DNA of 64,000 nt from NCBI GenBank assembly GCA_007694165.1, contig RECE01000245.1, positions 19,592 to 83,591 of the forward strand, in the 5' to 3' direction. Of this stretch, positions 1 to 64,000 are shown one piece after another. Origin of the DNA: Bacteroidota bacterium. GTDB taxonomy: Bacteria; Bacteroidota; Bacteroidia; Bacteroidales; UBA7960. The number at the start of each line of letters is the position of its first letter. Positions within the stretch are counted from its first letter, which is position 1. The notes under the pieces were generated by a model. It did no database searches and had not been told where the DNA came from. It was given only the letters and a program-made list of their open reading frames with translations. The translations under genes were made by a program, and so were the position numbers.

Positions 1-28
1 TTTCTTATTTTTATGTTTTAAGGGATTT

Positions 29-655
29 ATGACGATCACAGAAAAACTTCAGAAATGCTTCAAAGCCCCACTTCCGGGTTTTACAGCTCAACTGCAGATG
101 GCACCTACCTACAGGATGAATGATTTGCTCAATGCAGACAACCATATCAATGCAGTGAAGAGTAGTGTGCTGATTCTGTTTTATGAAAAGGGAGGAGAAT
201 ACTACCTGCCGTTTATCAAAAGACCTCATTACGATGGTGTTCACAGTGGTCAGATAGCATTTCCAGGGGGACGATGGGAGGCTACTGATAAAAGCATGTA
301 TCATACAGCCTTGCGTGAAGCCAGGGAGGAGATCGGTATTTATTCTGAAAAAGTAAGTTATATGGGCAAACTTACAGATTTATACATTCCCCCCAGCAAC
401 TATATTGTGAGTCCGTTTACCGGCATATACCACTCCACAAAAACATTTGTGGCAGATCCAACCGAAGTAGCCGCAATCATTGAGGTTCCCCTCTCATTTT
501 TTCTTCGCCCGGAAGCGCGCACAGAAGCGCAGTTGAAACTTTCAAGCGGACAAGAGATCACCACACCCTGCTTTAATTATAACAACCATATTATTTGGGG
601 AGCCACAGCAATGATATTGAATGAACTCATTGTACTGTGGAAAACTACGGTATAA
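29..655 (+). CDS. Nudix hydrolase (CoA pyrophosphatase-like)
   Basis: Nudix box GGRWEATDKSMYHTALREAREEIGI following GQIAFPGG; full ORF. Confidence 0.9.
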   Translation: MTITEKLQKCFKAPLPGFTAQLQMAPTYRMNDLLNADNHINAVKSSVLILFYEKGGEYYLPFIKRPHYDGVHSGQIAFPGGRWEATDKSMYHTALREAREEIGIYSEKVSYMGKLTDLYIPPSNYIVSPFTGIYHSTKTFVADPTEVAAIIEVPLSFFLRPEARTEAQLKLSSGQEITTPCFNYNNHIIWGATAMILNELIVLWKTTV

Positions 656-781
656 TACAGGTAATTTATCGGGTAAGCCCATTAACTTCAAAGGGCTAAT
701 TTTGAAGAAGTGTTTAATTAAGAGTTTAATAGTAGTTTGTTATCAATAAACCTGCTAAAAATACTTATAACTTTTATCTGA

Positions 782-821
782 AAAACAGTTCTCAAACCTA
801 TAAAACAGTTCTCAAACCCAT
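782..821. repeat. Two tandem copies of a 20-bp unit (aaaacagttctcaaacc[t/c]at) in the 5' leader of the YfiR-like gene
   Basis: 782-801 aaaacagttctcaaacctat and 802-821 aaaacagttctcaaacccat, 19/20 identical. Confidence 0.9.
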
Positions 822-835
822 AAAAAAGAATAGTT

Positions 836-1360
836 ATGAAAAAGTTAAATTACCTTCTATTGTCTATTGTATTGATGGTGCTTTGTATCGGCAACACCCA
901 GGCACAGTCAGATTTCCGAATGCAATCTGTATTTATATACAACTTTACCCGTCTTATCGCATGGCCTGCAGATTACCAGAGTGGTGATTTTATTATCGCT
1001 GTGTACGGCAACTCGGGCATGAGTCAGGAGATTGAAGAAATGGCAAGGACTAAAAGAGCCGGGAACCAAAGTATTGTAGCTGCAAACTTTAGTTCGGTGG
1101 AGGATATTTCCAAATGCCATATTCTGTATATTCCCTCTAATCAAAGCAGGAGGATTTCGGAGATTGTAGCTGCATTAAAGGCGAAAAACATCAATGCTTT
1201 GGTGATTACGGATTCACGCAATGCGATTAACAATGGCTCGGTAATTAATTTTACCATTGTTGATAACCGTCACCGATTCGAATTAAGCCAGGATAATGCA
1301 CGTGCCATGGGACTCAACCCTGGTGGGGAAATAGCACGACTGGCGATTCTAACTGATTAA
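836..1360 (+). CDS. YfiR family (DUF4154-like) exported protein
   Basis: Signal peptide; FRMQSVFIYNFTRLIAWPADYQSGDFIIAVYGNS and LVITDS pattern typical of YfiR/DUF4154. Confidence 0.8.
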   Translation: MKKLNYLLLSIVLMVLCIGNTQAQSDFRMQSVFIYNFTRLIAWPADYQSGDFIIAVYGNSGMSQEIEEMARTKRAGNQSIVAANFSSVEDISKCHILYIPSNQSRRISEIVAALKAKNINALVITDSRNAINNGSVINFTIVDNRHRFELSQDNARAMGLNPGGEIARLAILTD

Positions 1361-1487
1361 AATGGTGAAGTCTTTTGTTCTTCAGGTTGTTGGAGTTGCT
1401 ATTTTTTTTTCATCAGTGTGATACAATTTTCGTAATTTTAGCCCGAAAAACAATTCATATAGTATTATATAATTAAAATGTCTTTAA

Positions 1488-3422
1488 ATGAGGCTAACCA
1501 TTGGAAGAAAACTTAGCATTGGTTTTACACTCCTGATTCTGTTTTTTCTAATCAGTATTACCACGATTTATATTACGCTCACCAGGGTTCAAAATGTAAA
1601 CGAACGCAACAGTGAGGTCTATGTGCCATCAATGAACCTCTTGATGGAGCTGAAGAGCCAGATAGTAGAATCGGAAAAACTTATCGGAACCTGGATTTTC
1701 ATCCAGAGTATTGATGATACCCCTGATAAGAACCGTCTCAGAGAGCTTATTAATAATGATTATCCGACTCTGCGCGATGAACTGCTTGGAATATCTCAGC
1801 AATGGAATGCAGAGCAGGCAGAAGAGTTGCAGGAGGTTTTGCGCCAGATTGGCGAATTATTTATTACCTACGGCTTTGTAATGGATGAGCTTTCGGATTT
1901 CATGAGTTACGATGATGTAATGGTCATTTTTGAAATCAGACCCATGATGGAAGAAGGCGGCACCATTGTAAGAAATACCAGGCAATTGATTCAAGGTCTT
2001 GATAATCTCCTTGATGTGCAGCGCGCTGTCGTTGCCGCAGGACAGTCGGATATGGAGGTAACCCTGGAACGATTCAGAAGCCTGAGTTTCCTGTTGGGTA
2101 TAATTATCGTAGTGGGAGGTATTATTATCGCTTCTGTTTTTGTAAGGATGATTACCAAACCGGTTCTTTATCTTCGCAATATTCTTAATGAAATGGGTGA
2201 AGGTAAACTTCCCCAGCACAGCCTGAAGGGGAGGGAAGATGAAATTGGCGATATGAGCAAGGCCCTTAATTTTTTAATTGAAGGGCTGAAAGAGAAAGTA
2301 ACTTTTGCTTCAGAGATTGGCAATGGCAACTTCGAACATGAGTTTAAGCCATTGAGCGATGAAGATACCCTGGGGATCTCACTTGTTGAAATGCGCGGAA
2401 GCCTTCAACAGGCAAAAACAGAGGAAGACAAAAGAAAAATTGAAGATACCAAACGAAACTGGTCTACCCAGGGAGTTGCAAGGTTTGCTGAATTGCTCAG
2501 ACAAAACAATGATAATCTTCACGAGCTTTCTTTCAATATTATCAGAAACCTTGTGGGCTATCTTGAAGCCAACCAGGGAGGGGTGTTTATCCTGAGTGAA
2601 GATACAGAAGAACCCAGTGTTGAGCTCTTTGCCTGCTATGCTTATGAGCGACGCAAGTTCTTGAAGAAAATTATTACCAAAGGTGAAGGGCTTGTAGGAA
2701 CCTGCTTGCAGGAGGGTGATACCATTTATCTTACGGATGTTCCTGATAGTTACATCAATATTACCTCCGGCCTGGGCGACTCCAATCCCAGATGTATTCT
2801 TATCGTACCTCTTAAATTAAACGATGAAATATTTGGAGTTATTGAAATTGCTTCTTTCAAGGTGCTGGAACCTCACCAGATTGAGTTTGTTGAGAAAGTA
2901 GCAGAATCCATTGCTTCGACTATCTCCAGTGTTAAGATCAATATTCGTACAACCGAACTGCTGCACCAGTCGCAGGAGCAAAGTGAAGAAATGAGAGCAC
3001 AGGAAGAGGAAATGCGTCAGAACATGGAAGAAATGCATGCTACACAGGAGGAAATGGAAAGAAAAGAAATTGAAAGTGAAGGCTTTTTTGCTGCCATGAA
3101 CAATTCAATTGCTTTTATGGAACTATCGGTTGACTGTAAAGTAAAGAAGATAAACCCGATATTCGCAGGCATTGTAAATTATTCAGAAAACGAGGTGGAT
3201 TCACTCAGTTTCTTTAAAATGTTTGATAAAGCCTTTATGGAAAGCCAGGGAATGCTTAACGTGACAGATACCCTGAGCAATGGCACCAGCCTGGATGGAG
3301 ATTTCATGCTTCTCAGAAGAGATGGAAAGACTGTTCATGTGAAAGGAGCTTTCAAACATGTTCTTAATAAGTATGGAGCACCGCTGAAAATCTTATTTGT
3401 GGTTCAGAAGATAAAAGAATAA
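1488..3422 (+). CDS. Membrane sensor protein: periplasmic region, HAMP, GAF, coiled coil, PAS; no output domain recognised
   Basis: Two TM segments, HAMP-like region after FVRMITKPVLYLRNILNEMGEG, GAF-like NQGGVFILS...IVPLKLNDEIFGVIEIASF, coiled coil EEMRAQEEEMRQNMEEMHATQEEM, C-terminal PAS. Confidence 0.75.
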   Translation: MRLTIGRKLSIGFTLLILFFLISITTIYITLTRVQNVNERNSEVYVPSMNLLMELKSQIVESEKLIGTWIFIQSIDDTPDKNRLRELINNDYPTLRDELLGISQQWNAEQAEELQEVLRQIGELFITYGFVMDELSDFMSYDDVMVIFEIRPMMEEGGTIVRNTRQLIQGLDNLLDVQRAVVAAGQSDMEVTLERFRSLSFLLGIIIVVGGIIIASVFVRMITKPVLYLRNILNEMGEGKLPQHSLKGREDEIGDMSKALNFLIEGLKEKVTFASEIGNGNFEHEFKPLSDEDTLGISLVEMRGSLQQAKTEEDKRKIEDTKRNWSTQGVARFAELLRQNNDNLHELSFNIIRNLVGYLEANQGGVFILSEDTEEPSVELFACYAYERRKFLKKIITKGEGLVGTCLQEGDTIYLTDVPDSYINITSGLGDSNPRCILIVPLKLNDEIFGVIEIASFKVLEPHQIEFVEKVAESIASTISSVKINIRTTELLHQSQEQSEEMRAQEEEMRQNMEEMHATQEEMERKEIESEGFFAAMNNSIAFMELSVDCKVKKINPIFAGIVNYSENEVDSLSFFKMFDKAFMESQGMLNVTDTLSNGTSLDGDFMLLRRDGKTVHVKGAFKHVLNKYGAPLKILFVVQKIKE

Positions 3423-3457
3423 ACTAAAAAACCGGAAGATTCCGGTTTTTTAGTTTA
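3420..3457. terminator. Bidirectional-type intrinsic terminator hairpin
   Basis: taaactaaaaaaccgga-agat-tccggttttttagttta, perfect inverted repeat with T tract. Confidence 0.85.
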
Positions 3458-3651
3458 TGGGCTGTCTGTTAAATAGGTTGTTTGCTCTGAAAATAATACA
3501 TGTAAGGCAAATAATACAGGGTGTTGTTTTATCGAATCGAAAAGTAAGTTATTATAACCCTTATTGTTTGAGAGTAGCAGTAAAAGGCAATATACCCGGT
3601 TCAGGGCAAACTGCCTGAATACAAATCAAAACTATTGTAAACAAATCCATT

Positions 3652-6000
3652 GTGATGATTTCTTTCAGAAACTTGCGGATACGTCAAAAGATGTTGTTGC
3701 TGATAATGTCAATAACATCAATTATCTACCTTCTCTCATTTGGGTACATCACGCTTAGAATGAGTGAAAAAGCTCACAGGGACGCAGGAGAAATGGCAAA
3801 TATGCAAGCCCGTGAATACGCAAATCATATGACCCATGAGCTCAACAAAGATTTCAACCTTTCGCGGGGAATAGGATGGGCACTGCAAAACTTTCCTGAT
3901 TATCCCCTTGAAATGACTGAGGATATTGTTTCACCTGTTTTGTATGAGTTCCTGGATCGCAACCCCGGATTTTATTCTACCTGGGTTAGCCTGGAGTTAA
4001 ACACATTGTTGCCTGATTACTATCTTCCCTACGGGCGGGTAAGGTATACCTGGCTAAGGCAAAACGGGCAGCTGATTTTTCAAAGGGATACATTAAACCT
4101 GGAGGGAGACGATGAAGGTAGTCTGTACGCTCAAATTAAAAGCCAAAAGGCAGAAGCCATTACCAATCCCTATTGGTACAGCTATTCCGGCAATGTAGAA
4201 GACCAGATCCTGGAAGTGAGCCCATGCATCCCTATTATTATCAACGGTCATTTTGCCGGTCTTGCAGGAACTGATATCATTCTCGATCGGTTCCAGGAGC
4301 TTGTTCTCTCCATCAAACCTTTTGATGTGGGCTATACGTATTTGCTTTCCAATGATGGCACCTACGTGGGACACCCCAACCCGCATTTTCTCGGAGAAAA
4401 GATTTCTGAAATAAGAGAAACCTATTTTCACAATTTTGGTCTGGATAAATCCATCAGGCAGGGTGAGTTTATTTCTCATTTTGCCTTTAGTGAAAATCTG
4501 GATGAAGAAGCGTTGATTACTTATGCTCCTATACATATCGGTGATACCAGCACACCATGGTCTTTTGCTGTAGTTATACCGCGAAGTTTTATTACTGCCG
4601 AAGCCAACCACATATTTTACCGTTCCCTGATAGTTGCGGTGCTGGGGTTACTCGTACTCACATGGGCTACTTTTATAATTGCCAACAATGTCACCAGACC
4701 CTTGATGAAAACTACAGCCGTAATCAGTACAATTGCAACCGGTGACATTAATAACATTAAAGAGCTAAGGGTAGAAGGCAAGGACGAAAACGCTCAAATG
4801 GCTCTCAGTTTGAATAAATTACTATCCGGATTAAAAGCAACGGCAGGGTTTGCAGAGAAGATTGGCCGGGGCGAATTAAGTGCGTTGTTCCATAAACTTG
4901 GAGAAAATGATGTTTTGGGTACAGCACTTCTCAATATGCGCGACAGCCTTGAAAAAGCAAAAGAAGAAGAGGAAAAGCGCAAGGCAGAAGATACCATCAG
5001 AAATTGGGCTACCAACGGAATGGCCCGATTTGCAGATATCCTCAGGTTTAACAACGATAATCTGGAAGAACTCAGTTTTAACGTCTTGAAAAATCTTGTC
5101 AAATATCTGGACGCAAACCAGGGAGGTTTGTTCGTATTCAATGATGAGGACAAAAATGAACCTTTTCTTGAAATGACGGCATGTTATGCCTATGACAGGA
5201 AAAAGTATATTACCAGGAAAATTGCTATCGGTGAGGGGTTAACAGGTGCCTGTTTTCTGGAGAAAAAGCCTATTCTCATGACCGACATTCCGCAGGATTA
5301 TGTAAAGATAACTTCGGGCCTGGGTGATGAAAACCCAAACAGCCTCTTAATCATTCCCTTATTGCTCAATGAAAAGGTTTATGGGGTAATCGAGCTTGCT
5401 TCCTTTAAAAAATTTGAGCCCTATCATGTAGAGTTCATCGAAAAAGTAGCAGAGAATATTGCGAGCACATTATCAGCGGTAAAAATCAATATCCGGACTG
5501 CCTACCTGTTGGAACAATCGCAACAGCAGGCTGAAGAAATGCGTGCACAGGAAGAAGAAATGAGGCAAAATATGGAAGAAATGCATGCTACCCAGGAAGA
5601 GATGTCGCGCAAAGACAAGGAACTTCATTCTCTTGTTGAAACCTCCGAATCCTTATTTTGTGTAATGGAGTATAACAAAGAGGGAGTGATTCTTAAAGTA
5701 AATCATAATTTTGAGAAAATCTGCGGATACACTGATTCGGAGCTGTCAGGCAAGCATCATAGTATCTTGTTTGATAAAGCTAACTGGGAGCAGTCGGCAA
5801 ATTATCGGAAATTCTGGGAACTACTCAGAAGAGGGCAGGCTGTTAAAGGGATGCTCAAAAGAAAGCACAAAGAAGGAACCGATTTTTTTATCAAAGGAGT
5901 TACCAAAGCACATCTGGATGAAAACGGCCAGATTGAAAAGGTGGTTGAGATTACCATTGATATAACGAAAGAAGTTTCAGCTTCGGAAAAAAGCGCATAA
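3652..6000 (+). CDS. Membrane sensor protein: Cache-like periplasmic domain, HAMP, GAF, coiled coil, PAS; no output domain recognised
   Basis: Paralogue of 1488-3422 over HAMP/GAF/coiled coil; long periplasmic region with dCache-like GHFAGLAGTDIILDRFQELV...GYTYLLSNDGTYVGHPNP. Confidence 0.75.
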   Translation: MMISFRNLRIRQKMLLLIMSITSIIYLLSFGYITLRMSEKAHRDAGEMANMQAREYANHMTHELNKDFNLSRGIGWALQNFPDYPLEMTEDIVSPVLYEFLDRNPGFYSTWVSLELNTLLPDYYLPYGRVRYTWLRQNGQLIFQRDTLNLEGDDEGSLYAQIKSQKAEAITNPYWYSYSGNVEDQILEVSPCIPIIINGHFAGLAGTDIILDRFQELVLSIKPFDVGYTYLLSNDGTYVGHPNPHFLGEKISEIRETYFHNFGLDKSIRQGEFISHFAFSENLDEEALITYAPIHIGDTSTPWSFAVVIPRSFITAEANHIFYRSLIVAVLGLLVLTWATFIIANNVTRPLMKTTAVISTIATGDINNIKELRVEGKDENAQMALSLNKLLSGLKATAGFAEKIGRGELSALFHKLGENDVLGTALLNMRDSLEKAKEEEEKRKAEDTIRNWATNGMARFADILRFNNDNLEELSFNVLKNLVKYLDANQGGLFVFNDEDKNEPFLEMTACYAYDRKKYITRKIAIGEGLTGACFLEKKPILMTDIPQDYVKITSGLGDENPNSLLIIPLLLNEKVYGVIELASFKKFEPYHVEFIEKVAENIASTLSAVKINIRTAYLLEQSQQQAEEMRAQEEEMRQNMEEMHATQEEMSRKDKELHSLVETSESLFCVMEYNKEGVILKVNHNFEKICGYTDSELSGKHHSILFDKANWEQSANYRKFWELLRRGQAVKGMLKRKHKEGTDFFIKGVTKAHLDENGQIEKVVEITIDITKEVSASEKSA

Positions 6001-6237
6001 TTGAGAATAAATGTTGATATTTGAGTTTAGAAATTAAACGCGGTTTGCCAATACAATCTGACAAGCAAAAATGTAAGGCTCTGATAAAACAGTGCATTTG
6101 CTTGATGCACATATGATTTGCTGAAAAAAATCAACCGGGCATTACAGACTTGTAATTGCCTTGAAATAAAGGATTTAAATACATTATGCTTCGTGCAATT
6201 TCCATCATTTTAATGAATTAACTAAATTATATTCAAA

Positions 6238-6690
6238 ATGAAAGTAATAAAAATATTGCTGGTTACATGGGCTGTGTCTCTTTTGTTTACTGCCTGTAAG
6301 CAAGAAGAAACCCCTGAAAAGGTTATGATGAAATTTGCCAACCACTTTGCTGCCGGCGAGTATACTGAAGCTGCAAAGTATGGAACACCCTCTACCGTTC
6401 AGTTGCTGGAAATGATGGAGGCCCTTGCTTCTGTTGGCTTTTATTTGCCTGAAGATGATCAAATAGAAAAGTACTCTCTGGATGATTTTGATTGCACTGT
6501 CAGCGGCACTACAGCCCTTTGCAGCTATCTGGAATATGGCGAAATTGCTGAAGTGAGCCTGGTGAAGACTGAGGGTCAATGGCTGGTAGATATACCTCTG
6601 GATGACCTTTATGATGAAGATGACTGGTTTGAGGATGAGGATGAGGACGATGACTGGTTTTCTGAGGGCCTGCTAAATCCAGCCAATTGA
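6238..6690 (+). CDS. Small lipoprotein (DUF4878-like) with very acidic C-terminal tail
   Basis: Lipobox-like LLFTACKQE; EKVMMKFANHFAAGEYTEAAKYGT; tail DDLYDEDDWFEDEDEDDDWFSEG. Confidence 0.65.
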   Translation: MKVIKILLVTWAVSLLFTACKQEETPEKVMMKFANHFAAGEYTEAAKYGTPSTVQLLEMMEALASVGFYLPEDDQIEKYSLDDFDCTVSGTTALCSYLEYGEIAEVSLVKTEGQWLVDIPLDDLYDEDDWFEDEDEDDDWFSEGLLNPAN

Positions 6691-6698
6691 TCAAATAG

Positions 6699-7997
6699 CT
6701 ATCCGTTGAGGGCTTTCTTAAAAGTCGAAAGGCATCTTTCTCTGGCAAATTTATGATCTACCATAGGTTGGATGTATTTGTCAGTATTGTATTCCGGAAG
6801 CCAATTGTTGATATATTCTGCTTTTGGGTCAAACTTCTTTTGTTGCTCCGAAGGATTAAAAATCCTGAAATAAGGAGCTGCATCACATCCGCTTCCGGCA
6901 CTCCATTGCCAGCCACCGTTATTGCTTGAAAGTTCATAGTCAAGGAGTTTTTCTGCAAACCATGCTTCACCCCATCGCCAGTCGATCAACAGGTGTTTGG
7001 TAAGAAAGCTTGCCGTTATCATCCTTACACGATTGTGCATATAGCCAGTTGCTGACAGCTCTCTCATTCCGGCATCAACAATGGGAAACCCTGTTTTGCC
7101 TTCTTTCCATTTTTCGAATTCATCCTTATCATTGCGCCAGGGTATTTTGTCGTACTTTGGTTTGAAAGAGTCATTTACTACCTTAGGGTAATGCCATAAT
7201 ATCATGGCATAAAACTCTCTCCAGAAAAGTTCATTGAGAAAAGTATCATTCATTTCCCGGGCTTTCCTGGCAAGGGATCTCAAACTTACTGTGCCAAATC
7301 TCAAATGCACTCCCAACTTGGAGGTTCCTTTTCTGGCCGGATAATCGCGGGTTTTATGATACTGTTCCATCAAGGTATCTCCAACGTTTTTACCCGGGAA
7401 ATCAATGCCGGGAGATGCAAATCCAAGATCTTTTTGCCGGGGAAGTTTTGTGTTTTCCAGTTTAGCAAAAGCGTTTAGATGCTCTTCCGATTGGTAATGT
7501 GTTAAATGTTCGGAGGTTAATTTTTCGCTGCATTTTTTTCCATAAGGTGTAAATACATTATACGGGGTATCATCACTTTTGAGCACCTCGTTTTTATCGA
7601 AGAGCAAATGGTCAAGGTAGCTTTTAAACTCAACTCCTTTCTCTTTGAGTATTCGGGCTATCTCATTGTCACGCTTTATTCCGTATGGCTCATGATCCTT
7701 GTTGGTATAGACGGATTGAATAGCATAATCCTTCAACAGCTTTTGAAAAATTTCAGTTGGTTTTCCTTTCAGCACCATCAGATGTTTCCCTTTTTTCTTC
7801 AGGTCTTCGTCCATTTTCCTGATACTTTGATAGATAAAGTCAACCCGTGCATCATTTTCAGGCAAACTTTCGGTGATATCTGTATCGAAAATAAACAGAG
7901 GAATGATGTTCTTTTCCTCTGTCAGGGCATAATAGAGCCCTTTGTTATCCTCGAGGCGTAAATCGCGTCGAAACCAAAATATTGAATATTGTTTCAT
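6699..7997 (-). CDS. Deoxyribodipyrimidine photolyase/cryptochrome family
   Basis: MKQYSIFWFRRDLRLEDNKGLYYAL N-terminus; GWQWSAGSGCDAAPYFRIFNP FAD-binding motif; start trimmed from 8054 to ATG at 7997. Confidence 0.93.
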   Translation of the reverse strand: MKQYSIFWFRRDLRLEDNKGLYYALTEEKNIIPLFIFDTDITESLPENDARVDFIYQSIRKMDEDLKKKGKHLMVLKGKPTEIFQKLLKDYAIQSVYTNKDHEPYGIKRDNEIARILKEKGVEFKSYLDHLLFDKNEVLKSDDTPYNVFTPYGKKCSEKLTSEHLTHYQSEEHLNAFAKLENTKLPRQKDLGFASPGIDFPGKNVGDTLMEQYHKTRDYPARKGTSKLGVHLRFGTVSLRSLARKAREMNDTFLNELFWREFYAMILWHYPKVVNDSFKPKYDKIPWRNDKDEFEKWKEGKTGFPIVDAGMRELSATGYMHNRVRMITASFLTKHLLIDWRWGEAWFAEKLLDYELSSNNGGWQWSAGSGCDAAPYFRIFNPSEQQKKFDPKAEYINNWLPEYNTDKYIQPMVDHKFARERCLSTFKKALNG

Positions 7998-8295
7998 GAA
8001 ACCTTTTTTCCATAAACAACATACCTGATGGAATAGTTCGCCGCGGTGAGCCAATATATACTATGCAATCCTGTTTTTTCAGAGTTAGCCATTTCTGAGT
8101 GAGGCTATGGTGTTCGTTTTATGATAGATTTTGGTTAACTGTATGTTATTTTTGAAGTGTTAAACTGCCGATGCATTTATTGTATTTGTAGTTTTTTTAT
8201 GATTGGCATAAAACTTGAAGAATAATTAATCTGATTTACCGTTATGTGTGAAATTAATTTGCATCTTTGCACAAAATTTACCAACCCATTCATGT

Positions 8296-10698
8296 ATGCT
8301 ACAAAATAAGGATTTAAAGCTACCAGCGCTGTTAGTCTTGTTGCTATTAATCAGCCTTACCTGTTTGCAGGGACAAACCACCCGATACACCATCAGCGGA
8401 TATGTTTATGAAAAAGGAAGTCGCGAAACCCTTGTGGGTGCCAATATCTTTGAGCCTAACCTGCGAGTGGGTTCCACCTCCAATACTTACGGGTTTTACT
8501 CAATCACGGTTTCAGCAGATAGCGTGGAATTGATTTTTTCCTATGTAGGTTATGTGCCGGTTATCAAAGAACTGGTCTTAACCCAAAACCTGCGGCTTGA
8601 TATTGAACTTGACCCCAGCATAGATTTGCAGGAGGTGGTAGTTACCGATGAAAGAATGACCCGTATATCTCAAACTGCCCAGATGTCGCGACTGGATGTT
8701 CCTATCCAGCAAGCACGAAACATTCCTTCCCTTTTGGGAGAAAAAGATATGTTTAAGGTGCTTCAGTTGATGCCGGGGGTCCAGTCTGGTACGGAAGGTA
8801 CCAGCGGTTTTTACGTGAGGGGAGGGGGCCCCGATCAAAATCTTATCATCCTTGACGATGCCATAGTCTATAACGCCAGCCACTTATTTGGTTTCTTTTC
8901 TGTATTTAATGGTGACGCAGTTAAGAGTATGCAGCTTTATAAAGGAGGGTTCCCTGCAAGGTATGGTGGAAGACTTTCGTCAGTTTTGGATATCCAGATG
9001 AAGGATGGCAACAAGCAAAAGTTTGCCGGTGAAGGTGGGATAGGAATTATCAGCAGCCGTCTTACCCTGGAAGGGCCCATCATCAAAGACAAGGCTTCTT
9101 TCCTGGTTTCTGGCAGACGAACCTATCTTGATGCACTTACCCGGCCTTTTATGTCCGATGAAGGGTATGGAGGGTATTTTTTCTATGACCTCAACGTAAA
9201 GCTCAACTATGATATTGATCGCAATAATCGAATCTTTGTAAGTAGCTACATGGGAAGAGATAAGTTTTTCTTTAGAGATGACTACAGAAGCTCTGATTAT
9301 GAATATAGTTCTGAAGGAGGGATGTACTGGCAGAATATAACCACTACCGTGAGGTGGAATCATATTTTCAATGACCGCTTGTTTGCTAATGCTTCTTTCG
9401 TGTTTTCAGATTATTTACTGGAAATCTATGCCAAAGATAGAGACAGAAATCTGAATTCAAATGAAATACGTGCTTTTGACCTTCGCTACAATTCAGGAAT
9501 ACAGGATGTAGGTTTTAAGTATGATGTAAGCTGGCATCCCTTGCAAAATCATCATGTCAGGGCGGGAGTGCAGTCCATTCGGCATAAATTCACACCCACC
9601 GCAGTTGTGTTTCGCGATGATGACATAGGAAAGTTTGAAACCACTCAGGAAATCCATTATAGTCAAGAGTCGGGCATATACGTGGAAGATGAGATCAGTT
9701 TTGGAGATTTCCTGAAAATCAACCCAGGCCTCCGTTTTAGTCATTTCTATGCTGATAATAAGTCTTATCAGTACCTTGAGCCACGGTTCAATTCCAACCT
9801 GATACTTTACCCGCAACTCAGCTGGAAAGCATCCTTTGCCTCCATGAACCAGTATGTTCACCTTTTAAGCACTACCGGCATAGGTTTACCCACCGATTTA
9901 TGGGTTCCATCCACAAACCGGATTGCTCCCCAAAGAACCTGGCAGGTGGCTACCGGTTTTGCCTACGATTGGCTGGCAAGGAACCTGGAACTTTCTGTTG
10001 AGGGGTATTACAAAAAAGCTGACGATATTGTAGGTTACAAAGAAGGTGCATCGTTTCTTGTAATAGGTGATCCCGAAGGAGCGGGCGAATTTTCATGGCA
10101 GGATAACATCACCAGCGGTCAGGCCTGGGCATATGGTTTGGAATTTTTAGTTCAGAGAAAAGTGGGCAAATTTTCCGGTTGGGCAGGTTATACCCTTTCC
10201 TGGATTCAGCATCAGTTTGATGATCTGAATTTTGGTGAGAAGTTCTGGGCACGTTACGACCGCAGACACGATCTCTCGCTGGTAGGAATCTATGAATTTT
10301 CGCCCCGTACAACTTTTAGTGCAACCTGGGTGTATGCTACAGGAAACGCTTATGATTTGGGAACCGGTCGCTTCCCGGTTATTACCCATCCCGTATCTGG
10401 AAACGATAACCAAAACTACTATGGTGATCGCTGGTGGAACTCTGCCAACGTGTATGACAAGAAGAACAGTTTCAGGGCCGCTTCTTACCAGCGACTCGAT
10501 GTGGGAGTACAGTTTCACAAAGATATTACCCGCTTTGGAGTTCCCGTAGAGCGAACCATTGAAATTGGCGCGTATAATGCTTACAGCCGAAAGAATCCCT
10601 TCTTTTACTATTGGGACGAAAGGGCTCATGGCTCGCGGTTGATGCAGGTGAGTATTTTTCCTATTGTGCCATCCATTAGTGTTAACTTTAAGTTCTAG
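8296..10698 (+). CDS. TonB-dependent receptor with N-terminal carboxypeptidase-like regulatory domain
   Basis: YTISGYVYEKGSRETLVGANIFEPNLRVGSTSNTYGFYSI; plug SGFYVRGGGPDQNLIILDDAIVYN; start trimmed to 8296. Confidence 0.93.
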   Translation: MLQNKDLKLPALLVLLLLISLTCLQGQTTRYTISGYVYEKGSRETLVGANIFEPNLRVGSTSNTYGFYSITVSADSVELIFSYVGYVPVIKELVLTQNLRLDIELDPSIDLQEVVVTDERMTRISQTAQMSRLDVPIQQARNIPSLLGEKDMFKVLQLMPGVQSGTEGTSGFYVRGGGPDQNLIILDDAIVYNASHLFGFFSVFNGDAVKSMQLYKGGFPARYGGRLSSVLDIQMKDGNKQKFAGEGGIGIISSRLTLEGPIIKDKASFLVSGRRTYLDALTRPFMSDEGYGGYFFYDLNVKLNYDIDRNNRIFVSSYMGRDKFFFRDDYRSSDYEYSSEGGMYWQNITTTVRWNHIFNDRLFANASFVFSDYLLEIYAKDRDRNLNSNEIRAFDLRYNSGIQDVGFKYDVSWHPLQNHHVRAGVQSIRHKFTPTAVVFRDDDIGKFETTQEIHYSQESGIYVEDEISFGDFLKINPGLRFSHFYADNKSYQYLEPRFNSNLILYPQLSWKASFASMNQYVHLLSTTGIGLPTDLWVPSTNRIAPQRTWQVATGFAYDWLARNLELSVEGYYKKADDIVGYKEGASFLVIGDPEGAGEFSWQDNITSGQAWAYGLEFLVQRKVGKFSGWAGYTLSWIQHQFDDLNFGEKFWARYDRRHDLSLVGIYEFSPRTTFSATWVYATGNAYDLGTGRFPVITHPVSGNDNQNYYGDRWWNSANVYDKKNSFRAASYQRLDVGVQFHKDITRFGVPVERTIEIGAYNAYSRKNPFFYYWDERAHGSRLMQVSIFPIVPSISVNFKF

Positions 10699-10813
10699 TG
10701 GTCCGTGAGAAAAAGGTTTTTTACTCGTTTGCTAAAACTTTGGTCTGATTCTTTACTTATTGATAGCTTTAGTATTGCAGCAAACCCAGAATTTACATCA
10801 AAATATACACAAG

Positions 10814-11785
10814 ATGCATAAAAGAAATATTTCAGCTTTGTTGTCTCCATATGCCTGTTGCAAGCATATCTTCATTGTTTTTGCTCTGCTGATAACAATG
10901 ACAGGATGCGAGGATTTTTTTATCAGTGAGGTGGATAATGTAAAAATTCCGGGAAGTGAACCCCAGCTGGTGGTAAATTCCTATATCTCGCCCCAGGATA
11001 CTTTGATTAAGGTTTATGTTCACCGAAGCAGGCCCCATGGAATGACTCACGTGGAAGTATCGCCGGTGAATGAAAATGCTGAGGTGTATATGGCCCCCAA
11101 AGGAGGTGAATTTAAAAAGTTGTCCTATGACTTCAACCTGAGAGCGTTTATAATCCCCGCAACCGAATTTCCTGTGGCACCAGGAAAGGATTATCAGCTC
11201 AAAGTGGAAACACCCAACGGTGAGTCTGTTGAAGCAGAATGTCACGTACCTGAACATGCCGTTGAAGATGTTTCATTTGTTGATCTAAGGGTTGTATATG
11301 ATACCTGGGGCGGTATGGAAGTACTGATTGGCTGGTCTGTGAAACCGCTTAAAACCGCTGAAACCAACTATTTTCGCACCGGAGGATTTGTACGCTCCTA
11401 TAGGGTTCGTAATTATGGTGATAATGATACCATATATGCAGGTTCTCAGGATCTTTGGCTTGACCGTGGTAATGAATTATTTTCTGATGCAGCAGGAGCA
11501 AGGTACAATTTCAGGGGAGAGTTTTTTGGCTGGATTGACATCGATGGCACACAGGGTCAGGATGAATACTATCAGAATATCGATTCTGTCTTTGTTACTG
11601 TGATTCAGAGCGATTTTTCTTATTTCCGTTTTCATCAAAGTGTAGAAAATTATTTCTATTATGATGATGACTTTCCCTTTGCTGAACCCGTGCATATTTA
11701 CAGCAACATAAAGGGAGGGTTGGGTGCCTTTGGTGGTTATAGCAGGAGAGATTATTTGTTGCGGGTCTTCCCACCTGCCAACTAA
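10814..11785 (+). CDS. DUF4249-like lipoprotein, partner of the upstream TonB-dependent receptor
   Basis: Lipobox MTGCEDFF; PQLVVNSYISPQDTLIKVYVHRSRP, typical DUF4249 N-terminus; directly downstream of TonB receptor. Confidence 0.8.
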   Translation: MHKRNISALLSPYACCKHIFIVFALLITMTGCEDFFISEVDNVKIPGSEPQLVVNSYISPQDTLIKVYVHRSRPHGMTHVEVSPVNENAEVYMAPKGGEFKKLSYDFNLRAFIIPATEFPVAPGKDYQLKVETPNGESVEAECHVPEHAVEDVSFVDLRVVYDTWGGMEVLIGWSVKPLKTAETNYFRTGGFVRSYRVRNYGDNDTIYAGSQDLWLDRGNELFSDAAGARYNFRGEFFGWIDIDGTQGQDEYYQNIDSVFVTVIQSDFSYFRFHQSVENYFYYDDDFPFAEPVHIYSNIKGGLGAFGGYSRRDYLLRVFPPAN

Positions 11786-11802
11786 AATTGAGACTTAAAG
11801 TC

Positions 11803-11837
11803 TTTGATGAAGTTGTAAAAAACTTTCCCTATTTTTG
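11803..11837 (+). promoter_or_regulatory. Possible Bacteroidota-type promoter (TTTG N23 TATTTTTG)
   Basis: TTTG at 11803 and TATTTTTG at 11830 (TAnnTTTG consensus), 25 bp before ATG 11863; spacing on the long side. Confidence 0.3.
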
Positions 11838-11862
11838 CCGCTTCTAATTTAATGCTCCAACC

Positions 11863-13323
11863 ATGACTTCTAATGTAATATTATTTAGTTTTCTCATATA
11901 TACCCTGCTGATTTTTTCCATTTCGCGTTTTACTTCGCGAAAGGCGAACAATGAATCCTATTTTCTGGGCAACCGAAATTCTCCATGGTATGTGGTAGCC
12001 TACGGCATGATTGGTGCATCTTTGAGTGGTGTGACTTTTATGTCGGTTCCCGGGCTGGTGGAAGCTGAAAGCTTTTCTTACATGGTGCTGGTGATGGGCT
12101 ACCTGGCAGGCTATTTTGTCATTGCCCTGGTGCTGCTGCCCATGTACTACAAGATGAACCTAACTTCCATTTATACTTACCTGGAAAAACGGTTTGGATT
12201 CTCATCCTACAAAACCGGAGCTTTTTATTTTATCATTTCCCGTTTGATAGGTACTTCGTTTCGAATGTTCCTGGTAGTAAATGTATTGCAGTTGTTCGTT
12301 TTTGACCATTGGGGAATTCCTTTCTGGGTTACTGTAGGGTTGTTTATGGTGCTGATATTGCTCTACACTTTCCAGGGTGGAATCAAAACCATTGTATGGA
12401 CCGATACTTTGCAAACAACTTTCATGATTTCGGCTGTAGTGATTACCATATTTATCATTGCCAATTCATTGGGTATGAGCCTGGGAGATTTATGGGGAGA
12501 AGCCTCATCCAGGGGATACACCAAAATGTTTGTTACTGATTATACTGATCCACGATTCTTTCTGAAACAGTTTTTTGCCGGGATGTTTATTACCATTGTA
12601 ATGACCGGACTTGATCAGGATATGATGCAAAAAAACCTCAGTTGCCGCAACCTGAGAGATGCACAAAAAAATATTTTCACCTTTGGATTTATTTTGATTC
12701 CGGTCAATCTTATGTTTCTGTTCCTGGGAGCTGTTCTTTGGATTTATGCCGGCCAATTTGATATTGAATTTCTGCAAAATTCCGACGATCTGTTTCCCAC
12801 GCTTGCCCTTCAATATCTGAGTGTTGTTGCAGGACTTACTTTCTTCTTTGGATTGATATCCGCAGCCTACTCCAGTGCCGATGGCACCCTTACTGCCCTT
12901 ACCACTGTTTTTTGCATCGATTTTCTGGGCCTTAAACGCAAGGCAGGTATTACTGAAGAAAGAATCAAAAAAATCAGGTATATAGTGCATATCACATTTT
13001 CTGTCATTGTATTGTTCATCATTATTGGATACCGTGCCATCAACGACACGGCCCTTATCAGTAAACTGTTCACCATCGCAGGCTATACTTACGGGCCTTT
13101 GCTGGGTTTATACTTTTTCGGACTGTATACCAAATTGCAGGTGCGCGACAAATGGGTGCCCATTTTGTGCATTGCATCACCCATTCTTAGTTACTTGCTC
13201 AGTATTAACTCCGAGCAGTTGCTCTGGGGGTATAAGTTCGGGTTTGAAATCCTGATTGTCAACGGTGGAATTACCGCATTGGGTCTATGGGCTTTGTCTA
13301 GAAAAAAACAAACACAACAATAA
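11863..13323 (+). CDS. Sodium:solute symporter (SSS family)
   Basis: Multi-TM; YFLGNRNSPWYVVAYGMIGASLSGVTFMSVPG; FQGGIKTIVWTDTLQTTFM; GLISAAYSSADGTLTALTT. Confidence 0.93.
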   Translation: MTSNVILFSFLIYTLLIFSISRFTSRKANNESYFLGNRNSPWYVVAYGMIGASLSGVTFMSVPGLVEAESFSYMVLVMGYLAGYFVIALVLLPMYYKMNLTSIYTYLEKRFGFSSYKTGAFYFIISRLIGTSFRMFLVVNVLQLFVFDHWGIPFWVTVGLFMVLILLYTFQGGIKTIVWTDTLQTTFMISAVVITIFIIANSLGMSLGDLWGEASSRGYTKMFVTDYTDPRFFLKQFFAGMFITIVMTGLDQDMMQKNLSCRNLRDAQKNIFTFGFILIPVNLMFLFLGAVLWIYAGQFDIEFLQNSDDLFPTLALQYLSVVAGLTFFFGLISAAYSSADGTLTALTTVFCIDFLGLKRKAGITEERIKKIRYIVHITFSVIVLFIIIGYRAINDTALISKLFTIAGYTYGPLLGLYFFGLYTKLQVRDKWVPILCIASPILSYLLSINSEQLLWGYKFGFEILIVNGGITALGLWALSRKKQTQQ

Positions 13324-13358
13324 ACACAAAGGTTACTGGGTATTGAATTCCCGTTGCT

Positions 13359-13571
13359 TTAGCTCTCATCTTGTAGCACAATTCTTACACACAAGGATTC
13401 CATTCCTTCGTGGCATGCCTGTATATAAGTTTCCACTTCTTTTCGTTTTACCAACTTCGATATTTCAATTTTGAATTCATTGTGGTTTTCCCTGTTGTAA
13501 AGCGAACATAACTGTTCGTAATCGGTCACTATTTCCCGTTGGTCTTCCATGGATTTTTTTTGCAATTCCAT
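13359..13571 (-). CDS. Small hypothetical protein (70 aa)
   Basis: ATG-started ORF in an otherwise empty intergenic gap, charged helical composition. Confidence 0.45.
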   Translation of the reverse strand: MELQKKSMEDQREIVTDYEQLCSLYNRENHNEFKIEISKLVKRKEVETYIQACHEGMESLCVRIVLQDES

Positions 13572-13682
13572 GGGAAAATATGTTAAGTATCACATTGATA
13601 GTTTCTTAATGGTCATGGTACGTAAATTGTTAATGGGTTTGGGAAATAATCAATTAATTCTAATCATTATTAGCAATCAACA

Positions 13683-14966
13683 ATGAAAACAAAAGAAAAA
13701 ATCATTATCACTTTAATTCTGGCCCTGGTAACCGTTTTTCAACTGAATGGCCAATCTCCTGAAGATAAGCCTTTACGGGATTTTCAGCTAAGTATGTTTC
13801 CTCTGGTGGGTACCGATGGGTATCAGACACGTGATTATCGTTATCAGTTTAGCCTTAATATGTTTATGGGACTTACCGGTGGGATACAGGGCCTGGAAGC
13901 AGGTGGTTTCTTAAATATTACTGAGGGTCGTGTTGAAGGAGTGCAGCTTTCCGGTTTTGGAAATGTGGTGAGGGGAGACGTGAAAGGTTTTCAGGGAGCC
14001 GGGTTTATGAATGTTGTTGCCGGCTCCACAGAAGCGATTCATTTTGCCGGATTCATTAACAACATACGGGGAGACCATGAGGGTGTAAAAGGAGCTGGGT
14101 TTATGAATGTAGTGGGTGGCAATAGCCGGTCAGTTACAGGAGCTGGCTTTATGAATGTCACCCGTGGTGATTTTGAAGGAGTAAGTGGTGCAGGTTTTAT
14201 GAATGTTACAGCGGGCAGCTCCCAGGGTGTGATGGGTGCCGGATTTATGAATGTAACAGCGGGAGAGACCCAGGGAGTATATGGAGCTGGTTTCGGAAAC
14301 TTTTCTGCCGGCACGATGCAGGGTGCACAACTGGCAGGGTTTATGAATGTGGCAGGCGATGTGCAGGGGATGCAGATTGCCGGATTTCTTAATGCTGCTT
14401 CAAAAGTTGAAGGCTTTCAGTTTGGTTTTATCAATGTAAGTGATACCATTTCAGGTGTTCCTATTGGTTTTCTGAGCGTAACCCGCAAGGGTGGTTTGAG
14501 ACAACTGGAGCTGGCAACAAGTGATATTATGTATACTAATCTTTCGTTTAAAATAGGGGTGCCTGCTTTTTACAATATTTTCTCGGTGGGTGCAAGGCCT
14601 TTTCACGACAAGTTGTTTACTGCTACAGGATACGGTATTGGTACCCGTATAACTCTTTCTCCCGAAGTGTCATTCCTCCAGCTGGAGGGTCATTCTTACC
14701 AGATTCATCATGACTGGAAATGGTGGGGCAATCAAAAAACAAACCTCCTCAATGAATTTCGTACCCTGTATTCCCATTCTTTAAATGATAGGATTCAGCT
14801 CTTTGGAGGTGCGGTTCTTTACAATCATATTTTCAATACTTCAGGTGATTATACTGCAGATGAGCTGGAGCTTACTTCCAGAAGCTTTTATGAACGCGAG
14901 TGGAAAAGCTATACCTCACAATGGTGGGTAGGTGCACGGGCGGGTGTAACCTTTGTTATCCGCTAA
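13683..14966 (+). CDS. Exported repeat protein (LA_2272-type surface repeat-like)
   Basis: Signal peptide plus about 12 consecutive ~21-aa units such as GAGFMNVTRGDFEGVSGAGFMNVTAGSSQGVM, then a distinct C-terminal region. Confidence 0.8.
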   Translation: MKTKEKIIITLILALVTVFQLNGQSPEDKPLRDFQLSMFPLVGTDGYQTRDYRYQFSLNMFMGLTGGIQGLEAGGFLNITEGRVEGVQLSGFGNVVRGDVKGFQGAGFMNVVAGSTEAIHFAGFINNIRGDHEGVKGAGFMNVVGGNSRSVTGAGFMNVTRGDFEGVSGAGFMNVTAGSSQGVMGAGFMNVTAGETQGVYGAGFGNFSAGTMQGAQLAGFMNVAGDVQGMQIAGFLNAASKVEGFQFGFINVSDTISGVPIGFLSVTRKGGLRQLELATSDIMYTNLSFKIGVPAFYNIFSVGARPFHDKLFTATGYGIGTRITLSPEVSFLQLEGHSYQIHHDWKWWGNQKTNLLNEFRTLYSHSLNDRIQLFGGAVLYNHIFNTSGDYTADELELTSRSFYEREWKSYTSQWWVGARAGVTFVIR

Positions 14967-14997
14967 GCAGTTCGTTCAGAATATAATTTAATAAGTT

Positions 14998-15038
14998 ACG
15001 GGCCCGAAAGACTGTTCTCTATAGTCTTTCGGGCCCGT
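14998..15038. terminator. Bidirectional-type hairpin between convergent genes
   Basis: acgggcccgaaagact - 9 nt - agtctttcgggcccgt, perfect 16-bp stem. Confidence 0.8.
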
Positions 15039-15077
15039 TCTCACTTACCCTGTCAGTTATTTGACTGTGCAAAATGT

Positions 15078-16838
15078 TTAATCGTTCTTTAATATCCTGC
15101 CCACAGGATAAATATTATGCTTCTGGTCATAGTAAGGAGTTTGTTCATAAAACCAGGAAAGAATAGCATAGGGATTATTGGCCATTGAAGGATTCTCCTT
15201 CAGTGCATTGTCAAGACCCTGTCTGAGCGAGGGATCGCTGGCCAGCATCTCGCGGGCCATAGTCTCCATCACATAGCTTTCAAAATACTCAACCCTTTCA
15301 AAAACAGCATTGAAAAATCCCCAGTACACAAAAGAACCCGGAGCCATGGGCTCCAATGCGTGGGCAATGAGGCGTGCACGGGATTGGTTCATAGGTATTA
15401 CAGCTGAACCTTTCAGGTATTCTCTCTCCTGGTGGATAAGCTCTGTGGTGAAAGCAGCAGTTTGTCTCCCTTCATTGGATCGGGATGCCAGCTGAACATC
15501 CCTGAAACGGTAAGTCTCCACGGGAATGGTCCGGTTTTCCTCCAGGATGGTCATCTCTATGCCATGAAGCTGAAGTCTTTCAATAATTTCAGCATATTCC
15601 ACTGGCACAACATATGCCTCGGGCAACATAACACTGTAAGCAGGTTTGTTTTGGTTAAACCAGGGTATCTGATAGGTTACCGGCTTATCAGGTTCATAAA
15701 TAAACCAGTTTCCTCCGGAGAGTGTGCTTTTCTTTTTGGTGTATTCAACCCCAAGAAAGTCAACTATTACTGAATCTGATGTAAGCTCCCATCGCAATGG
15801 AAACTTTTCCTGACGAAAGGCTTCTGAAGCTGTATATTCATCGGCTTTGCTTATAACCTCTCTCAGCTTCTTATCCTGATGAAGGAAATGCAAGGTGTTT
15901 ACAATCATCAGATAGGTTGACTCTACTCTTTTGGGATAGGGTTTTAGCATGTGAGTTTCCAATAACAGGCCGGGCCTGTTGAGCTCTGAGGCATAACTGT
16001 TGGAAAACATGGGATGTCCAACCCGGCTTTGCAATCCACTACGTGGGTCATGCCATGAACGATAGGTGACATAGGGAAAAATGGGGTAATTGTCCGCTTC
16101 CATTGATTTTTCCATGTGGGGCAAATAGTTTTCATTGATCCAACCCATAAGGCCGGGGTCGGCACCCCCGAAAATATCCATGGCATAGGTCATGGTATAC
16201 TGATAATCTCCTCCATTGGTAGAATGCGTATCGATAAAGAAGTCTGGCTCCCAGTGATGCCAGAGTTTAAGCAAGGCCTGCATCTCCTCAGAATCAGCTT
16301 TTAGATAGTCCCGGTTCAGGTTAAGGTTGCGGGCATTGGTGCGCCATCCCATCTCCTCGGGCCCGTCCTGATTGATCCGGTTATAGGGTCCGAACCGTTC
16401 ATGTCCGTCAGCGTTGAGTATGGGAATAAAAAGAAGGGTAATATTGTCAAGGTATTCAAGATGTTTTCCGTGAATTGCTATATCACGCAACAGCTGCAGG
16501 CCGGCATCTTTGCCAACGGGTTCACCCGGATGAATCGACGCCTGGACAAGAACCACCAGGTGTTCAGAATCATGAACATTTCCCGGTGCAAAGTTTTCCT
16601 GTTTATTGACAATAAGTACCCCTAAATCTCTGTTTTGATGACTGCTGCCAAAAACTTCATAATGAATTATGGGCGAACTATCGGCAAGTTGCCGGCTGAA
16701 TGCCATGGTTTCCTCATAAGAGGGAGTGCTGTTGTGTTCGTGCTTTTCATACCAGGTCAGCCATGAATTTTCTGCATCTGCAATAAAAATCCCAGTAGTA
16801 AAAATAAAGAATATAATGAATGTGAGTCTGTTTAGCAT
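15078..16838 (-). CDS. M14 family zinc carboxypeptidase, exported
   Basis: Signal peptide MLNRLTFIIFFIFTTGIFIADA; VQASIHPGEPVGKDAGLQLLRD zinc motif; NLNRDYLK; start trimmed to 16838. Confidence 0.88.
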   Translation of the reverse strand: MLNRLTFIIFFIFTTGIFIADAENSWLTWYEKHEHNSTPSYEETMAFSRQLADSSPIIHYEVFGSSHQNRDLGVLIVNKQENFAPGNVHDSEHLVVLVQASIHPGEPVGKDAGLQLLRDIAIHGKHLEYLDNITLLFIPILNADGHERFGPYNRINQDGPEEMGWRTNARNLNLNRDYLKADSEEMQALLKLWHHWEPDFFIDTHSTNGGDYQYTMTYAMDIFGGADPGLMGWINENYLPHMEKSMEADNYPIFPYVTYRSWHDPRSGLQSRVGHPMFSNSYASELNRPGLLLETHMLKPYPKRVESTYLMIVNTLHFLHQDKKLREVISKADEYTASEAFRQEKFPLRWELTSDSVIVDFLGVEYTKKKSTLSGGNWFIYEPDKPVTYQIPWFNQNKPAYSVMLPEAYVVPVEYAEIIERLQLHGIEMTILEENRTIPVETYRFRDVQLASRSNEGRQTAAFTTELIHQEREYLKGSAVIPMNQSRARLIAHALEPMAPGSFVYWGFFNAVFERVEYFESYVMETMAREMLASDPSLRQGLDNALKENPSMANNPYAILSWFYEQTPYYDQKHNIYPVGRILKND

Positions 16839-17167
16839 GATTTGTTTTTTTATTTGAGAAAAGCTTGCCGGCAAAAATATTGAAATACAGCGAAGCAGGA
16901 AGCTTTGTTTTTGCTTGAATAGTGCCAAAAAAAGTGAAAGTTCACCGGTTGCTTTATTAAACCAGCTTCAATAACCCTTCTCTGGAATTAACTATGCAGG
17001 GTTTCGCTTTGGTTCGTGGATAATTGAAATTCCTTCACAGACTCTTAACTATATGTTTTTTCTTTGAAATGAAGGCATTGGATGCTTGTGAATAAGTAGT
17101 ATTTTCCGTATATTTAAGGCGTCTTAAGTTATAGTTGATAGTATGAATTCTTAAATATATCAGTGTT

Positions 17168-18277
17168 ATGAAAGATCGTTTGGTAACCTTAGCTACAGAC
17201 CATTATACCGCAGCCGAAATCTTAAAAGCCCGTCTTGAAAGTGCAGGTATAGAATGTTTTCTGAAAAATGTAAACCTCTTACAGGGGGCTGTATCTGAAG
17301 GGGTGAAGGTGCAAATCAGGGAGTCTGATGTTGAAAAAGCACTGCGAATAATCATGGAATTAAAAAGTCTTCAGGAGCAGAAGGAAGCCAAAGATATGAA
17401 GGAGATACGGCGTATTCTTGTTCCGGTTGATTTTTCCGGGTTTTCAAAAACCGCCTGCAGATATGCCATCAAACTGGCAGAAAAATATGATGCAGACATA
17501 AAGATCCTTCATGTATTTTATGCCCCCATCGTAGATCTTGTGCCCATTACAGATGCTTATTCCATCCAGGTGGATATGGACATTAACCTTAGAGAAATGG
17601 AAGATCAGGCCCGGAATAAACTGGTTGATTTTGTAACAGAAATAAGGCAAATTGCTGCCGACGAAGGGCTTGAGCAAATCAAGATAAGTTATTCGCTAAG
17701 AGAGGGAATTGTGGAAGATGAAATTGCCATTATGGCCAAAGCCTATAAACCAGGGATTATTGTGCTGGGCACCAAAGGCAAAGGAGAGAAACAAAGCGAT
17801 ATAATCGGCAGTGTGGTATACAGAGTGCTTGACAAAGCAAAAATACCAGTGCTGGCCATCCCCGATAAAGCAAGCCTTGAAGACTTTACCAATGTAAAAA
17901 ATATTGTTTACGTAACTGATTTTGATGAATCTGATTATGTTGCTATCCGGAGACTTATTTACATTGTTTCTGCCTTTGACGTGAAAATTCATTGTGTGCA
18001 TGTTTCCAAAGACAAAGAAGACAAGTGGGATTCGGCAAAGATGGATAACCTGAGAGATTACTTTAAAAGGATCAATAAAAATGTAAAAGTGGAATGCAGT
18101 TTTATCAAAGGCGATAATCCGGTGGATAACCTTGAAGCATTCTGCGAGCTCAATGAAATTGATATTATTGCCCTCAGCAACAAGAAAAGAGGTCTGCTGC
18201 AAAGAATTTTCAATCCCGGGCTTACACGCAAGTTGATCCATTCGGGCAATCTGCCTCTGTTATTGTTCAGAGCCTGA
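17168..18277 (+). CDS. DUF2007-like domain fused to tandem universal stress protein domains
   Basis: N-term TLATDHYTAAEILKARLESAGIECFLKNVN; Usp VPVDFSGFSKTACRYAIKLA and GTKGKGEKQSDIIGSVVYRVLDKAKIPVLAIP; second degenerate Usp. Confidence 0.85.
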   Translation: MKDRLVTLATDHYTAAEILKARLESAGIECFLKNVNLLQGAVSEGVKVQIRESDVEKALRIIMELKSLQEQKEAKDMKEIRRILVPVDFSGFSKTACRYAIKLAEKYDADIKILHVFYAPIVDLVPITDAYSIQVDMDINLREMEDQARNKLVDFVTEIRQIAADEGLEQIKISYSLREGIVEDEIAIMAKAYKPGIIVLGTKGKGEKQSDIIGSVVYRVLDKAKIPVLAIPDKASLEDFTNVKNIVYVTDFDESDYVAIRRLIYIVSAFDVKIHCVHVSKDKEDKWDSAKMDNLRDYFKRINKNVKVECSFIKGDNPVDNLEAFCELNEIDIIALSNKKRGLLQRIFNPGLTRKLIHSGNLPLLLFRA

Positions 18278-18390
18278 TTGCATAATATTTGTAAAATATA
18301 AAAATGGTTGTTCAGTTTTTTTTCTATCAAGATAAACAAGACCCTGTTTGGCTGGTTAATCCATTAGGTACATTTTAACCCGGAGGGTCT

Positions 18391-18828
18391 ATGAGGATTC
18401 GATTGATTACAACTGTTAACGCGCCATTTGAAAGGGTTCATCAGGACTTTAACCAAAAACTCTTTGATTACCTGATGCCTCCTTTTTCTTTGGCTTCTTT
18501 GGAACGATACGATGGGCAAAACCCAGGTGATCTCATTGATCTGAAATTCAATATTCCTTTTCTGGGCCACTGGACGGTTATCATCAAAGAGGCCTGGCTT
18601 TCCCACAGAGAATATGGCTTTGTAGATCGCGGCCTTAGAGTTCCTTTTGGTATTTCATACTGGCAACATATACACAGAGTAGTCGCCCGCAACAACCACT
18701 CCTGTTTTATTATTGATGATATTGAATACGAAACCTCATGGAAGTTTCTTGATTATTTGTTATACCTGCCATTGATGACCATTTTTTATCCCCGCAAATT
18801 TCAATACCGCAAATTCTACAAACAATAA
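18391..18828 (+). CDS. SRPBCC family protein
   Basis: MRIRLITTVNAPFERVHQDFNQKLFDYLMPPF... typical of SRPBCC-like ligand-binding proteins. Confidence 0.7.
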   Translation: MRIRLITTVNAPFERVHQDFNQKLFDYLMPPFSLASLERYDGQNPGDLIDLKFNIPFLGHWTVIIKEAWLSHREYGFVDRGLRVPFGISYWQHIHRVVARNNHSCFIIDDIEYETSWKFLDYLLYLPLMTIFYPRKFQYRKFYKQ

Positions 18829-19082
18829 GTCCCTGGGTTTTCAGGGTAAATTGTTTTTTTCGGAATCGAATCTTTTTCTCTTGAACAGGTGCGTCGCTGC
18901 ATGAGAAGAACCCGGAATGGCATCGCTTGATTAAAAAACTCCAAAAACAACCCCGCACCTTTTCCCTGGTTGCCATCCGGAAATGCAGACTAAAAATTAT
19001 TTGCCTTTAAATTCGCTTCAGAACAGGGCTTTTTTTGTAATTTCGGACTTTTAATAGGGTTATTAATATTGTAAAACGTACT

Positions 19083-20735
19083 ATGCGCAAACCAGGTTTA
19101 TATTTTTTAGTCTTTCTTTTATTTGCTTTTACGTTTTCCTGTAAAGGCCCTTATGAGGATTATTCGCATCTATCACTCTTTCGCTACAATGAAGATGGAA
19201 GTATTACCTCGCTGGATCCGGTATATGCACGTAATCAGGCAAATATATGGGCTACATCACAAATTTTCAACGGGCTGGTGCAGCTCGACACCCTGTTAAT
19301 TGTGAAACCTGCCATTGCCCATAGCTGGGATATTTCAGATGATGGAACTGTTTATACTTTTTACCTGCGCAATGATGTATATTTTCATGATGATGAATCC
19401 TTTGAAGACTTTAAGGGCAGAAGGGTAGTGGCTGAGGATTTTATTTTCAGCTTTGCACGGCTAACAGACCCCACGCTAAACTCACCAGGCAGTTGGGTAA
19501 TGAACCCCGTAGCACGAAGAAATGATGGAACGCTGGATATTGAAGCATTGTCCGACACTGTTTTGCAAATACGGCTCAAAGAACCTTTTCCTCCCATGGC
19601 CGGATTGCTATGCATGCAATATTGTTCGGTGGTGCCCCGTGAGGCTGTTGAAGCCAGGGGGCAGGATTTTCGGAAATCTCCCGTGGGTACCGGCCCTTTT
19701 CATTTTCAGTACTGGAAAGAAGGGGTGAAACTGGTATTCCGAAAAAATGAGAAATATTTTGAGTTTGACGGTAGTGATCGATTGCCATACCTGGATGCTG
19801 TTGCCATTACTTTTATCCAGGACCGGCAAACAGCCTTTCTTGAGTTTATCAAGGGGAATCTTGACATTCTTACCCGAATTGATGCCAGCTATAAGGATGA
19901 ATTGCTTACCCCCCACGGAGAGCTTCAGGAGAAACATCAGGAACGTTTCTACAAACGTACCGGACCGTTTCTCAATACAGAATATCTGGGCATTCTGGTG
20001 GATAATAATGCTCCCAACAGTTTGTCTGCACTGCAGAAAAGAAAAGTAAGGCAGGCCATTAACTATGGTTTTGACAGGGAAAAAATGCTCAAGTATCTTC
20101 GTAATAACCTGGGAACACCCGCTCATGCGGGATTTGTTCCCGTGGGAATGCCCGGCTTTGACAAAAATGAAGGAGGATTTACCTACCAACCCGACAAGGC
20201 AAGGAGATTGCTTGCTGAGGCCGGCTTTCCCAATGGTGAAGGTTTGCCTGCCATCGAACTTTCAACCACCTCTCTGTACATGGATATCGGGCAATATATT
20301 CAGCACGAACTGGCGCGTATTGGAATCCGGATGCAAATCAATGTAATGCCTCCTGCCACATTGCGCGAAATGATGGCCAAAGCAGATGCCCCCTTTTTCA
20401 GAGGATCCTGGATTGCCGATTATCCCGATGCAGAAAACTACCTCGCTCTTTTTTATTCAAAAAATCACACTCCCGCAGGACCTAATTACACGCGCTTTAC
20501 CAGCCATGAGTTTGACAGGCTTTACGAAAAATCCAGCTCTGTTGTTGATGATTCCCTTAGATTTGAATATTATAGAAAACTAGACCGAATTATTATTGAA
20601 GAAGCACCGGTAGTGCCCCTGTTTTATGATCAGTCTGTAAGATTCCTGCCCCATTATGTGCAAGGACTTGAAACCAATCCCTTAAATCATATGCTTTTGA
20701 AAAGAGTGAGAATAGAAAACAGCACAGACCGATAG
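19083..20735 (+). CDS. ABC transporter substrate-binding protein (SBP family 5, peptide type), lipoprotein
   Basis: Lipobox TFSCKG; SLDPVYARNQANIWATSQIFNGLVQLD; KRKVRQAINYGFDREKML; SWIADYPDAENYLALFYSKN. Confidence 0.92.
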   Translation: MRKPGLYFLVFLLFAFTFSCKGPYEDYSHLSLFRYNEDGSITSLDPVYARNQANIWATSQIFNGLVQLDTLLIVKPAIAHSWDISDDGTVYTFYLRNDVYFHDDESFEDFKGRRVVAEDFIFSFARLTDPTLNSPGSWVMNPVARRNDGTLDIEALSDTVLQIRLKEPFPPMAGLLCMQYCSVVPREAVEARGQDFRKSPVGTGPFHFQYWKEGVKLVFRKNEKYFEFDGSDRLPYLDAVAITFIQDRQTAFLEFIKGNLDILTRIDASYKDELLTPHGELQEKHQERFYKRTGPFLNTEYLGILVDNNAPNSLSALQKRKVRQAINYGFDREKMLKYLRNNLGTPAHAGFVPVGMPGFDKNEGGFTYQPDKARRLLAEAGFPNGEGLPAIELSTTSLYMDIGQYIQHELARIGIRMQINVMPPATLREMMAKADAPFFRGSWIADYPDAENYLALFYSKNHTPAGPNYTRFTSHEFDRLYEKSSSVVDDSLRFEYYRKLDRIIIEEAPVVPLFYDQSVRFLPHYVQGLETNPLNHMLLKRVRIENSTDR

Positions 20736-20752
20736 TCTTTGCTTCATTCATC

Positions 20753-21517
20753 TTACAGGCTTATTTGCAGTCCATCGTAACTTAACTCAATACCCGAAGG
20801 CAGCAAATTGTTTATTTCGTGATGAAAGCCCATTTGGTGGCTTATGTGAGTTATGTATCCCTTTTCTGGTTGCAGCTCCTGCAGTATTTCTGTTGCCTGC
20901 TGAAGGTTGAAATGTGAATGGTGTTGTTCTTTCCTTAGAGCGTTTATAATTACCACTTTACTTCCTCTTAATTTGTCAAATTCTTCAGGTTCAATATAGC
21001 TGGCATCTGTAAGGTATGAAAAACCTCCGATGCGAAAACCCAGAACAGGCATACTGCCATGCAAAGCCGCAATGGGTATTATTGAATCGTTATTGACATG
21101 GAAAGGCTCACCGGAAATGGTATACAGGTTGATTTGGGGTACACCGGGATATTTATCTTCTCCAAAGGCATAAGCAAAGTCTTTCCGGATGGTCTTCAGC
21201 GAGCTTTCACTTCCGTATATATCCATTGGTTTTTTTTGTATCCAGTTGAAAGCTCTTACATCATCAATCCCTCCAATATGGTCTTTGTGATTATGGGTTA
21301 TAAGAATGGCATCGAGCCTGGTAACCTTTTCGCGAAGCATTTGCTGGCGAAAATCAGGACCGGCATCGATAACAATTACATTCTGAGGGGTTTCAACCAT
21401 TACCGAAGTTCTGAGTCGCTGATCTTTTTGATCTCTGCTCTGGCATACATTACACTCACATGCTACAACAGGTACTCCCTGAGAGGTTCCGGTTCCAAGC
21501 ACTTTTACAGTTATCAT
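20753..21517 (-). CDS. MBL-fold metallo-hydrolase (PhnP-like)
   Basis: LGTGTSQGVPVVACECNVC; ILITHNHKDHIGGIDDVR; HHSHFNLQQA. Confidence 0.92.
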   Translation of the reverse strand: MITVKVLGTGTSQGVPVVACECNVCQSRDQKDQRLRTSVMVETPQNVIVIDAGPDFRQQMLREKVTRLDAILITHNHKDHIGGIDDVRAFNWIQKKPMDIYGSESSLKTIRKDFAYAFGEDKYPGVPQINLYTISGEPFHVNNDSIIPIAALHGSMPVLGFRIGGFSYLTDASYIEPEEFDKLRGSKVVIINALRKEQHHSHFNLQQATEILQELQPEKGYITHISHQMGFHHEINNLLPSGIELSYDGLQISL

Positions 21518-21817
21518 AGGGCTTTACGATGGTTTGTTTAGGGTGATTTTCAATCTTCTGCTGTTATTTGTCATGGTATGATGATTCCCTGATTTGCTTT
21601 TACGAAGTTAACTAATTATTAAAACCTTTATCAAAGCCTATGGTTCAGCGAAAATTTAGTAAAAGCGCAAACAGCACAATCCAAAAAATCTTTAAATAGG
21701 AAAAGGGGAAAACATTTGCTGTATCATGATATTTTTTTTTACGTCAAATTTGGCTACATTCGCAAGTTGAAGGAAAAGTTTAAGATAGGGTATTCAATGT
21801 TGTATTAAAGCTTTGGT

Positions 21818-22339
21818 ATGCAGAAAGATTTTGAGAATATAGATCCTTACCATTTGAGTGAAAGTATTTTTAAACTTATTGGTAAGGACTGGATGTTGAT
21901 TGCCTCCGGTGGCAAAAACAATTTTAATATGATGACAGCCAGCTGGGGCACTTGCGGTATTCTTTGGAATAAACCTATTGCGGTTATCTTTGTGCGTCCC
22001 CAGCGGTATACTTATGATTTTCTGGAAAAAAACGATCATTTTTCCCTCAACTTTTTTGATATGTCTTACCGGGAGACATTGAATCTTTTGGGGACCCAAT
22101 CAGGACGTGATATTGATAAAATGGCTATTGAAGAGCTTCATGCTGATGAACTGGAATCAGGCACTGTTTATTTTCAGCAGGCAAGAATGGTAATGGAGTG
22201 CAAAAAGATTTACTACGACGATATTAAGCCTGAATTTTTTACAGACCCTTCCATACACAATATGTATCCTGCAAAAGACTATCACCGCATGTATATTGGA
22301 GAGTTGAAAAGCTGTTGGGAAAGAAAACAGGTACAATAA
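21818..22339 (+). CDS. Flavin reductase family protein
   Basis: MLIASGGKNNFNMMTASWGTCGILWNKPIAVIFVRPQRYTYDFLEKNDHFSLNFF. Confidence 0.9.
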   Translation: MQKDFENIDPYHLSESIFKLIGKDWMLIASGGKNNFNMMTASWGTCGILWNKPIAVIFVRPQRYTYDFLEKNDHFSLNFFDMSYRETLNLLGTQSGRDIDKMAIEELHADELESGTVYFQQARMVMECKKIYYDDIKPEFFTDPSIHNMYPAKDYHRMYIGELKSCWERKQVQ

Positions 22340-22395
22340 TCCTTATTTTGAAGTTTACAAATCCAACTATATATTGATTCATTCAGTAACAACCA

Positions 22396-22959
22396 TTGAA
22401 AGCACTAAGGAAAATAAAAGACAGTTTTAGATTGTGGTTGCTCAAACGCGCCCACAAAAAACTACAGAGAAAACGCAAGATGATGGGTTATCATCAGGCT
22501 GTTAGTTTTGGAATTATATATGATGCAACTTCAGAAGATAATTACAGGCATGTTACCCACCTGGTTCGGGATTTGCAGCAGGATCAAAGAAAAGTGAAAA
22601 CACTGGGCTTTGTAACCATGAAAAAAATGCCTGAACATTGTTTTCCCAAGCTTACGTTTGAGTTTTGCAATGCATCGGGTTTTGCATGGAACCAGCAGCC
22701 GATGGCGCAAAGTGTAAAAGATTTTCTTTCTCATTCGTTTGATGTGCTGATCGATCTTACACCCTCTACCTTTCATCAGGTAAAGTTTGTTTGCGCTATC
22801 TCTGATGCAAATATGAAAGTTGGAAGGTATGTTGAAAAATACATAGACATTTATGACCTGATGCTTCAGGTTGACGACAGTAATTCTATTGTGGAAACCA
22901 GCGGCCAAGTTATGCACTATTTAAAAATGATTAATAATGATGGAAACAAACAGGAATAG
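22396..22959 (+). CDS. Conserved hypothetical protein (DUF6913-like), overlapping dapA
   Basis: Intact ORF, TTG start, overlaps the next CDS; composition and neighbour fit a Bacteroidota family found beside dapA. Confidence 0.7.
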   Translation: MKALRKIKDSFRLWLLKRAHKKLQRKRKMMGYHQAVSFGIIYDATSEDNYRHVTHLVRDLQQDQRKVKTLGFVTMKKMPEHCFPKLTFEFCNASGFAWNQQPMAQSVKDFLSHSFDVLIDLTPSTFHQVKFVCAISDANMKVGRYVEKYIDIYDLMLQVDDSNSIVETSGQVMHYLKMINNDGNKQE

Positions 22960-23830
22960 TTTCCGGGGTACCGGAGTAGCAATTGTTACACCCTTTCATC
23001 GTGAGGGGAGTATTGACTTTAAATCGTTTGAAAAACTTATTGAATATCAAATCAAGGAAGGTGTTGAATATATCGTTTTTATGGGTACCACCGGAGAGTC
23101 GGTTACTTTAAATAATGATGAAAAGATTGCCATACAGAATTTCGGATTGGAGATAGTAGATAAAAGAGTGCCAGTAGTGGTAGGGGTAGGAGGAAACAAC
23201 ACCCGACAGGTTGCCTATCAGCTGAAAGAAACTGATTTTTCAGGTGTATCCGCCATTCTCTCAGTAAGTCCGTATTATAGCAAGCCCCAGCCCAAAGGCA
23301 TTTACAACCATTACAAGATCATAGCTGGCGAAAGCCCGGTGCCTGTAATAATGTATAATGTCCCTTCCCGCACCGGCTCCAATATGGATGCTGATACAGT
23401 TTTGAAAATTGCTCATGAGGTTCCTAACATTATTGCAATTAAGGAAGCATCAGGTAATTTGGCCCAATGCTCACGAATTATGCAGAATAAACCGGATGAC
23501 TTTCTGGTTATTTCAGGAGATGATGCTTTGACACTCCCTTTTATGGCCATTGGCGGCGATGGCGTAATTTCTGTAATTGCCAATGCATTTCCCAATCAAT
23601 TTTCGCAAATGGTGAGATATTGCCTGGATAATAATTATGTCAAAGCCAGGGAATTGCATTTTAAGTTGTTTGATATAATTGAAACCATTTATGCAGATGG
23701 AAGCCCCTCTGGTGTCAAAGCTTTGCTTGAAATAATGGGATTATCGAAAAACTATGTAAGACTTCCTCTTGTAAAGGTTAATAAGGCAATTTACAATCAA
23801 TTGTCGGCTCTTCACGAAAAACTCAATTAA
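22937..23830 (+). CDS. dapA: 4-hydroxy-tetrahydrodipicolinate synthase
   Basis: GTGVAIVTPFHREGSIDF; GTTGES; YYSKPQPKGIYNHYKII; VIMYNVPSRTG; AIKEASGN with Schiff-base Lys. Confidence 0.96.
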   Translation: MMETNRNSFRGTGVAIVTPFHREGSIDFKSFEKLIEYQIKEGVEYIVFMGTTGESVTLNNDEKIAIQNFGLEIVDKRVPVVVGVGGNNTRQVAYQLKETDFSGVSAILSVSPYYSKPQPKGIYNHYKIIAGESPVPVIMYNVPSRTGSNMDADTVLKIAHEVPNIIAIKEASGNLAQCSRIMQNKPDDFLVISGDDALTLPFMAIGGDGVISVIANAFPNQFSQMVRYCLDNNYVKARELHFKLFDIIETIYADGSPSGVKALLEIMGLSKNYVRLPLVKVNKAIYNQLSALHEKLN

Positions 23831-23876
23831 TAGAAAAAGAAATCACTATATAGAGAATCACCCAAATTTAGCTTTT

Positions 23877-25601
23877 ATGTTGCTCCCCAGGATTTTAACG
23901 GTTTACCTTTTTTTTGTTTTGGCATACTCAGATGCCATGGCTCAAAATCTACACAGTCATAATGAGGCCTACCAGGTGCTCGGGAACAGGGGAGAAGTAT
24001 ATTTCACATTCAGGGTTGATGATCATCAGCTTTTGAATGAATTCAGCGCTGTAATCTCTATTGACCGTTACGACCCGCTTACCGGTTATGTCTATGCCTA
24101 TGCCAACCAAAAAGGTTTTGAATCTTTCATTGACTATAATGTTGTTTATGAGATTCTTACAGCCCCATCGCTTACCACTGAAAAAAGTCAAATCAATATG
24201 CTTTCTTCTGTAGATGTGGCCAACATCAGTTCATGGGATTTTTACCCCACCTATCCGGCATATGAAAGCATGATGTTACAGTTTGAAAACCTGTTTCCCG
24301 ATTTGTATGAAAGCATTGAGTTGTCAACCCTCCCTTCGGGGCGCAAGCTGATTTTTGGCAGAATTACCTCCAATGTTAATCAGGAGCATGAAAAGCCCAG
24401 GTTTATGTACACATCAACTATGCATGGTGATGAAACAGCAGGGTTTAATCTGATGTTGAGAATGATACATTATCTGCTGAATAACTATGGCGAAGATGAA
24501 GCAGTAACCCATCTGCTCGATAATCTTGAGATCTGGATATGCCCCAACGAAAATCCTGACGGAACATACACTACCAATAATGCAACAATTAGTGGGGCCA
24601 CCCGGGGTAATGCCAATTTTGTTGACTTAAACCGTAATTACCCAAACCCCATTACAGTGCCTGAGCCTGTTATTCAGCCTGAAACAAATGCAATGATCAG
24701 CCTTGTGCAAGATTATGATTACGTTATGTCATCAAATATGCATGGGGGTATTGAATGCGTAAACTATCCATGGGATAGCTGGACCTCGGGCGAAAAAATA
24801 CATGCCGATCATTACTGGTGGCAACTGGTTATGCATGAATACGCTGATACAGCGCGATATTTCAGTCCTGCCGGATATATGGACCCCTGGGGACCCTCTT
24901 TCAACAATGGCGTAACCCACGGAGGTGACTGGTACGTTATATACGGCAGCAGGCAGGATTACATGAATTACTACGCCAGTTTAAGAGAGTTTACCCTTGA
25001 GCTGTCTGATATAAAGTTGTTGCCCACCAGCTTGCTCGAAGACCACTGGCAATACAACTACCGTTCCATGCTCAATTATATGCAACAAAGTTTATACGGT
25101 ATCAGGGGCAAAGTGACAGATATAAATACTGGTGAACCTGTAAGAGCAATCATAGAACTTGCAGGACATGATAAAGATAATATCTTTGTATACTCTTCTG
25201 CTGAGCACGGAGGGTTTAACAGGCCGGTGCTTGAAGGAACCTATACCATGAGGATTCAGGCAGAAGGATATCCAATGAAAACCATTCAGAACATTTCTGC
25301 CCAAAACTATCAAACAACCTGGCTTGATATTCAATTGGGTATTTACCTTTCATCTCCATCCTTTCAGTTGCAAACCAATCAACTGATTTACCCCAATCCG
25401 GCCAGGGATGAAGTTTCGGTGATGGGCTTACCCGAAGCAGAATCCATCATGATTATTGATGTAAGTGGACGGTTGCTTTTAGAGCAACAGCTATCGGGCA
25501 GCCCAACCCAATTCAATATTTCTCACTTGCCTGCCGGTATTTACCTGGTCCGGGTTTTTACCAGGGAAGCTGTTTACCAGCAAAAGCTGATAAAAAAATA
25601 G
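23877..25601 (+). CDS. M14 zinc carboxypeptidase with T9SS C-terminal sorting domain
   Basis: STMHGDETAGFNLMLRM; CPNENPDGTYTTN; NRNYPNP; CarboxypepD-like GIRGKVTDINTGEPVRAIIELAG; C-term YPNPARDEVSV...LPAGIYLVRVFTREAVYQQKLIKK. Confidence 0.92.
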   Translation: MLLPRILTVYLFFVLAYSDAMAQNLHSHNEAYQVLGNRGEVYFTFRVDDHQLLNEFSAVISIDRYDPLTGYVYAYANQKGFESFIDYNVVYEILTAPSLTTEKSQINMLSSVDVANISSWDFYPTYPAYESMMLQFENLFPDLYESIELSTLPSGRKLIFGRITSNVNQEHEKPRFMYTSTMHGDETAGFNLMLRMIHYLLNNYGEDEAVTHLLDNLEIWICPNENPDGTYTTNNATISGATRGNANFVDLNRNYPNPITVPEPVIQPETNAMISLVQDYDYVMSSNMHGGIECVNYPWDSWTSGEKIHADHYWWQLVMHEYADTARYFSPAGYMDPWGPSFNNGVTHGGDWYVIYGSRQDYMNYYASLREFTLELSDIKLLPTSLLEDHWQYNYRSMLNYMQQSLYGIRGKVTDINTGEPVRAIIELAGHDKDNIFVYSSAEHGGFNRPVLEGTYTMRIQAEGYPMKTIQNISAQNYQTTWLDIQLGIYLSSPSFQLQTNQLIYPNPARDEVSVMGLPEAESIMIIDVSGRLLLEQQLSGSPTQFNISHLPAGIYLVRVFTREAVYQQKLIKK

Positions 25602-25650
25602 TTCCCCGGAAAAACTCTTGTTTAGTGGTTATTGTATAGCTGGCTCTATG

Positions 25651-28392
25651 TCACCCTGTACTTTTCAGCCCTGCTGACAGGGCAGTAGTGAGCATCAAAA
25701 GTCTGTCGAGCATGTAATCTTTGGTTGCTTTTTCTGCCTCACTCATCGCACGCCATTCTTTGAGCTGCCCGATGTGTAGCTTGTGAAGGATATGCAATGC
25801 GTTTTTGCGTCTGTCAATATTGTCCAGCAAGCTATGCCGTCTGTTCTCTGATTCTTCTCCCATTAGCTCAATCAATTCATCCTTGGCTGTATGAAACTCG
25901 TCCATTATCATGGAAGTAAATTCCTCCTTCAGTTTTGGGTCTTCTACCAGGTTGGCATATTGCTGCATCAGAGATTCATCAGCATTGAGCAAATTGGTTT
26001 CTATATGGATGAGGGTATAGCGCAAGAAAGGCCATTTATGGGTAAACTCTTTAAACTGGCTGAAAAGCTCAGGGTGGTCATTTCTCATGCTCTTCAATGC
26101 ATAGCCAGCGCCAAACCAGGCAGTCAGGTTGAACCTTGACTGGTTCCAGCTAAAGACCCAGGGGATAGCCCTTAAATCGTCCAGTGTGCGCTGACCAGTC
26201 CTGCGGGCAGGTCGCGAACCAATCCTGCTGCGTTCCAGCAAATCGATAGGGGTGGCCTGTCCGTAAAAATCAATAAACCCTGGTTTTTTAATCAACTCCT
26301 GGTACTTATTCATGGATAACTCTGCCAGTTTCTTTAGTGCGTTGTAAGGGTATTCGGGGCGCTTTTCAATCGCATAGGTATAAGCTGTTTGAAGGGCAGT
26401 GCCCGAAAGTAACATCTCAAGATTATAGGTGGCATTCAAAAGGTTGGCAAACTGCTGTGCAATGGTTTCACCCTGAACCGTGAGCTTGATTTCACCACTC
26501 ATAGTTCCCCGAGGCATGCTTTCAAGGAAACGATGATACTTTCCTCCTCCGCGGCTTATGGTGCCTCCGATACCATGGAAGAATTTCAGTTTTACATTGT
26601 GCTTTTGAGCAACAGCGGTTAACTTTTCCTCAACCTGGTATATATTCCAGCGGCTTGCAAGAATACCCCCATCTTTATTGCTGTCGCTGTATCCAAGCAT
26701 AACCTCCTGCACGTTGCGGCCATGCGCTTTGCGTGCTTGTGTCATGGGATGGGAAAGAAATGCATCAAGCACCTTATCGGATTGCTGAAGGTCTTCGATG
26801 GTTTCGAATAAGGGTACCACCTGTAGGGGTACATTCAACATTCCTACTTCACGCATAAAAAGGTAAACAACCAGCAAATCGCTCAAATCTCTGGTCATAC
26901 TCACGATAAGAGAGCCGATCCCCTGGTGTCCGTATTTATCTGAATGCTCTTTCAGCACTGAAAAGCAGGAGATTATTTTATCAGCTTCAGGCCCCACGCA
27001 GGTACCTGAAACCACAAACGGACGATTGGTCTGAAGTTCTGCAGACAAAAACTCTACTCTTTTCGCTTCACTCCAACTGCTGTATTCCCAGTCTTCAACC
27101 GATGCTGCTTTAAGCATTTGCTCCAGGGCTTTTTCATGGAAGGTGCTGTTCTGGCGAATATCCAGCCTCACCAGGTGAAAACCAAAGCATTGCACCTGTC
27201 TTTCCAGCGCAAACAAAAGGTCTTCAGCAATTCTGTGGGCACCAATCTCAATAAGACTGTTTCTGAGAATCTCCAGATCCAGTTGTAGTTGCTCTGCTGA
27301 TTTGTAATGGGCATCGTTTTCGGTCTGGCTTTCGTCCAGTGTATTTTTCAACTTTACCAGCATCAGGTTTACATACTGTCGCCAGGGTTCACGAGGGTTT
27401 CTTCTTATAGCTTTTCCTCCTTTTTCACCCAATGCATTTTGCAACTGGCCTATGGCATTGTGAAAAAAAGAAGGAACAGGGTTTTGCGCATCAGAGAAAG
27501 TAATTTTGGCTGCAAGTTCTTTCAGGCTGTCTACAATAATATTCAGAGCTGCTTTTCGGTGTATCTGCAAGGTAGATTGGGTAACATATGCACTCACAAA
27601 AGGATGGCCGTCGCGGTCTCCACCAACCCAGCTGCCAAATTGCAGCAAAGGAAAGTCTGAGGGCTTGCTTAAGGTGGATGAATTAAAACCCATTGACTTC
27701 CAGGTATACTTCAGTCTTTGATCAGTAAGCTGCAGTGCTCTGGGAAATACCTTTGTATAAAAGTGAAGCACATTTTTTCGTTCAGCCTCAAGATCCGGTT
27801 TTGCCAGATGCACCTCCCGGGTACGCCACCATCGCTCCAGCAATGACTTTACATCATCATCGATAGCTTCCTGTTCGGAAGAAGACCACATCTGGTTTTC
27901 TTTTTTTACCAGTTGCAGGTAGACATCTCTGTGAAGGTCCAGTATCGAGGTTCTTTTGGCTTCTGTGGGATGGGCCGTAAGTACAGGTGTAACACGCACC
28001 CTGGCGAGAATTTTCGCAATCTGCTCTTCATTCAGACCTTCCTTCTTCATCCTGCCAAAAGTTTCTGCCCATGAACCTCGAATAGCTTCCATTCCCATGG
28101 TATTCTCCAGGTTCCTTCGAAACTGCACAGTTGCATTTTCTTCTACCAGATTCATTAGCTGGAAGCCAATACTTGAAACCTGTATAAGTTTTTCCTGTGA
28201 GCCTTCAGGGGGTAATTCAGTTTCGGCTTTATTGTTCGGTTCAGGCAACATCTCTGCTATCTTTTCTTCTTTCAGCTCTTTTAGCACTTCTTTGAAGGTT
28301 GTTGTAATGGCCTGAAGATCCTTATGTATTTTTTGAAGTCCATTCTTTTCAATTTCTCTTTGCCTTGCTGCCTTGTTTTCCATATCTGACAT
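25651..28392 (-). CDS. ppc: Phosphoenolpyruvate carboxylase
   Basis: VTPVLTAHPTEAKRTSILDLHRDV; GGDRDGHPFV; VMLGYSDSNKDGG; FHGIGGTISRGGG. Confidence 0.95.
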   Translation of the reverse strand: MSDMENKAARQREIEKNGLQKIHKDLQAITTTFKEVLKELKEEKIAEMLPEPNNKAETELPPEGSQEKLIQVSSIGFQLMNLVEENATVQFRRNLENTMGMEAIRGSWAETFGRMKKEGLNEEQIAKILARVRVTPVLTAHPTEAKRTSILDLHRDVYLQLVKKENQMWSSSEQEAIDDDVKSLLERWWRTREVHLAKPDLEAERKNVLHFYTKVFPRALQLTDQRLKYTWKSMGFNSSTLSKPSDFPLLQFGSWVGGDRDGHPFVSAYVTQSTLQIHRKAALNIIVDSLKELAAKITFSDAQNPVPSFFHNAIGQLQNALGEKGGKAIRRNPREPWRQYVNLMLVKLKNTLDESQTENDAHYKSAEQLQLDLEILRNSLIEIGAHRIAEDLLFALERQVQCFGFHLVRLDIRQNSTFHEKALEQMLKAASVEDWEYSSWSEAKRVEFLSAELQTNRPFVVSGTCVGPEADKIISCFSVLKEHSDKYGHQGIGSLIVSMTRDLSDLLVVYLFMREVGMLNVPLQVVPLFETIEDLQQSDKVLDAFLSHPMTQARKAHGRNVQEVMLGYSDSNKDGGILASRWNIYQVEEKLTAVAQKHNVKLKFFHGIGGTISRGGGKYHRFLESMPRGTMSGEIKLTVQGETIAQQFANLLNATYNLEMLLSGTALQTAYTYAIEKRPEYPYNALKKLAELSMNKYQELIKKPGFIDFYGQATPIDLLERSRIGSRPARRTGQRTLDDLRAIPWVFSWNQSRFNLTAWFGAGYALKSMRNDHPELFSQFKEFTHKWPFLRYTLIHIETNLLNADESLMQQYANLVEDPKLKEEFTSMIMDEFHTAKDELIELMGEESENRRHSLLDNIDRRKNALHILHKLHIGQLKEWRAMSEAEKATKDYMLDRLLMLTTALSAGLKSTG

Positions 28393-28647
28393 TAATTTGA
28401 AGTTTGTTGGATTCGAAACTATTCTCCCCTTTTCTGTAAAAGTAGTTAACTACCAATGAGAAATATTTCAGGGAATGAGCCTTTTGGGTAAGATTAGTAT
28501 TATCCTTGCAAAGATATCCAAAGGAGAATTAAAAACATAATGTCAGAATTTGTCATTTGGTGGTTTTAGTTTTTGTTAATACAATATCTTCCGACGAAGA
28601 TACAATGGCAAGGTTGGGTGAATACTTATCGGGATGGTTTAGCGTTA

Positions 28648-28677
28648 TTGGTTTGTCTGCAAACAAATGTATATTTG
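28648..28677 (+). promoter_or_regulatory. Candidate Bacteroidota -33/-7 promoter
   Basis: TTGG at 28648, 18-bp spacer, TATATTTG at 28670; 51 bp upstream of ATG 28728; also contains acaaat-gtat-atttgt dyad. Confidence 0.45.
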
Positions 28678-28727
28678 TATAGGCAAGTTATGTATTGTCA
28701 ACCAGCCACCACTTATTGAATTTGAAA

Positions 28728-29876
28728 ATGTTTAAGAAGAAGGTTTATTTCCCGATAATTTTTCTCTTTTGGGCCCTGTCAGCGTTCACTTCAGAAAATC
28801 GCTCTCAGGGAGACAACTGCAGGCAATACGCTCCTTCCTACGCTGATAGTGTTGCTGATTTGCTTCGGAAGGAATTAACTGACAGGCTTCCTGCTGTGTT
28901 GCTTGACTGGGAGCATAGTTGCGGTTTAAGCGAACCGTTGTTCAGGATAAGGATGTTGCAGTTGATATCAGAAGGGCAGTTTCCCGGGTATCTGAGCGAG
29001 AAGGACATGCTTGACTATGCAGTTGCTTTTGACATAAGGGATGCAATAACAGCGCGTGAAAATTTAGAAGAAAGGGAGGAGTATTATGAATTGTACGCCG
29101 GATACTTTGGCTATATCCCTTTAAACAGTGGTTTCGACAGACAAACAGAAAGGTGGGCCAGTCGTATGCTTGCCAGGTTTTCGCCCGAAGATCCTGAATG
29201 GGCATGGCTGAGTTTGTATAGTGGAGATACCCAATCCTTTTTCTTGATACTTCGGGAGGACAAATACAAGGGGGCTGAATTGTCAGAGGTTTATAAGGAA
29301 CGGGTTGCCTATTTTCAGAAAAAACCTGAACTAAATATGGGAATTGGCACTGGAATTTGGATACCTACTGCTGATTTGGAAATTATTGGGATGAAGCCAA
29401 TTCTTGAGATTTTTGCCGGAATAAAAACCCAAAATACTTTTTACGATTTGGTTTTCTCCATGCGTTTTGGCCAAACCAAAAATCCCTTTGAGCTTGTTGC
29501 CAGGGATAGTATTGTGGAAACCAGAAACTATCAGGGTGGCTTTATAGGAATAGAAATTACACGGATGTTTTTTAAATCGGGCCGTTATGAGACAGGTTTG
29601 TATGTTTCAGGTGGGTACGATTTGATGGATATTATAGAGGACCGACAGGATCCGGTAAGAGAAACCTTTGCTGCTGCAGCCCTGCAACTTGGGCCTGTAA
29701 TTACTTATAATTTCCACAACCGCAGTCGTATAAGCTTAAAAGCTGGCTATTCGCTGATGAATCATAAAAGTACCGGAGGTTCCTCCCTACAGGGCAATGC
29801 GTGGAATTTGAGAATTCTTTTCGGATTCTCAGACAATGCCAGAAAAACCGAAAACCTCCGAAGGCTGGGATATTAA
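28728..29876 (+). CDS. Hypothetical exported protein with beta-rich C-terminus
   Basis: Signal peptide from MFKKKVYFPIIFLFWALSAFTSE; beta-barrel-like C-terminal half; start trimmed to ATG 28728. Confidence 0.65.
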   Translation: MFKKKVYFPIIFLFWALSAFTSENRSQGDNCRQYAPSYADSVADLLRKELTDRLPAVLLDWEHSCGLSEPLFRIRMLQLISEGQFPGYLSEKDMLDYAVAFDIRDAITARENLEEREEYYELYAGYFGYIPLNSGFDRQTERWASRMLARFSPEDPEWAWLSLYSGDTQSFFLILREDKYKGAELSEVYKERVAYFQKKPELNMGIGTGIWIPTADLEIIGMKPILEIFAGIKTQNTFYDLVFSMRFGQTKNPFELVARDSIVETRNYQGGFIGIEITRMFFKSGRYETGLYVSGGYDLMDIIEDRQDPVRETFAAAALQLGPVITYNFHNRSRISLKAGYSLMNHKSTGGSSLQGNAWNLRILFGFSDNARKTENLRRLGY

Positions 29877-32233
29877 AGTTCTATTCCTCTAACAGCTAAA
29901 TAACGGATTTTACCATTATTGCCTACCTGCTTTTTCAAATCCTTGTCTATATATTCTCCCTGAAGGCTGATTTCTATATTTTGGTGGCTATCGATGAAAC
30001 GAACAACTTCGTGGTGCAGCTTTATATGGGATTCTGTTTCTTCTCCTTCTGAGAGCTGCTTTTCGGGATTGATAAGATAGAGACGGTCTGAAGGTTTTAG
30101 TTTAAACTCATAAATACCCGAAAAAGAATTGGTAATACCGGGATTGTCAAAAATCCGGGACGTTGGATCTATCAGCTGCAATTCCTGGTAATCAAACATA
30201 GGCCTGAATATACTACCGGGATTTCTGGCTATGGCAAGCCCGAGAATAGTAGCTTCAGAGGTGAATCTTACTTTGTAATCTGTTTTATTGAGATGCAACA
30301 TGGCAAAGTTCAGGTTGAAGGCATCTTCGCCTGTTGTAAAGCTGGATGTGATAGTACGAAAATATTCCTTGAGCTGGATGAGATACTCGTTTGGTTTTTT
30401 TATGAAGTCAATCTTCAAATGATTGTCAACAAAAGAGCCAAGTGCAATATTCAGCAATTTTTTATCTACCGGAAGAAGATGGGTATCTGCAATCAAAATA
30501 AGTGCATGATCGTTCCATTGTCTTACCGTGCATATGTCAGGTAGTTTCTGTTCTTCACCTAAATGAACTTCAAAGTATTTATTGGCAAATATTTGTTTTA
30601 ATTCATCGGGGCACTTATTGTGCTTTTCAGAAATAATTTGTGCCAGTTGCAAAGTTTGTGCTGCTTGTTGCAGCTGCAAAATATTTTCATTCTCCAGCTG
30701 GCCAATATTTCTGCTTGCCTCTACCAGCTGATCTTCCTGTTTTTTTATCATTTCTACATTGTCCGAAATGATGCTCTTTTGCTTTCCAATTTCCATATTG
30801 GTGATTTTCTTTTGATTGAAATGCACCAGGGTAGCAATGGTAAGAATGATAACAAAGGCAAGTACAATGAAAATTGTATTCACCATTTGATTCTTTCTTT
30901 TCAGTTCAATTTTGTTTTTTTCAATTTGCAGGCTCTGCAGATCAATCATCTGTTGTTTCTGCTCTGATTGAAAATAAGCATCCATTTCATTAATTTGCCT
31001 CTGATTTGCAATGTTTAGCAATGAATCACTGTATTGCTTGTATTCCTGAAAATAGTTTAGTGCATTTCTATACCTTTCCTGACCTTCGCTGATACTGGAT
31101 AAAACTTTGAGCGATTGTGCCTGATCTTCCAGCGATTCTACTTCTCTGGCAAGCTGCAAACTCTTTTGCGCCAATTCAATTGCCTGGTTGAAATTTCTAA
31201 GCCTCATTAAGCTGATAGCCTTATTTCTGAGTACAGATGCTTCCGTGTGCTTGTGTCCTGCCTGCTGAGAAATGGCCAGTGCTTTCTCATAATGTTCCAG
31301 TGCTTTAGGGCTATTGCCTTCCTTTGAATAAAGAATGCCCATATTAAGCAGTGCTTGTCCCTGAATTCTCATGTCGTTGGCAGTAACTGCATGATAAAGA
31401 GCTTTCTGGTAATGCTTGTCTGCATTGTTGGAATCATTGTGCTGATAGTAGAGTGCTCCCAGGCTAAGATTAATGGATGCAATACTAGAGTGGTCTTCCA
31501 GTTCATCCAGAAGATCGAGGGCGGTAAGGTAGTTTTCTTTTGCTTTAGAAAAGTTCCCCATTGAATTATAAATATTCCCTATTCCCAGATAGGCCAGGCC
31601 TTCGTCTCTGAAATTTTCAAATTCCCTGAAATAGCCTAATGCCGTCTGGTAATAATCGAGGCTCTTTAGATAATTGCCTCTTACATAGTGTATGGTGGCC
31701 AGATTGGTGTTTAATGAAGCGATATTATCCTGAATGTTATGCTCTTCAGCGATTTCAAGCGCTTTAACAAAATGTTCTGCTGCTGCGGTAAGATCGCCAA
31801 GGTAGTAGTAATTGCTACCGATGCTGAGTTTGATCCTTATTTTTTGACTGTATTGTTTGAGTTCAGAGAGCATCTCCAGCACTTTCATGCTGTTGTCAAT
31901 ACCTTCCTGGTATTTGCCCCATGCATTGTTTAAATGAATAATGTACCTGAGAGATTTGATTTCCAGCAACTGCAGCTTTTCCTTGTGCTTTTTATTGGAA
32001 ATATTACCCGGATTTCGGCTTAGTTCGAGCGCTTGCAGGTAAAAATGAAGGGCTGAGTCATAGTTTGTGTTTTCAAAGTAATCTCCCATCTGAAGGAGCA
32101 GCTCAATTTTCACAGTATCTACCCGTGTATTTTTAATTCTCGACTCCAAAACACCGATAGATTCATTCCCGATAGCGGCTATGTGGTTAATCAGAACAAT
32201 AGAGGTCAGAAAGATTACTTTTCGCAGATACAT
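29873..32233 (-). CDS. TPR protein with TM helix, coiled coil and degenerate SpoIIE/PP2C-like C-terminal domain
   Basis: Multiple TPRs (SLDYYQTALGYFREFENFRDEGLAYLGIGNIYNSMGNFSKAKENYLTAL), TM VNTIFIVLAFVIILTIATLVHF, C-term ALILIADTHLLPV...LGSFVDNHL...FRTITSSFTTGEDAFNLNFAMLHL. Confidence 0.75.
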   Translation of the reverse strand: MYLRKVIFLTSIVLINHIAAIGNESIGVLESRIKNTRVDTVKIELLLQMGDYFENTNYDSALHFYLQALELSRNPGNISNKKHKEKLQLLEIKSLRYIIHLNNAWGKYQEGIDNSMKVLEMLSELKQYSQKIRIKLSIGSNYYYLGDLTAAAEHFVKALEIAEEHNIQDNIASLNTNLATIHYVRGNYLKSLDYYQTALGYFREFENFRDEGLAYLGIGNIYNSMGNFSKAKENYLTALDLLDELEDHSSIASINLSLGALYYQHNDSNNADKHYQKALYHAVTANDMRIQGQALLNMGILYSKEGNSPKALEHYEKALAISQQAGHKHTEASVLRNKAISLMRLRNFNQAIELAQKSLQLAREVESLEDQAQSLKVLSSISEGQERYRNALNYFQEYKQYSDSLLNIANQRQINEMDAYFQSEQKQQMIDLQSLQIEKNKIELKRKNQMVNTIFIVLAFVIILTIATLVHFNQKKITNMEIGKQKSIISDNVEMIKKQEDQLVEASRNIGQLENENILQLQQAAQTLQLAQIISEKHNKCPDELKQIFANKYFEVHLGEEQKLPDICTVRQWNDHALILIADTHLLPVDKKLLNIALGSFVDNHLKIDFIKKPNEYLIQLKEYFRTITSSFTTGEDAFNLNFAMLHLNKTDYKVRFTSEATILGLAIARNPGSIFRPMFDYQELQLIDPTSRIFDNPGITNSFSGIYEFKLKPSDRLYLINPEKQLSEGEETESHIKLHHEVVRFIDSHQNIEISLQGEYIDKDLKKQVGNNGKIRYLAVRGIEL

Positions 32234-32351
32234 GTCAATTATTCGTTATACTATTTCCCATCCAACAAAAATATATTTTTATTCTGAATGTGCAGAGTTT
32301 TTGTGAGAATATTTATTCGTTTTGACAGCAGATTTGTTTGCTTTGTGTTTT

Positions 32352-32583
32352 TAGTGGCGGGGTGAGTGGTAGTCACCCCGTAACTTTTGGGTTTTACCGC
32401 TGGTGACGGGGCCACTCCAAGTGACCCCGCCACTATCTCCAGCACCGTGGTCAGATGATTTCCAACTCGTGCGACCACTAATCTCACGCTTTAGCGCACT
32501 AAACCCTGGAGGATTTTGGAAACCTCCAAGGTTTTATGGTGCACCCATAGTGACGGGGCCACTTCAAGTGACCCCGCCACTAT
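32352..32583. repeat. Cluster of REP-like palindromic units in intergenic DNA
   Basis: 32403-32436 and 32550-32583 share gtgacggggccact[c/t]caagtgaccccgccactat (33/34); related dyad at 32352-32380 (tagtggcggggtgagtggtagtcaccccg); further dyad 32501-32534 aaaccctggagg/cctccaaggttt. Confidence 0.8.
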
Positions 32584-32702
32584 TTTCAAGTGCGCAGTGC
32601 TTATTCAAGTTTCATAACAGAAAAGTAATATGACTTACCACAGGAAAAACTATATTTGCATTTTCTCAGTAAATAATGTTTTATTCAATAAAAACCAACA
32701 AT

Positions 32703-33920
32703 ATGTATAGAGTAATTTTGATTGTATTTGTATCGATTGGGTTTGTGTTTTCTTCCTGCGGAAGTGAAGGCAGAATACCCGCTCAAGAGCAATATGTGGT
32801 AATGTTGTCCATGGATGGGTTCCGGTGGGACTATGCCTCCAGGGTAGAAACACCCTGGCTGGATTATATCGCCTCTAACGGGGTGATTGCGGAATATGTT
32901 AAGCCTGCTTTTCCCTCCAAAACATTTCCCAACCACTACAGCATGGCAACCGGCCTGTATCCTGATAATCATGGAATAGTCGATAATAATTTTACATGCC
33001 CGGTGCATGGAACTTTTAGATTGGGTGATAGGGAATCTGTAGAAAATAGCGTTTTTTACTTAGGTGAACCCATTTGGGTTACTGCCGAAAAGCAAGATGT
33101 TACAACAGCCTCTTTTTTCTGGGTGGGTTCCGAAGCTCCTGTGCAGGGTATTCAGCCAACCTACTGGAAAAGATTTGATGGCAGGGTTCCTTTTACCAAC
33201 CGAATGGATACTGTAATCAGCTGGTTGCAACTGGAAGAAGAGGTAAGGCCAAGGCTTGTTACATTTTATTTCCAGGAGCCTGACAGCCAGGGACATCGCA
33301 CTGGACCTGACAGTCCCGAAATTGATGCACTTGTCATGGAACTTGATTCCCTGTTGGGGAACTTTATCGGTATGCTTAAAGAATTACCCATTTATGATAA
33401 AATCAATTTTATCGTAACCTCTGACCATGGCATGACAGAGGTAAGTCCGGACAGATATGTGAATATAGCCTCTTTTACACCTCGCGATTGGTATGAACGC
33501 AGCCATGGTGGCAATCCCATGCTGCACGTAACACCGAAAGAAGGAATGATGGATTCTGTATGGAATATCCTTCAAACCATTGAAAACGTAAGTGTCTGGA
33601 AAAAAGAAGATGTACCTGCAAGACTTAATTATGGTACAAACCCGCGTATTGAGGAGATTATAATACTTGCAGACAGCACCTGGAGTATTGGCTGGGGAAA
33701 GCCACGTTCGAATTATTATACCGGTGGAGCACACGGCTGGGACAATGCCAAAAAGGATATGCATACCATTTTTTATGCTATGGGGCCCTCTTTCAAGAAG
33801 GGACACAGACACTCTTCCATTGAAGTTGTGGACCTCTATCCTCTTATCACCAAAATTATGGGACTCGAACCCGCTGAGGTGGATGGAAAACTGGAAAGGG
33901 TAGAGGGTATGCTCAGATAG
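32703..33920 (+). CDS. Ectonucleotide pyrophosphatase/phosphodiesterase (alkaline phosphatase superfamily) lipoprotein
   Basis: Lipobox FVFSSCGSEG; VVMLSMDGFRWDYASRVETPWLDYIASNGV; AFPSKTFPNHYSMATGLYPDNHGI; TSDHGMTEV; start trimmed to 32703. Confidence 0.93.
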   Translation: MYRVILIVFVSIGFVFSSCGSEGRIPAQEQYVVMLSMDGFRWDYASRVETPWLDYIASNGVIAEYVKPAFPSKTFPNHYSMATGLYPDNHGIVDNNFTCPVHGTFRLGDRESVENSVFYLGEPIWVTAEKQDVTTASFFWVGSEAPVQGIQPTYWKRFDGRVPFTNRMDTVISWLQLEEEVRPRLVTFYFQEPDSQGHRTGPDSPEIDALVMELDSLLGNFIGMLKELPIYDKINFIVTSDHGMTEVSPDRYVNIASFTPRDWYERSHGGNPMLHVTPKEGMMDSVWNILQTIENVSVWKKEDVPARLNYGTNPRIEEIIILADSTWSIGWGKPRSNYYTGGAHGWDNAKKDMHTIFYAMGPSFKKGHRHSSIEVVDLYPLITKIMGLEPAEVDGKLERVEGMLR

Positions 33921-33949
33921 TACCTCTGACTACTTCACGCCATGTACAA

Positions 33950-33976
33950 CAAAAGGCCCGGATTTCGGGCCTTTTG
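33950..33976. terminator. Intrinsic terminator hairpin
   Basis: caaaaggcccg-gattt-cgggccttttg. Confidence 0.85.
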
Positions 33977-34004
33977 CTGTTTTAGTTAGATGTACTGGTG
34001 TATT

Positions 34005-34592
34005 TTACAAAGGGTTGGTAAGGTCAAAATCAGCCCTGAAAACAATTTCTCCATGATATTGCAACTGATAGCTGAAGTTGGTCATATCTTCGCTGAGTAC
34101 CACATTCCACTGACGATTTAAGGTATCCACAAGTAGCTCTATGGTATAATCATCGGCAGGAAAGTGCTGTTTAAAGGCAGTCCCTGTACCATCAGCATAA
34201 CCTCCGTAAAGTGTTTGTTCTTCAGGAGTTCCGTCGGGATAGCGGTGATCATGGCGGAAACGAAGTCTTCCATCTTCTGCCAGAAACATCCAGGTACGCG
34301 ATGTATCCTCATCCATGTGAAAAGGAATGTGCACATGAGTATCTTCACAAACTGTAACATGCATAACCATGACTTTGTCTGCCCAGCTTTCTCTGCCTTC
34401 CTGCATATATACCTCACGGCCGAGGAATGATTGGCCGCAAAGACTTGCCAGGTTGTTTAAAAAAGCCTGCTCTGTTTCTGAAATGGTAACTTCATCAGCA
34501 CTGGTTCTTTCCTCTGTTTCGCGGGGAGCACCGCCGCAAGATGCCAGTAAAATTGCGATAACAGGCAGAATCCATAAAATTTTTCTCTTCAT
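34005..34592 (-). CDS. Hypothetical lipoprotein
   Basis: Lipobox ILLASCGGAPRETEE; intact ORF with no recognised domain. Confidence 0.7.
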   Translation of the reverse strand: MKRKILWILPVIAILLASCGGAPRETEERTSADEVTISETEQAFLNNLASLCGQSFLGREVYMQEGRESWADKVMVMHVTVCEDTHVHIPFHMDEDTSRTWMFLAEDGRLRFRHDHRYPDGTPEEQTLYGGYADGTGTAFKQHFPADDYTIELLVDTLNRQWNVVLSEDMTNFSYQLQYHGEIVFRADFDLTNPL

Positions 34593-34651
34593 GATTTTCG
34601 GGGTTTAGTAATTATTAAAAAAAAATGTTGGTTACAAATATAACCATTTTC

Positions 34652-35872
34652 TTAAATATTCCTAATTGCGATATTCTCTCTGAAAACTCTCATAAAATTC
34701 CCAGACCAAACCTTCTCAATATCTTCTTCCGAATAGCCTCTTCTGAGCATTTCGACAGTCAGGTTATGCATTTCGCTTACATCATAGCAATCTTCAAGTT
34801 GTCCTCCACCATCAAAATCACTCCCAATTCCTACGTAGTCAATGCCAATGAGATTAACAATATGATCCAGGTGGTCTATGATATCTGCTACAGTGGGTAA
34901 TTCAGAGGGGAAATTCTGATCTATGGCATACCATTCAGTGCGGGCCATTTCCATCTCTTCATCCGACAGGTTCTGAAAATCATTGTATTTTCTGCGCAAT
35001 TCGGCACGTGCCGAATCTCTCGGAGGGTTAGCAGGCATTTGCTTTACATATAGAAAGCAAAGCTGAACCACACCGCCGTTTTCTGCCAGTGCAATAAGCA
35101 TGTCATCATCAAGATTCCGCGGGTCATCATGTATTGCACGCGCATTGGAGTGAGAGGCAATTACAGGGGCTTTGGCAACACTTAAAACATCGTGAAATGC
35201 CTGGTCGGAGATGTGACTTACATCCACCATCATCCCCAGTCTGTTCATTTCTTCAATGAGTTGGTAACCCATGTCCGAAAGCCCGCCGTGAACTGCTCCT
35301 TCAGGGTCGTTGGAGCTGTCACTGAAATGATTGTTTCGGGTATGCGAGAGGGTAATATACCGGGCTCCCAGATCATAAAACTTCTCCACAAGAGAAAGAT
35401 CTTCACCAATGGGGTAAGCATTTTCCAGTCCTAAATACACTGCACGTTTGCCTTCATCGCGGAGCTTGTATCCATCTTCGGGAGTAAGAGCAAGACCCGC
35501 CAGATGGTAGTTCTGTTCAATACTTTCATGAATAATCCCGAAAATAGTAACAGCACGCTCTCTTGCAATTTCCCAGGCTTCAGGAGAACTTTCCCCCTGT
35601 CCGAGAAATACAGCGAAAAAAGCTGCATCCAAACCCCCTTCTTCCATTCTGGGGAAATCCAGTTTCCCGCCACCCTTGTGGGGGTCGTTTCTTTTTCCCA
35701 GGTCAACACCTCTTCGACCCAGCATCAATGGAGTATCTGTATGACTGTCAAGGGTAAATATCCGCTGGTGTATTTCCCGGGCTTGTTGTTCAAGTTGTTG
35801 GTCATCGGCAGTGGCTGCATTAATGAGTAAGAATGCAGGTAATAGAAATACAAAAATCTTTTTAAAAATCAT
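34652..35872 (-). CDS. Membrane dipeptidase (peptidase M19 family)
   Basis: FTLDSHTDTPLMLGRRGVDLG; YITLSHTRNNHFSDSSN; MMVDVSHISDQAFHDVLSVAKAPVIASHSNARAIHDDPRNL; GIGSDFDGGG. Confidence 0.94.
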   Translation of the reverse strand: MIFKKIFVFLLPAFLLINAATADDQQLEQQAREIHQRIFTLDSHTDTPLMLGRRGVDLGKRNDPHKGGGKLDFPRMEEGGLDAAFFAVFLGQGESSPEAWEIARERAVTIFGIIHESIEQNYHLAGLALTPEDGYKLRDEGKRAVYLGLENAYPIGEDLSLVEKFYDLGARYITLSHTRNNHFSDSSNDPEGAVHGGLSDMGYQLIEEMNRLGMMVDVSHISDQAFHDVLSVAKAPVIASHSNARAIHDDPRNLDDDMLIALAENGGVVQLCFLYVKQMPANPPRDSARAELRRKYNDFQNLSDEEMEMARTEWYAIDQNFPSELPTVADIIDHLDHIVNLIGIDYVGIGSDFDGGGQLEDCYDVSEMHNLTVEMLRRGYSEEDIEKVWSGNFMRVFRENIAIRNI

Positions 35873-35898
35873 TATTACAGGTTTTATTATTGAATAAA

Positions 35899-38007
35899 TT
35901 ATTTGATCAAATCAAGCATAAATGCATATTGTAATGCTGTTTCCTTCAGGCGTTGAAATCTTCCTGATGCACCGCTGTGCCCGGCCTCCATATTGGTATA
36001 CAGATAGATCCGGCTGTCGCCTGTATTGTGCGTTCGAAGTTTTGCAGTCCACTTGGTAGGTTCCCAGTATTGCACCTGTGAATCATAGAGTCCGGATGTA
36101 ATCAGCATGTTGGGATAGGATTGCTTTTGTACCTGGTCGTAGGGTGAATATGACAACATGTAATGATAGTAGAGGGAATCGTTGGGGTTTCCCCACTCAT
36201 CATATTCAGAAGTTGTAAGGGGAATGGTTTCATCCAGCATGGTGGTAACCACATCCACAAACGGAACTCCGGCAATAATACCTTTGTAAAGTTCAGGACG
36301 CATATTGACAATGGCACCCATGAGCAACCCTCCTGCGCTTCCGCCTTGTGCAAACAGCATATCGGGTGAGGTGTAATTTTCCCGGATCAAAAACTCCGAA
36401 ACATCAATAAAATCATTGAATGTATTGATTTTTTGAAGAAGCTTTCCTTCTTCATACCAGACCCTTCCCATTTCCTGACCACCCCTGATGTGCGCCATGG
36501 CATACACAAAACCTCTGTCGAGCAGGCTGATAAGGTTTGAATTGAACCTGGGATCCGCACTACTACCATATGAGCCATAAGCATATTGGAGCAATGGGTT
36601 TTGGCCATCTTGTCTCACCCCCTTTTTATATACCAAAGTAACGGGAACCCGGGCGCCATCGCGGGCAGCAGCAAAAAGTCTTCTGGTTTCATATGCATTG
36701 GCATCAAAATCTCCCAATACCGCTTGTTGCCATATGGTGTTTTGCTCCCTTGTATTCATGTTGTAATCAATGATGGTAGCCGGTGTAGTAAGCGAGGTAT
36801 AACTGTACCTGAAGGTATCAGTGTCTGTTTCCAGGTTGATGTTGATGGCTGCCGTGTAGGCTTCTTCTTCAAATTCAAGATAGTGTTCGCTGTTATTTCG
36901 GGTATTGATTATCCGCATTTGCCTGAGGGCATTGCTGCGCTCCTGTAAAACAAGAAAGTCGTTGAATACTGAAAAGTTTTCCAGCAAAACATCATTGCGA
37001 TGGGGGATAACCTCTTTCCAGTTATTGATATTTGTGCGCGATGCCATTGTTTCCATCAGACGAAAGTTTTGAGCCTGATAATTGGTCAGGATGTAGAATT
37101 TGCCATTCAGATGTTCAACCGAGTAAATTAAATCTCGCCGCCTGGGCTGAAAAACCCTGAAATTGCCTGAAGGATTATCTGCTTCAAGTATGAGTGTTTC
37201 GGAGCTTAATGTTGTTGAAGCATTGATGGTAAGATACTTTCCATCAGTAGTTTTAGAAACACCCATGTAATAATAGGTATCGTCTTTCTCATAATAAACC
37301 TCAATGGGTCTTTTTTGCTGAATATTATATCGGAATACCCTTATATACCTCAGTGTAACCGGATCGATAGTAGTGAAGAAGAACGTTTTGTTATCAGCGG
37401 CCCATTCCACATCACCTGCAGCCAGTTCAACGGCAGTAGGGGTGACTTTTTGTGTTGCCAGGTCTTTGTAATAAATTGTATTCTGACGTCTGCCTAAAGT
37501 GTCTACAGTATAAGCAATCATGGTATTATCCGGACTGATGCTGAAGCTTCCCACCCTGAAATAACGATAACCTTCAGCCATTTCCGGCACATTGAGCAAT
37601 ATTTCTTCTTTTGCATCCATGCTGCTTTTTTTCCGGCAGTAAATGGGGTACTCTCCCCCTTCCTCATATCTTGTATAGTAATAATAACCGTTAAAGAAAT
37701 AAGGAGCACTGCTTTCATCCTGTTTCAATCTGCCAAGCATTTCATTGAACAATTCTTCCCGATGGTTTTCCACGTGGCTTAAGCTTTGCTTTAAGTAATT
37801 GTTTTCAGCTTCCAGGTAGGCAATTACTTCAGGATTTTCCGGGTCATTCATCCAATAGTAAAAATCAATGCGCGTATCACCGTGCATAATAAGTTGTTTT
37901 TCGTGTTGGGGGGCTATAGGAGCTTTTGCTTCTTCCTGGCCGGGTTGTCCGCATGCTAAAAGTAAAAATGCAGGCAGGATCCAAATGATTGATTTTTTAA
38001 ACATCAT
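35899..38007 (-). CDS. S9 family peptidase (oligopeptidase B-like)
   Basis: RIDFYYWMNDPENPEVIAYLEAENNYLK; YGSYGSSADPRFNSNLISLLDRGFVYAMAHIRGGQEMGRVWYEEG; FAQGGSAGGLLMG; EAGHSGASGRF. Confidence 0.95.
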   Translation of the reverse strand: MMFKKSIIWILPAFLLLACGQPGQEEAKAPIAPQHEKQLIMHGDTRIDFYYWMNDPENPEVIAYLEAENNYLKQSLSHVENHREELFNEMLGRLKQDESSAPYFFNGYYYYTRYEEGGEYPIYCRKKSSMDAKEEILLNVPEMAEGYRYFRVGSFSISPDNTMIAYTVDTLGRRQNTIYYKDLATQKVTPTAVELAAGDVEWAADNKTFFFTTIDPVTLRYIRVFRYNIQQKRPIEVYYEKDDTYYYMGVSKTTDGKYLTINASTTLSSETLILEADNPSGNFRVFQPRRRDLIYSVEHLNGKFYILTNYQAQNFRLMETMASRTNINNWKEVIPHRNDVLLENFSVFNDFLVLQERSNALRQMRIINTRNNSEHYLEFEEEAYTAAININLETDTDTFRYSYTSLTTPATIIDYNMNTREQNTIWQQAVLGDFDANAYETRRLFAAARDGARVPVTLVYKKGVRQDGQNPLLQYAYGSYGSSADPRFNSNLISLLDRGFVYAMAHIRGGQEMGRVWYEEGKLLQKINTFNDFIDVSEFLIRENYTSPDMLFAQGGSAGGLLMGAIVNMRPELYKGIIAGVPFVDVVTTMLDETIPLTTSEYDEWGNPNDSLYYHYMLSYSPYDQVQKQSYPNMLITSGLYDSQVQYWEPTKWTAKLRTHNTGDSRIYLYTNMEAGHSGASGRFQRLKETALQYAFMLDLIK

Positions 38008-38269
38008 GGTTAGTGGTAAAAATGAATGATTGCTTGTTTAGTGTTTAAGATGACTTTTTGACTTGGAATGCATGTAACTGTAATGCAGTAACATGCGATT
38101 TGTTTATTTTATTGGAAATGATTCTAATACACAAACATATGGTTAAATCAGTAAATAATTTGCAATTTTACTCATTTAAACCCTTAACCCGGATTTTTTA
38201 ATCAAAAAATTGTTTTATTTTTAGAAAATGATAAAAAACTCAATTCACATATATTAAAAGGGGGAGTCC

Positions 38270-41200
38270 ATGTTGACCGAAAAAGTAGTGAAGGAGCATC
38301 AGAGCCGGCTTAATAGCCTGTTAAACAAACATTTTACACCTCTCTCAGCAGAGTCCTATTACAAACTCAGCCAGTATACAGAACAATACCTGGCAGAGGC
38401 GGATAAGTTTTTCCTGAAAATCAGCAAGTCCGGTGAAAAGCAGGATATAATAAGAAACCTGCACGAACATATCCTTTTCAGGAAAAGCATCCTTGTTCAG
38501 CTCAATAGTTGGATCAATCAAAAACAAATGTCAGAGTGGGATACAATTTATCCAGGCTACAGGTCTGATCTGGATGAGTTCCTGGCTACACAGCCACTTT
38601 ACTGGTATCAATATCAAAATAAGGAAAGATTTATTTCACAGCAGAATGACTCATTGCGGGTCAGGGTTTTTAAGTTCTTAAAAAGAGTGGGGTATGGGAT
38701 ATGGGTTGCACCAGTGAAAATGGCAAACTATATGCTGAGGTTAAGGAAAAAACCGGAGAGAGATTACCCTCTCTGGAAACAGAAAATTCCGGTGGAAAAA
38801 CTAACACGCTGGTATTATGAAAATGAGTTTGTCAGGAGTTTTGCCGAATTAAAAAGTGAAAATCTGAAAGAAACGGCTCTGCTGGCCAATGAAATCTGGA
38901 AAAGGGATCATCAGTTGTTTTCCCTGTTCAATGCCTATGCTTCTGAAGATTATGATAAGGCAGCTTTACTGGAAAGCTGGAAGGATGAAATAAGACCTGC
39001 AATTATTGCTACCAAAGCCCAGGCTGAGAAAGCTGCCGGGAAGTGTGACGAGAAGATGAACCGTATTTTTGAAATATTGGATCAGCTTTTTGCCGGGCAA
39101 ATGGAAATTGCAGGCACACTTGAATTTAAGCGTTTTGCCCACAGAAAAGGAAGAAGGAAGTCTCAGCTCAAAAAGCTGAAGAAAAAATGTATACACAGAG
39201 AAAACCGGCGTTACAATACGATTTATGCCCTGGTAGACGACTGGAAGTTTAACCAGGAAATATATATCCTGAAAGGAAATGCATTGAAAAGCTTCCTGAT
39301 GTTTAAAAACCGGCTTGTATCGAGGGCCGGCATTGTAGAAAGCGCATTGGAGAAAATACCTGTAGTGCTTACCGATACCCTGAACGAAATTGAAGAAGTC
39401 GATTATGAAAGTTTTCGTAAAAATCTTCAGCAATTGAAATACAGCACCTCCAAAACCTTAAATGGCCAGCTCATCCCTGAAGTTTCCGATTTAATGCTTG
39501 AGCAAGGGTTTCCCCTGGTGGTAGATGAAATTGAACAGGCACTTCACAGCGAGCTACAGTTGATGACCCGTAAAAGGATTCTTATTGATGGATTTGATGC
39601 CTCAAAAGAGTACAGCGATGGCTCCATGCAATCGATAATTCCGCTTGAGCTGATTGAGTTTGAAATGATGGCAGAGGTAAAAAAGACGCTTTTGCAGTCT
39701 AAATCAAAAACCATAGAACAACTTGAAAGAATTAAAACCGAATTAGAAAACCTGGGTCGAATGGTGGTTTTTAACCTCGACTCTGCCATTGCCATGCTTG
39801 ATGAGCAGGGGGAGGCAGGTTTAAAGGACAGCTTTATTGATTCGAAAGCCGCCATGGAAAGGGCCAAACAGAATTATGGCAATTTAAAAACGCTGTTTGA
39901 TACCTACATTTTTGAACTCCAGCAAACTATCCATGACAGCCTGGTTACGTTCTCCTCCCGGCTAACCGATTTAACAGACAACAGCAGGGTTGCAGATATT
40001 CGTTACCGCATAGCCCGTGCAAAAGCCATTAAGAAAAGTGAACAAATTGGGTTGTATCTGAAGACCGGGTTGCGCAATAACTTGCATAAAACAACCCTGT
40101 ATTACAGGCTATCGCGCAAGAAAATTGACAGTGGCATAGACCTTATAAAAGGGCAGCTGGGTATACAATCTATTTCCGGTGATATTACTTCTGAGATAAG
40201 TGAGTATCTGTTAACTGGAGATACGATTGTGCAAAAACTGCCTTTTGTATACAGACGCCTGTTTGTAAACGAACCTCTTAAGGATGCCACTTTTTATATG
40301 AAAAGGCAAAATGAGTCAGGCATGCTTGAGAAAGCCTGGGAAAGGTGGAAACAGGGAGTGTTTACTCCAGCTCTGATCTATGGAGAAAAGGGTAGTGGCA
40401 TCAGCTCCTTTGTAAACATGTTTGTGAAAGAGAAAATCCGGCAAAGTCCACCTGTATTCTCTGTTGTGCCTGCCAAACGGGTTAATACAGAAGAAGATTT
40501 GCTGGCGTTGCTGGGTTTGAGTTTTCGTGCTGAAGCGTTTTTAAAGTTGCACGATTTGTATGACTATGTTGAAAAACAGGCACCATTTGTGGTTTATGCA
40601 GATAAGCTTCATATGATGTATCTCCGATTGCCCGGTGGGTTTACCATCTTAAAAAGGTTCTTTGAAATCATCAGCAATACCAGTCGCAAAATATTCTGGA
40701 TTTGCACCTGTGGCCTTTATTCATCTCAATACCTGCATAAAGCCATAGGGCTGTATGACTACTTCCCGGTTTTGATTCCCATGAGAAAACTCAACAGCGA
40801 AGAGGTTCGTAATGTGATCATGATGAGGCATAAAACCAGTGGGTATGATCTGTATTTTAAGCCATCACCTGAAGATTTGAAAGAAAGGATGTATGTGAAA
40901 AAAGATGACAGCGCAAAGCAGGAATATTTAAAAACCAAGTATTTCAATGCACTCAACAGGCATACACAATCCAATATAGCTTTTGCACTGCAATTGTGGC
41001 TTCGCAGTGCAGAAAAAGCGGAAGACAACCGTATCCATCTCAACTCGCTTGATATGCTTGACTTCAGTTTTGTTTTCAACCTGCCGGCTGAGGTTATTTT
41101 TGGTTTGCACGCTTTGATCCTGCACGAACGCCTGGATTTATTCCAGCTTTCACAGGTTTTGAATATCAGCAAAAGACAGGCTGTTCTGTTGCTTATGCGC

Positions 41201-41305
41201 CTGGCAGACAGAGGTATTGTATCAGAAGAAAAAGGGCTGTATGGTATACACCCCTTACTTTACAGGCAAACGATTATGCTATTGAATGACAGAAACCTGA
41301 TTTGA
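38270..41305 (+). CDS. Large helical protein with C-terminal P-loop-like domain (degenerate Walker motifs) and possible winged helix
   Basis: PALIYGEKGSGISSFVNMFV; PFVVYADKLHMMYLR; C-term LFQLSQVLNISKRQAVLLLMRLADRGIVSEEKGLYGIHPLLYRQTI. Confidence 0.65.
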   Translation: MLTEKVVKEHQSRLNSLLNKHFTPLSAESYYKLSQYTEQYLAEADKFFLKISKSGEKQDIIRNLHEHILFRKSILVQLNSWINQKQMSEWDTIYPGYRSDLDEFLATQPLYWYQYQNKERFISQQNDSLRVRVFKFLKRVGYGIWVAPVKMANYMLRLRKKPERDYPLWKQKIPVEKLTRWYYENEFVRSFAELKSENLKETALLANEIWKRDHQLFSLFNAYASEDYDKAALLESWKDEIRPAIIATKAQAEKAAGKCDEKMNRIFEILDQLFAGQMEIAGTLEFKRFAHRKGRRKSQLKKLKKKCIHRENRRYNTIYALVDDWKFNQEIYILKGNALKSFLMFKNRLVSRAGIVESALEKIPVVLTDTLNEIEEVDYESFRKNLQQLKYSTSKTLNGQLIPEVSDLMLEQGFPLVVDEIEQALHSELQLMTRKRILIDGFDASKEYSDGSMQSIIPLELIEFEMMAEVKKTLLQSKSKTIEQLERIKTELENLGRMVVFNLDSAIAMLDEQGEAGLKDSFIDSKAAMERAKQNYGNLKTLFDTYIFELQQTIHDSLVTFSSRLTDLTDNSRVADIRYRIARAKAIKKSEQIGLYLKTGLRNNLHKTTLYYRLSRKKIDSGIDLIKGQLGIQSISGDITSEISEYLLTGDTIVQKLPFVYRRLFVNEPLKDATFYMKRQNESGMLEKAWERWKQGVFTPALIYGEKGSGISSFVNMFVKEKIRQSPPVFSVVPAKRVNTEEDLLALLGLSFRAEAFLKLHDLYDYVEKQAPFVVYADKLHMMYLRLPGGFTILKRFFEIISNTSRKIFWICTCGLYSSQYLHKAIGLYDYFPVLIPMRKLNSEEVRNVIMMRHKTSGYDLYFKPSPEDLKERMYVKKDDSAKQEYLKTKYFNALNRHTQSNIAFALQLWLRSAEKAEDNRIHLNSLDMLDFSFVFNLPAEVIFGLHALILHERLDLFQLSQVLNISKRQAVLLLMRLADRGIVSEEKGLYGIHPLLYRQTIMLLNDRNLI

Positions 41306-41415
41306 AGACAACCAAAATGCATTCATTAACAAACCGGCTAACCTGGTTTTATGCTGCGGGGGAGGATTGCTTTTGATGAGAGGAAAATTGAAGATTCATA
41401 CTTACTAAGATACAG

Positions 41416-42516
41416 ATGATTATGGCAAAGAATATTGTATATAAAATGAGTGCAACAGCAGTTATTTTGATTTTTCTGCTTGGCTTTTTGCCTTCACTTT
41501 TCGCGTTGCAACCCGGTAGCGAACCGGATACGATGCCAGGTATAGTCTTTTCAGAAGAAAACAGGCAGAGTGAAGTTAGCGTAGATCAAGAGACAGAACT
41601 ACCCCTTGAAACCCGTGAAGTTGCTACAGGCAATGAGACAAAAGAGATGCAAGAACCAGTTTCACCCGTTGCCGCACCCGCGAAAGAGCCTGCTGAACCT
41701 GCAGGGGAAGTAAGCAGGCTCAGAGAGGAATTGACACAGGCTCCTGACGTACGAAATCTGATTTCAATCGGTAAAATTTTCTGGGCTACAATTTTCATCC
41801 TGATAGGGTATTTCATTTTCAAAGCTCTAACGGGTTTGTTGTCTGTCATTTCTGAACGGAATGCGCGTTATAAGGCTGGCATTAGAAGAATTTTGCCCAT
41901 AGTAAAAATCGCAGGATGGGCATTCATATTTTATATCATCATAAATGGAATATTTCAGCCACCTCCGGAAACGATATTTGCCTTTTTTGCATCGGTGGGT
42001 GTTGCCATTGGCTTTGCATCGCAGGATTTGCTGAAAAACATTTTTGGAGGGTTGATGATTTTGTTTGACAAACCTTTCCAGATTGGGGATAAAATTGAAT
42101 CGGGCAAATATTATGGAGAAGTGAAGGAAGTAGGTTTGCGCTCCACGCGGGTTGTGACTCCTGATGACAGTATCGTTACCATTCCCAACTCTGAAATGAT
42201 GAATCAGTCCATCTCCAATGCCAATTCAAGTGAAAACAATTGCCAGGTAGTGGCTGAATTTTTTCTCCCGGTAACCACCGATACAAGGCGTGTAAGGCAG
42301 ATTGCAACAGAGGCCGCGCAGGTTTCACGCTATGTGTACCTTAAAAAGCCCATATTTGTTGAATATACCAACGTGCTGGTTCCCAAAGGGTCTTTCCTTA
42401 AGATGCGCCTGAAAGCTTATGTGATGGATGTAAGGTACGAGTTCCCTTTTCAGAGTGAAATGACGGAAATTGTGTTGCACGAGCTCAAAAAAGAAGGATT
42501 CCTTGAGGGGCTTTAG
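41416..42516 (+). CDS. Small-conductance mechanosensitive (MscS family) ion channel
   Basis: FFASVGVAIGFASQDLLKNIFGGLMILFDKPFQIGDKIESGKYYGEVKEVGLRSTRVVTPDDSIVTIPNSEMMNQSISN. Confidence 0.94.
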   Translation: MIMAKNIVYKMSATAVILIFLLGFLPSLFALQPGSEPDTMPGIVFSEENRQSEVSVDQETELPLETREVATGNETKEMQEPVSPVAAPAKEPAEPAGEVSRLREELTQAPDVRNLISIGKIFWATIFILIGYFIFKALTGLLSVISERNARYKAGIRRILPIVKIAGWAFIFYIIINGIFQPPPETIFAFFASVGVAIGFASQDLLKNIFGGLMILFDKPFQIGDKIESGKYYGEVKEVGLRSTRVVTPDDSIVTIPNSEMMNQSISNANSSENNCQVVAEFFLPVTTDTRRVRQIATEAAQVSRYVYLKKPIFVEYTNVLVPKGSFLKMRLKAYVMDVRYEFPFQSEMTEIVLHELKKEGFLEGL

Positions 42517-43343
42517 ACTTTTTCGAAAACAAGTATATCCTGAAAATCAATATCCTTGTTTTTCTCCAATCCTTGCCAGTAACCCGGCACAAACTTCTTA
42601 ATCCTCAGTTTGTTGTCATGCGCCAGTTCCTTTTCAATGTAATCATATTTAAATGCTACATTCGCTGATTTAACCCTGGGATCCATCAATTTATAATATC
42701 CGTGATCTACCGGAAATCCGAAAGAGGGTTTAATGGGGGTAGAGGGGAGCTGATAGTCAAAGACAAAAAATGTAGCTAAGCATTTGCCTGATGGTTTGAG
42801 TACCCTGCTGATTTCCTTCATATAGTTTTTGGTTTCGGAAGGTACCATATGGGTGAAAACAGATGTGAGAAATACGAAATCAAATTCTTCATTATTATAA
42901 GGAAATTTAAGCTCTGCAGCTTCATCGCCTTCAGAAGAATAGAGATCATTTTTCAGGGCAATCAGTTTGAAATTAAAGTTGGGATGGTGGGTCGAAATGT
43001 TTTTCTGACACCATTTAACACCGGTGTTTACAATGTCAAACCCTTCATAACTTCCTTCTTCGGAGAGAAAAGTGGTAAGAGGCAAGGCCATTCTTCCTAT
43101 TCCACTGCCTACATCCAGCACGCGATGATGAGGCTTTAGCTCACCGTATTGGCGAAAAAATTCAAGAAATAGCTTTCCTGCGTTAATAAAATCACCTGCA
43201 CCGGTAAAAATCATTCCTCTGGGGGGGATGTTGTTATTCCTTTTGCCTGTGAGTGAATCCCAGATATCATAAGGCAAAAATGCCAGGCGCCTAACCATAA
43301 GACGTTGTGAGGGGCTAAACAAATAGTATAGTTTTCTTAACAT
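42513..43343 (-). CDS. Class I SAM-dependent methyltransferase
   Basis: HHRVLDVGSGIGRMALPL; FDFVFLTSVFTHM; ISRVLKPSGKCLATFFV. Confidence 0.9.
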   Translation of the reverse strand: MLRKLYYLFSPSQRLMVRRLAFLPYDIWDSLTGKRNNNIPPRGMIFTGAGDFINAGKLFLEFFRQYGELKPHHRVLDVGSGIGRMALPLTTFLSEEGSYEGFDIVNTGVKWCQKNISTHHPNFNFKLIALKNDLYSSEGDEAAELKFPYNNEEFDFVFLTSVFTHMVPSETKNYMKEISRVLKPSGKCLATFFVFDYQLPSTPIKPSFGFPVDHGYYKLMDPRVKSANVAFKYDYIEKELAHDNKLRIKKFVPGYWQGLEKNKDIDFQDILVFEKV

Positions 43344-43380
43344 TTTGCAAAATTAGAAAGTTTGGCGATACATACGAAAA

Positions 43381-43414
43381 AAACACCGGAAAACTACTAA
43401 GGCCTCCGGTGTTT
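43381..43414. terminator. Hairpin terminator downstream of the deiminase gene
   Basis: aaacaccgga ... tccggtgttt inverted repeat flanked by A/T. Confidence 0.65.
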
Positions 43415-43438
43415 AATAGTATGCTGATATTTCTGAAA

Positions 43439-45631
43439 TTATTGCATAACCACTTTCCGTGTTTTGCTTCCCGTATCCCAGGATACTTTTACAAAATACA
43501 ATCCTTTGCTTTCATTGCTCATATCAACTGTAAACTGCTGGTCCCAGTATTCTGCCAGCACAGTATCGTGGTAAACCCGCTGGCCGGTAATGCTGAAAAC
43601 TTCAATGCTGACCGGTCCGGTTGTTGGGGTCATAACCAAATTGAAACGGTTTTGTGCAGGATTGGGGAATATGTCAAATACAAACTGGTTTTGCCAGTCA
43701 GAAACGGATGTTGTGGATTCACTGAATACAGCTTTGGCAATCATATTTGTATTCATGGTAACATCAATTTCTGCCTGATCATAGTTCATAACTTCACCTG
43801 AAGTAATTTGCCACTCTTCAAATTTCCAGCCTGTTGCCGGTTGAGCCGAAAGTGTAATTTCTGAACCTTCTTCATAGCTGTAAACACCCGGAGCAGGTAA
43901 GGTTTGGCCTTCTCCCGCCACAGAAATGGTGAGCTGATAGGTTTGTGCTTCAGTAATCAGGATATATGCATCCCTTACCAGTTCTTCTCCATCAATGGAA
44001 AGCGTAACGGTTTTATGACCCGGGGTGTTATAGACCACTGTAATGTCTTCAATACCGGAGGCTGTTTCCGGGTTGGCTCCTTCACCAAAATTCCACACTG
44101 CTTCACTAAAATCATCAGTTTCCAGGCAGCCAAGATAATGAAAAGTGATCTCTTCTTCCAAACCGGCTACGGTTTGGCTGGCATTGAAATTTACTGCTTC
44201 ACCTCCCAGTTCAAAGGTCCAGGGACCTGAAGCTCCCGGAAAAGGCTTGGTAATGGTTTTATTGGGGTTGGTCGCGCTGATATAATACTGAACTGTGGCA
44301 TTGCATACCTGTGCAGGGATTTGTGCAGAATACTTATCCCCATTCTGAGTCATTTCAATTTCACTGAATTCGCCCTGGGTGCCGGTCCTGTAAAAAACAC
44401 TGGCAGAGGTTAATCCGGTTACATTTTTGATGGTAGCTTCCACCTGGTAGTTTTGGTAATAATTGTCTATTTCACGAATGGTGGCATGAGAAATAAAGAT
44501 AGGATCGGTGGCTGCAATTTCTCGTGTTATGCAATGAATAGCACCACTGGCACTGATTACATTATCCATATCAATTCCCAGAATTTCGTATCCGGGCATG
44601 GCTTGCTGATAAATTTGCAGTGCTTGCTGGTTGAGGGCTGAATTGTAATAATTGGGAACCAGCACCAGATCGTTGATGATTATGGAGTTGGTGAAAGTAC
44701 GGTAGTGAGCGTTGGGAGGGTAGTTACCGCTGGGGCTGGGAACCATAGGGATTCGTACTACCTGGTATTCTCTGTCATAGCAGGTTGGATGATTGGTTAA
44801 CAGGTAATTGAGGTTGTATTCAATATGGGGCCCATCGGATACACCCGAAGGGAATTCAGCAACAAGCAGGGTTTCTTCATCCAGCAACTTCATGTGCATA
44901 TCCAGGTGACTGATGAGGTCATAGGGAAGTTCATTCATTTTAATGTAGCGGTCTATCCCTTTAAAGCTATACATGATATTGTCGATCTGGGTTTCTGTGA
45001 GGCTTGCGTTTTCAGTCAGAATAAGCTTTGAAGAGAAAGCAGCACCGTGCCCATCTGTCATAAAGTTACCCCCTGTGGCTATCAGACGATTCGGATTATT
45101 GGTCATTTGAAAAACCGGGATGTCAAGATAGTTGGACATGTTTACCGGAATCATGTTGTCTGCAGGACGGGGGCGGTTGTAAACCCAGTCAACAAAAGCC
45201 AGTTCATCTGTTCCGTTGAGATAGATGCTCTGCGGTCCATAATCTCTCACCCAAACGGAATTGGAGTTTAACTGAACAATGGTAACATTGTCCATGGAAA
45301 CACCACCCTGATTGAGAAATGATTGCACACTGGAAGGATTGTTGGATATTATATAAACCGGTACGCGAAGTTTTGCATGTCTTACAATTTCACGCAACTC
45401 TGTTGAATAAGCCTGCCACGTAACTATGAGCCCTCCTGCCTCTTCAAATTCAGCAGGGGTGCGGGGTGGAACAGCCGGTGGCTGCGTACTTTTTTCTTCG
45501 GATTCAAGATTTTGAAGGTAGTCCTCATAAATGGTCTTTTCAAATTCGGTCATGGTTTTTGGAAGATGGCCCTGACCAAAAGCAGCTATTCCCAACAGGA
45601 ATAACAAAAGAGTAGTTTGGATGGATTTCAT
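43439..45631 (-). CDS. Secreted agmatine/peptidylarginine deiminase-family protein with PKD-like, InlB-B-repeat-like and T9SS sorting domains
   Basis: FEEAGGLIVTWQAYSTELREIVRHA; SVWVRDYGPQSIYLNG; ATGGNFMTDGHGAAFSSKLI; ASGAIHCITREI (catalytic Cys context); C-term NPAQNRFNLVMTPTTGPVSIEVFSITGQRVY...KGLYFVKVSWDTGSKTRKVVMQ; start trimmed to 45631. Confidence 0.85.
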   Translation of the reverse strand: MKSIQTTLLLFLLGIAAFGQGHLPKTMTEFEKTIYEDYLQNLESEEKSTQPPAVPPRTPAEFEEAGGLIVTWQAYSTELREIVRHAKLRVPVYIISNNPSSVQSFLNQGGVSMDNVTIVQLNSNSVWVRDYGPQSIYLNGTDELAFVDWVYNRPRPADNMIPVNMSNYLDIPVFQMTNNPNRLIATGGNFMTDGHGAAFSSKLILTENASLTETQIDNIMYSFKGIDRYIKMNELPYDLISHLDMHMKLLDEETLLVAEFPSGVSDGPHIEYNLNYLLTNHPTCYDREYQVVRIPMVPSPSGNYPPNAHYRTFTNSIIINDLVLVPNYYNSALNQQALQIYQQAMPGYEILGIDMDNVISASGAIHCITREIAATDPIFISHATIREIDNYYQNYQVEATIKNVTGLTSASVFYRTGTQGEFSEIEMTQNGDKYSAQIPAQVCNATVQYYISATNPNKTITKPFPGASGPWTFELGGEAVNFNASQTVAGLEEEITFHYLGCLETDDFSEAVWNFGEGANPETASGIEDITVVYNTPGHKTVTLSIDGEELVRDAYILITEAQTYQLTISVAGEGQTLPAPGVYSYEEGSEITLSAQPATGWKFEEWQITSGEVMNYDQAEIDVTMNTNMIAKAVFSESTTSVSDWQNQFVFDIFPNPAQNRFNLVMTPTTGPVSIEVFSITGQRVYHDTVLAEYWDQQFTVDMSNESKGLYFVKVSWDTGSKTRKVVMQ

Positions 45632-46116
45632 AAATGGGTAAAGTTTTTTAATCGGAAAGTGGTTTGTAAGTTTTGACTTATATGTAATAGAATTTAGGTT
45701 AAAGGCTTTGAAACAGAAAAGAATCTGCAATTTGAAGTTAAATAAGTTTTCTCCGGATACAGGCAAAGATAAAATATTATTTCCTTTAATACGTAAACGA
45801 TCTTTAAAATTGATTTGTTTGATCCTGCAAAGAATACATAGAAATTTTCATTGTCAACCTTTTGCTTATAGAGTTTATGCAATTTAATTCATGTGGTAAA
45901 TACTTAATTAGTAATCCGTGAAAGTGGCAAATCAAATAAGGATATACCCGAATTGATTAATTAGAAAATCAGCTGTAATTTTCGACAAGTTATGGATTAC
46001 TTACGACGACTTTGTATTTGCCTGAAAGTTAACATCTAAGAGCATGTAAATTCAGGACTAACTGCATGTAAATATCTATAATTAACACTGCAATCAATAT
46101 ATCAAACAACTTGCGA

Positions 46117-47163
46117 ATGAAAAAAACTTTACTTTTTATACTTTTTCTGATTTCTTTCCATCACCTGTCTTTTGGGGCTTTTCACGTAGTTTCCAATCAA
46201 AATGGGACTGAAAGAGATTTTCGGAGTATACAATCGGCCATTGAACAAGCAGCACCCTATGATACTATTTTTGTGAAAGGTTCTCCCGTGAATTACGGAA
46301 ATGTATTGCTGGAGAAACCCCTGGTATTAATAGGAGAGGGGTTTTCTGATGAGTTTTATGTGGGGCATACTGCCAAAATTACCCGGATACTATTCACAGC
46401 CAATCCTTACCGGCGTACCATATCTTCAGGAAGTGTCATTATGGGTTTTGAATTTCCCTATTTCCCGGGGCAGCGACCCAATATCATTACCGTTGCCAAT
46501 GAGCGAATGAATATTGAAAATATTACCCTTGAGCGAAATTGGTTGTGGTTTGTAGAAGTTGTTGGCAATGCAGAAAACTGGGTTTTTCGCAACAATATTA
46601 TCAGAGGATGGATAAAAGGGGGAAGCACAGGTGGAAATGAAACCCAGGGGGCATCAGGCTTTGTATTGCAAAACAATATTATAAATTCGCTGATGGGATT
46701 CCACCGGGGAGAAGTTTATATTGAGAATAATGTGATACTGGGCAGGTTAAAAGATATCAGTGGAGCTGTTGTACAAAACAATATTTTTACCCGGGAAGAA
46801 TACATTATGGAGGAAGTCTATGGCAGCAGATTTGAAAATAATGTAGCATCAGCAAACCTTATTGGCATTGAACAGTGTTATGGAAATCCTTCCGGTTTTG
46901 AATCAACCTACCTTTGTGAAGGAGCAAACAATACAGGTAAGGGCAACCGGGTAGGGGTAGATCCGGAGTTTGTTATGTGGCCGGGAGACGATATTATGGG
47001 AGGAACTGCTTTTAAACTTTCAGAAAGCTCTCCGGGACGCGGCAACAGGACCAACGGCAATCAGGCAGGAATCTTTGGTGGCAAGTATCCTTTTCCTGCC
47101 AGTGTCTTCAAAAACCCGGAAATAGATGATCCTTTTCCCTCTTTTGTAACAAGTATTTATTAG
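46117..47163 (+). CDS. Exported right-handed beta-helix-like protein
   Basis: Signal peptide; TERDFRSIQSAIEQAAPYDTIFVKGSPVNYGNVLLEKPLVLIGEGF; repeated N-rich turns (FRNNIIRGW, LQNNIINSL, IENNVILGR, VQNNIFTRE). Confidence 0.8.
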   Translation: MKKTLLFILFLISFHHLSFGAFHVVSNQNGTERDFRSIQSAIEQAAPYDTIFVKGSPVNYGNVLLEKPLVLIGEGFSDEFYVGHTAKITRILFTANPYRRTISSGSVIMGFEFPYFPGQRPNIITVANERMNIENITLERNWLWFVEVVGNAENWVFRNNIIRGWIKGGSTGGNETQGASGFVLQNNIINSLMGFHRGEVYIENNVILGRLKDISGAVVQNNIFTREEYIMEEVYGSRFENNVASANLIGIEQCYGNPSGFESTYLCEGANNTGKGNRVGVDPEFVMWPGDDIMGGTAFKLSESSPGRGNRTNGNQAGIFGGKYPFPASVFKNPEIDDPFPSFVTSIY

Positions 47164-47239
47164 CTCAGGCCCTCTTTCTTTGTGCCCTTGATTGGTTGTT
47201 AATGATTGCAAGCATGGAGACGATGGCGAGGGTTTACCA

Positions 47240-48607
47240 TCAGAACACAATCCTTTTCCCTGTTCTTTTGTTGCGCAGAAAACCAGAAATTATCTGTCTT
47301 GTGTCCCGGTTATCCTCTGCCGGAGAGAGCAAAATCTTAAAATCATCAGCATTTGCAAGGGGGTGATCGTTTTGGGCGTAACCATAGCCCATGTATTTTC
47401 CATTTTCAATCATAATGAATGAGGTTTCCGACGCTGTGCGTCCGTGGTCAAGAACAATCAGGTTGTCTTTCATAAAGCCTGCAAATTCAATGGCTTCCTG
47501 CGACCTTGTATTGTAGCTTTCGGGCCCTTCCTCTCCTACGCATGCTCCTTTGCATTGTTTAATAGCATACTGAAAGCAGGCCGATTTGGTTGCATACAAT
47601 CCTGTCAGGTTCTGGCAAAGATTGAATTTCTCGGTAAGATTAAACAAAAACTCCTTGCCCTTGTCAAGCGACGCAAAACTTGTGTGGGAAACAGCCCCGT
47701 TGTTGGTTTTATCAACCTTCAGGCACAGGTATCCATTTTCATCTTTATAGCTAAACAAACCATAATTGAAAAGACATCTTTTCTGACTCCTGTTGTAAAA
47801 CGGCTGATGGTGCTTAATCTCCTCCGATTCGCGTAAAAGGGCCAGAAGCTCACTCCCGGTAATTTCAAACTCTATTCCGCCTACCTTTTGCACCATTTCA
47901 AGGGCTCGCTTTGTCCGGGCTCCACTCAGGTGGGTCAAAACTCTTTTCTTTATGTCCTTGCTTTTTCCTATATACAGAACCTTGCCCTCCTCGTCCATGA
48001 GATAATAGATACCCGTTTTTGAGGGCAGCTGTTCTATCATCTGTTTGGTAATGACCGGGTTGACAGGATTGTTGTTAAACTTCATATCAAGTGTTTCACT
48101 AAACACACCGGTAGGATTTTGCTGTACCAGTAGCTCAAAAAGTTTTACAGTAGCCATGGCGTCACCTTTGGCCCGGTGCCTGTCCTCTATTTGTATGTCA
48201 AGTTCCTGGCAAAGCTTGCCAAGGCTGTAGGACTTTTTTCCCGGAATGATCTTCCTGCTGAGTTTCACCGTACATAAACTTTCGCGCTGGTAAAAGTACC
48301 CCAGGTTTTTAAACTCTGTTTTTAAAAAATTGTAATCAAAACTTGCATTGTGGGCTACAAAAATGGTGTTTTCGGTAACTTCTACAATACTTTTGGCGAT
48401 CTCGTAAAATTTGGGAGCCCTGGCCACCATCTCGTCGGTAATGCCTGTCATACGGGAGATGAAATAGGGAATTTTGCGCTCAGGGTTAATCAGTGAATGA
48501 AATTCTTTCACAACTTTTCTTCCATCATGCACAAATATTGCTATTTCGGTAATTTTGTCCCGGTAAGGGTTGCCTCCCGTTGTTTCTATGTCGATTATGG
48601 AATACAT
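47240..48607 (-). CDS. DnaQ-type 3'-5' exonuclease fused to a GIY-YIG (UvrC N-terminal/Cho-like) nuclease domain
   Basis: YSIIDIETTGGNPYRDKITEIAI; FVAHNASFDYNFL; HRAKGDAMATVKLFELL; GIYYLMDEEGKVLYIGKSKDIKKRVLTHL. Confidence 0.92.
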   Translation of the reverse strand: MYSIIDIETTGGNPYRDKITEIAIFVHDGRKVVKEFHSLINPERKIPYFISRMTGITDEMVARAPKFYEIAKSIVEVTENTIFVAHNASFDYNFLKTEFKNLGYFYQRESLCTVKLSRKIIPGKKSYSLGKLCQELDIQIEDRHRAKGDAMATVKLFELLVQQNPTGVFSETLDMKFNNNPVNPVITKQMIEQLPSKTGIYYLMDEEGKVLYIGKSKDIKKRVLTHLSGARTKRALEMVQKVGGIEFEITGSELLALLRESEEIKHHQPFYNRSQKRCLFNYGLFSYKDENGYLCLKVDKTNNGAVSHTSFASLDKGKEFLFNLTEKFNLCQNLTGLYATKSACFQYAIKQCKGACVGEEGPESYNTRSQEAIEFAGFMKDNLIVLDHGRTASETSFIMIENGKYMGYGYAQNDHPLANADDFKILLSPAEDNRDTRQIISGFLRNKRTGKRIVF

Positions 48608-48831
48608 TTTCTCGATTCTCGGGTATAAAGTCTGATTGCGTATTACTTTTGCTACAGCAGCAATGCTGAATGCCTGTTATAATTTAAATCCCTGAAGGGT
48701 ATGAGGCAAAAGTAAAGTTTTCATTTTTAAAGTGAGAGAAAAAATCCTTTTCCCAATAAAAAAAAGTGTTAGCCATTGGTGAAATGATTTAACTTTATCA
48801 TTTTAAATCCATACCCATTAATCCTATTATC

Positions 48832-50145
48832 ATGAGACGTATTTTTACCCTTGTGCTGCTGAGTTCCCTTATCGGTAATCCTGTGTTTTCGGCACCCGAC
48901 AGCTTATCCGTTGCTCCAGTGAAAACAGGCTGGACCTTTGGCGCACTTCCTGCCGTGGCGTTTAACAGTGACGAAGGCTTTCGCTACGGAGCACTGGCCA
49001 ACTTTTTTTACTATGGAGATGGCAGCACTTTTCCCAATTATATGCATTCTCTTTATTTTGAGTGGTCGCGCACAACCAAAGGAAACGGACTCAACAACTT
49101 TTTCTATGATTCGCCTTTCCTCATTCCCGATACCCGCACTACGTTCGATTTGATGTATCTGACCGAGCAGGCCCTTGATTTTTATGGATTCAATGGCTAT
49201 GAAGCCAGTTATGACAGAGATTTGGAAGATCAGGATATGGACGGTGGTTCGCGTATGTTTTACCGATACGACCGCAAACTACTGCGTATTACTGCTGATT
49301 TTCAAAGACGTTTCATGCACGATGACTGGAAATGGCTCGGGGGAGCAGGTTTTTTTGGTGTGAAAGTGGGTACAGTAGATTTTGAGACCATCAACAAAGG
49401 GCAATCTGAAGAGGATCGTGCCCTGGAGGTGGAAACATTGTATGATAAGTATGTAGAAGCAGAAATAATTCCGCAAGCCATCAGTGACGGGGGAAATACA
49501 GTTTATCTCAAAGGGGGACTCATACACGATACACGCGATCAGCTCGCCAACCCCATGAAGGGTATGTGGACTGAGGGTATCTTAATTGGCGCTCCCGGAT
49601 TTCTGGGCAATGGTGATTTTGGCTATCTGCAGGGGATATTTATCCACAGGCATTATTTTACCCTGGTGCCCGAAAGACTTTCTGTTGCCAATCGTTTGGG
49701 ATACCAGGGGGTAATTGCCGGAGATATGCCTTTTTATATGCAACCATTTATATTTAGCTCTTATAAAACCTATGATGGTTTTGGAGGTGCAAAAACCGTA
49801 AGAGGAGTAAAAAGGAATCGTATTATGGGCGATGGGATTGCTTACGGAAATTTTGAGCTTCGCTATAAGGCGGTCCGTTTTAATATAAAAACTCAGAACT
49901 TTTATATTTCCACCAGTGCTTTTGCCGATGTGGCCATGGTGACTCAAAAATACAAAATCAATTACAATGATCCCATGGTACAGAACCTGGTTACAGAAAA
50001 AGACATGCGCCCTCACTGGGGCACAGGTCTTGGTCTGCATATTGTAATGAACCAGAATTTTGTCGTTGCTGTCAATTATGGTATCGCTCTCGACAAACAG
50101 GATGGAGATGGCGGTGTCTACATTGGTTTGAACTTCCTTTACTGA
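48832..50145 (+). CDS. Outer-membrane beta-barrel protein (BamA/TamA-like)
   Basis: Signal peptide; FNSDEGFRYGALANFFYYGDG; VYLKGGLIHDTRDQLANPMKGMWTEG; C-terminal VYIGLNFLY. Confidence 0.82.
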   Translation: MRRIFTLVLLSSLIGNPVFSAPDSLSVAPVKTGWTFGALPAVAFNSDEGFRYGALANFFYYGDGSTFPNYMHSLYFEWSRTTKGNGLNNFFYDSPFLIPDTRTTFDLMYLTEQALDFYGFNGYEASYDRDLEDQDMDGGSRMFYRYDRKLLRITADFQRRFMHDDWKWLGGAGFFGVKVGTVDFETINKGQSEEDRALEVETLYDKYVEAEIIPQAISDGGNTVYLKGGLIHDTRDQLANPMKGMWTEGILIGAPGFLGNGDFGYLQGIFIHRHYFTLVPERLSVANRLGYQGVIAGDMPFYMQPFIFSSYKTYDGFGGAKTVRGVKRNRIMGDGIAYGNFELRYKAVRFNIKTQNFYISTSAFADVAMVTQKYKINYNDPMVQNLVTEKDMRPHWGTGLGLHIVMNQNFVVAVNYGIALDKQDGDGGVYIGLNFLY

Positions 50146-50334
50146 TACGATTTACATCAGGATCTCAGCTTGCCGGGCAAAGTATAACCAATTAAAGTTA
50201 AACTTTGCCCGGTTCCGTATTTTTGCGCAGTTCCCTTTCGAAGGATTTTTCTATTTTAGCCCTCCAAATACCACGGATAACAAAGGGACGTGAGATTTGC
50301 CAGTATATTTTGAATTCAACCGGTTAACCCAACA

Positions 50335-52773
50335 ATGTATAAGTATAACTTAGTTGCCTTTTTTCTGATTATCATATTTTGCCAGGGTCTGAATGCGAGC
50401 ACCAAGCGGAGCATTCAACAAGCTTTTACTCAGAGAACCGAACAAGCTCCACAGATTGACGGGATACTCGAACCTGAAATATGGGGCATGGCAGAAGTAA
50501 TTGAAGATTTTGTTCAGTTCGATCCTGTTTATTCCGGTCTGCCTTCACAGCGAACCATCGTTCGGATTCTTTACGATGACAAGGCCATATATATCGGAGC
50601 CATGTTGTATGACTCAAGCCCCGATAGCATTCTGAAGCAACTGGGCCAGAGAAATGCAAGTTTGAATGCCGATGCTTTTGGAATCAGACTGGATACATAC
50701 AACAATCAACTTGATGCTTACACGTTTGAAGTTTCTGCCTCGGGTGTACAAAGAGACTTTCGCCGACAAGACAATACTTATGATGGCGTATGGGATAGTG
50801 CAGTGAAAATTCATGATGAAGGCTGGACTGTCGAGATGAGAATTCCCTATTCTGCGTTGCGCTTTCCGACATCAGAATGCCAGACCTGGGGAATGCAACT
50901 GTATCGCAATATCAGAAGACATCGAGAGATGAATCATTGGGCTATCGAAGAAAGAAATGTATCCAACAACCTGGTATATTGGGGACAACTTGCCGGAATC
51001 TGCAATATTCAGGCACCCCTGCGACTGTCGCTGGTTCCTTATTTATCAATGGGCTCCAGTCATTACCCGCACGGACTGGAGGGGGTAAATAATGTGTCCG
51101 GTTCTTTTGGCGGAGGAATGGATTTACATTACGGGATCAATGAAAGTTTTAGTTTTGATATGACTCTGATGCCTGACTTTAGCCAGGTGCCTTCTGATAA
51201 CCAGGTAAAGAATCTTTCTGCTTTTGAAACTGTACATGGCGAACAACGTCCGTTTTTCCAGGAAGGTATGGATTTATTTAATCGTGGTGGATTGTTTTAC
51301 TCACGGCGCATTGGAGGCAGGCCTGCCAAACATTCTCAGGTGTATTCTCAGCTTGGAGATGGCGAACAATTGTTGGACAATCCTGATCAGGCCAGGCTGA
51401 TCAATGCCTTTAAGCTGAGTGGAAGAACCATCAATGGATTGGGTATTGGCGTTTTTAATGCCGTTACTGACAATACCTATGCTCAGATAGAAAGCATAGA
51501 TGGATTTCAGCGGAAAATTCAAACAGGGCCTACAACCAACTATAATATCATGGTTTTTGACCAGGCACTGTCCAATAATTCATCTGTGTATATTATTAAC
51601 ACCAATGTATTAAGATCGGGCGAATTTCGTCATGCCAATGTTACCGGAGCCGGAGCCACCATGGTAGATGATTCCAATACATGGCAATTATCAGTATCAG
51701 GAGCTTTCAATCAATTGTATCTGAAAACCGGATCGGCAGATAATGAATATAATGTGGAGATAGGTAGCCGGTACAATGCTTCTGTAGCCAAAACAAGAGG
51801 TAACTTTCAGTTTCAACTACTCCGGGCTGCTATCAATCCCGATTTCAATGACAATGATATGGGAGTAACCCATCGCAACAATGAAATAACCGATCGTACC
51901 GATTTTCATTACAATATTTATGAGCCCTTCTGGCAATTGAGAAATTTTCGCAACAGGTTCAGGGTGCAAAACCAGGCCCGTTACAATGCCTATGGGATCG
52001 AGAATACTTATGTTGAATACACCAGCAATGCGACCACCCTTGAATACACCTATGTATACCAGGGGGTATTTTTCCATCCTACAGACCGCATAGACTATTA
52101 TGAACCCCGAACACAGGGCAGGTCATTTGTGAGGCCAAAAGGGCTGGGAGGATGGGCCGGAATCTCTTCTGATTACAGAAAGCCCTTTGCTCTGGACTTA
52201 CAGGTTAATTATAGTCAGTTGCCGGCGTTTAATACAACAAATATGGCTTACCAGATTTCTCCACGTTACCGTTTCAACGATCAGTTTTCTTTTGTAAACT
52301 CATTGCGGTTAAACTTCAATCAAAATGATGTAGGGTTTGCAGGACGTTCAGAAGAGAAAATAGTATTTGGAAACCGTGATGTAACCACTGTAGAGAATGT
52401 ATTTTCCAGCGATTATATTGTTAGAAACGACATGTATTTTAGTTTGCGTTTGAGGCAATACTGGTCAAAAGGGGAGTATGCCAATTTTTATACCTTGCAG
52501 CATGACGGCAAGCTTAGCGCGCAGACCTACGATTTTGCCAGCAACCGCGACTTTAACTTTAACTCATTCAATATCGACCTGGTTTTTACCTGGCTCTTTG
52601 CGCCGGGTTCCAGTCTTAATGTTGTATGGAAAAATGCGATTCTTCATGAGCAAAGAGGTATAGTTCAGAATTATTTTGATAATTTTGGGCTTTTACTGGA
52701 TTCTCCCCAATACAACAGTTTATCGTTGAAAGTTTTGTATTATCTCGATTACCAGCAGTTGAGGGGAGCTTAA
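50335..52773 (+). CDS. DUF5916-like outer-membrane protein with N-terminal CBM9-like domain
   Basis: APQIDGILEPEIWGMAEVIEDFVQFDP; VRILYDDKAIYIGAMLYDSSPDSI; FEVSASGVQRDFR; RPFFQEGMDLFNRGGLFYSRRIG. Confidence 0.88.
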   Translation: MYKYNLVAFFLIIIFCQGLNASTKRSIQQAFTQRTEQAPQIDGILEPEIWGMAEVIEDFVQFDPVYSGLPSQRTIVRILYDDKAIYIGAMLYDSSPDSILKQLGQRNASLNADAFGIRLDTYNNQLDAYTFEVSASGVQRDFRRQDNTYDGVWDSAVKIHDEGWTVEMRIPYSALRFPTSECQTWGMQLYRNIRRHREMNHWAIEERNVSNNLVYWGQLAGICNIQAPLRLSLVPYLSMGSSHYPHGLEGVNNVSGSFGGGMDLHYGINESFSFDMTLMPDFSQVPSDNQVKNLSAFETVHGEQRPFFQEGMDLFNRGGLFYSRRIGGRPAKHSQVYSQLGDGEQLLDNPDQARLINAFKLSGRTINGLGIGVFNAVTDNTYAQIESIDGFQRKIQTGPTTNYNIMVFDQALSNNSSVYIINTNVLRSGEFRHANVTGAGATMVDDSNTWQLSVSGAFNQLYLKTGSADNEYNVEIGSRYNASVAKTRGNFQFQLLRAAINPDFNDNDMGVTHRNNEITDRTDFHYNIYEPFWQLRNFRNRFRVQNQARYNAYGIENTYVEYTSNATTLEYTYVYQGVFFHPTDRIDYYEPRTQGRSFVRPKGLGGWAGISSDYRKPFALDLQVNYSQLPAFNTTNMAYQISPRYRFNDQFSFVNSLRLNFNQNDVGFAGRSEEKIVFGNRDVTTVENVFSSDYIVRNDMYFSLRLRQYWSKGEYANFYTLQHDGKLSAQTYDFASNRDFNFNSFNIDLVFTWLFAPGSSLNVVWKNAILHEQRGIVQNYFDNFGLLLDSPQYNSLSLKVLYYLDYQQLRGA

Positions 52774-52785
52774 TTGACAAAATAT

Positions 52786-55486
<2,701 letters not shown>

Positions 55487-55536
55487 TTACTACTGTGAAT
55501 AATAGAGAATAAAAAAAATCAGGGCATAAAAGTACA

Positions 55537-55566
55537 AAAAGCCGGCGTTGAAAAACACCGGCTTTT
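55537..55566. terminator. Hairpin terminator downstream of the Usp gene
   Basis: aaaagccggcgtt ... aacaccggctttt. Confidence 0.75.
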
Positions 55567-55591
55567 GGAAAAAATGTTTTGGGGTCGTGTT

Positions 55592-56443
55592 TTACAACCC
55601 ACCAATAATTACGCGTAAATCCTGGGCATTTATGCACATAACCGGAATTTTCTCAGTATTGTAAATTGTCCTTTCGTCAGGCGAACCAAACAAACTCCAG
55701 GTAATTTTGTCCGGATCGGTAGAGATCATGATCATATCAGCTTTTATTTCTTTTGCAAACTCAACTGTTTTTTCTGAGAAGTTCCCTTTTTTGGGGGAGT
55801 AATTTTCAGAATAGGGTATGTTATTCTTATCCATGATGTTTCTTACCTGCCTGAGATCAGCTCTCAGCCTGTTTTGAATAAACTCATCTGGGTATGAGTC
55901 CACATAGATATGGAATTTCGATTGGAACTGTTTGTGAAGAGCAATGGCCCATTTTACCTTTTGTTTAGAACCGGCCTCCATATCCAGGGGAAAAACAACA
56001 TCAGCAAACTTTGATTCTTTTGCCGGCTGCTGCGCAACAAAAACAGGCACAGGACAACTTTTTATCAATTTGATGGCAAAACTTCCCAGCAGAAACTGGA
56101 TGCCCTTTTTGCCATGAGTTCCGAAAACCAGGAAATTGGCATTGATCTCTTTGGAGACTTCGGCTATTGCTCTAAAAATACTTCCCTTTCTGGACATATA
56201 GTCAACATCAACACCATGTTCTTTTTTTATAGACTGGGCTGTTTTTTCAAGTTTTTGGCTTATTGACTCCAAAGGCTCATTGGCCTTTTTGAGGTTTTTT
56301 CGTGATGTTTTGTTGATAATGTGTAGGATACAAACTTTGTATTGCAGAATTTTTGCCATTTTTACTGCATTTTCAATGGCAATATCACCAATACTCGTGA
56401 AGTCGTAGGCTACAAGAATTACGTTTTTGTTGTCACTTTCCAT
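55592..56443 (-). CDS. Universal stress protein (two Usp domains)
   Basis: ILVAYDFTSIGDIAIENAVKMAKIL; FGTHGKKGIQFLLGSFAIKLIKSCPVPVFVA. Confidence 0.9.
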   Translation of the reverse strand: MESDNKNVILVAYDFTSIGDIAIENAVKMAKILQYKVCILHIINKTSRKNLKKANEPLESISQKLEKTAQSIKKEHGVDVDYMSRKGSIFRAIAEVSKEINANFLVFGTHGKKGIQFLLGSFAIKLIKSCPVPVFVAQQPAKESKFADVVFPLDMEAGSKQKVKWAIALHKQFQSKFHIYVDSYPDEFIQNRLRADLRQVRNIMDKNNIPYSENYSPKKGNFSEKTVEFAKEIKADMIMISTDPDKITWSLFGSPDERTIYNTEKIPVMCINAQDLRVIIGGL

Positions 56444-56649
56444 AGCTTGTAGTGTTTTAGGAGGATACGTTGAATCTGTTTTAAGGTTATGTATAAACTT
56501 TACTACATGTGCACTTTCAGGTACAAAAGCATCAGATTATGTCGCACCAGGGCAACATATAGTTTTGTATCCCTTTTCATAAAATAAATTAAATACTGAT
56601 AATATGCCTAATGGTAATCGTTTTCTGTTTTAAGGCTTAGTATGATCGA

Positions 56650-57285
56650 TTATTTGTAAGTTTTCGAAAGTGAACCCAACTGGTCATTGGCTGTGGCATC
56701 GAGCAAAAGCAATAACTCCCTTACCTGGGCAAGGTTATGTGCTTTTTTTTCGTTACGCAATTCTCTTGCAGATGGGGTAAAAAAGTCATGCTGAATTATA
56801 AAACTTTGCTGCTTAAGGTACCAATCCTTAAAAGTAATTTTCACGTTACTGTTCTCGCTCCATTCCCGGTGCAGCCTGAGAGCAGTTATAAAGAAATCGC
56901 CCCTGCCAATATAATCCAAATCTGCATCACATAATATCATTCCCATAATATCTTCCGGCTGCTGAGGAATCTGGGTTGACATGATCATATTGCAGATATG
57001 GTCTGTTTGTGCAGGGCTATAATTAAAATCCCCCAGTATTTGACGGGCATAATTACATGCCAACTCCTCGTTGTTCTCATAACGCCATATAAATCCAGTG
57101 TCATGAAACAAAGCCGCTGTTTGTAATAGTACGAACTCTTCCCCCCTGATATTTTCCATTTCAGCCAATCTGTCAACAGATTCGCAAACATCAAGTGTGT
57201 GTTGAAAATTGTGGTAATAGAGATTGGGCTTCAATTCCTTTTTTAGCTTTTGCAGCACCAATTCTTTAACTTCATCAAAATGCAT
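56650..57285 (-). CDS. HD domain-containing protein
   Basis: YYHNFQHTLDVCESVDRLAEME; ALFHDTGFIWRYENNEELAC; LCDADLDYIGRGDF. Confidence 0.88.
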   Translation of the reverse strand: MHFDEVKELVLQKLKKELKPNLYYHNFQHTLDVCESVDRLAEMENIRGEEFVLLQTAALFHDTGFIWRYENNEELACNYARQILGDFNYSPAQTDHICNMIMSTQIPQQPEDIMGMILCDADLDYIGRGDFFITALRLHREWSENSNVKITFKDWYLKQQSFIIQHDFFTPSARELRNEKKAHNLAQVRELLLLLDATANDQLGSLSKTYK

Positions 57286-57679
57286 GTTACAAATGGAACT
57301 TGTTAAGTGTTGTCAAAGCACAAAGATAAACTACTTTTTAACGTGGCAAATACAATAGTGAAGGCATTTTGCAAAAAAAAAGCAATTGCAGTAAATATAA
57401 ATCTCGTTTCCCCAATTAGTCTTTAAGAATGGTTTTATTGTCTTAAAAATTGCATGATAATTTATGAACTTATTCTTTACAGGTTATTAACAATGCCTGG
57501 CAAATACCAGGGCAAAGTATTCAGATCAATCTCAAATAAGCCTTAAGTGAATAGGTAAATTTAATAATAAGTCCACTCTAAAGAGGCTATTGTCCATTAA
57601 CCGAAGCGAAACCCGGCACAGCCAATTACCGAAAACGAGTTTTCGGAGAAGACTTAATACTGAACCGTACAATAGTAAT

Positions 57680-58381
57680 TTATAAGCCGAAACGATACAT
57701 GATAGAAAAATGAACCATAATGGGTGCTGTTCTGACTCCTCGTCCGTAGCCTCCGATATAGTAAGGGTTGAGTTCGGGTTCTTTGGTTTCTGTTAATCTA
57801 ATCCTTGTTTTGAGATACCAGCCAAGAAAAACGTTGCTAAAGACCTCAGTTTTCACTCCTCCGCTAAATTCTATCCAATGCAGGGAATAGTTCCCTTTTT
57901 CCAGTTGCCCGGTATAGTCTCCCCAGTAGGGATTGGTAATATCATAAAAAGGAGCTTCATGGCTCAACGCACTGAATCCATACCGCATCCCCACAAGCAC
58001 CAGGTCATTTTGAGCAGGATGAATCCGCTTTAGCAAATTATAATCAAATCCCAATCTTCCAAAAAAGCCAGATGCGCTGTACCGGAAATCTTCCCTGTCT
58101 CCATTAACGCGCATAAAACCACCGTCTGCAACAGCAAACCAATTGAAAGCCACTTCCGAATCTAAAGAAAACTCAAATTGTTGCACTTCGGGTTCAACAA
58201 TCTGGCGGGCCAGGGCAGATACATCAAAACCCAATCGTATAAAACGATCGGGTTTAAAGCTGGGAATAGTATCCCTGGCTACCTCAGCTTCTTCCCGGTT
58301 ATTCTGCTGGTTTGACGTTTGAGCTGAAACACTAAAGCCGGATACTATGAGTATCTTCAGTATCATCAATATCTTTGTCAT
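57680..58381 (-). CDS. DUF6048-like outer-membrane/exported protein
   Basis: Signal peptide; FIRLGFDVSALARQIVEPEVQQFEFSLDSEVAFNWFAVADGG; MRYGFSALSHEAPFYDITNPYWGDY; start trimmed to 58381. Confidence 0.75.
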   Translation of the reverse strand: MTKILMILKILIVSGFSVSAQTSNQQNNREEAEVARDTIPSFKPDRFIRLGFDVSALARQIVEPEVQQFEFSLDSEVAFNWFAVADGGFMRVNGDREDFRYSASGFFGRLGFDYNLLKRIHPAQNDLVLVGMRYGFSALSHEAPFYDITNPYWGDYTGQLEKGNYSLHWIEFSGGVKTEVFSNVFLGWYLKTRIRLTETKEPELNPYYIGGYGRGVRTAPIMVHFSIMYRFGL

Positions 58382-58382
58382 C

Positions 58383-58916
58383 TTAAGGAAGCCAGGGGAA
58401 AATCTTAATATGCTCATTTAAAGAATTGGTTATATTAGCGTCATCTATTGCAACAGAGTCAATCCAATTGCGGGAATGCCGCACATGAGAAAGCTCGTAA
58501 AAAGTTGTAAAACCACACTCCATCGAAATCAGGTTGGGTAAGCGGTTATAAATAAACCACAGGGTGTCATCTGCAAAAAACAGGATGGTGTCATTCGGAT
58601 TGGTAACTCTGAAAATAAAGGCACAACTATCAAGGGTTGAGTCAAGAGGTAGTTCAACCTGGCTGACATTGTCTCGGTTGTCATATATAACAGAATCTTT
58701 TCCGAGTCCGAAAATCGAAATTTTGCTGATACTTAAAGGAGCAGGGGTGTCTTTGACAGTATCTACAGCATAAAATCCAATTCTTACAGGAACCGTTGCC
58801 ACATCTTCGCAAACAACTTCATTGAGGCATGAAGCCAGCGCCATACTAAATAGTATGCATAATGCGAAGAGCCGGTATTTATATCCTGGCTTGGTAGTAG
58901 TTACATTCAGGGGCAT
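58383..58916 (-). CDS. DUF6452-like lipoprotein
   Basis: Lipobox SMALASCLNEVVCEDVATVPVRIGFYAVDTVKDTPAPLSISKISIFGLGKDSVIYDN. Confidence 0.75.
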   Translation of the reverse strand: MPLNVTTTKPGYKYRLFALCILFSMALASCLNEVVCEDVATVPVRIGFYAVDTVKDTPAPLSISKISIFGLGKDSVIYDNRDNVSQVELPLDSTLDSCAFIFRVTNPNDTILFFADDTLWFIYNRLPNLISMECGFTTFYELSHVRHSRNWIDSVAIDDANITNSLNEHIKIFPWLP

Positions 58917-59052
58917 GGATTTGCAATTCGTTTTCGTAAAATTTAATATAGCAGGTATGCTGACTTGTAAAGTAAACGATGATTTTTATAAGGAAGTACA
59001 AAAGTAAGAAAAAAGATAGGTGGAAGCCAGGTCTGCAGTACTTTATCTTCGG

Positions 59053-60372
59053 TCAATTTTCAGGGAGAATATAAGCTTTGGCACCCAGGCTGTTGAGACT
59101 GTCTATGGGGCGGCAGTCGGGCGAAAGAATCTTCTGGTTGGCATTGAAGGCAATAGAACCACACCCTCCACCGCAAATCAGTTGCAGATTGCAATCGCGG
59201 CATTCTTCAATGTGCTGTACATCCCGTTGTTGCCATATTTTAATCTTCTCGTCATCCAGGGTGATTTCAGGATAAAATGTCCCGAGTTTCTCTCCGGGTT
59301 TTCCTACAGTAGCAGTGCACGAATAAATGCTCCCGGTAAAATCCATGGCCCATTCACTTTTGCAGGCAGGACAGGCATCAAACAACGCCCCGGGAAGTTT
59401 GCCATTCTCCTGCAAAAATTTCATCACTGAAAATGCAGGCTTATGGAATTGAGTGATTTGAGGATGTGTTTTGATGAGCCGCAACAACTCCTCATAAAGA
59501 GAAATCCGGTTGAAAAGAAGGGATTGCCCGTTCTGGCAATAGTGAAGTTCGTAATTGCGGCCAATCTGGGTCTTAAACAAGGGGTGGTCCGTCCAACCCC
59601 TGGCAATGGCAAAATCTGCCAGTGCCGGAAGGTCGGTAATGTTTTCCTTATCCACCACCATACGCAGATTCACTGATAGGTTTTTATCAAGACATGCATC
59701 AATATTTTCGACGATGGCTGCAAAGGTGGGGGCATTGTTTTTCAGCCTTCTGCGTTTGTTATGTACATCAGCCGTGCCGTCAAGGGTAATCTGTATTTCA
59801 CGTACAAATTCAGGTTCGAGCAAGGGAAGATACTCTTGCAGATTAAAACCATTGGTTACGATGGCAATATCAATCTTGTGTTCTCTGGCCTGCTCTATAA
59901 ACCACGCCATATTGTTTTTGTACTCAGGCGAAATCAGAAGAGGCTCTCCTCCAAACAGCGTGATGTACTTTTTTCGATGCGCGAACTTTTCTGAAATGAA
60001 ACGGAAAAATGCATCGGTGATTTCCCTGGAGAAACGTTGCTGGATTTGAGGGTATTCGCTTTGGTAACAATAGGAGCAGGTAAAGTTGCATTTATAGGTA
60101 GGAACAAAAAAAAGCTGAACTTCTTCATCTTCCCGCTCTTCAAGAAATTCGATGTATTTGAGGCGGTAATCCAGGTCTTCCTTTTCAGGAACCACTACGT
60201 ATCCCTTTTCTATAAATTCTGATGGGTAATCGTTATTGGGTGCAGAAGTCAGTATCTGATATTCCTGATGAGAAATGATATCCGCATTCCCGGACAGAAT
60301 GTTAACGAGAATGTATTCTTTCCCTTCCACAAGCGGGGAAATAATGTTGTGACGGGAGGGTTTAAGTGTCAT
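59053..60372 (-). CDS. Radical SAM/SPASM protein (putative peptide maturase)
   Basis: VPTYKCNFTCSYCYQSEYP (CxxxCxxC); FGGEPLL; SPASM-like CPACKSEWAMDFTGSIYSCTATVG...CRDCNLQLICGGGCGSIAFNANQ; start trimmed to ATG 60372. Confidence 0.92.
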   Translation of the reverse strand: MTLKPSRHNIISPLVEGKEYILVNILSGNADIISHQEYQILTSAPNNDYPSEFIEKGYVVVPEKEDLDYRLKYIEFLEEREDEEVQLFFVPTYKCNFTCSYCYQSEYPQIQQRFSREITDAFFRFISEKFAHRKKYITLFGGEPLLISPEYKNNMAWFIEQAREHKIDIAIVTNGFNLQEYLPLLEPEFVREIQITLDGTADVHNKRRRLKNNAPTFAAIVENIDACLDKNLSVNLRMVVDKENITDLPALADFAIARGWTDHPLFKTQIGRNYELHYCQNGQSLLFNRISLYEELLRLIKTHPQITQFHKPAFSVMKFLQENGKLPGALFDACPACKSEWAMDFTGSIYSCTATVGKPGEKLGTFYPEITLDDEKIKIWQQRDVQHIEECRDCNLQLICGGGCGSIAFNANQKILSPDCRPIDSLNSLGAKAYILPEN

Positions 60373-60405
60373 GATAAAAATTCTGTCCGGGGATAAAAGG
60401 TTAGA

Positions 60406-60457
60406 TAAGGTCTGCTGAAAAACACTCAATTAATTGAGTGTTTTTCAGCAGGCCTTA
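60406..60457. promoter_or_regulatory. Long palindrome between the mini-ORF and the radical SAM gene
   Basis: Perfect 40-bp palindrome 60412-60451 ctgctgaaaaacactcaatt|aattgagtgtttttcagcag, extended by taagg/cctta arms after one mismatch. Confidence 0.9.
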
Positions 60458-60459
60458 GA

Positions 60460-60564
60460 TTAGTCGTGGCAACCTACTTGATTTTTAGAGATTTTCGCAC
60501 AGCATTGTGCCTGTTTTTTTTCTGATGTTTGCGTCTTTGTAGTTCTTTTTACAAGAGTTTTCAT
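60460..60564 (-). CDS. Candidate precursor peptide, 34 aa: MKTLVKRTTKTQTSEKKQAQCCAKISKNQVGCHD
   Basis: Hand-translated from reverse complement of 60460-60564; ATG to TAA; sits between the methyltransferase and radical SAM/SPASM genes on the same strand; absent from the ORF track. Confidence 0.65.
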   Translation of the reverse strand: MKTLVKRTTKTQTSEKKQAQCCAKISKNQVGCHD

Positions 60565-60639
60565 AATTTTTATGTTTCGGTATAATAAAATATTGGCTTA
60601 TTAGCGCTGCAAGATACGAAAAAACCCTGCAGAGCCTTG

Positions 60640-61284
60640 TTAATTATTCTTTGTTTTGAATCCTTTTATGGTAAAACTGCACACATGAATTTCACCTTTT
60701 TGATAGGGCTTTGATTCTTCTATAATTTCTACAGCGTCAAAGCCTGCTGTTTTCAGATTGTTAAAATATTCCTCCTTAGTTACAGCTCCTGCCCAGCATT
60801 GTGCAACTGCTTCGGGGTCATTTCTGAATTTGTCAGAAACCTTTTCAAGAGAAAAGATATCGCTTACTACAAAACAGCCACCGTACTTCAAAATCCTGAA
60901 AATTTCCTTCCAAACGGCCCCCTGATCCAGGCTGTGATTAAGGGTGCAGTTAGACAAGACCAGATCCAGGGTTTCGGTGTCAAGTTGTATGTTTTCCAAT
61001 TCGCTTTTGATAAAGGCTACGTTTGCCAGCTTTAGCTTTTGGGCATTCTCCCTGGCAGTATCCATCATGGCATCGGAAACATCAACGCCCCATGCAAACC
61101 CTTCAGGTCCTGCAATGGTAGCCATTTTCAATACATCAAAACCCTTTCCTGAACCCAAATCGGCGCATTGAAAACCCGGTTGTATATCAGCATAATTGAT
61201 TGCTCCTCCGCAAGATAAACAACATTCTTGTCCTGATAATTCATCGTATCTGCGTGAAATAGCCTGTGTAAATTGTTCTGACAT
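60640..61284 (-). CDS. ArsM-like SAM-dependent methyltransferase
   Basis: GQECCLSCGGAINYADIQPGFQCADLGSGKGFDVLKMA; GVDVSDAMMDTARENAQKLKLANVAFIKSELENI; LVLSNCTLNHSLDQGAVWKEIFRILKYGGCFVVSDI; start trimmed to ATG 61284. Confidence 0.85.
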   Translation of the reverse strand: MSEQFTQAISRRYDELSGQECCLSCGGAINYADIQPGFQCADLGSGKGFDVLKMATIAGPEGFAWGVDVSDAMMDTARENAQKLKLANVAFIKSELENIQLDTETLDLVLSNCTLNHSLDQGAVWKEIFRILKYGGCFVVSDIFSLEKVSDKFRNDPEAVAQCWAGAVTKEEYFNNLKTAGFDAVEIIEESKPYQKGEIHVCSFTIKGFKTKNN

Positions 61285-61362
61285 TATATGCAAGTATTTA
61301 AGTATTTATATTCGATTACAAATGTAGCAAATAAATTTCCTTCTCCCAAGAAAGACTTGTAT

Positions 61363-61857
61363 TCAGGTTGAATTTATAATCATTCCGGATAAGGCATACC
61401 AGATGGACGCAGCAGCCAGGGTAAACTTCAGAGTGACTCCCAGTATCAAGCCAACAAAACTACCCAGGGCAGAGCGTGCAGCTTGTCTGTTTGTTTTGCC
61501 ATTGGCTTTTTCAGCCAGCCAGGCGCCTGCAAGAGGGCCAAAAAGGACGCCCAGAGGAGGGAAGAATAAAATACCTGCGACGAGCCCAATTGCAGCCCCA
61601 AAAGCACCGTGCCTGCTTCCTTTTCCCATACGCGTTCCCCAAATGGGCAAGAGATAATCCGCCACAGTGATAAGCACGGTTAGTATACCTAATGTATATA
61701 GTATGGTGCTGGAAATACTGGCAAAACCGGTAAAATGTATAAGCAGCAAACCTGCATAACTGAATGGCGGGCCGGGTAAAATGGGGATAAAAGCCCCCAA
61801 AACCCCCAGCAGCAGACAAAGCAGACCTGCGGACAGTAATAATATATCAATAGCCAT
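61363..61857 (-). CDS. DUF456 family membrane protein
   Basis: LGVLGAFIPILPGPPFSYAGLLLIHF; GAAIGLVAGILFFPPLGVLFGPLAGAWLAE. Confidence 0.88.
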   Translation of the reverse strand: MAIDILLLSAGLLCLLLGVLGAFIPILPGPPFSYAGLLLIHFTGFASISSTILYTLGILTVLITVADYLLPIWGTRMGKGSRHGAFGAAIGLVAGILFFPPLGVLFGPLAGAWLAEKANGKTNRQAARSALGSFVGLILGVTLKFTLAAASIWYALSGMIINST

Positions 61858-62035
61858 ATCTATCAGAAGGTATCACAATGGCCAGGATAAGGTATAACAA
61901 AAGCCCGGAGCCATAAAAGATAATGCTGATAAGAAACAGAATCCGGATAAGGGTGGGATCTATATGGAAGTATGCTCCCAGGGCTCCACATACACCAAAT
62001 ATCATTCTGTTCCGGTTTTTACTTAAACGCTTCAT
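61847..62035 (-). CDS. PspC domain protein
   Basis: NRMIFGVCGALGAYFHIDPTLIRILFLISIIFYGSGLLLYLILAIVIPS. Confidence 0.92.
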   Translation of the reverse strand: MKRLSKNRNRMIFGVCGALGAYFHIDPTLIRILFLISIIFYGSGLLLYLILAIVIPSDRYGY

Positions 62036-62202
62036 GCTGGTTATATTTTCTTGTTCATGGTAATGGATTGTAGCAGTTTTCCAGTGTAAAGTTAAAGGGA
62101 TATTTTCAATTCTATCAGTTCAAAGCTTACTGTTACAAAAAAAGAATGCTGCTAATGGGAAAATTATTCCCCAGGCAGCATTCAGGTATTATGTGGGTTT
62201 AA

Positions 62203-64000
62203 TTATTTTGTAATGACCAAAATGTGGGTTGTGTTTTGAAACGCCGATACAAAATTTACAATGTATGTTCCCTCTTTAAAGTGGGTCAAACTTAATTCCA
62301 CAGAAACATCACTGACTTCTTGTTCTTTTACAATCCGGCCATCGATGCTGATGATGCGAATGAGCCCCTGATGGGGAACTGTTAAGAAGAGCTTTTCAGA
62401 AGCAGGGTTAGGATACATCAGGAAAGCAGTCATTTCAGCACTGCCCGCAGAAACTCCCTGGTCTGTGGTAAAGCTCCATGTTTGTACATTTTCTGCCAGC
62501 GGTCCATTTTCCATATCTGCGCTGGGGATTACTTGCCAGTAACAAAGTGTTAATGGTTCGGGGGTAAAATCTTCCAAAGCAATGGAATAGGATGTCAGGT
62601 CTTCATCATAATTTATCCATCCCAGCAAATCATCTTCTGTAAACTCCGAGGAAGTACCCAGGTAGATCCAGAAGCCATGAGCCAGCGCGAAGTTTTCGTC
62701 ATAAACATAATCCCATACAAGTTCTGCAAGCTCCAGGCTTACCTGCGTTGCTCCGTCTGCCGGGGCAGGGTTTTCTGCCGTATTAGGGAAATCATGTACA
62801 AAAGCTTCAGTAGAAAAAGTCCAGATAGCAACGTTTTCTGCTTCAGGGCCATCTTCCTGACTTACGGTAGGAACAACTTTCCAGTAATAACCTGTAAGGT
62901 ATTGCAAGTCAATGGATTCAATTGATGCTGTATAGACTTCCTCCTTGTCGTCATATTCTACCCAGGCAATCATATCGTCTTCGGTAAAGTTGTCGTTTTC
63001 ACTGAAATATACCAGGAATCCTGCAGGTTCGGTAAACATCTCGTTAAAAACAAACTCCCACGAAAGAGCAGCGATTCCAATGTTTACATTTTCAGCATTG
63101 TTTTCCGGAAGGGGGTTTTCTGCCGGATTGGGATAATCATAAGAAAATGGCCCGGTTGTGAATGACCACACTGCAGGTTCCTCTGCATCGGGGCCCTCTT
63201 CCTCATCAAGAGAGGGGACAACACTCCAGTAATAGGTGGTTGAGAAACTTAAGTCGTCAATCTCAGCCGAAAAGGTTTCTGTACCCTGCTCATATTCAAT
63301 CCATCCGATATAATCACTTTCTGTAAGATCCTCTTCTGTACCCAGGTACACCCTGAATCCTGCAGGATTCACAAAATAAAGATTCTCTAAATAGCTCCAT
63401 TGTAAGGAGCCAATGTCGGCCATAACATCTGTAGCGCCGTTTTGTGGCAGGGGGTTGGTGGCAACATCAGGCATGGCAACTGGGAGCTCATCAGCACCTA
63501 TATCGGGATTTTCCGGGTCGCGAAGCATCCCGTCTATATCCTCTGTAATGGCAAACGGGGATGTGACAGGCTGTGCATTGCCCCTGACTACGGTGGTAGC
63601 AAGGGGATCAACGTGAAGATCATCTGAAGCCAGGAAAGGAACATCTTCAGTGTAGCTGTTCTGGTCAAAGGTTGCAGCCCGGAGTTTGTATTCCGCAAGG
63701 GTTTGATCCATCGCTGTTGTACTACCACGAAAAATAAGGTTTTGAGGAGAGGGTGTTCCTGCGTAATAGATGTTGTTGTCCGAATCGGGCTGTATGTTGC
63801 CTAAGGCGGCAGTGTTTTTCAAAAACGCAGTGGCAAACCCTTCGCCTCCAGACGGAAGGCTTGTTTTGTTGACAAAGATGTTGTTGCGCAAATCCACTGG
63901 GTTGTTGATGTTGTGTATGCTAAGTGCTGCTGAAACATTATCAGAGTTGGTTGCAGCATAATCAATAAGCACGCTGTTGTAGAAAATATTGACACTTACA
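62203..64000 (-). CDS. Large secreted protein, C-terminal part: three FnIII-like repeats and T9SS sorting domain; N-terminus lies outside the window
   Basis: Frame stays open through position 64000 (VSVNIFYNSVLIDYAATN...); three ~110-aa repeats ending WSFTT/WTFST/WSFTT; C-term MYPNPASEKLFLTVPHQGLIRIISIDGRIVKEQEV. Confidence 0.85.
   Translation of the reverse strand, partial: VSVNIFYNSVLIDYAATNSDNVSAALSIHNINNPVDLRNNIFVNKTSLPSGGEGFATAFLKNTAALGNIQPDSDNNIYYAGTPSPQNLIFRGSTTAMDQTLAEYKLRAATFDQNSYTEDVPFLASDDLHVDPLATTVVRGNAQPVTSPFAITEDIDGMLRDPENPDIGADELPVAMPDVATNPLPQNGATDVMADIGSLQWSYLENLYFVNPAGFRVYLGTEEDLTESDYIGWIEYEQGTETFSAEIDDLSFSTTYYWSVVPSLDEEEGPDAEEPAVWSFTTGPFSYDYPNPAENPLPENNAENVNIGIAALSWEFVFNEMFTEPAGFLVYFSENDNFTEDDMIAWVEYDDKEEVYTASIESIDLQYLTGYYWKVVPTVSQEDGPEAENVAIWTFSTEAFVHDFPNTAENPAPADGATQVSLELAELVWDYVYDENFALAHGFWIYLGTSSEFTEDDLLGWINYDEDLTSYSIALEDFTPEPLTLCYWQVIPSADMENGPLAENVQTWSFTTDQGVSAGSAEMTAFLMYPNPASEKLFLTVPHQGLIRIISIDGRIVKEQEVSDVSVELSLTHFKEGTYIVNFVSAFQNTTHILVITK

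What the first reader, a model, noticed from the sequence alone, without database searches (positions are those of the whole stretch)
60460..60564. Mini-ORF missed by the ORF track: CCAKISKNQVGCHD peptide
Seen directly by translating the reverse complement: ATG...TAA, 34 codons, three Cys confined to the last 14 residues (CC and GC), and one His and one Asp at the extreme C-terminus. It fills almost all of the gap between two same-strand genes. The CC/C/H arrangement could bind metal or act as a cyclisation site. This is the specific object to search for.
Basis: partly seen in the sequence, partly recalled or inferred. Interest (0 to 1): 0.75.

Follow-up and report, generated by a model that had tools for sequence, protein, structure and literature searches.

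The report
Conserved three-cysteine peptide with dedicated enzymes
The overlooked 34-residue peptide is a real gene, conserved almost letter for letter at its cysteine-rich tail across Bacteroidota, and sits between an arsenic-methyltransferase-like enzyme and a radical enzyme that very probably modifies it, so it looks like a new family of enzyme-made cysteine peptides of unknown job.

Summary
The mini-ORF is real. Its homologue is found in 34 of 100 related genomes, and in 61 of 61 genomes its presence or absence matches that of the downstream radical SAM/SPASM maturase. All 80 fetched maturase loci carry it upstream of the maturase on the same strand (median gap 66 bp). The last 17 residues never change length in 88 distinct peptides; CCAK and GCHD never vary (part of this was fixed by the search pattern). 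In the genus pN/pS is 0.19, and 0.06 in the tail.

Upstream on the same strand is a methyltransferase (76 of 76 loci with enough DNA). Its closest solved structures are all arsenite methyltransferases, and it keeps all three As(III)-site cysteines. Outside the window's clade a thioredoxin-thioredoxin reductase fusion is also near the maturase (50 of 51 loci).

Best reading: a new radical-SAM RiPP family whose peptide is probably thioether-bridged, stays in the cell, and works as a thiol cofactor or soft-metal(loid) ligand. Precursor plus maturase is very well supported; chemistry and function are inferred. A specifically arsenic role is not supported by context: canonical ArsM/Acr3 genes lie elsewhere and acr3 does not co-vary. 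No model or paper describing it was found.

The parts
60460..60564 (-). Precursor peptide gene: 34 aa, short Lys-rich leader and invariant C-terminal AQCCAK-x-S-x4-GCHD
59053..60372 (-). Radical SAM/SPASM peptide maturase, 439 aa (CX3CX2C at Cys95/99/102; SPASM Cys334/337/352/391/394/400/404/420; N-terminal beta-beta-beta-helix domain like an RRE)
60640..61284 (-). ArsM-type SAM methyltransferase, 214 aa, without the C-terminal domain of canonical ArsM; Cys25/Cys113/Cys163 match ArsM Cys72/174/224
61363..61857 (-). DUF456 membrane protein, same-strand gene directly upstream; present in the operon run in 10 loci, so possibly a clade-specific companion
60407..60456 (.). 50-nt near-perfect palindrome between peptide and maturase genes; a dispersed repeat recently inserted here (not in sister species); could attenuate maturase transcription, untested

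Best explanation
The ORF is the precursor gene of a new family of radical-SAM-modified ribosomal peptides. The downstream radical SAM/SPASM enzyme probably binds the short Lys-rich leader through its N-terminal RRE-like domain and modifies the cysteine tail CCAK-x-S-x4-GCHD, most likely by thioether (S-C) cross-linking as in CteB-type ranthipeptide maturases. The upstream ArsM-type methyltransferase is a tailoring or partner enzyme that works on thiols or on a thiol-bound soft element held by the peptide. The product probably stays in the cell and works as a conserved thiol/redox cofactor or soft-metal(loid) ligand, kept reduced by thioredoxin-type reductases, and is not a diversifying antimicrobial. 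Shown: coding, conservation, and fixed linkage of the three genes. Inferred: modification, bond type, target of the methyltransferase, and function. Rough step confidences: real coding gene 0.99; substrate of the neighbouring radical SAM enzyme 0.93; thioether or other Cys cross-link 0.6; intracellular cofactor/ligand role 0.5.
For: Peptide and maturase presence agree in 61 of 61 relatives (26 with both, 35 with neither; Fisher p = 8e-18). In a 398-genome phylum sample the same six genomes carry strong hits to both. All 80 fetched maturase loci have the peptide upstream on the same strand, 75 within 300 bp. The tail never changes length in 88 distinct peptides. The maturase's best NCBIfam matches are peptide-modifying radical SAM models (CefB, TIGR04463, Clo7bot, PapB); its predicted structure matches CteB first, over nearly its full length. 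The methyltransferase is upstream in 76 of 76 loci with enough DNA, its identities track the maturase's (Spearman 0.80 over 71 loci), and its top 13 structural matches are all ArsM/AS3MT. A Trx-TrxR fusion is present in 50 of 51 loci outside the window's clade, with membrane thioredoxin, rhodanese and SQR-like genes in some. No export or protease gene family was recognised as recurring at the loci.
Against: No product has been seen; no invariant partner residue for a thioether is proven (the Ser at -9 is Ala in 3 of 88 peptides). The Trx-TrxR fusion is unlinked in the window's own clade (0 of 16 loci) and sits beside housekeeping genes in the genus genomes looked at, so it may be a general reductase. 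In one relative (G022) the methyltransferase persists without peptide and maturase, with one Cys of its CC pair lost, so it may have another role. The RRE assignment rests on secondary structure and a whole-protein structural match.
Confidence: 0.62

Rival explanations
1. The peptide is an unmodified mini-metallothionein or chaperone that delivers a soft metal(loid) such as As(III) to the ArsM-type methyltransferase; the radical SAM enzyme acts elsewhere.
For: Three invariant Cys plus His/Asp; methyltransferase with three intact As(III)-site Cys always next door.
Against: The peptide's presence matches the peptide-type maturase in 61 of 61 genomes, while the methyltransferase also occurs without it in G022. 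No association with acr3 (17/26 vs 16/35, p = 0.19); canonical ArsM is beside acr3 elsewhere in many relatives.
Confidence: 0.12
2. It is a secreted antimicrobial or signalling RiPP (bacteriocin or SCIFF-like signal).
For: Gene layout of a short precursor beside a radical SAM maturase; SCIFF-derived peptides have been reported in clostridial quorum sensing (title in the reference list of PMC8326336).
Against: No transporter, protease or immunity gene family was recognised as recurring across 80 loci; the tail is invariant across families, unlike diversifying bacteriocins.
Confidence: 0.08
3. The three genes make an element-containing peptide: the methyltransferase methylates arsenic (or selenium/antimony) while it is held by the cysteines of the modified peptide.
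For: Cys25/113/163 are 100% conserved in 74 methyltransferases and match ArsM Cys72/174/224, all required for As(III) methylation (PMC6950371); nearest structures include As(III)-bound ArsM.
Against: No ars genes recognised in the cassette neighbourhood; acr3 does not co-vary; curated ArsM cut-offs are not met (170 vs 263 bits).
Confidence: 0.12
4. The ORF is a translated regulatory leader (attenuator) controlling the maturase, and the sequence conservation reflects ribosome sensing.
For: Short ORF upstream of the maturase; a palindrome follows it in the window.
Against: Amino acids, not codons, are conserved; the palindrome is a recent dispersed repeat that sister species lack; no Rfam match in the window region or in eight loci.
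Confidence: 0.03

Closest known systems
SCIFF / CteA-CteB ranthipeptides (TIGR03974 maturase; PDB 5WGG, 5WHY)
   Same: Small Cys-bearing precursor beside an RRE-radical SAM-SPASM maturase; conserved within a lineage; CteB is the nearest solved structure.
   Different: SCIFF has six Cys in about 45 residues and is clostridial; here three Cys in the last 14 residues. Maturase scores 78 bits against TIGR03974's 425 cut-off. ArsM-type methyltransferase in the cassette.
CefA/CefB Cys-every-fifth RiPPs (NF038107)
   Same: Best-scoring NCBIfam model for the maturase (157 bits).
   Different: Cut-off is 600 bits; the precursor lacks the Cys-every-fifth pattern that gives the family its name.
ArsM / AS3MT arsenite methyltransferases (PDB 4FS8, 4FSD, 6CX6)
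   Same: Methyltransferase fold and the three catalytic As(III)-binding Cys.
   Different: Shorter (214 aa), fixed beside a radical SAM RiPP cassette instead of acr3; canonical ArsM paralogues are separate in many of these genomes.
Mycofactocin / PQQ-type peptide-derived redox cofactors
   Same: Works-like comparison only: conserved, single-copy, radical-SAM-modified peptide with linked oxidoreductases.
   Different: Those use Tyr/Val or Glu/Tyr chemistry (own knowledge and PMC8326336); this is cysteine based and its redox role is inferred from gene context.

Membership tests
Radical SAM RiPP (RaS-RiPP) | Short conserved precursor gene adjacent to and co-inherited with the maturase | tested here: met
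   80/80 loci, 61/61 genomes
Radical SAM RiPP (RaS-RiPP) | Maturase with CX3CX2C radical SAM motif and Cys-rich SPASM domain | tested here: met
   Cys95/99/102 and most SPASM Cys invariant in 26 homologues; Pfam PF04055 5.5e-20
Radical SAM RiPP (RaS-RiPP) | Leader-binding RRE domain | tested here: inconclusive
   Predicted N-terminal three strands plus helices and near full-length match to CteB; binding not tested
Radical SAM RiPP (RaS-RiPP) | Post-translational modification of the peptide | not testable with these tools
   Needs expression and mass spectrometry
Ranthipeptide / SCIFF | Thioether from Cys to a non-alpha carbon | not testable with these tools
   Needs MS/NMR
Ranthipeptide / SCIFF | Six cysteines in about forty-five residues; TIGR03974 maturase | tested here: not met
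   Three core Cys in 34 residues; 77.7 vs 425 bits
CefB system (NF038107) | Maturase above curated cut-off | tested here: not met
   157 vs 600 bits
CefB system (NF038107) | Cys-every-fifth precursor | tested here: not met
   Core is CC-x9-C in all 88 peptides
ArsM arsenite methyltransferase (for the neighbour) | Three As(III)-binding Cys (72/174/224) | tested here: met
   Cys25/113/163, 100% in 74 sequences; role in ArsM from PMC6950371
ArsM arsenite methyltransferase (for the neighbour) | Curated arsM model cut-off and ars-operon linkage | tested here: not met
   NF008823 170 vs 263 bits; acr3 not at the locus and not co-varying
ArsM arsenite methyltransferase (for the neighbour) | Methylates As(III) | not testable with these tools
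   Needs enzyme assay

The most novel reading that the evidence does not exclude
A metalloid-bearing ribosomal peptide: the radical SAM enzyme shapes a three-cysteine pocket on the peptide, and a dedicated ArsM-type methyltransferase installs or methylates arsenic, selenium or another soft element held there, giving a genetically encoded organometalloid cofactor in Bacteroidota.
Probability: 0.12. Interest if true: 0.92.

Novelty: new variant of a known kind. Interest (0 to 1): 0.66.

Why it matters
A three-gene cassette that no curated model or searched paper describes recurs across Bacteroidota from lakes, sediments and soda lakes (387 candidate stretches encode a relative of the maturase in one genome per species). 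Its substrate peptide is too short for usual gene calling. Its tail is under near-total constraint, has no recurrent exporter nearby, and is tied to thiol-redox genes and to an arsenite-methyltransferase-like enzyme. That combination points to an unknown thiol or metalloid cofactor. It is small enough to be tested directly by co-expression and mass spectrometry.

Tried and rejected
NCBIfam and Pfam searches with the peptide gave nothing (only a weak 0.019 hit of one member to the SSH-motif RiPP model). Literature searches for ArsM + RiPP + radical SAM, arsenic RiPPs, and for pieces of the peptide sequence found no description; the Bacteroidales RiPP survey PMC10352776, searched by keyword only, showed no match. 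Rfam found no riboswitch or RNA in the window region or in eight loci. The palindrome was first taken for a conserved attenuator and rejected: it is a dispersed repeat that sister species lack. An arsenic-resistance cassette was considered and downgraded after the acr3 test. Distant maturase relatives (L158, L159) carry a different peptide, so they were left out of the family. The Rhodococcus plasmid hit (28% identity) has no ArsM-like gene annotated beside it.

Full report
Observation. The minus strand at 60460-60564 encodes MKTLVKRTTKTQTSEKKQAQCCAKISKNQVGCHD. The gene lies between a methyltransferase that ends at 60640 and a radical SAM protein whose conserved start is the ATG at 60372 (one search listed a longer TTG start; homologues begin at the ATG).

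Is it a gene? Yes. A six-frame search finds it in 11 of 12 genus genomes and 34 of 100 relatives, with no stops or frameshifts. Among the 11 genus sequences pN/pS is 0.19, falling to 0.058 in the last 16 codons; 867 of 1388 pairwise differences are at third positions; reading frames +1 and +2 give ratios of 1.5-1.6. Note that one antisense frame gives 0.37, which I attribute to codon symmetry.

The partner enzyme. The downstream protein is a radical SAM/SPASM peptide maturase: its best NCBIfam models are the Cys-every-fifth maturase CefB, TIGR04463, Clo7bot and PapB maturases, all far below their curated cut-offs. In 61 relatives, peptide and maturase are both present (26) or both absent (35) (Fisher p = 8e-18). 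In 398 genomes across the phylum the same six genomes hold strong hits to both. A collection scan found 387 stretches that encode relatives of the maturase; the best 80 loci were fetched, and all 80 carry the peptide upstream on the same strand, median gap 66 bp, 75 within 300 bp. Most are Bacteroidota MAGs; two are labelled Spirochaetales.

The peptide's anatomy. In 88 distinct peptides (complete ones 30-39 residues) the last 17 residues have one fixed length: x-A-Q-C-C-A-K-x-S-x-x-x-x-G-C-H-D, with A, CCAK, G, C, H and D invariant. The search pattern required CCAK, the third Cys and the final Asp, so the informative observations are the fixed spacing and the unforced A, Q, G and H. The leader is short, Lys-rich and variable in length.

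The maturase model. AlphaFold2 gives mean pLDDT 79.6. The first 60 residues form three strands followed by helices, as in RRE domains (description in PMC8326336). The best Foldseek matches are CteB chains (E 4e-16, TM 0.62), then SuiB, anSME and ChlB. CteB forms a Cys-Thr thioether in a SCIFF peptide (PMC8326336).

The methyltransferase. It lies upstream on the same strand in 76 of 76 loci with enough DNA. Its identities track those of the maturase (Spearman 0.80 over 71 loci). The closest solved sequences are arsenite methyltransferases, and the top 13 structural matches are ArsM or AS3MT, including As(III)-bound forms. Cys25, Cys113 and Cys163 are 100% conserved in 74 sequences and align with ArsM Cys72, 174 and 224, which are all needed for As(III) methylation (PMC6950371). 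A further CC pair (21, 22) is 96-97% conserved, and 35 of 74 have two or more Cys in the last 16 residues.

Is it an arsenic system? The context argues against a simple yes. In many relatives a second, more canonical ArsM-like protein (34-40% identical to this one) lies next to acr3 on another contig (compare coordinates). acr3 is in 17 of 26 cassette genomes and 16 of 35 others (p = 0.19). No arsenic-resistance family was recognised among the gene clusters recurring around the cassette.

Wider operon. Outside the window's clade, 50 of 51 loci with enough downstream DNA have a 422-aa thioredoxin-thioredoxin reductase fusion (domains), often followed by a DUF302 protein; DUF1847, membrane thioredoxin, a small Cys-containing membrane protein, rhodanese, SQR-like and NapH-like genes recur. 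In the window's clade the fusion is not at the locus (0 of 16), but 10 of 12 genus genomes have a full-length copy elsewhere and one a partial copy, beside housekeeping genes in the three looked at. So the reductase link is strong in most families but not exclusive.

Interpretation. The three genes form one biosynthetic unit. The most likely product is a radical-SAM-modified cysteine peptide with a conserved cellular role. The lack of a recurrent transporter or protease family and the invariant tail argue against an antimicrobial. Thiol-redox genes and the As(III)-type cysteines of the methyltransferase suggest that the cysteines hold or transfer something soft or redox active. What is shown: coding, constraint, co-inheritance, gene order, enzyme families. 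What is inferred: modification, bond type, methyl acceptor, function.

Caveats. The loci come from one genome per species, mostly MAGs. The 80 loci are the closest of 387, so the statistics apply to the closer part of the family. ORFs were called by simple scripts. The clade split was made by me from matching records to same-family genomes. One neighbour sequence (protein 8) was mistyped by me and is not used.

Noticed in passing
window 60407-60456: A 50-nt near-perfect palindrome (GGCCTGCTGAAAAACACTCAAT...) between peptide and maturase is a dispersed repeat with some 25 places in the genome, some in pairs about 200 bp apart, like the ends of a MITE; sister species lack it here.
   Followed up: partly
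L160 (G022:C131:3000-11000): A same-family genome keeps the methyltransferase and DUF456 gene but has lost peptide and maturase; its methyltransferase has lost one Cys of the N-terminal CC pair (NCRLSCGG).
   Followed up: partly
L158 at 2932-3090 and L159 at 3039-3224 (reverse-complement coordinates): More distant radical SAM/SPASM maturases are each followed by a different short acidic Cys-containing ORF (ending ...EWCEFCDPIFCAPVKPTE in L158; similar start in L159), probably another uncharacterised precursor family.
   Followed up: no
L095 9402-10667 and 49 other loci outside the window's clade: A thioredoxin-thioredoxin reductase fusion protein (CPPC site) follows the cassette in nearly all families except the window's clade, where it is unlinked.
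   Followed up: partly
loci with DUF1847 (15 operons) and DUF302 (24 operons), e.g. L092 1319 bp and L095 2689 bp after the maturase start: Two uncharacterised domains, DUF1847 and DUF302, recur in the same operons and may share the pathway.
   Followed up: no
window 57680-58417 and 58383-58916: Adjacent DUF6048 and DUF6452 genes follow the maturase on the same strand; homologues recur downstream in related loci, probably ordinary Bacteroidota neighbours.
   Followed up: no
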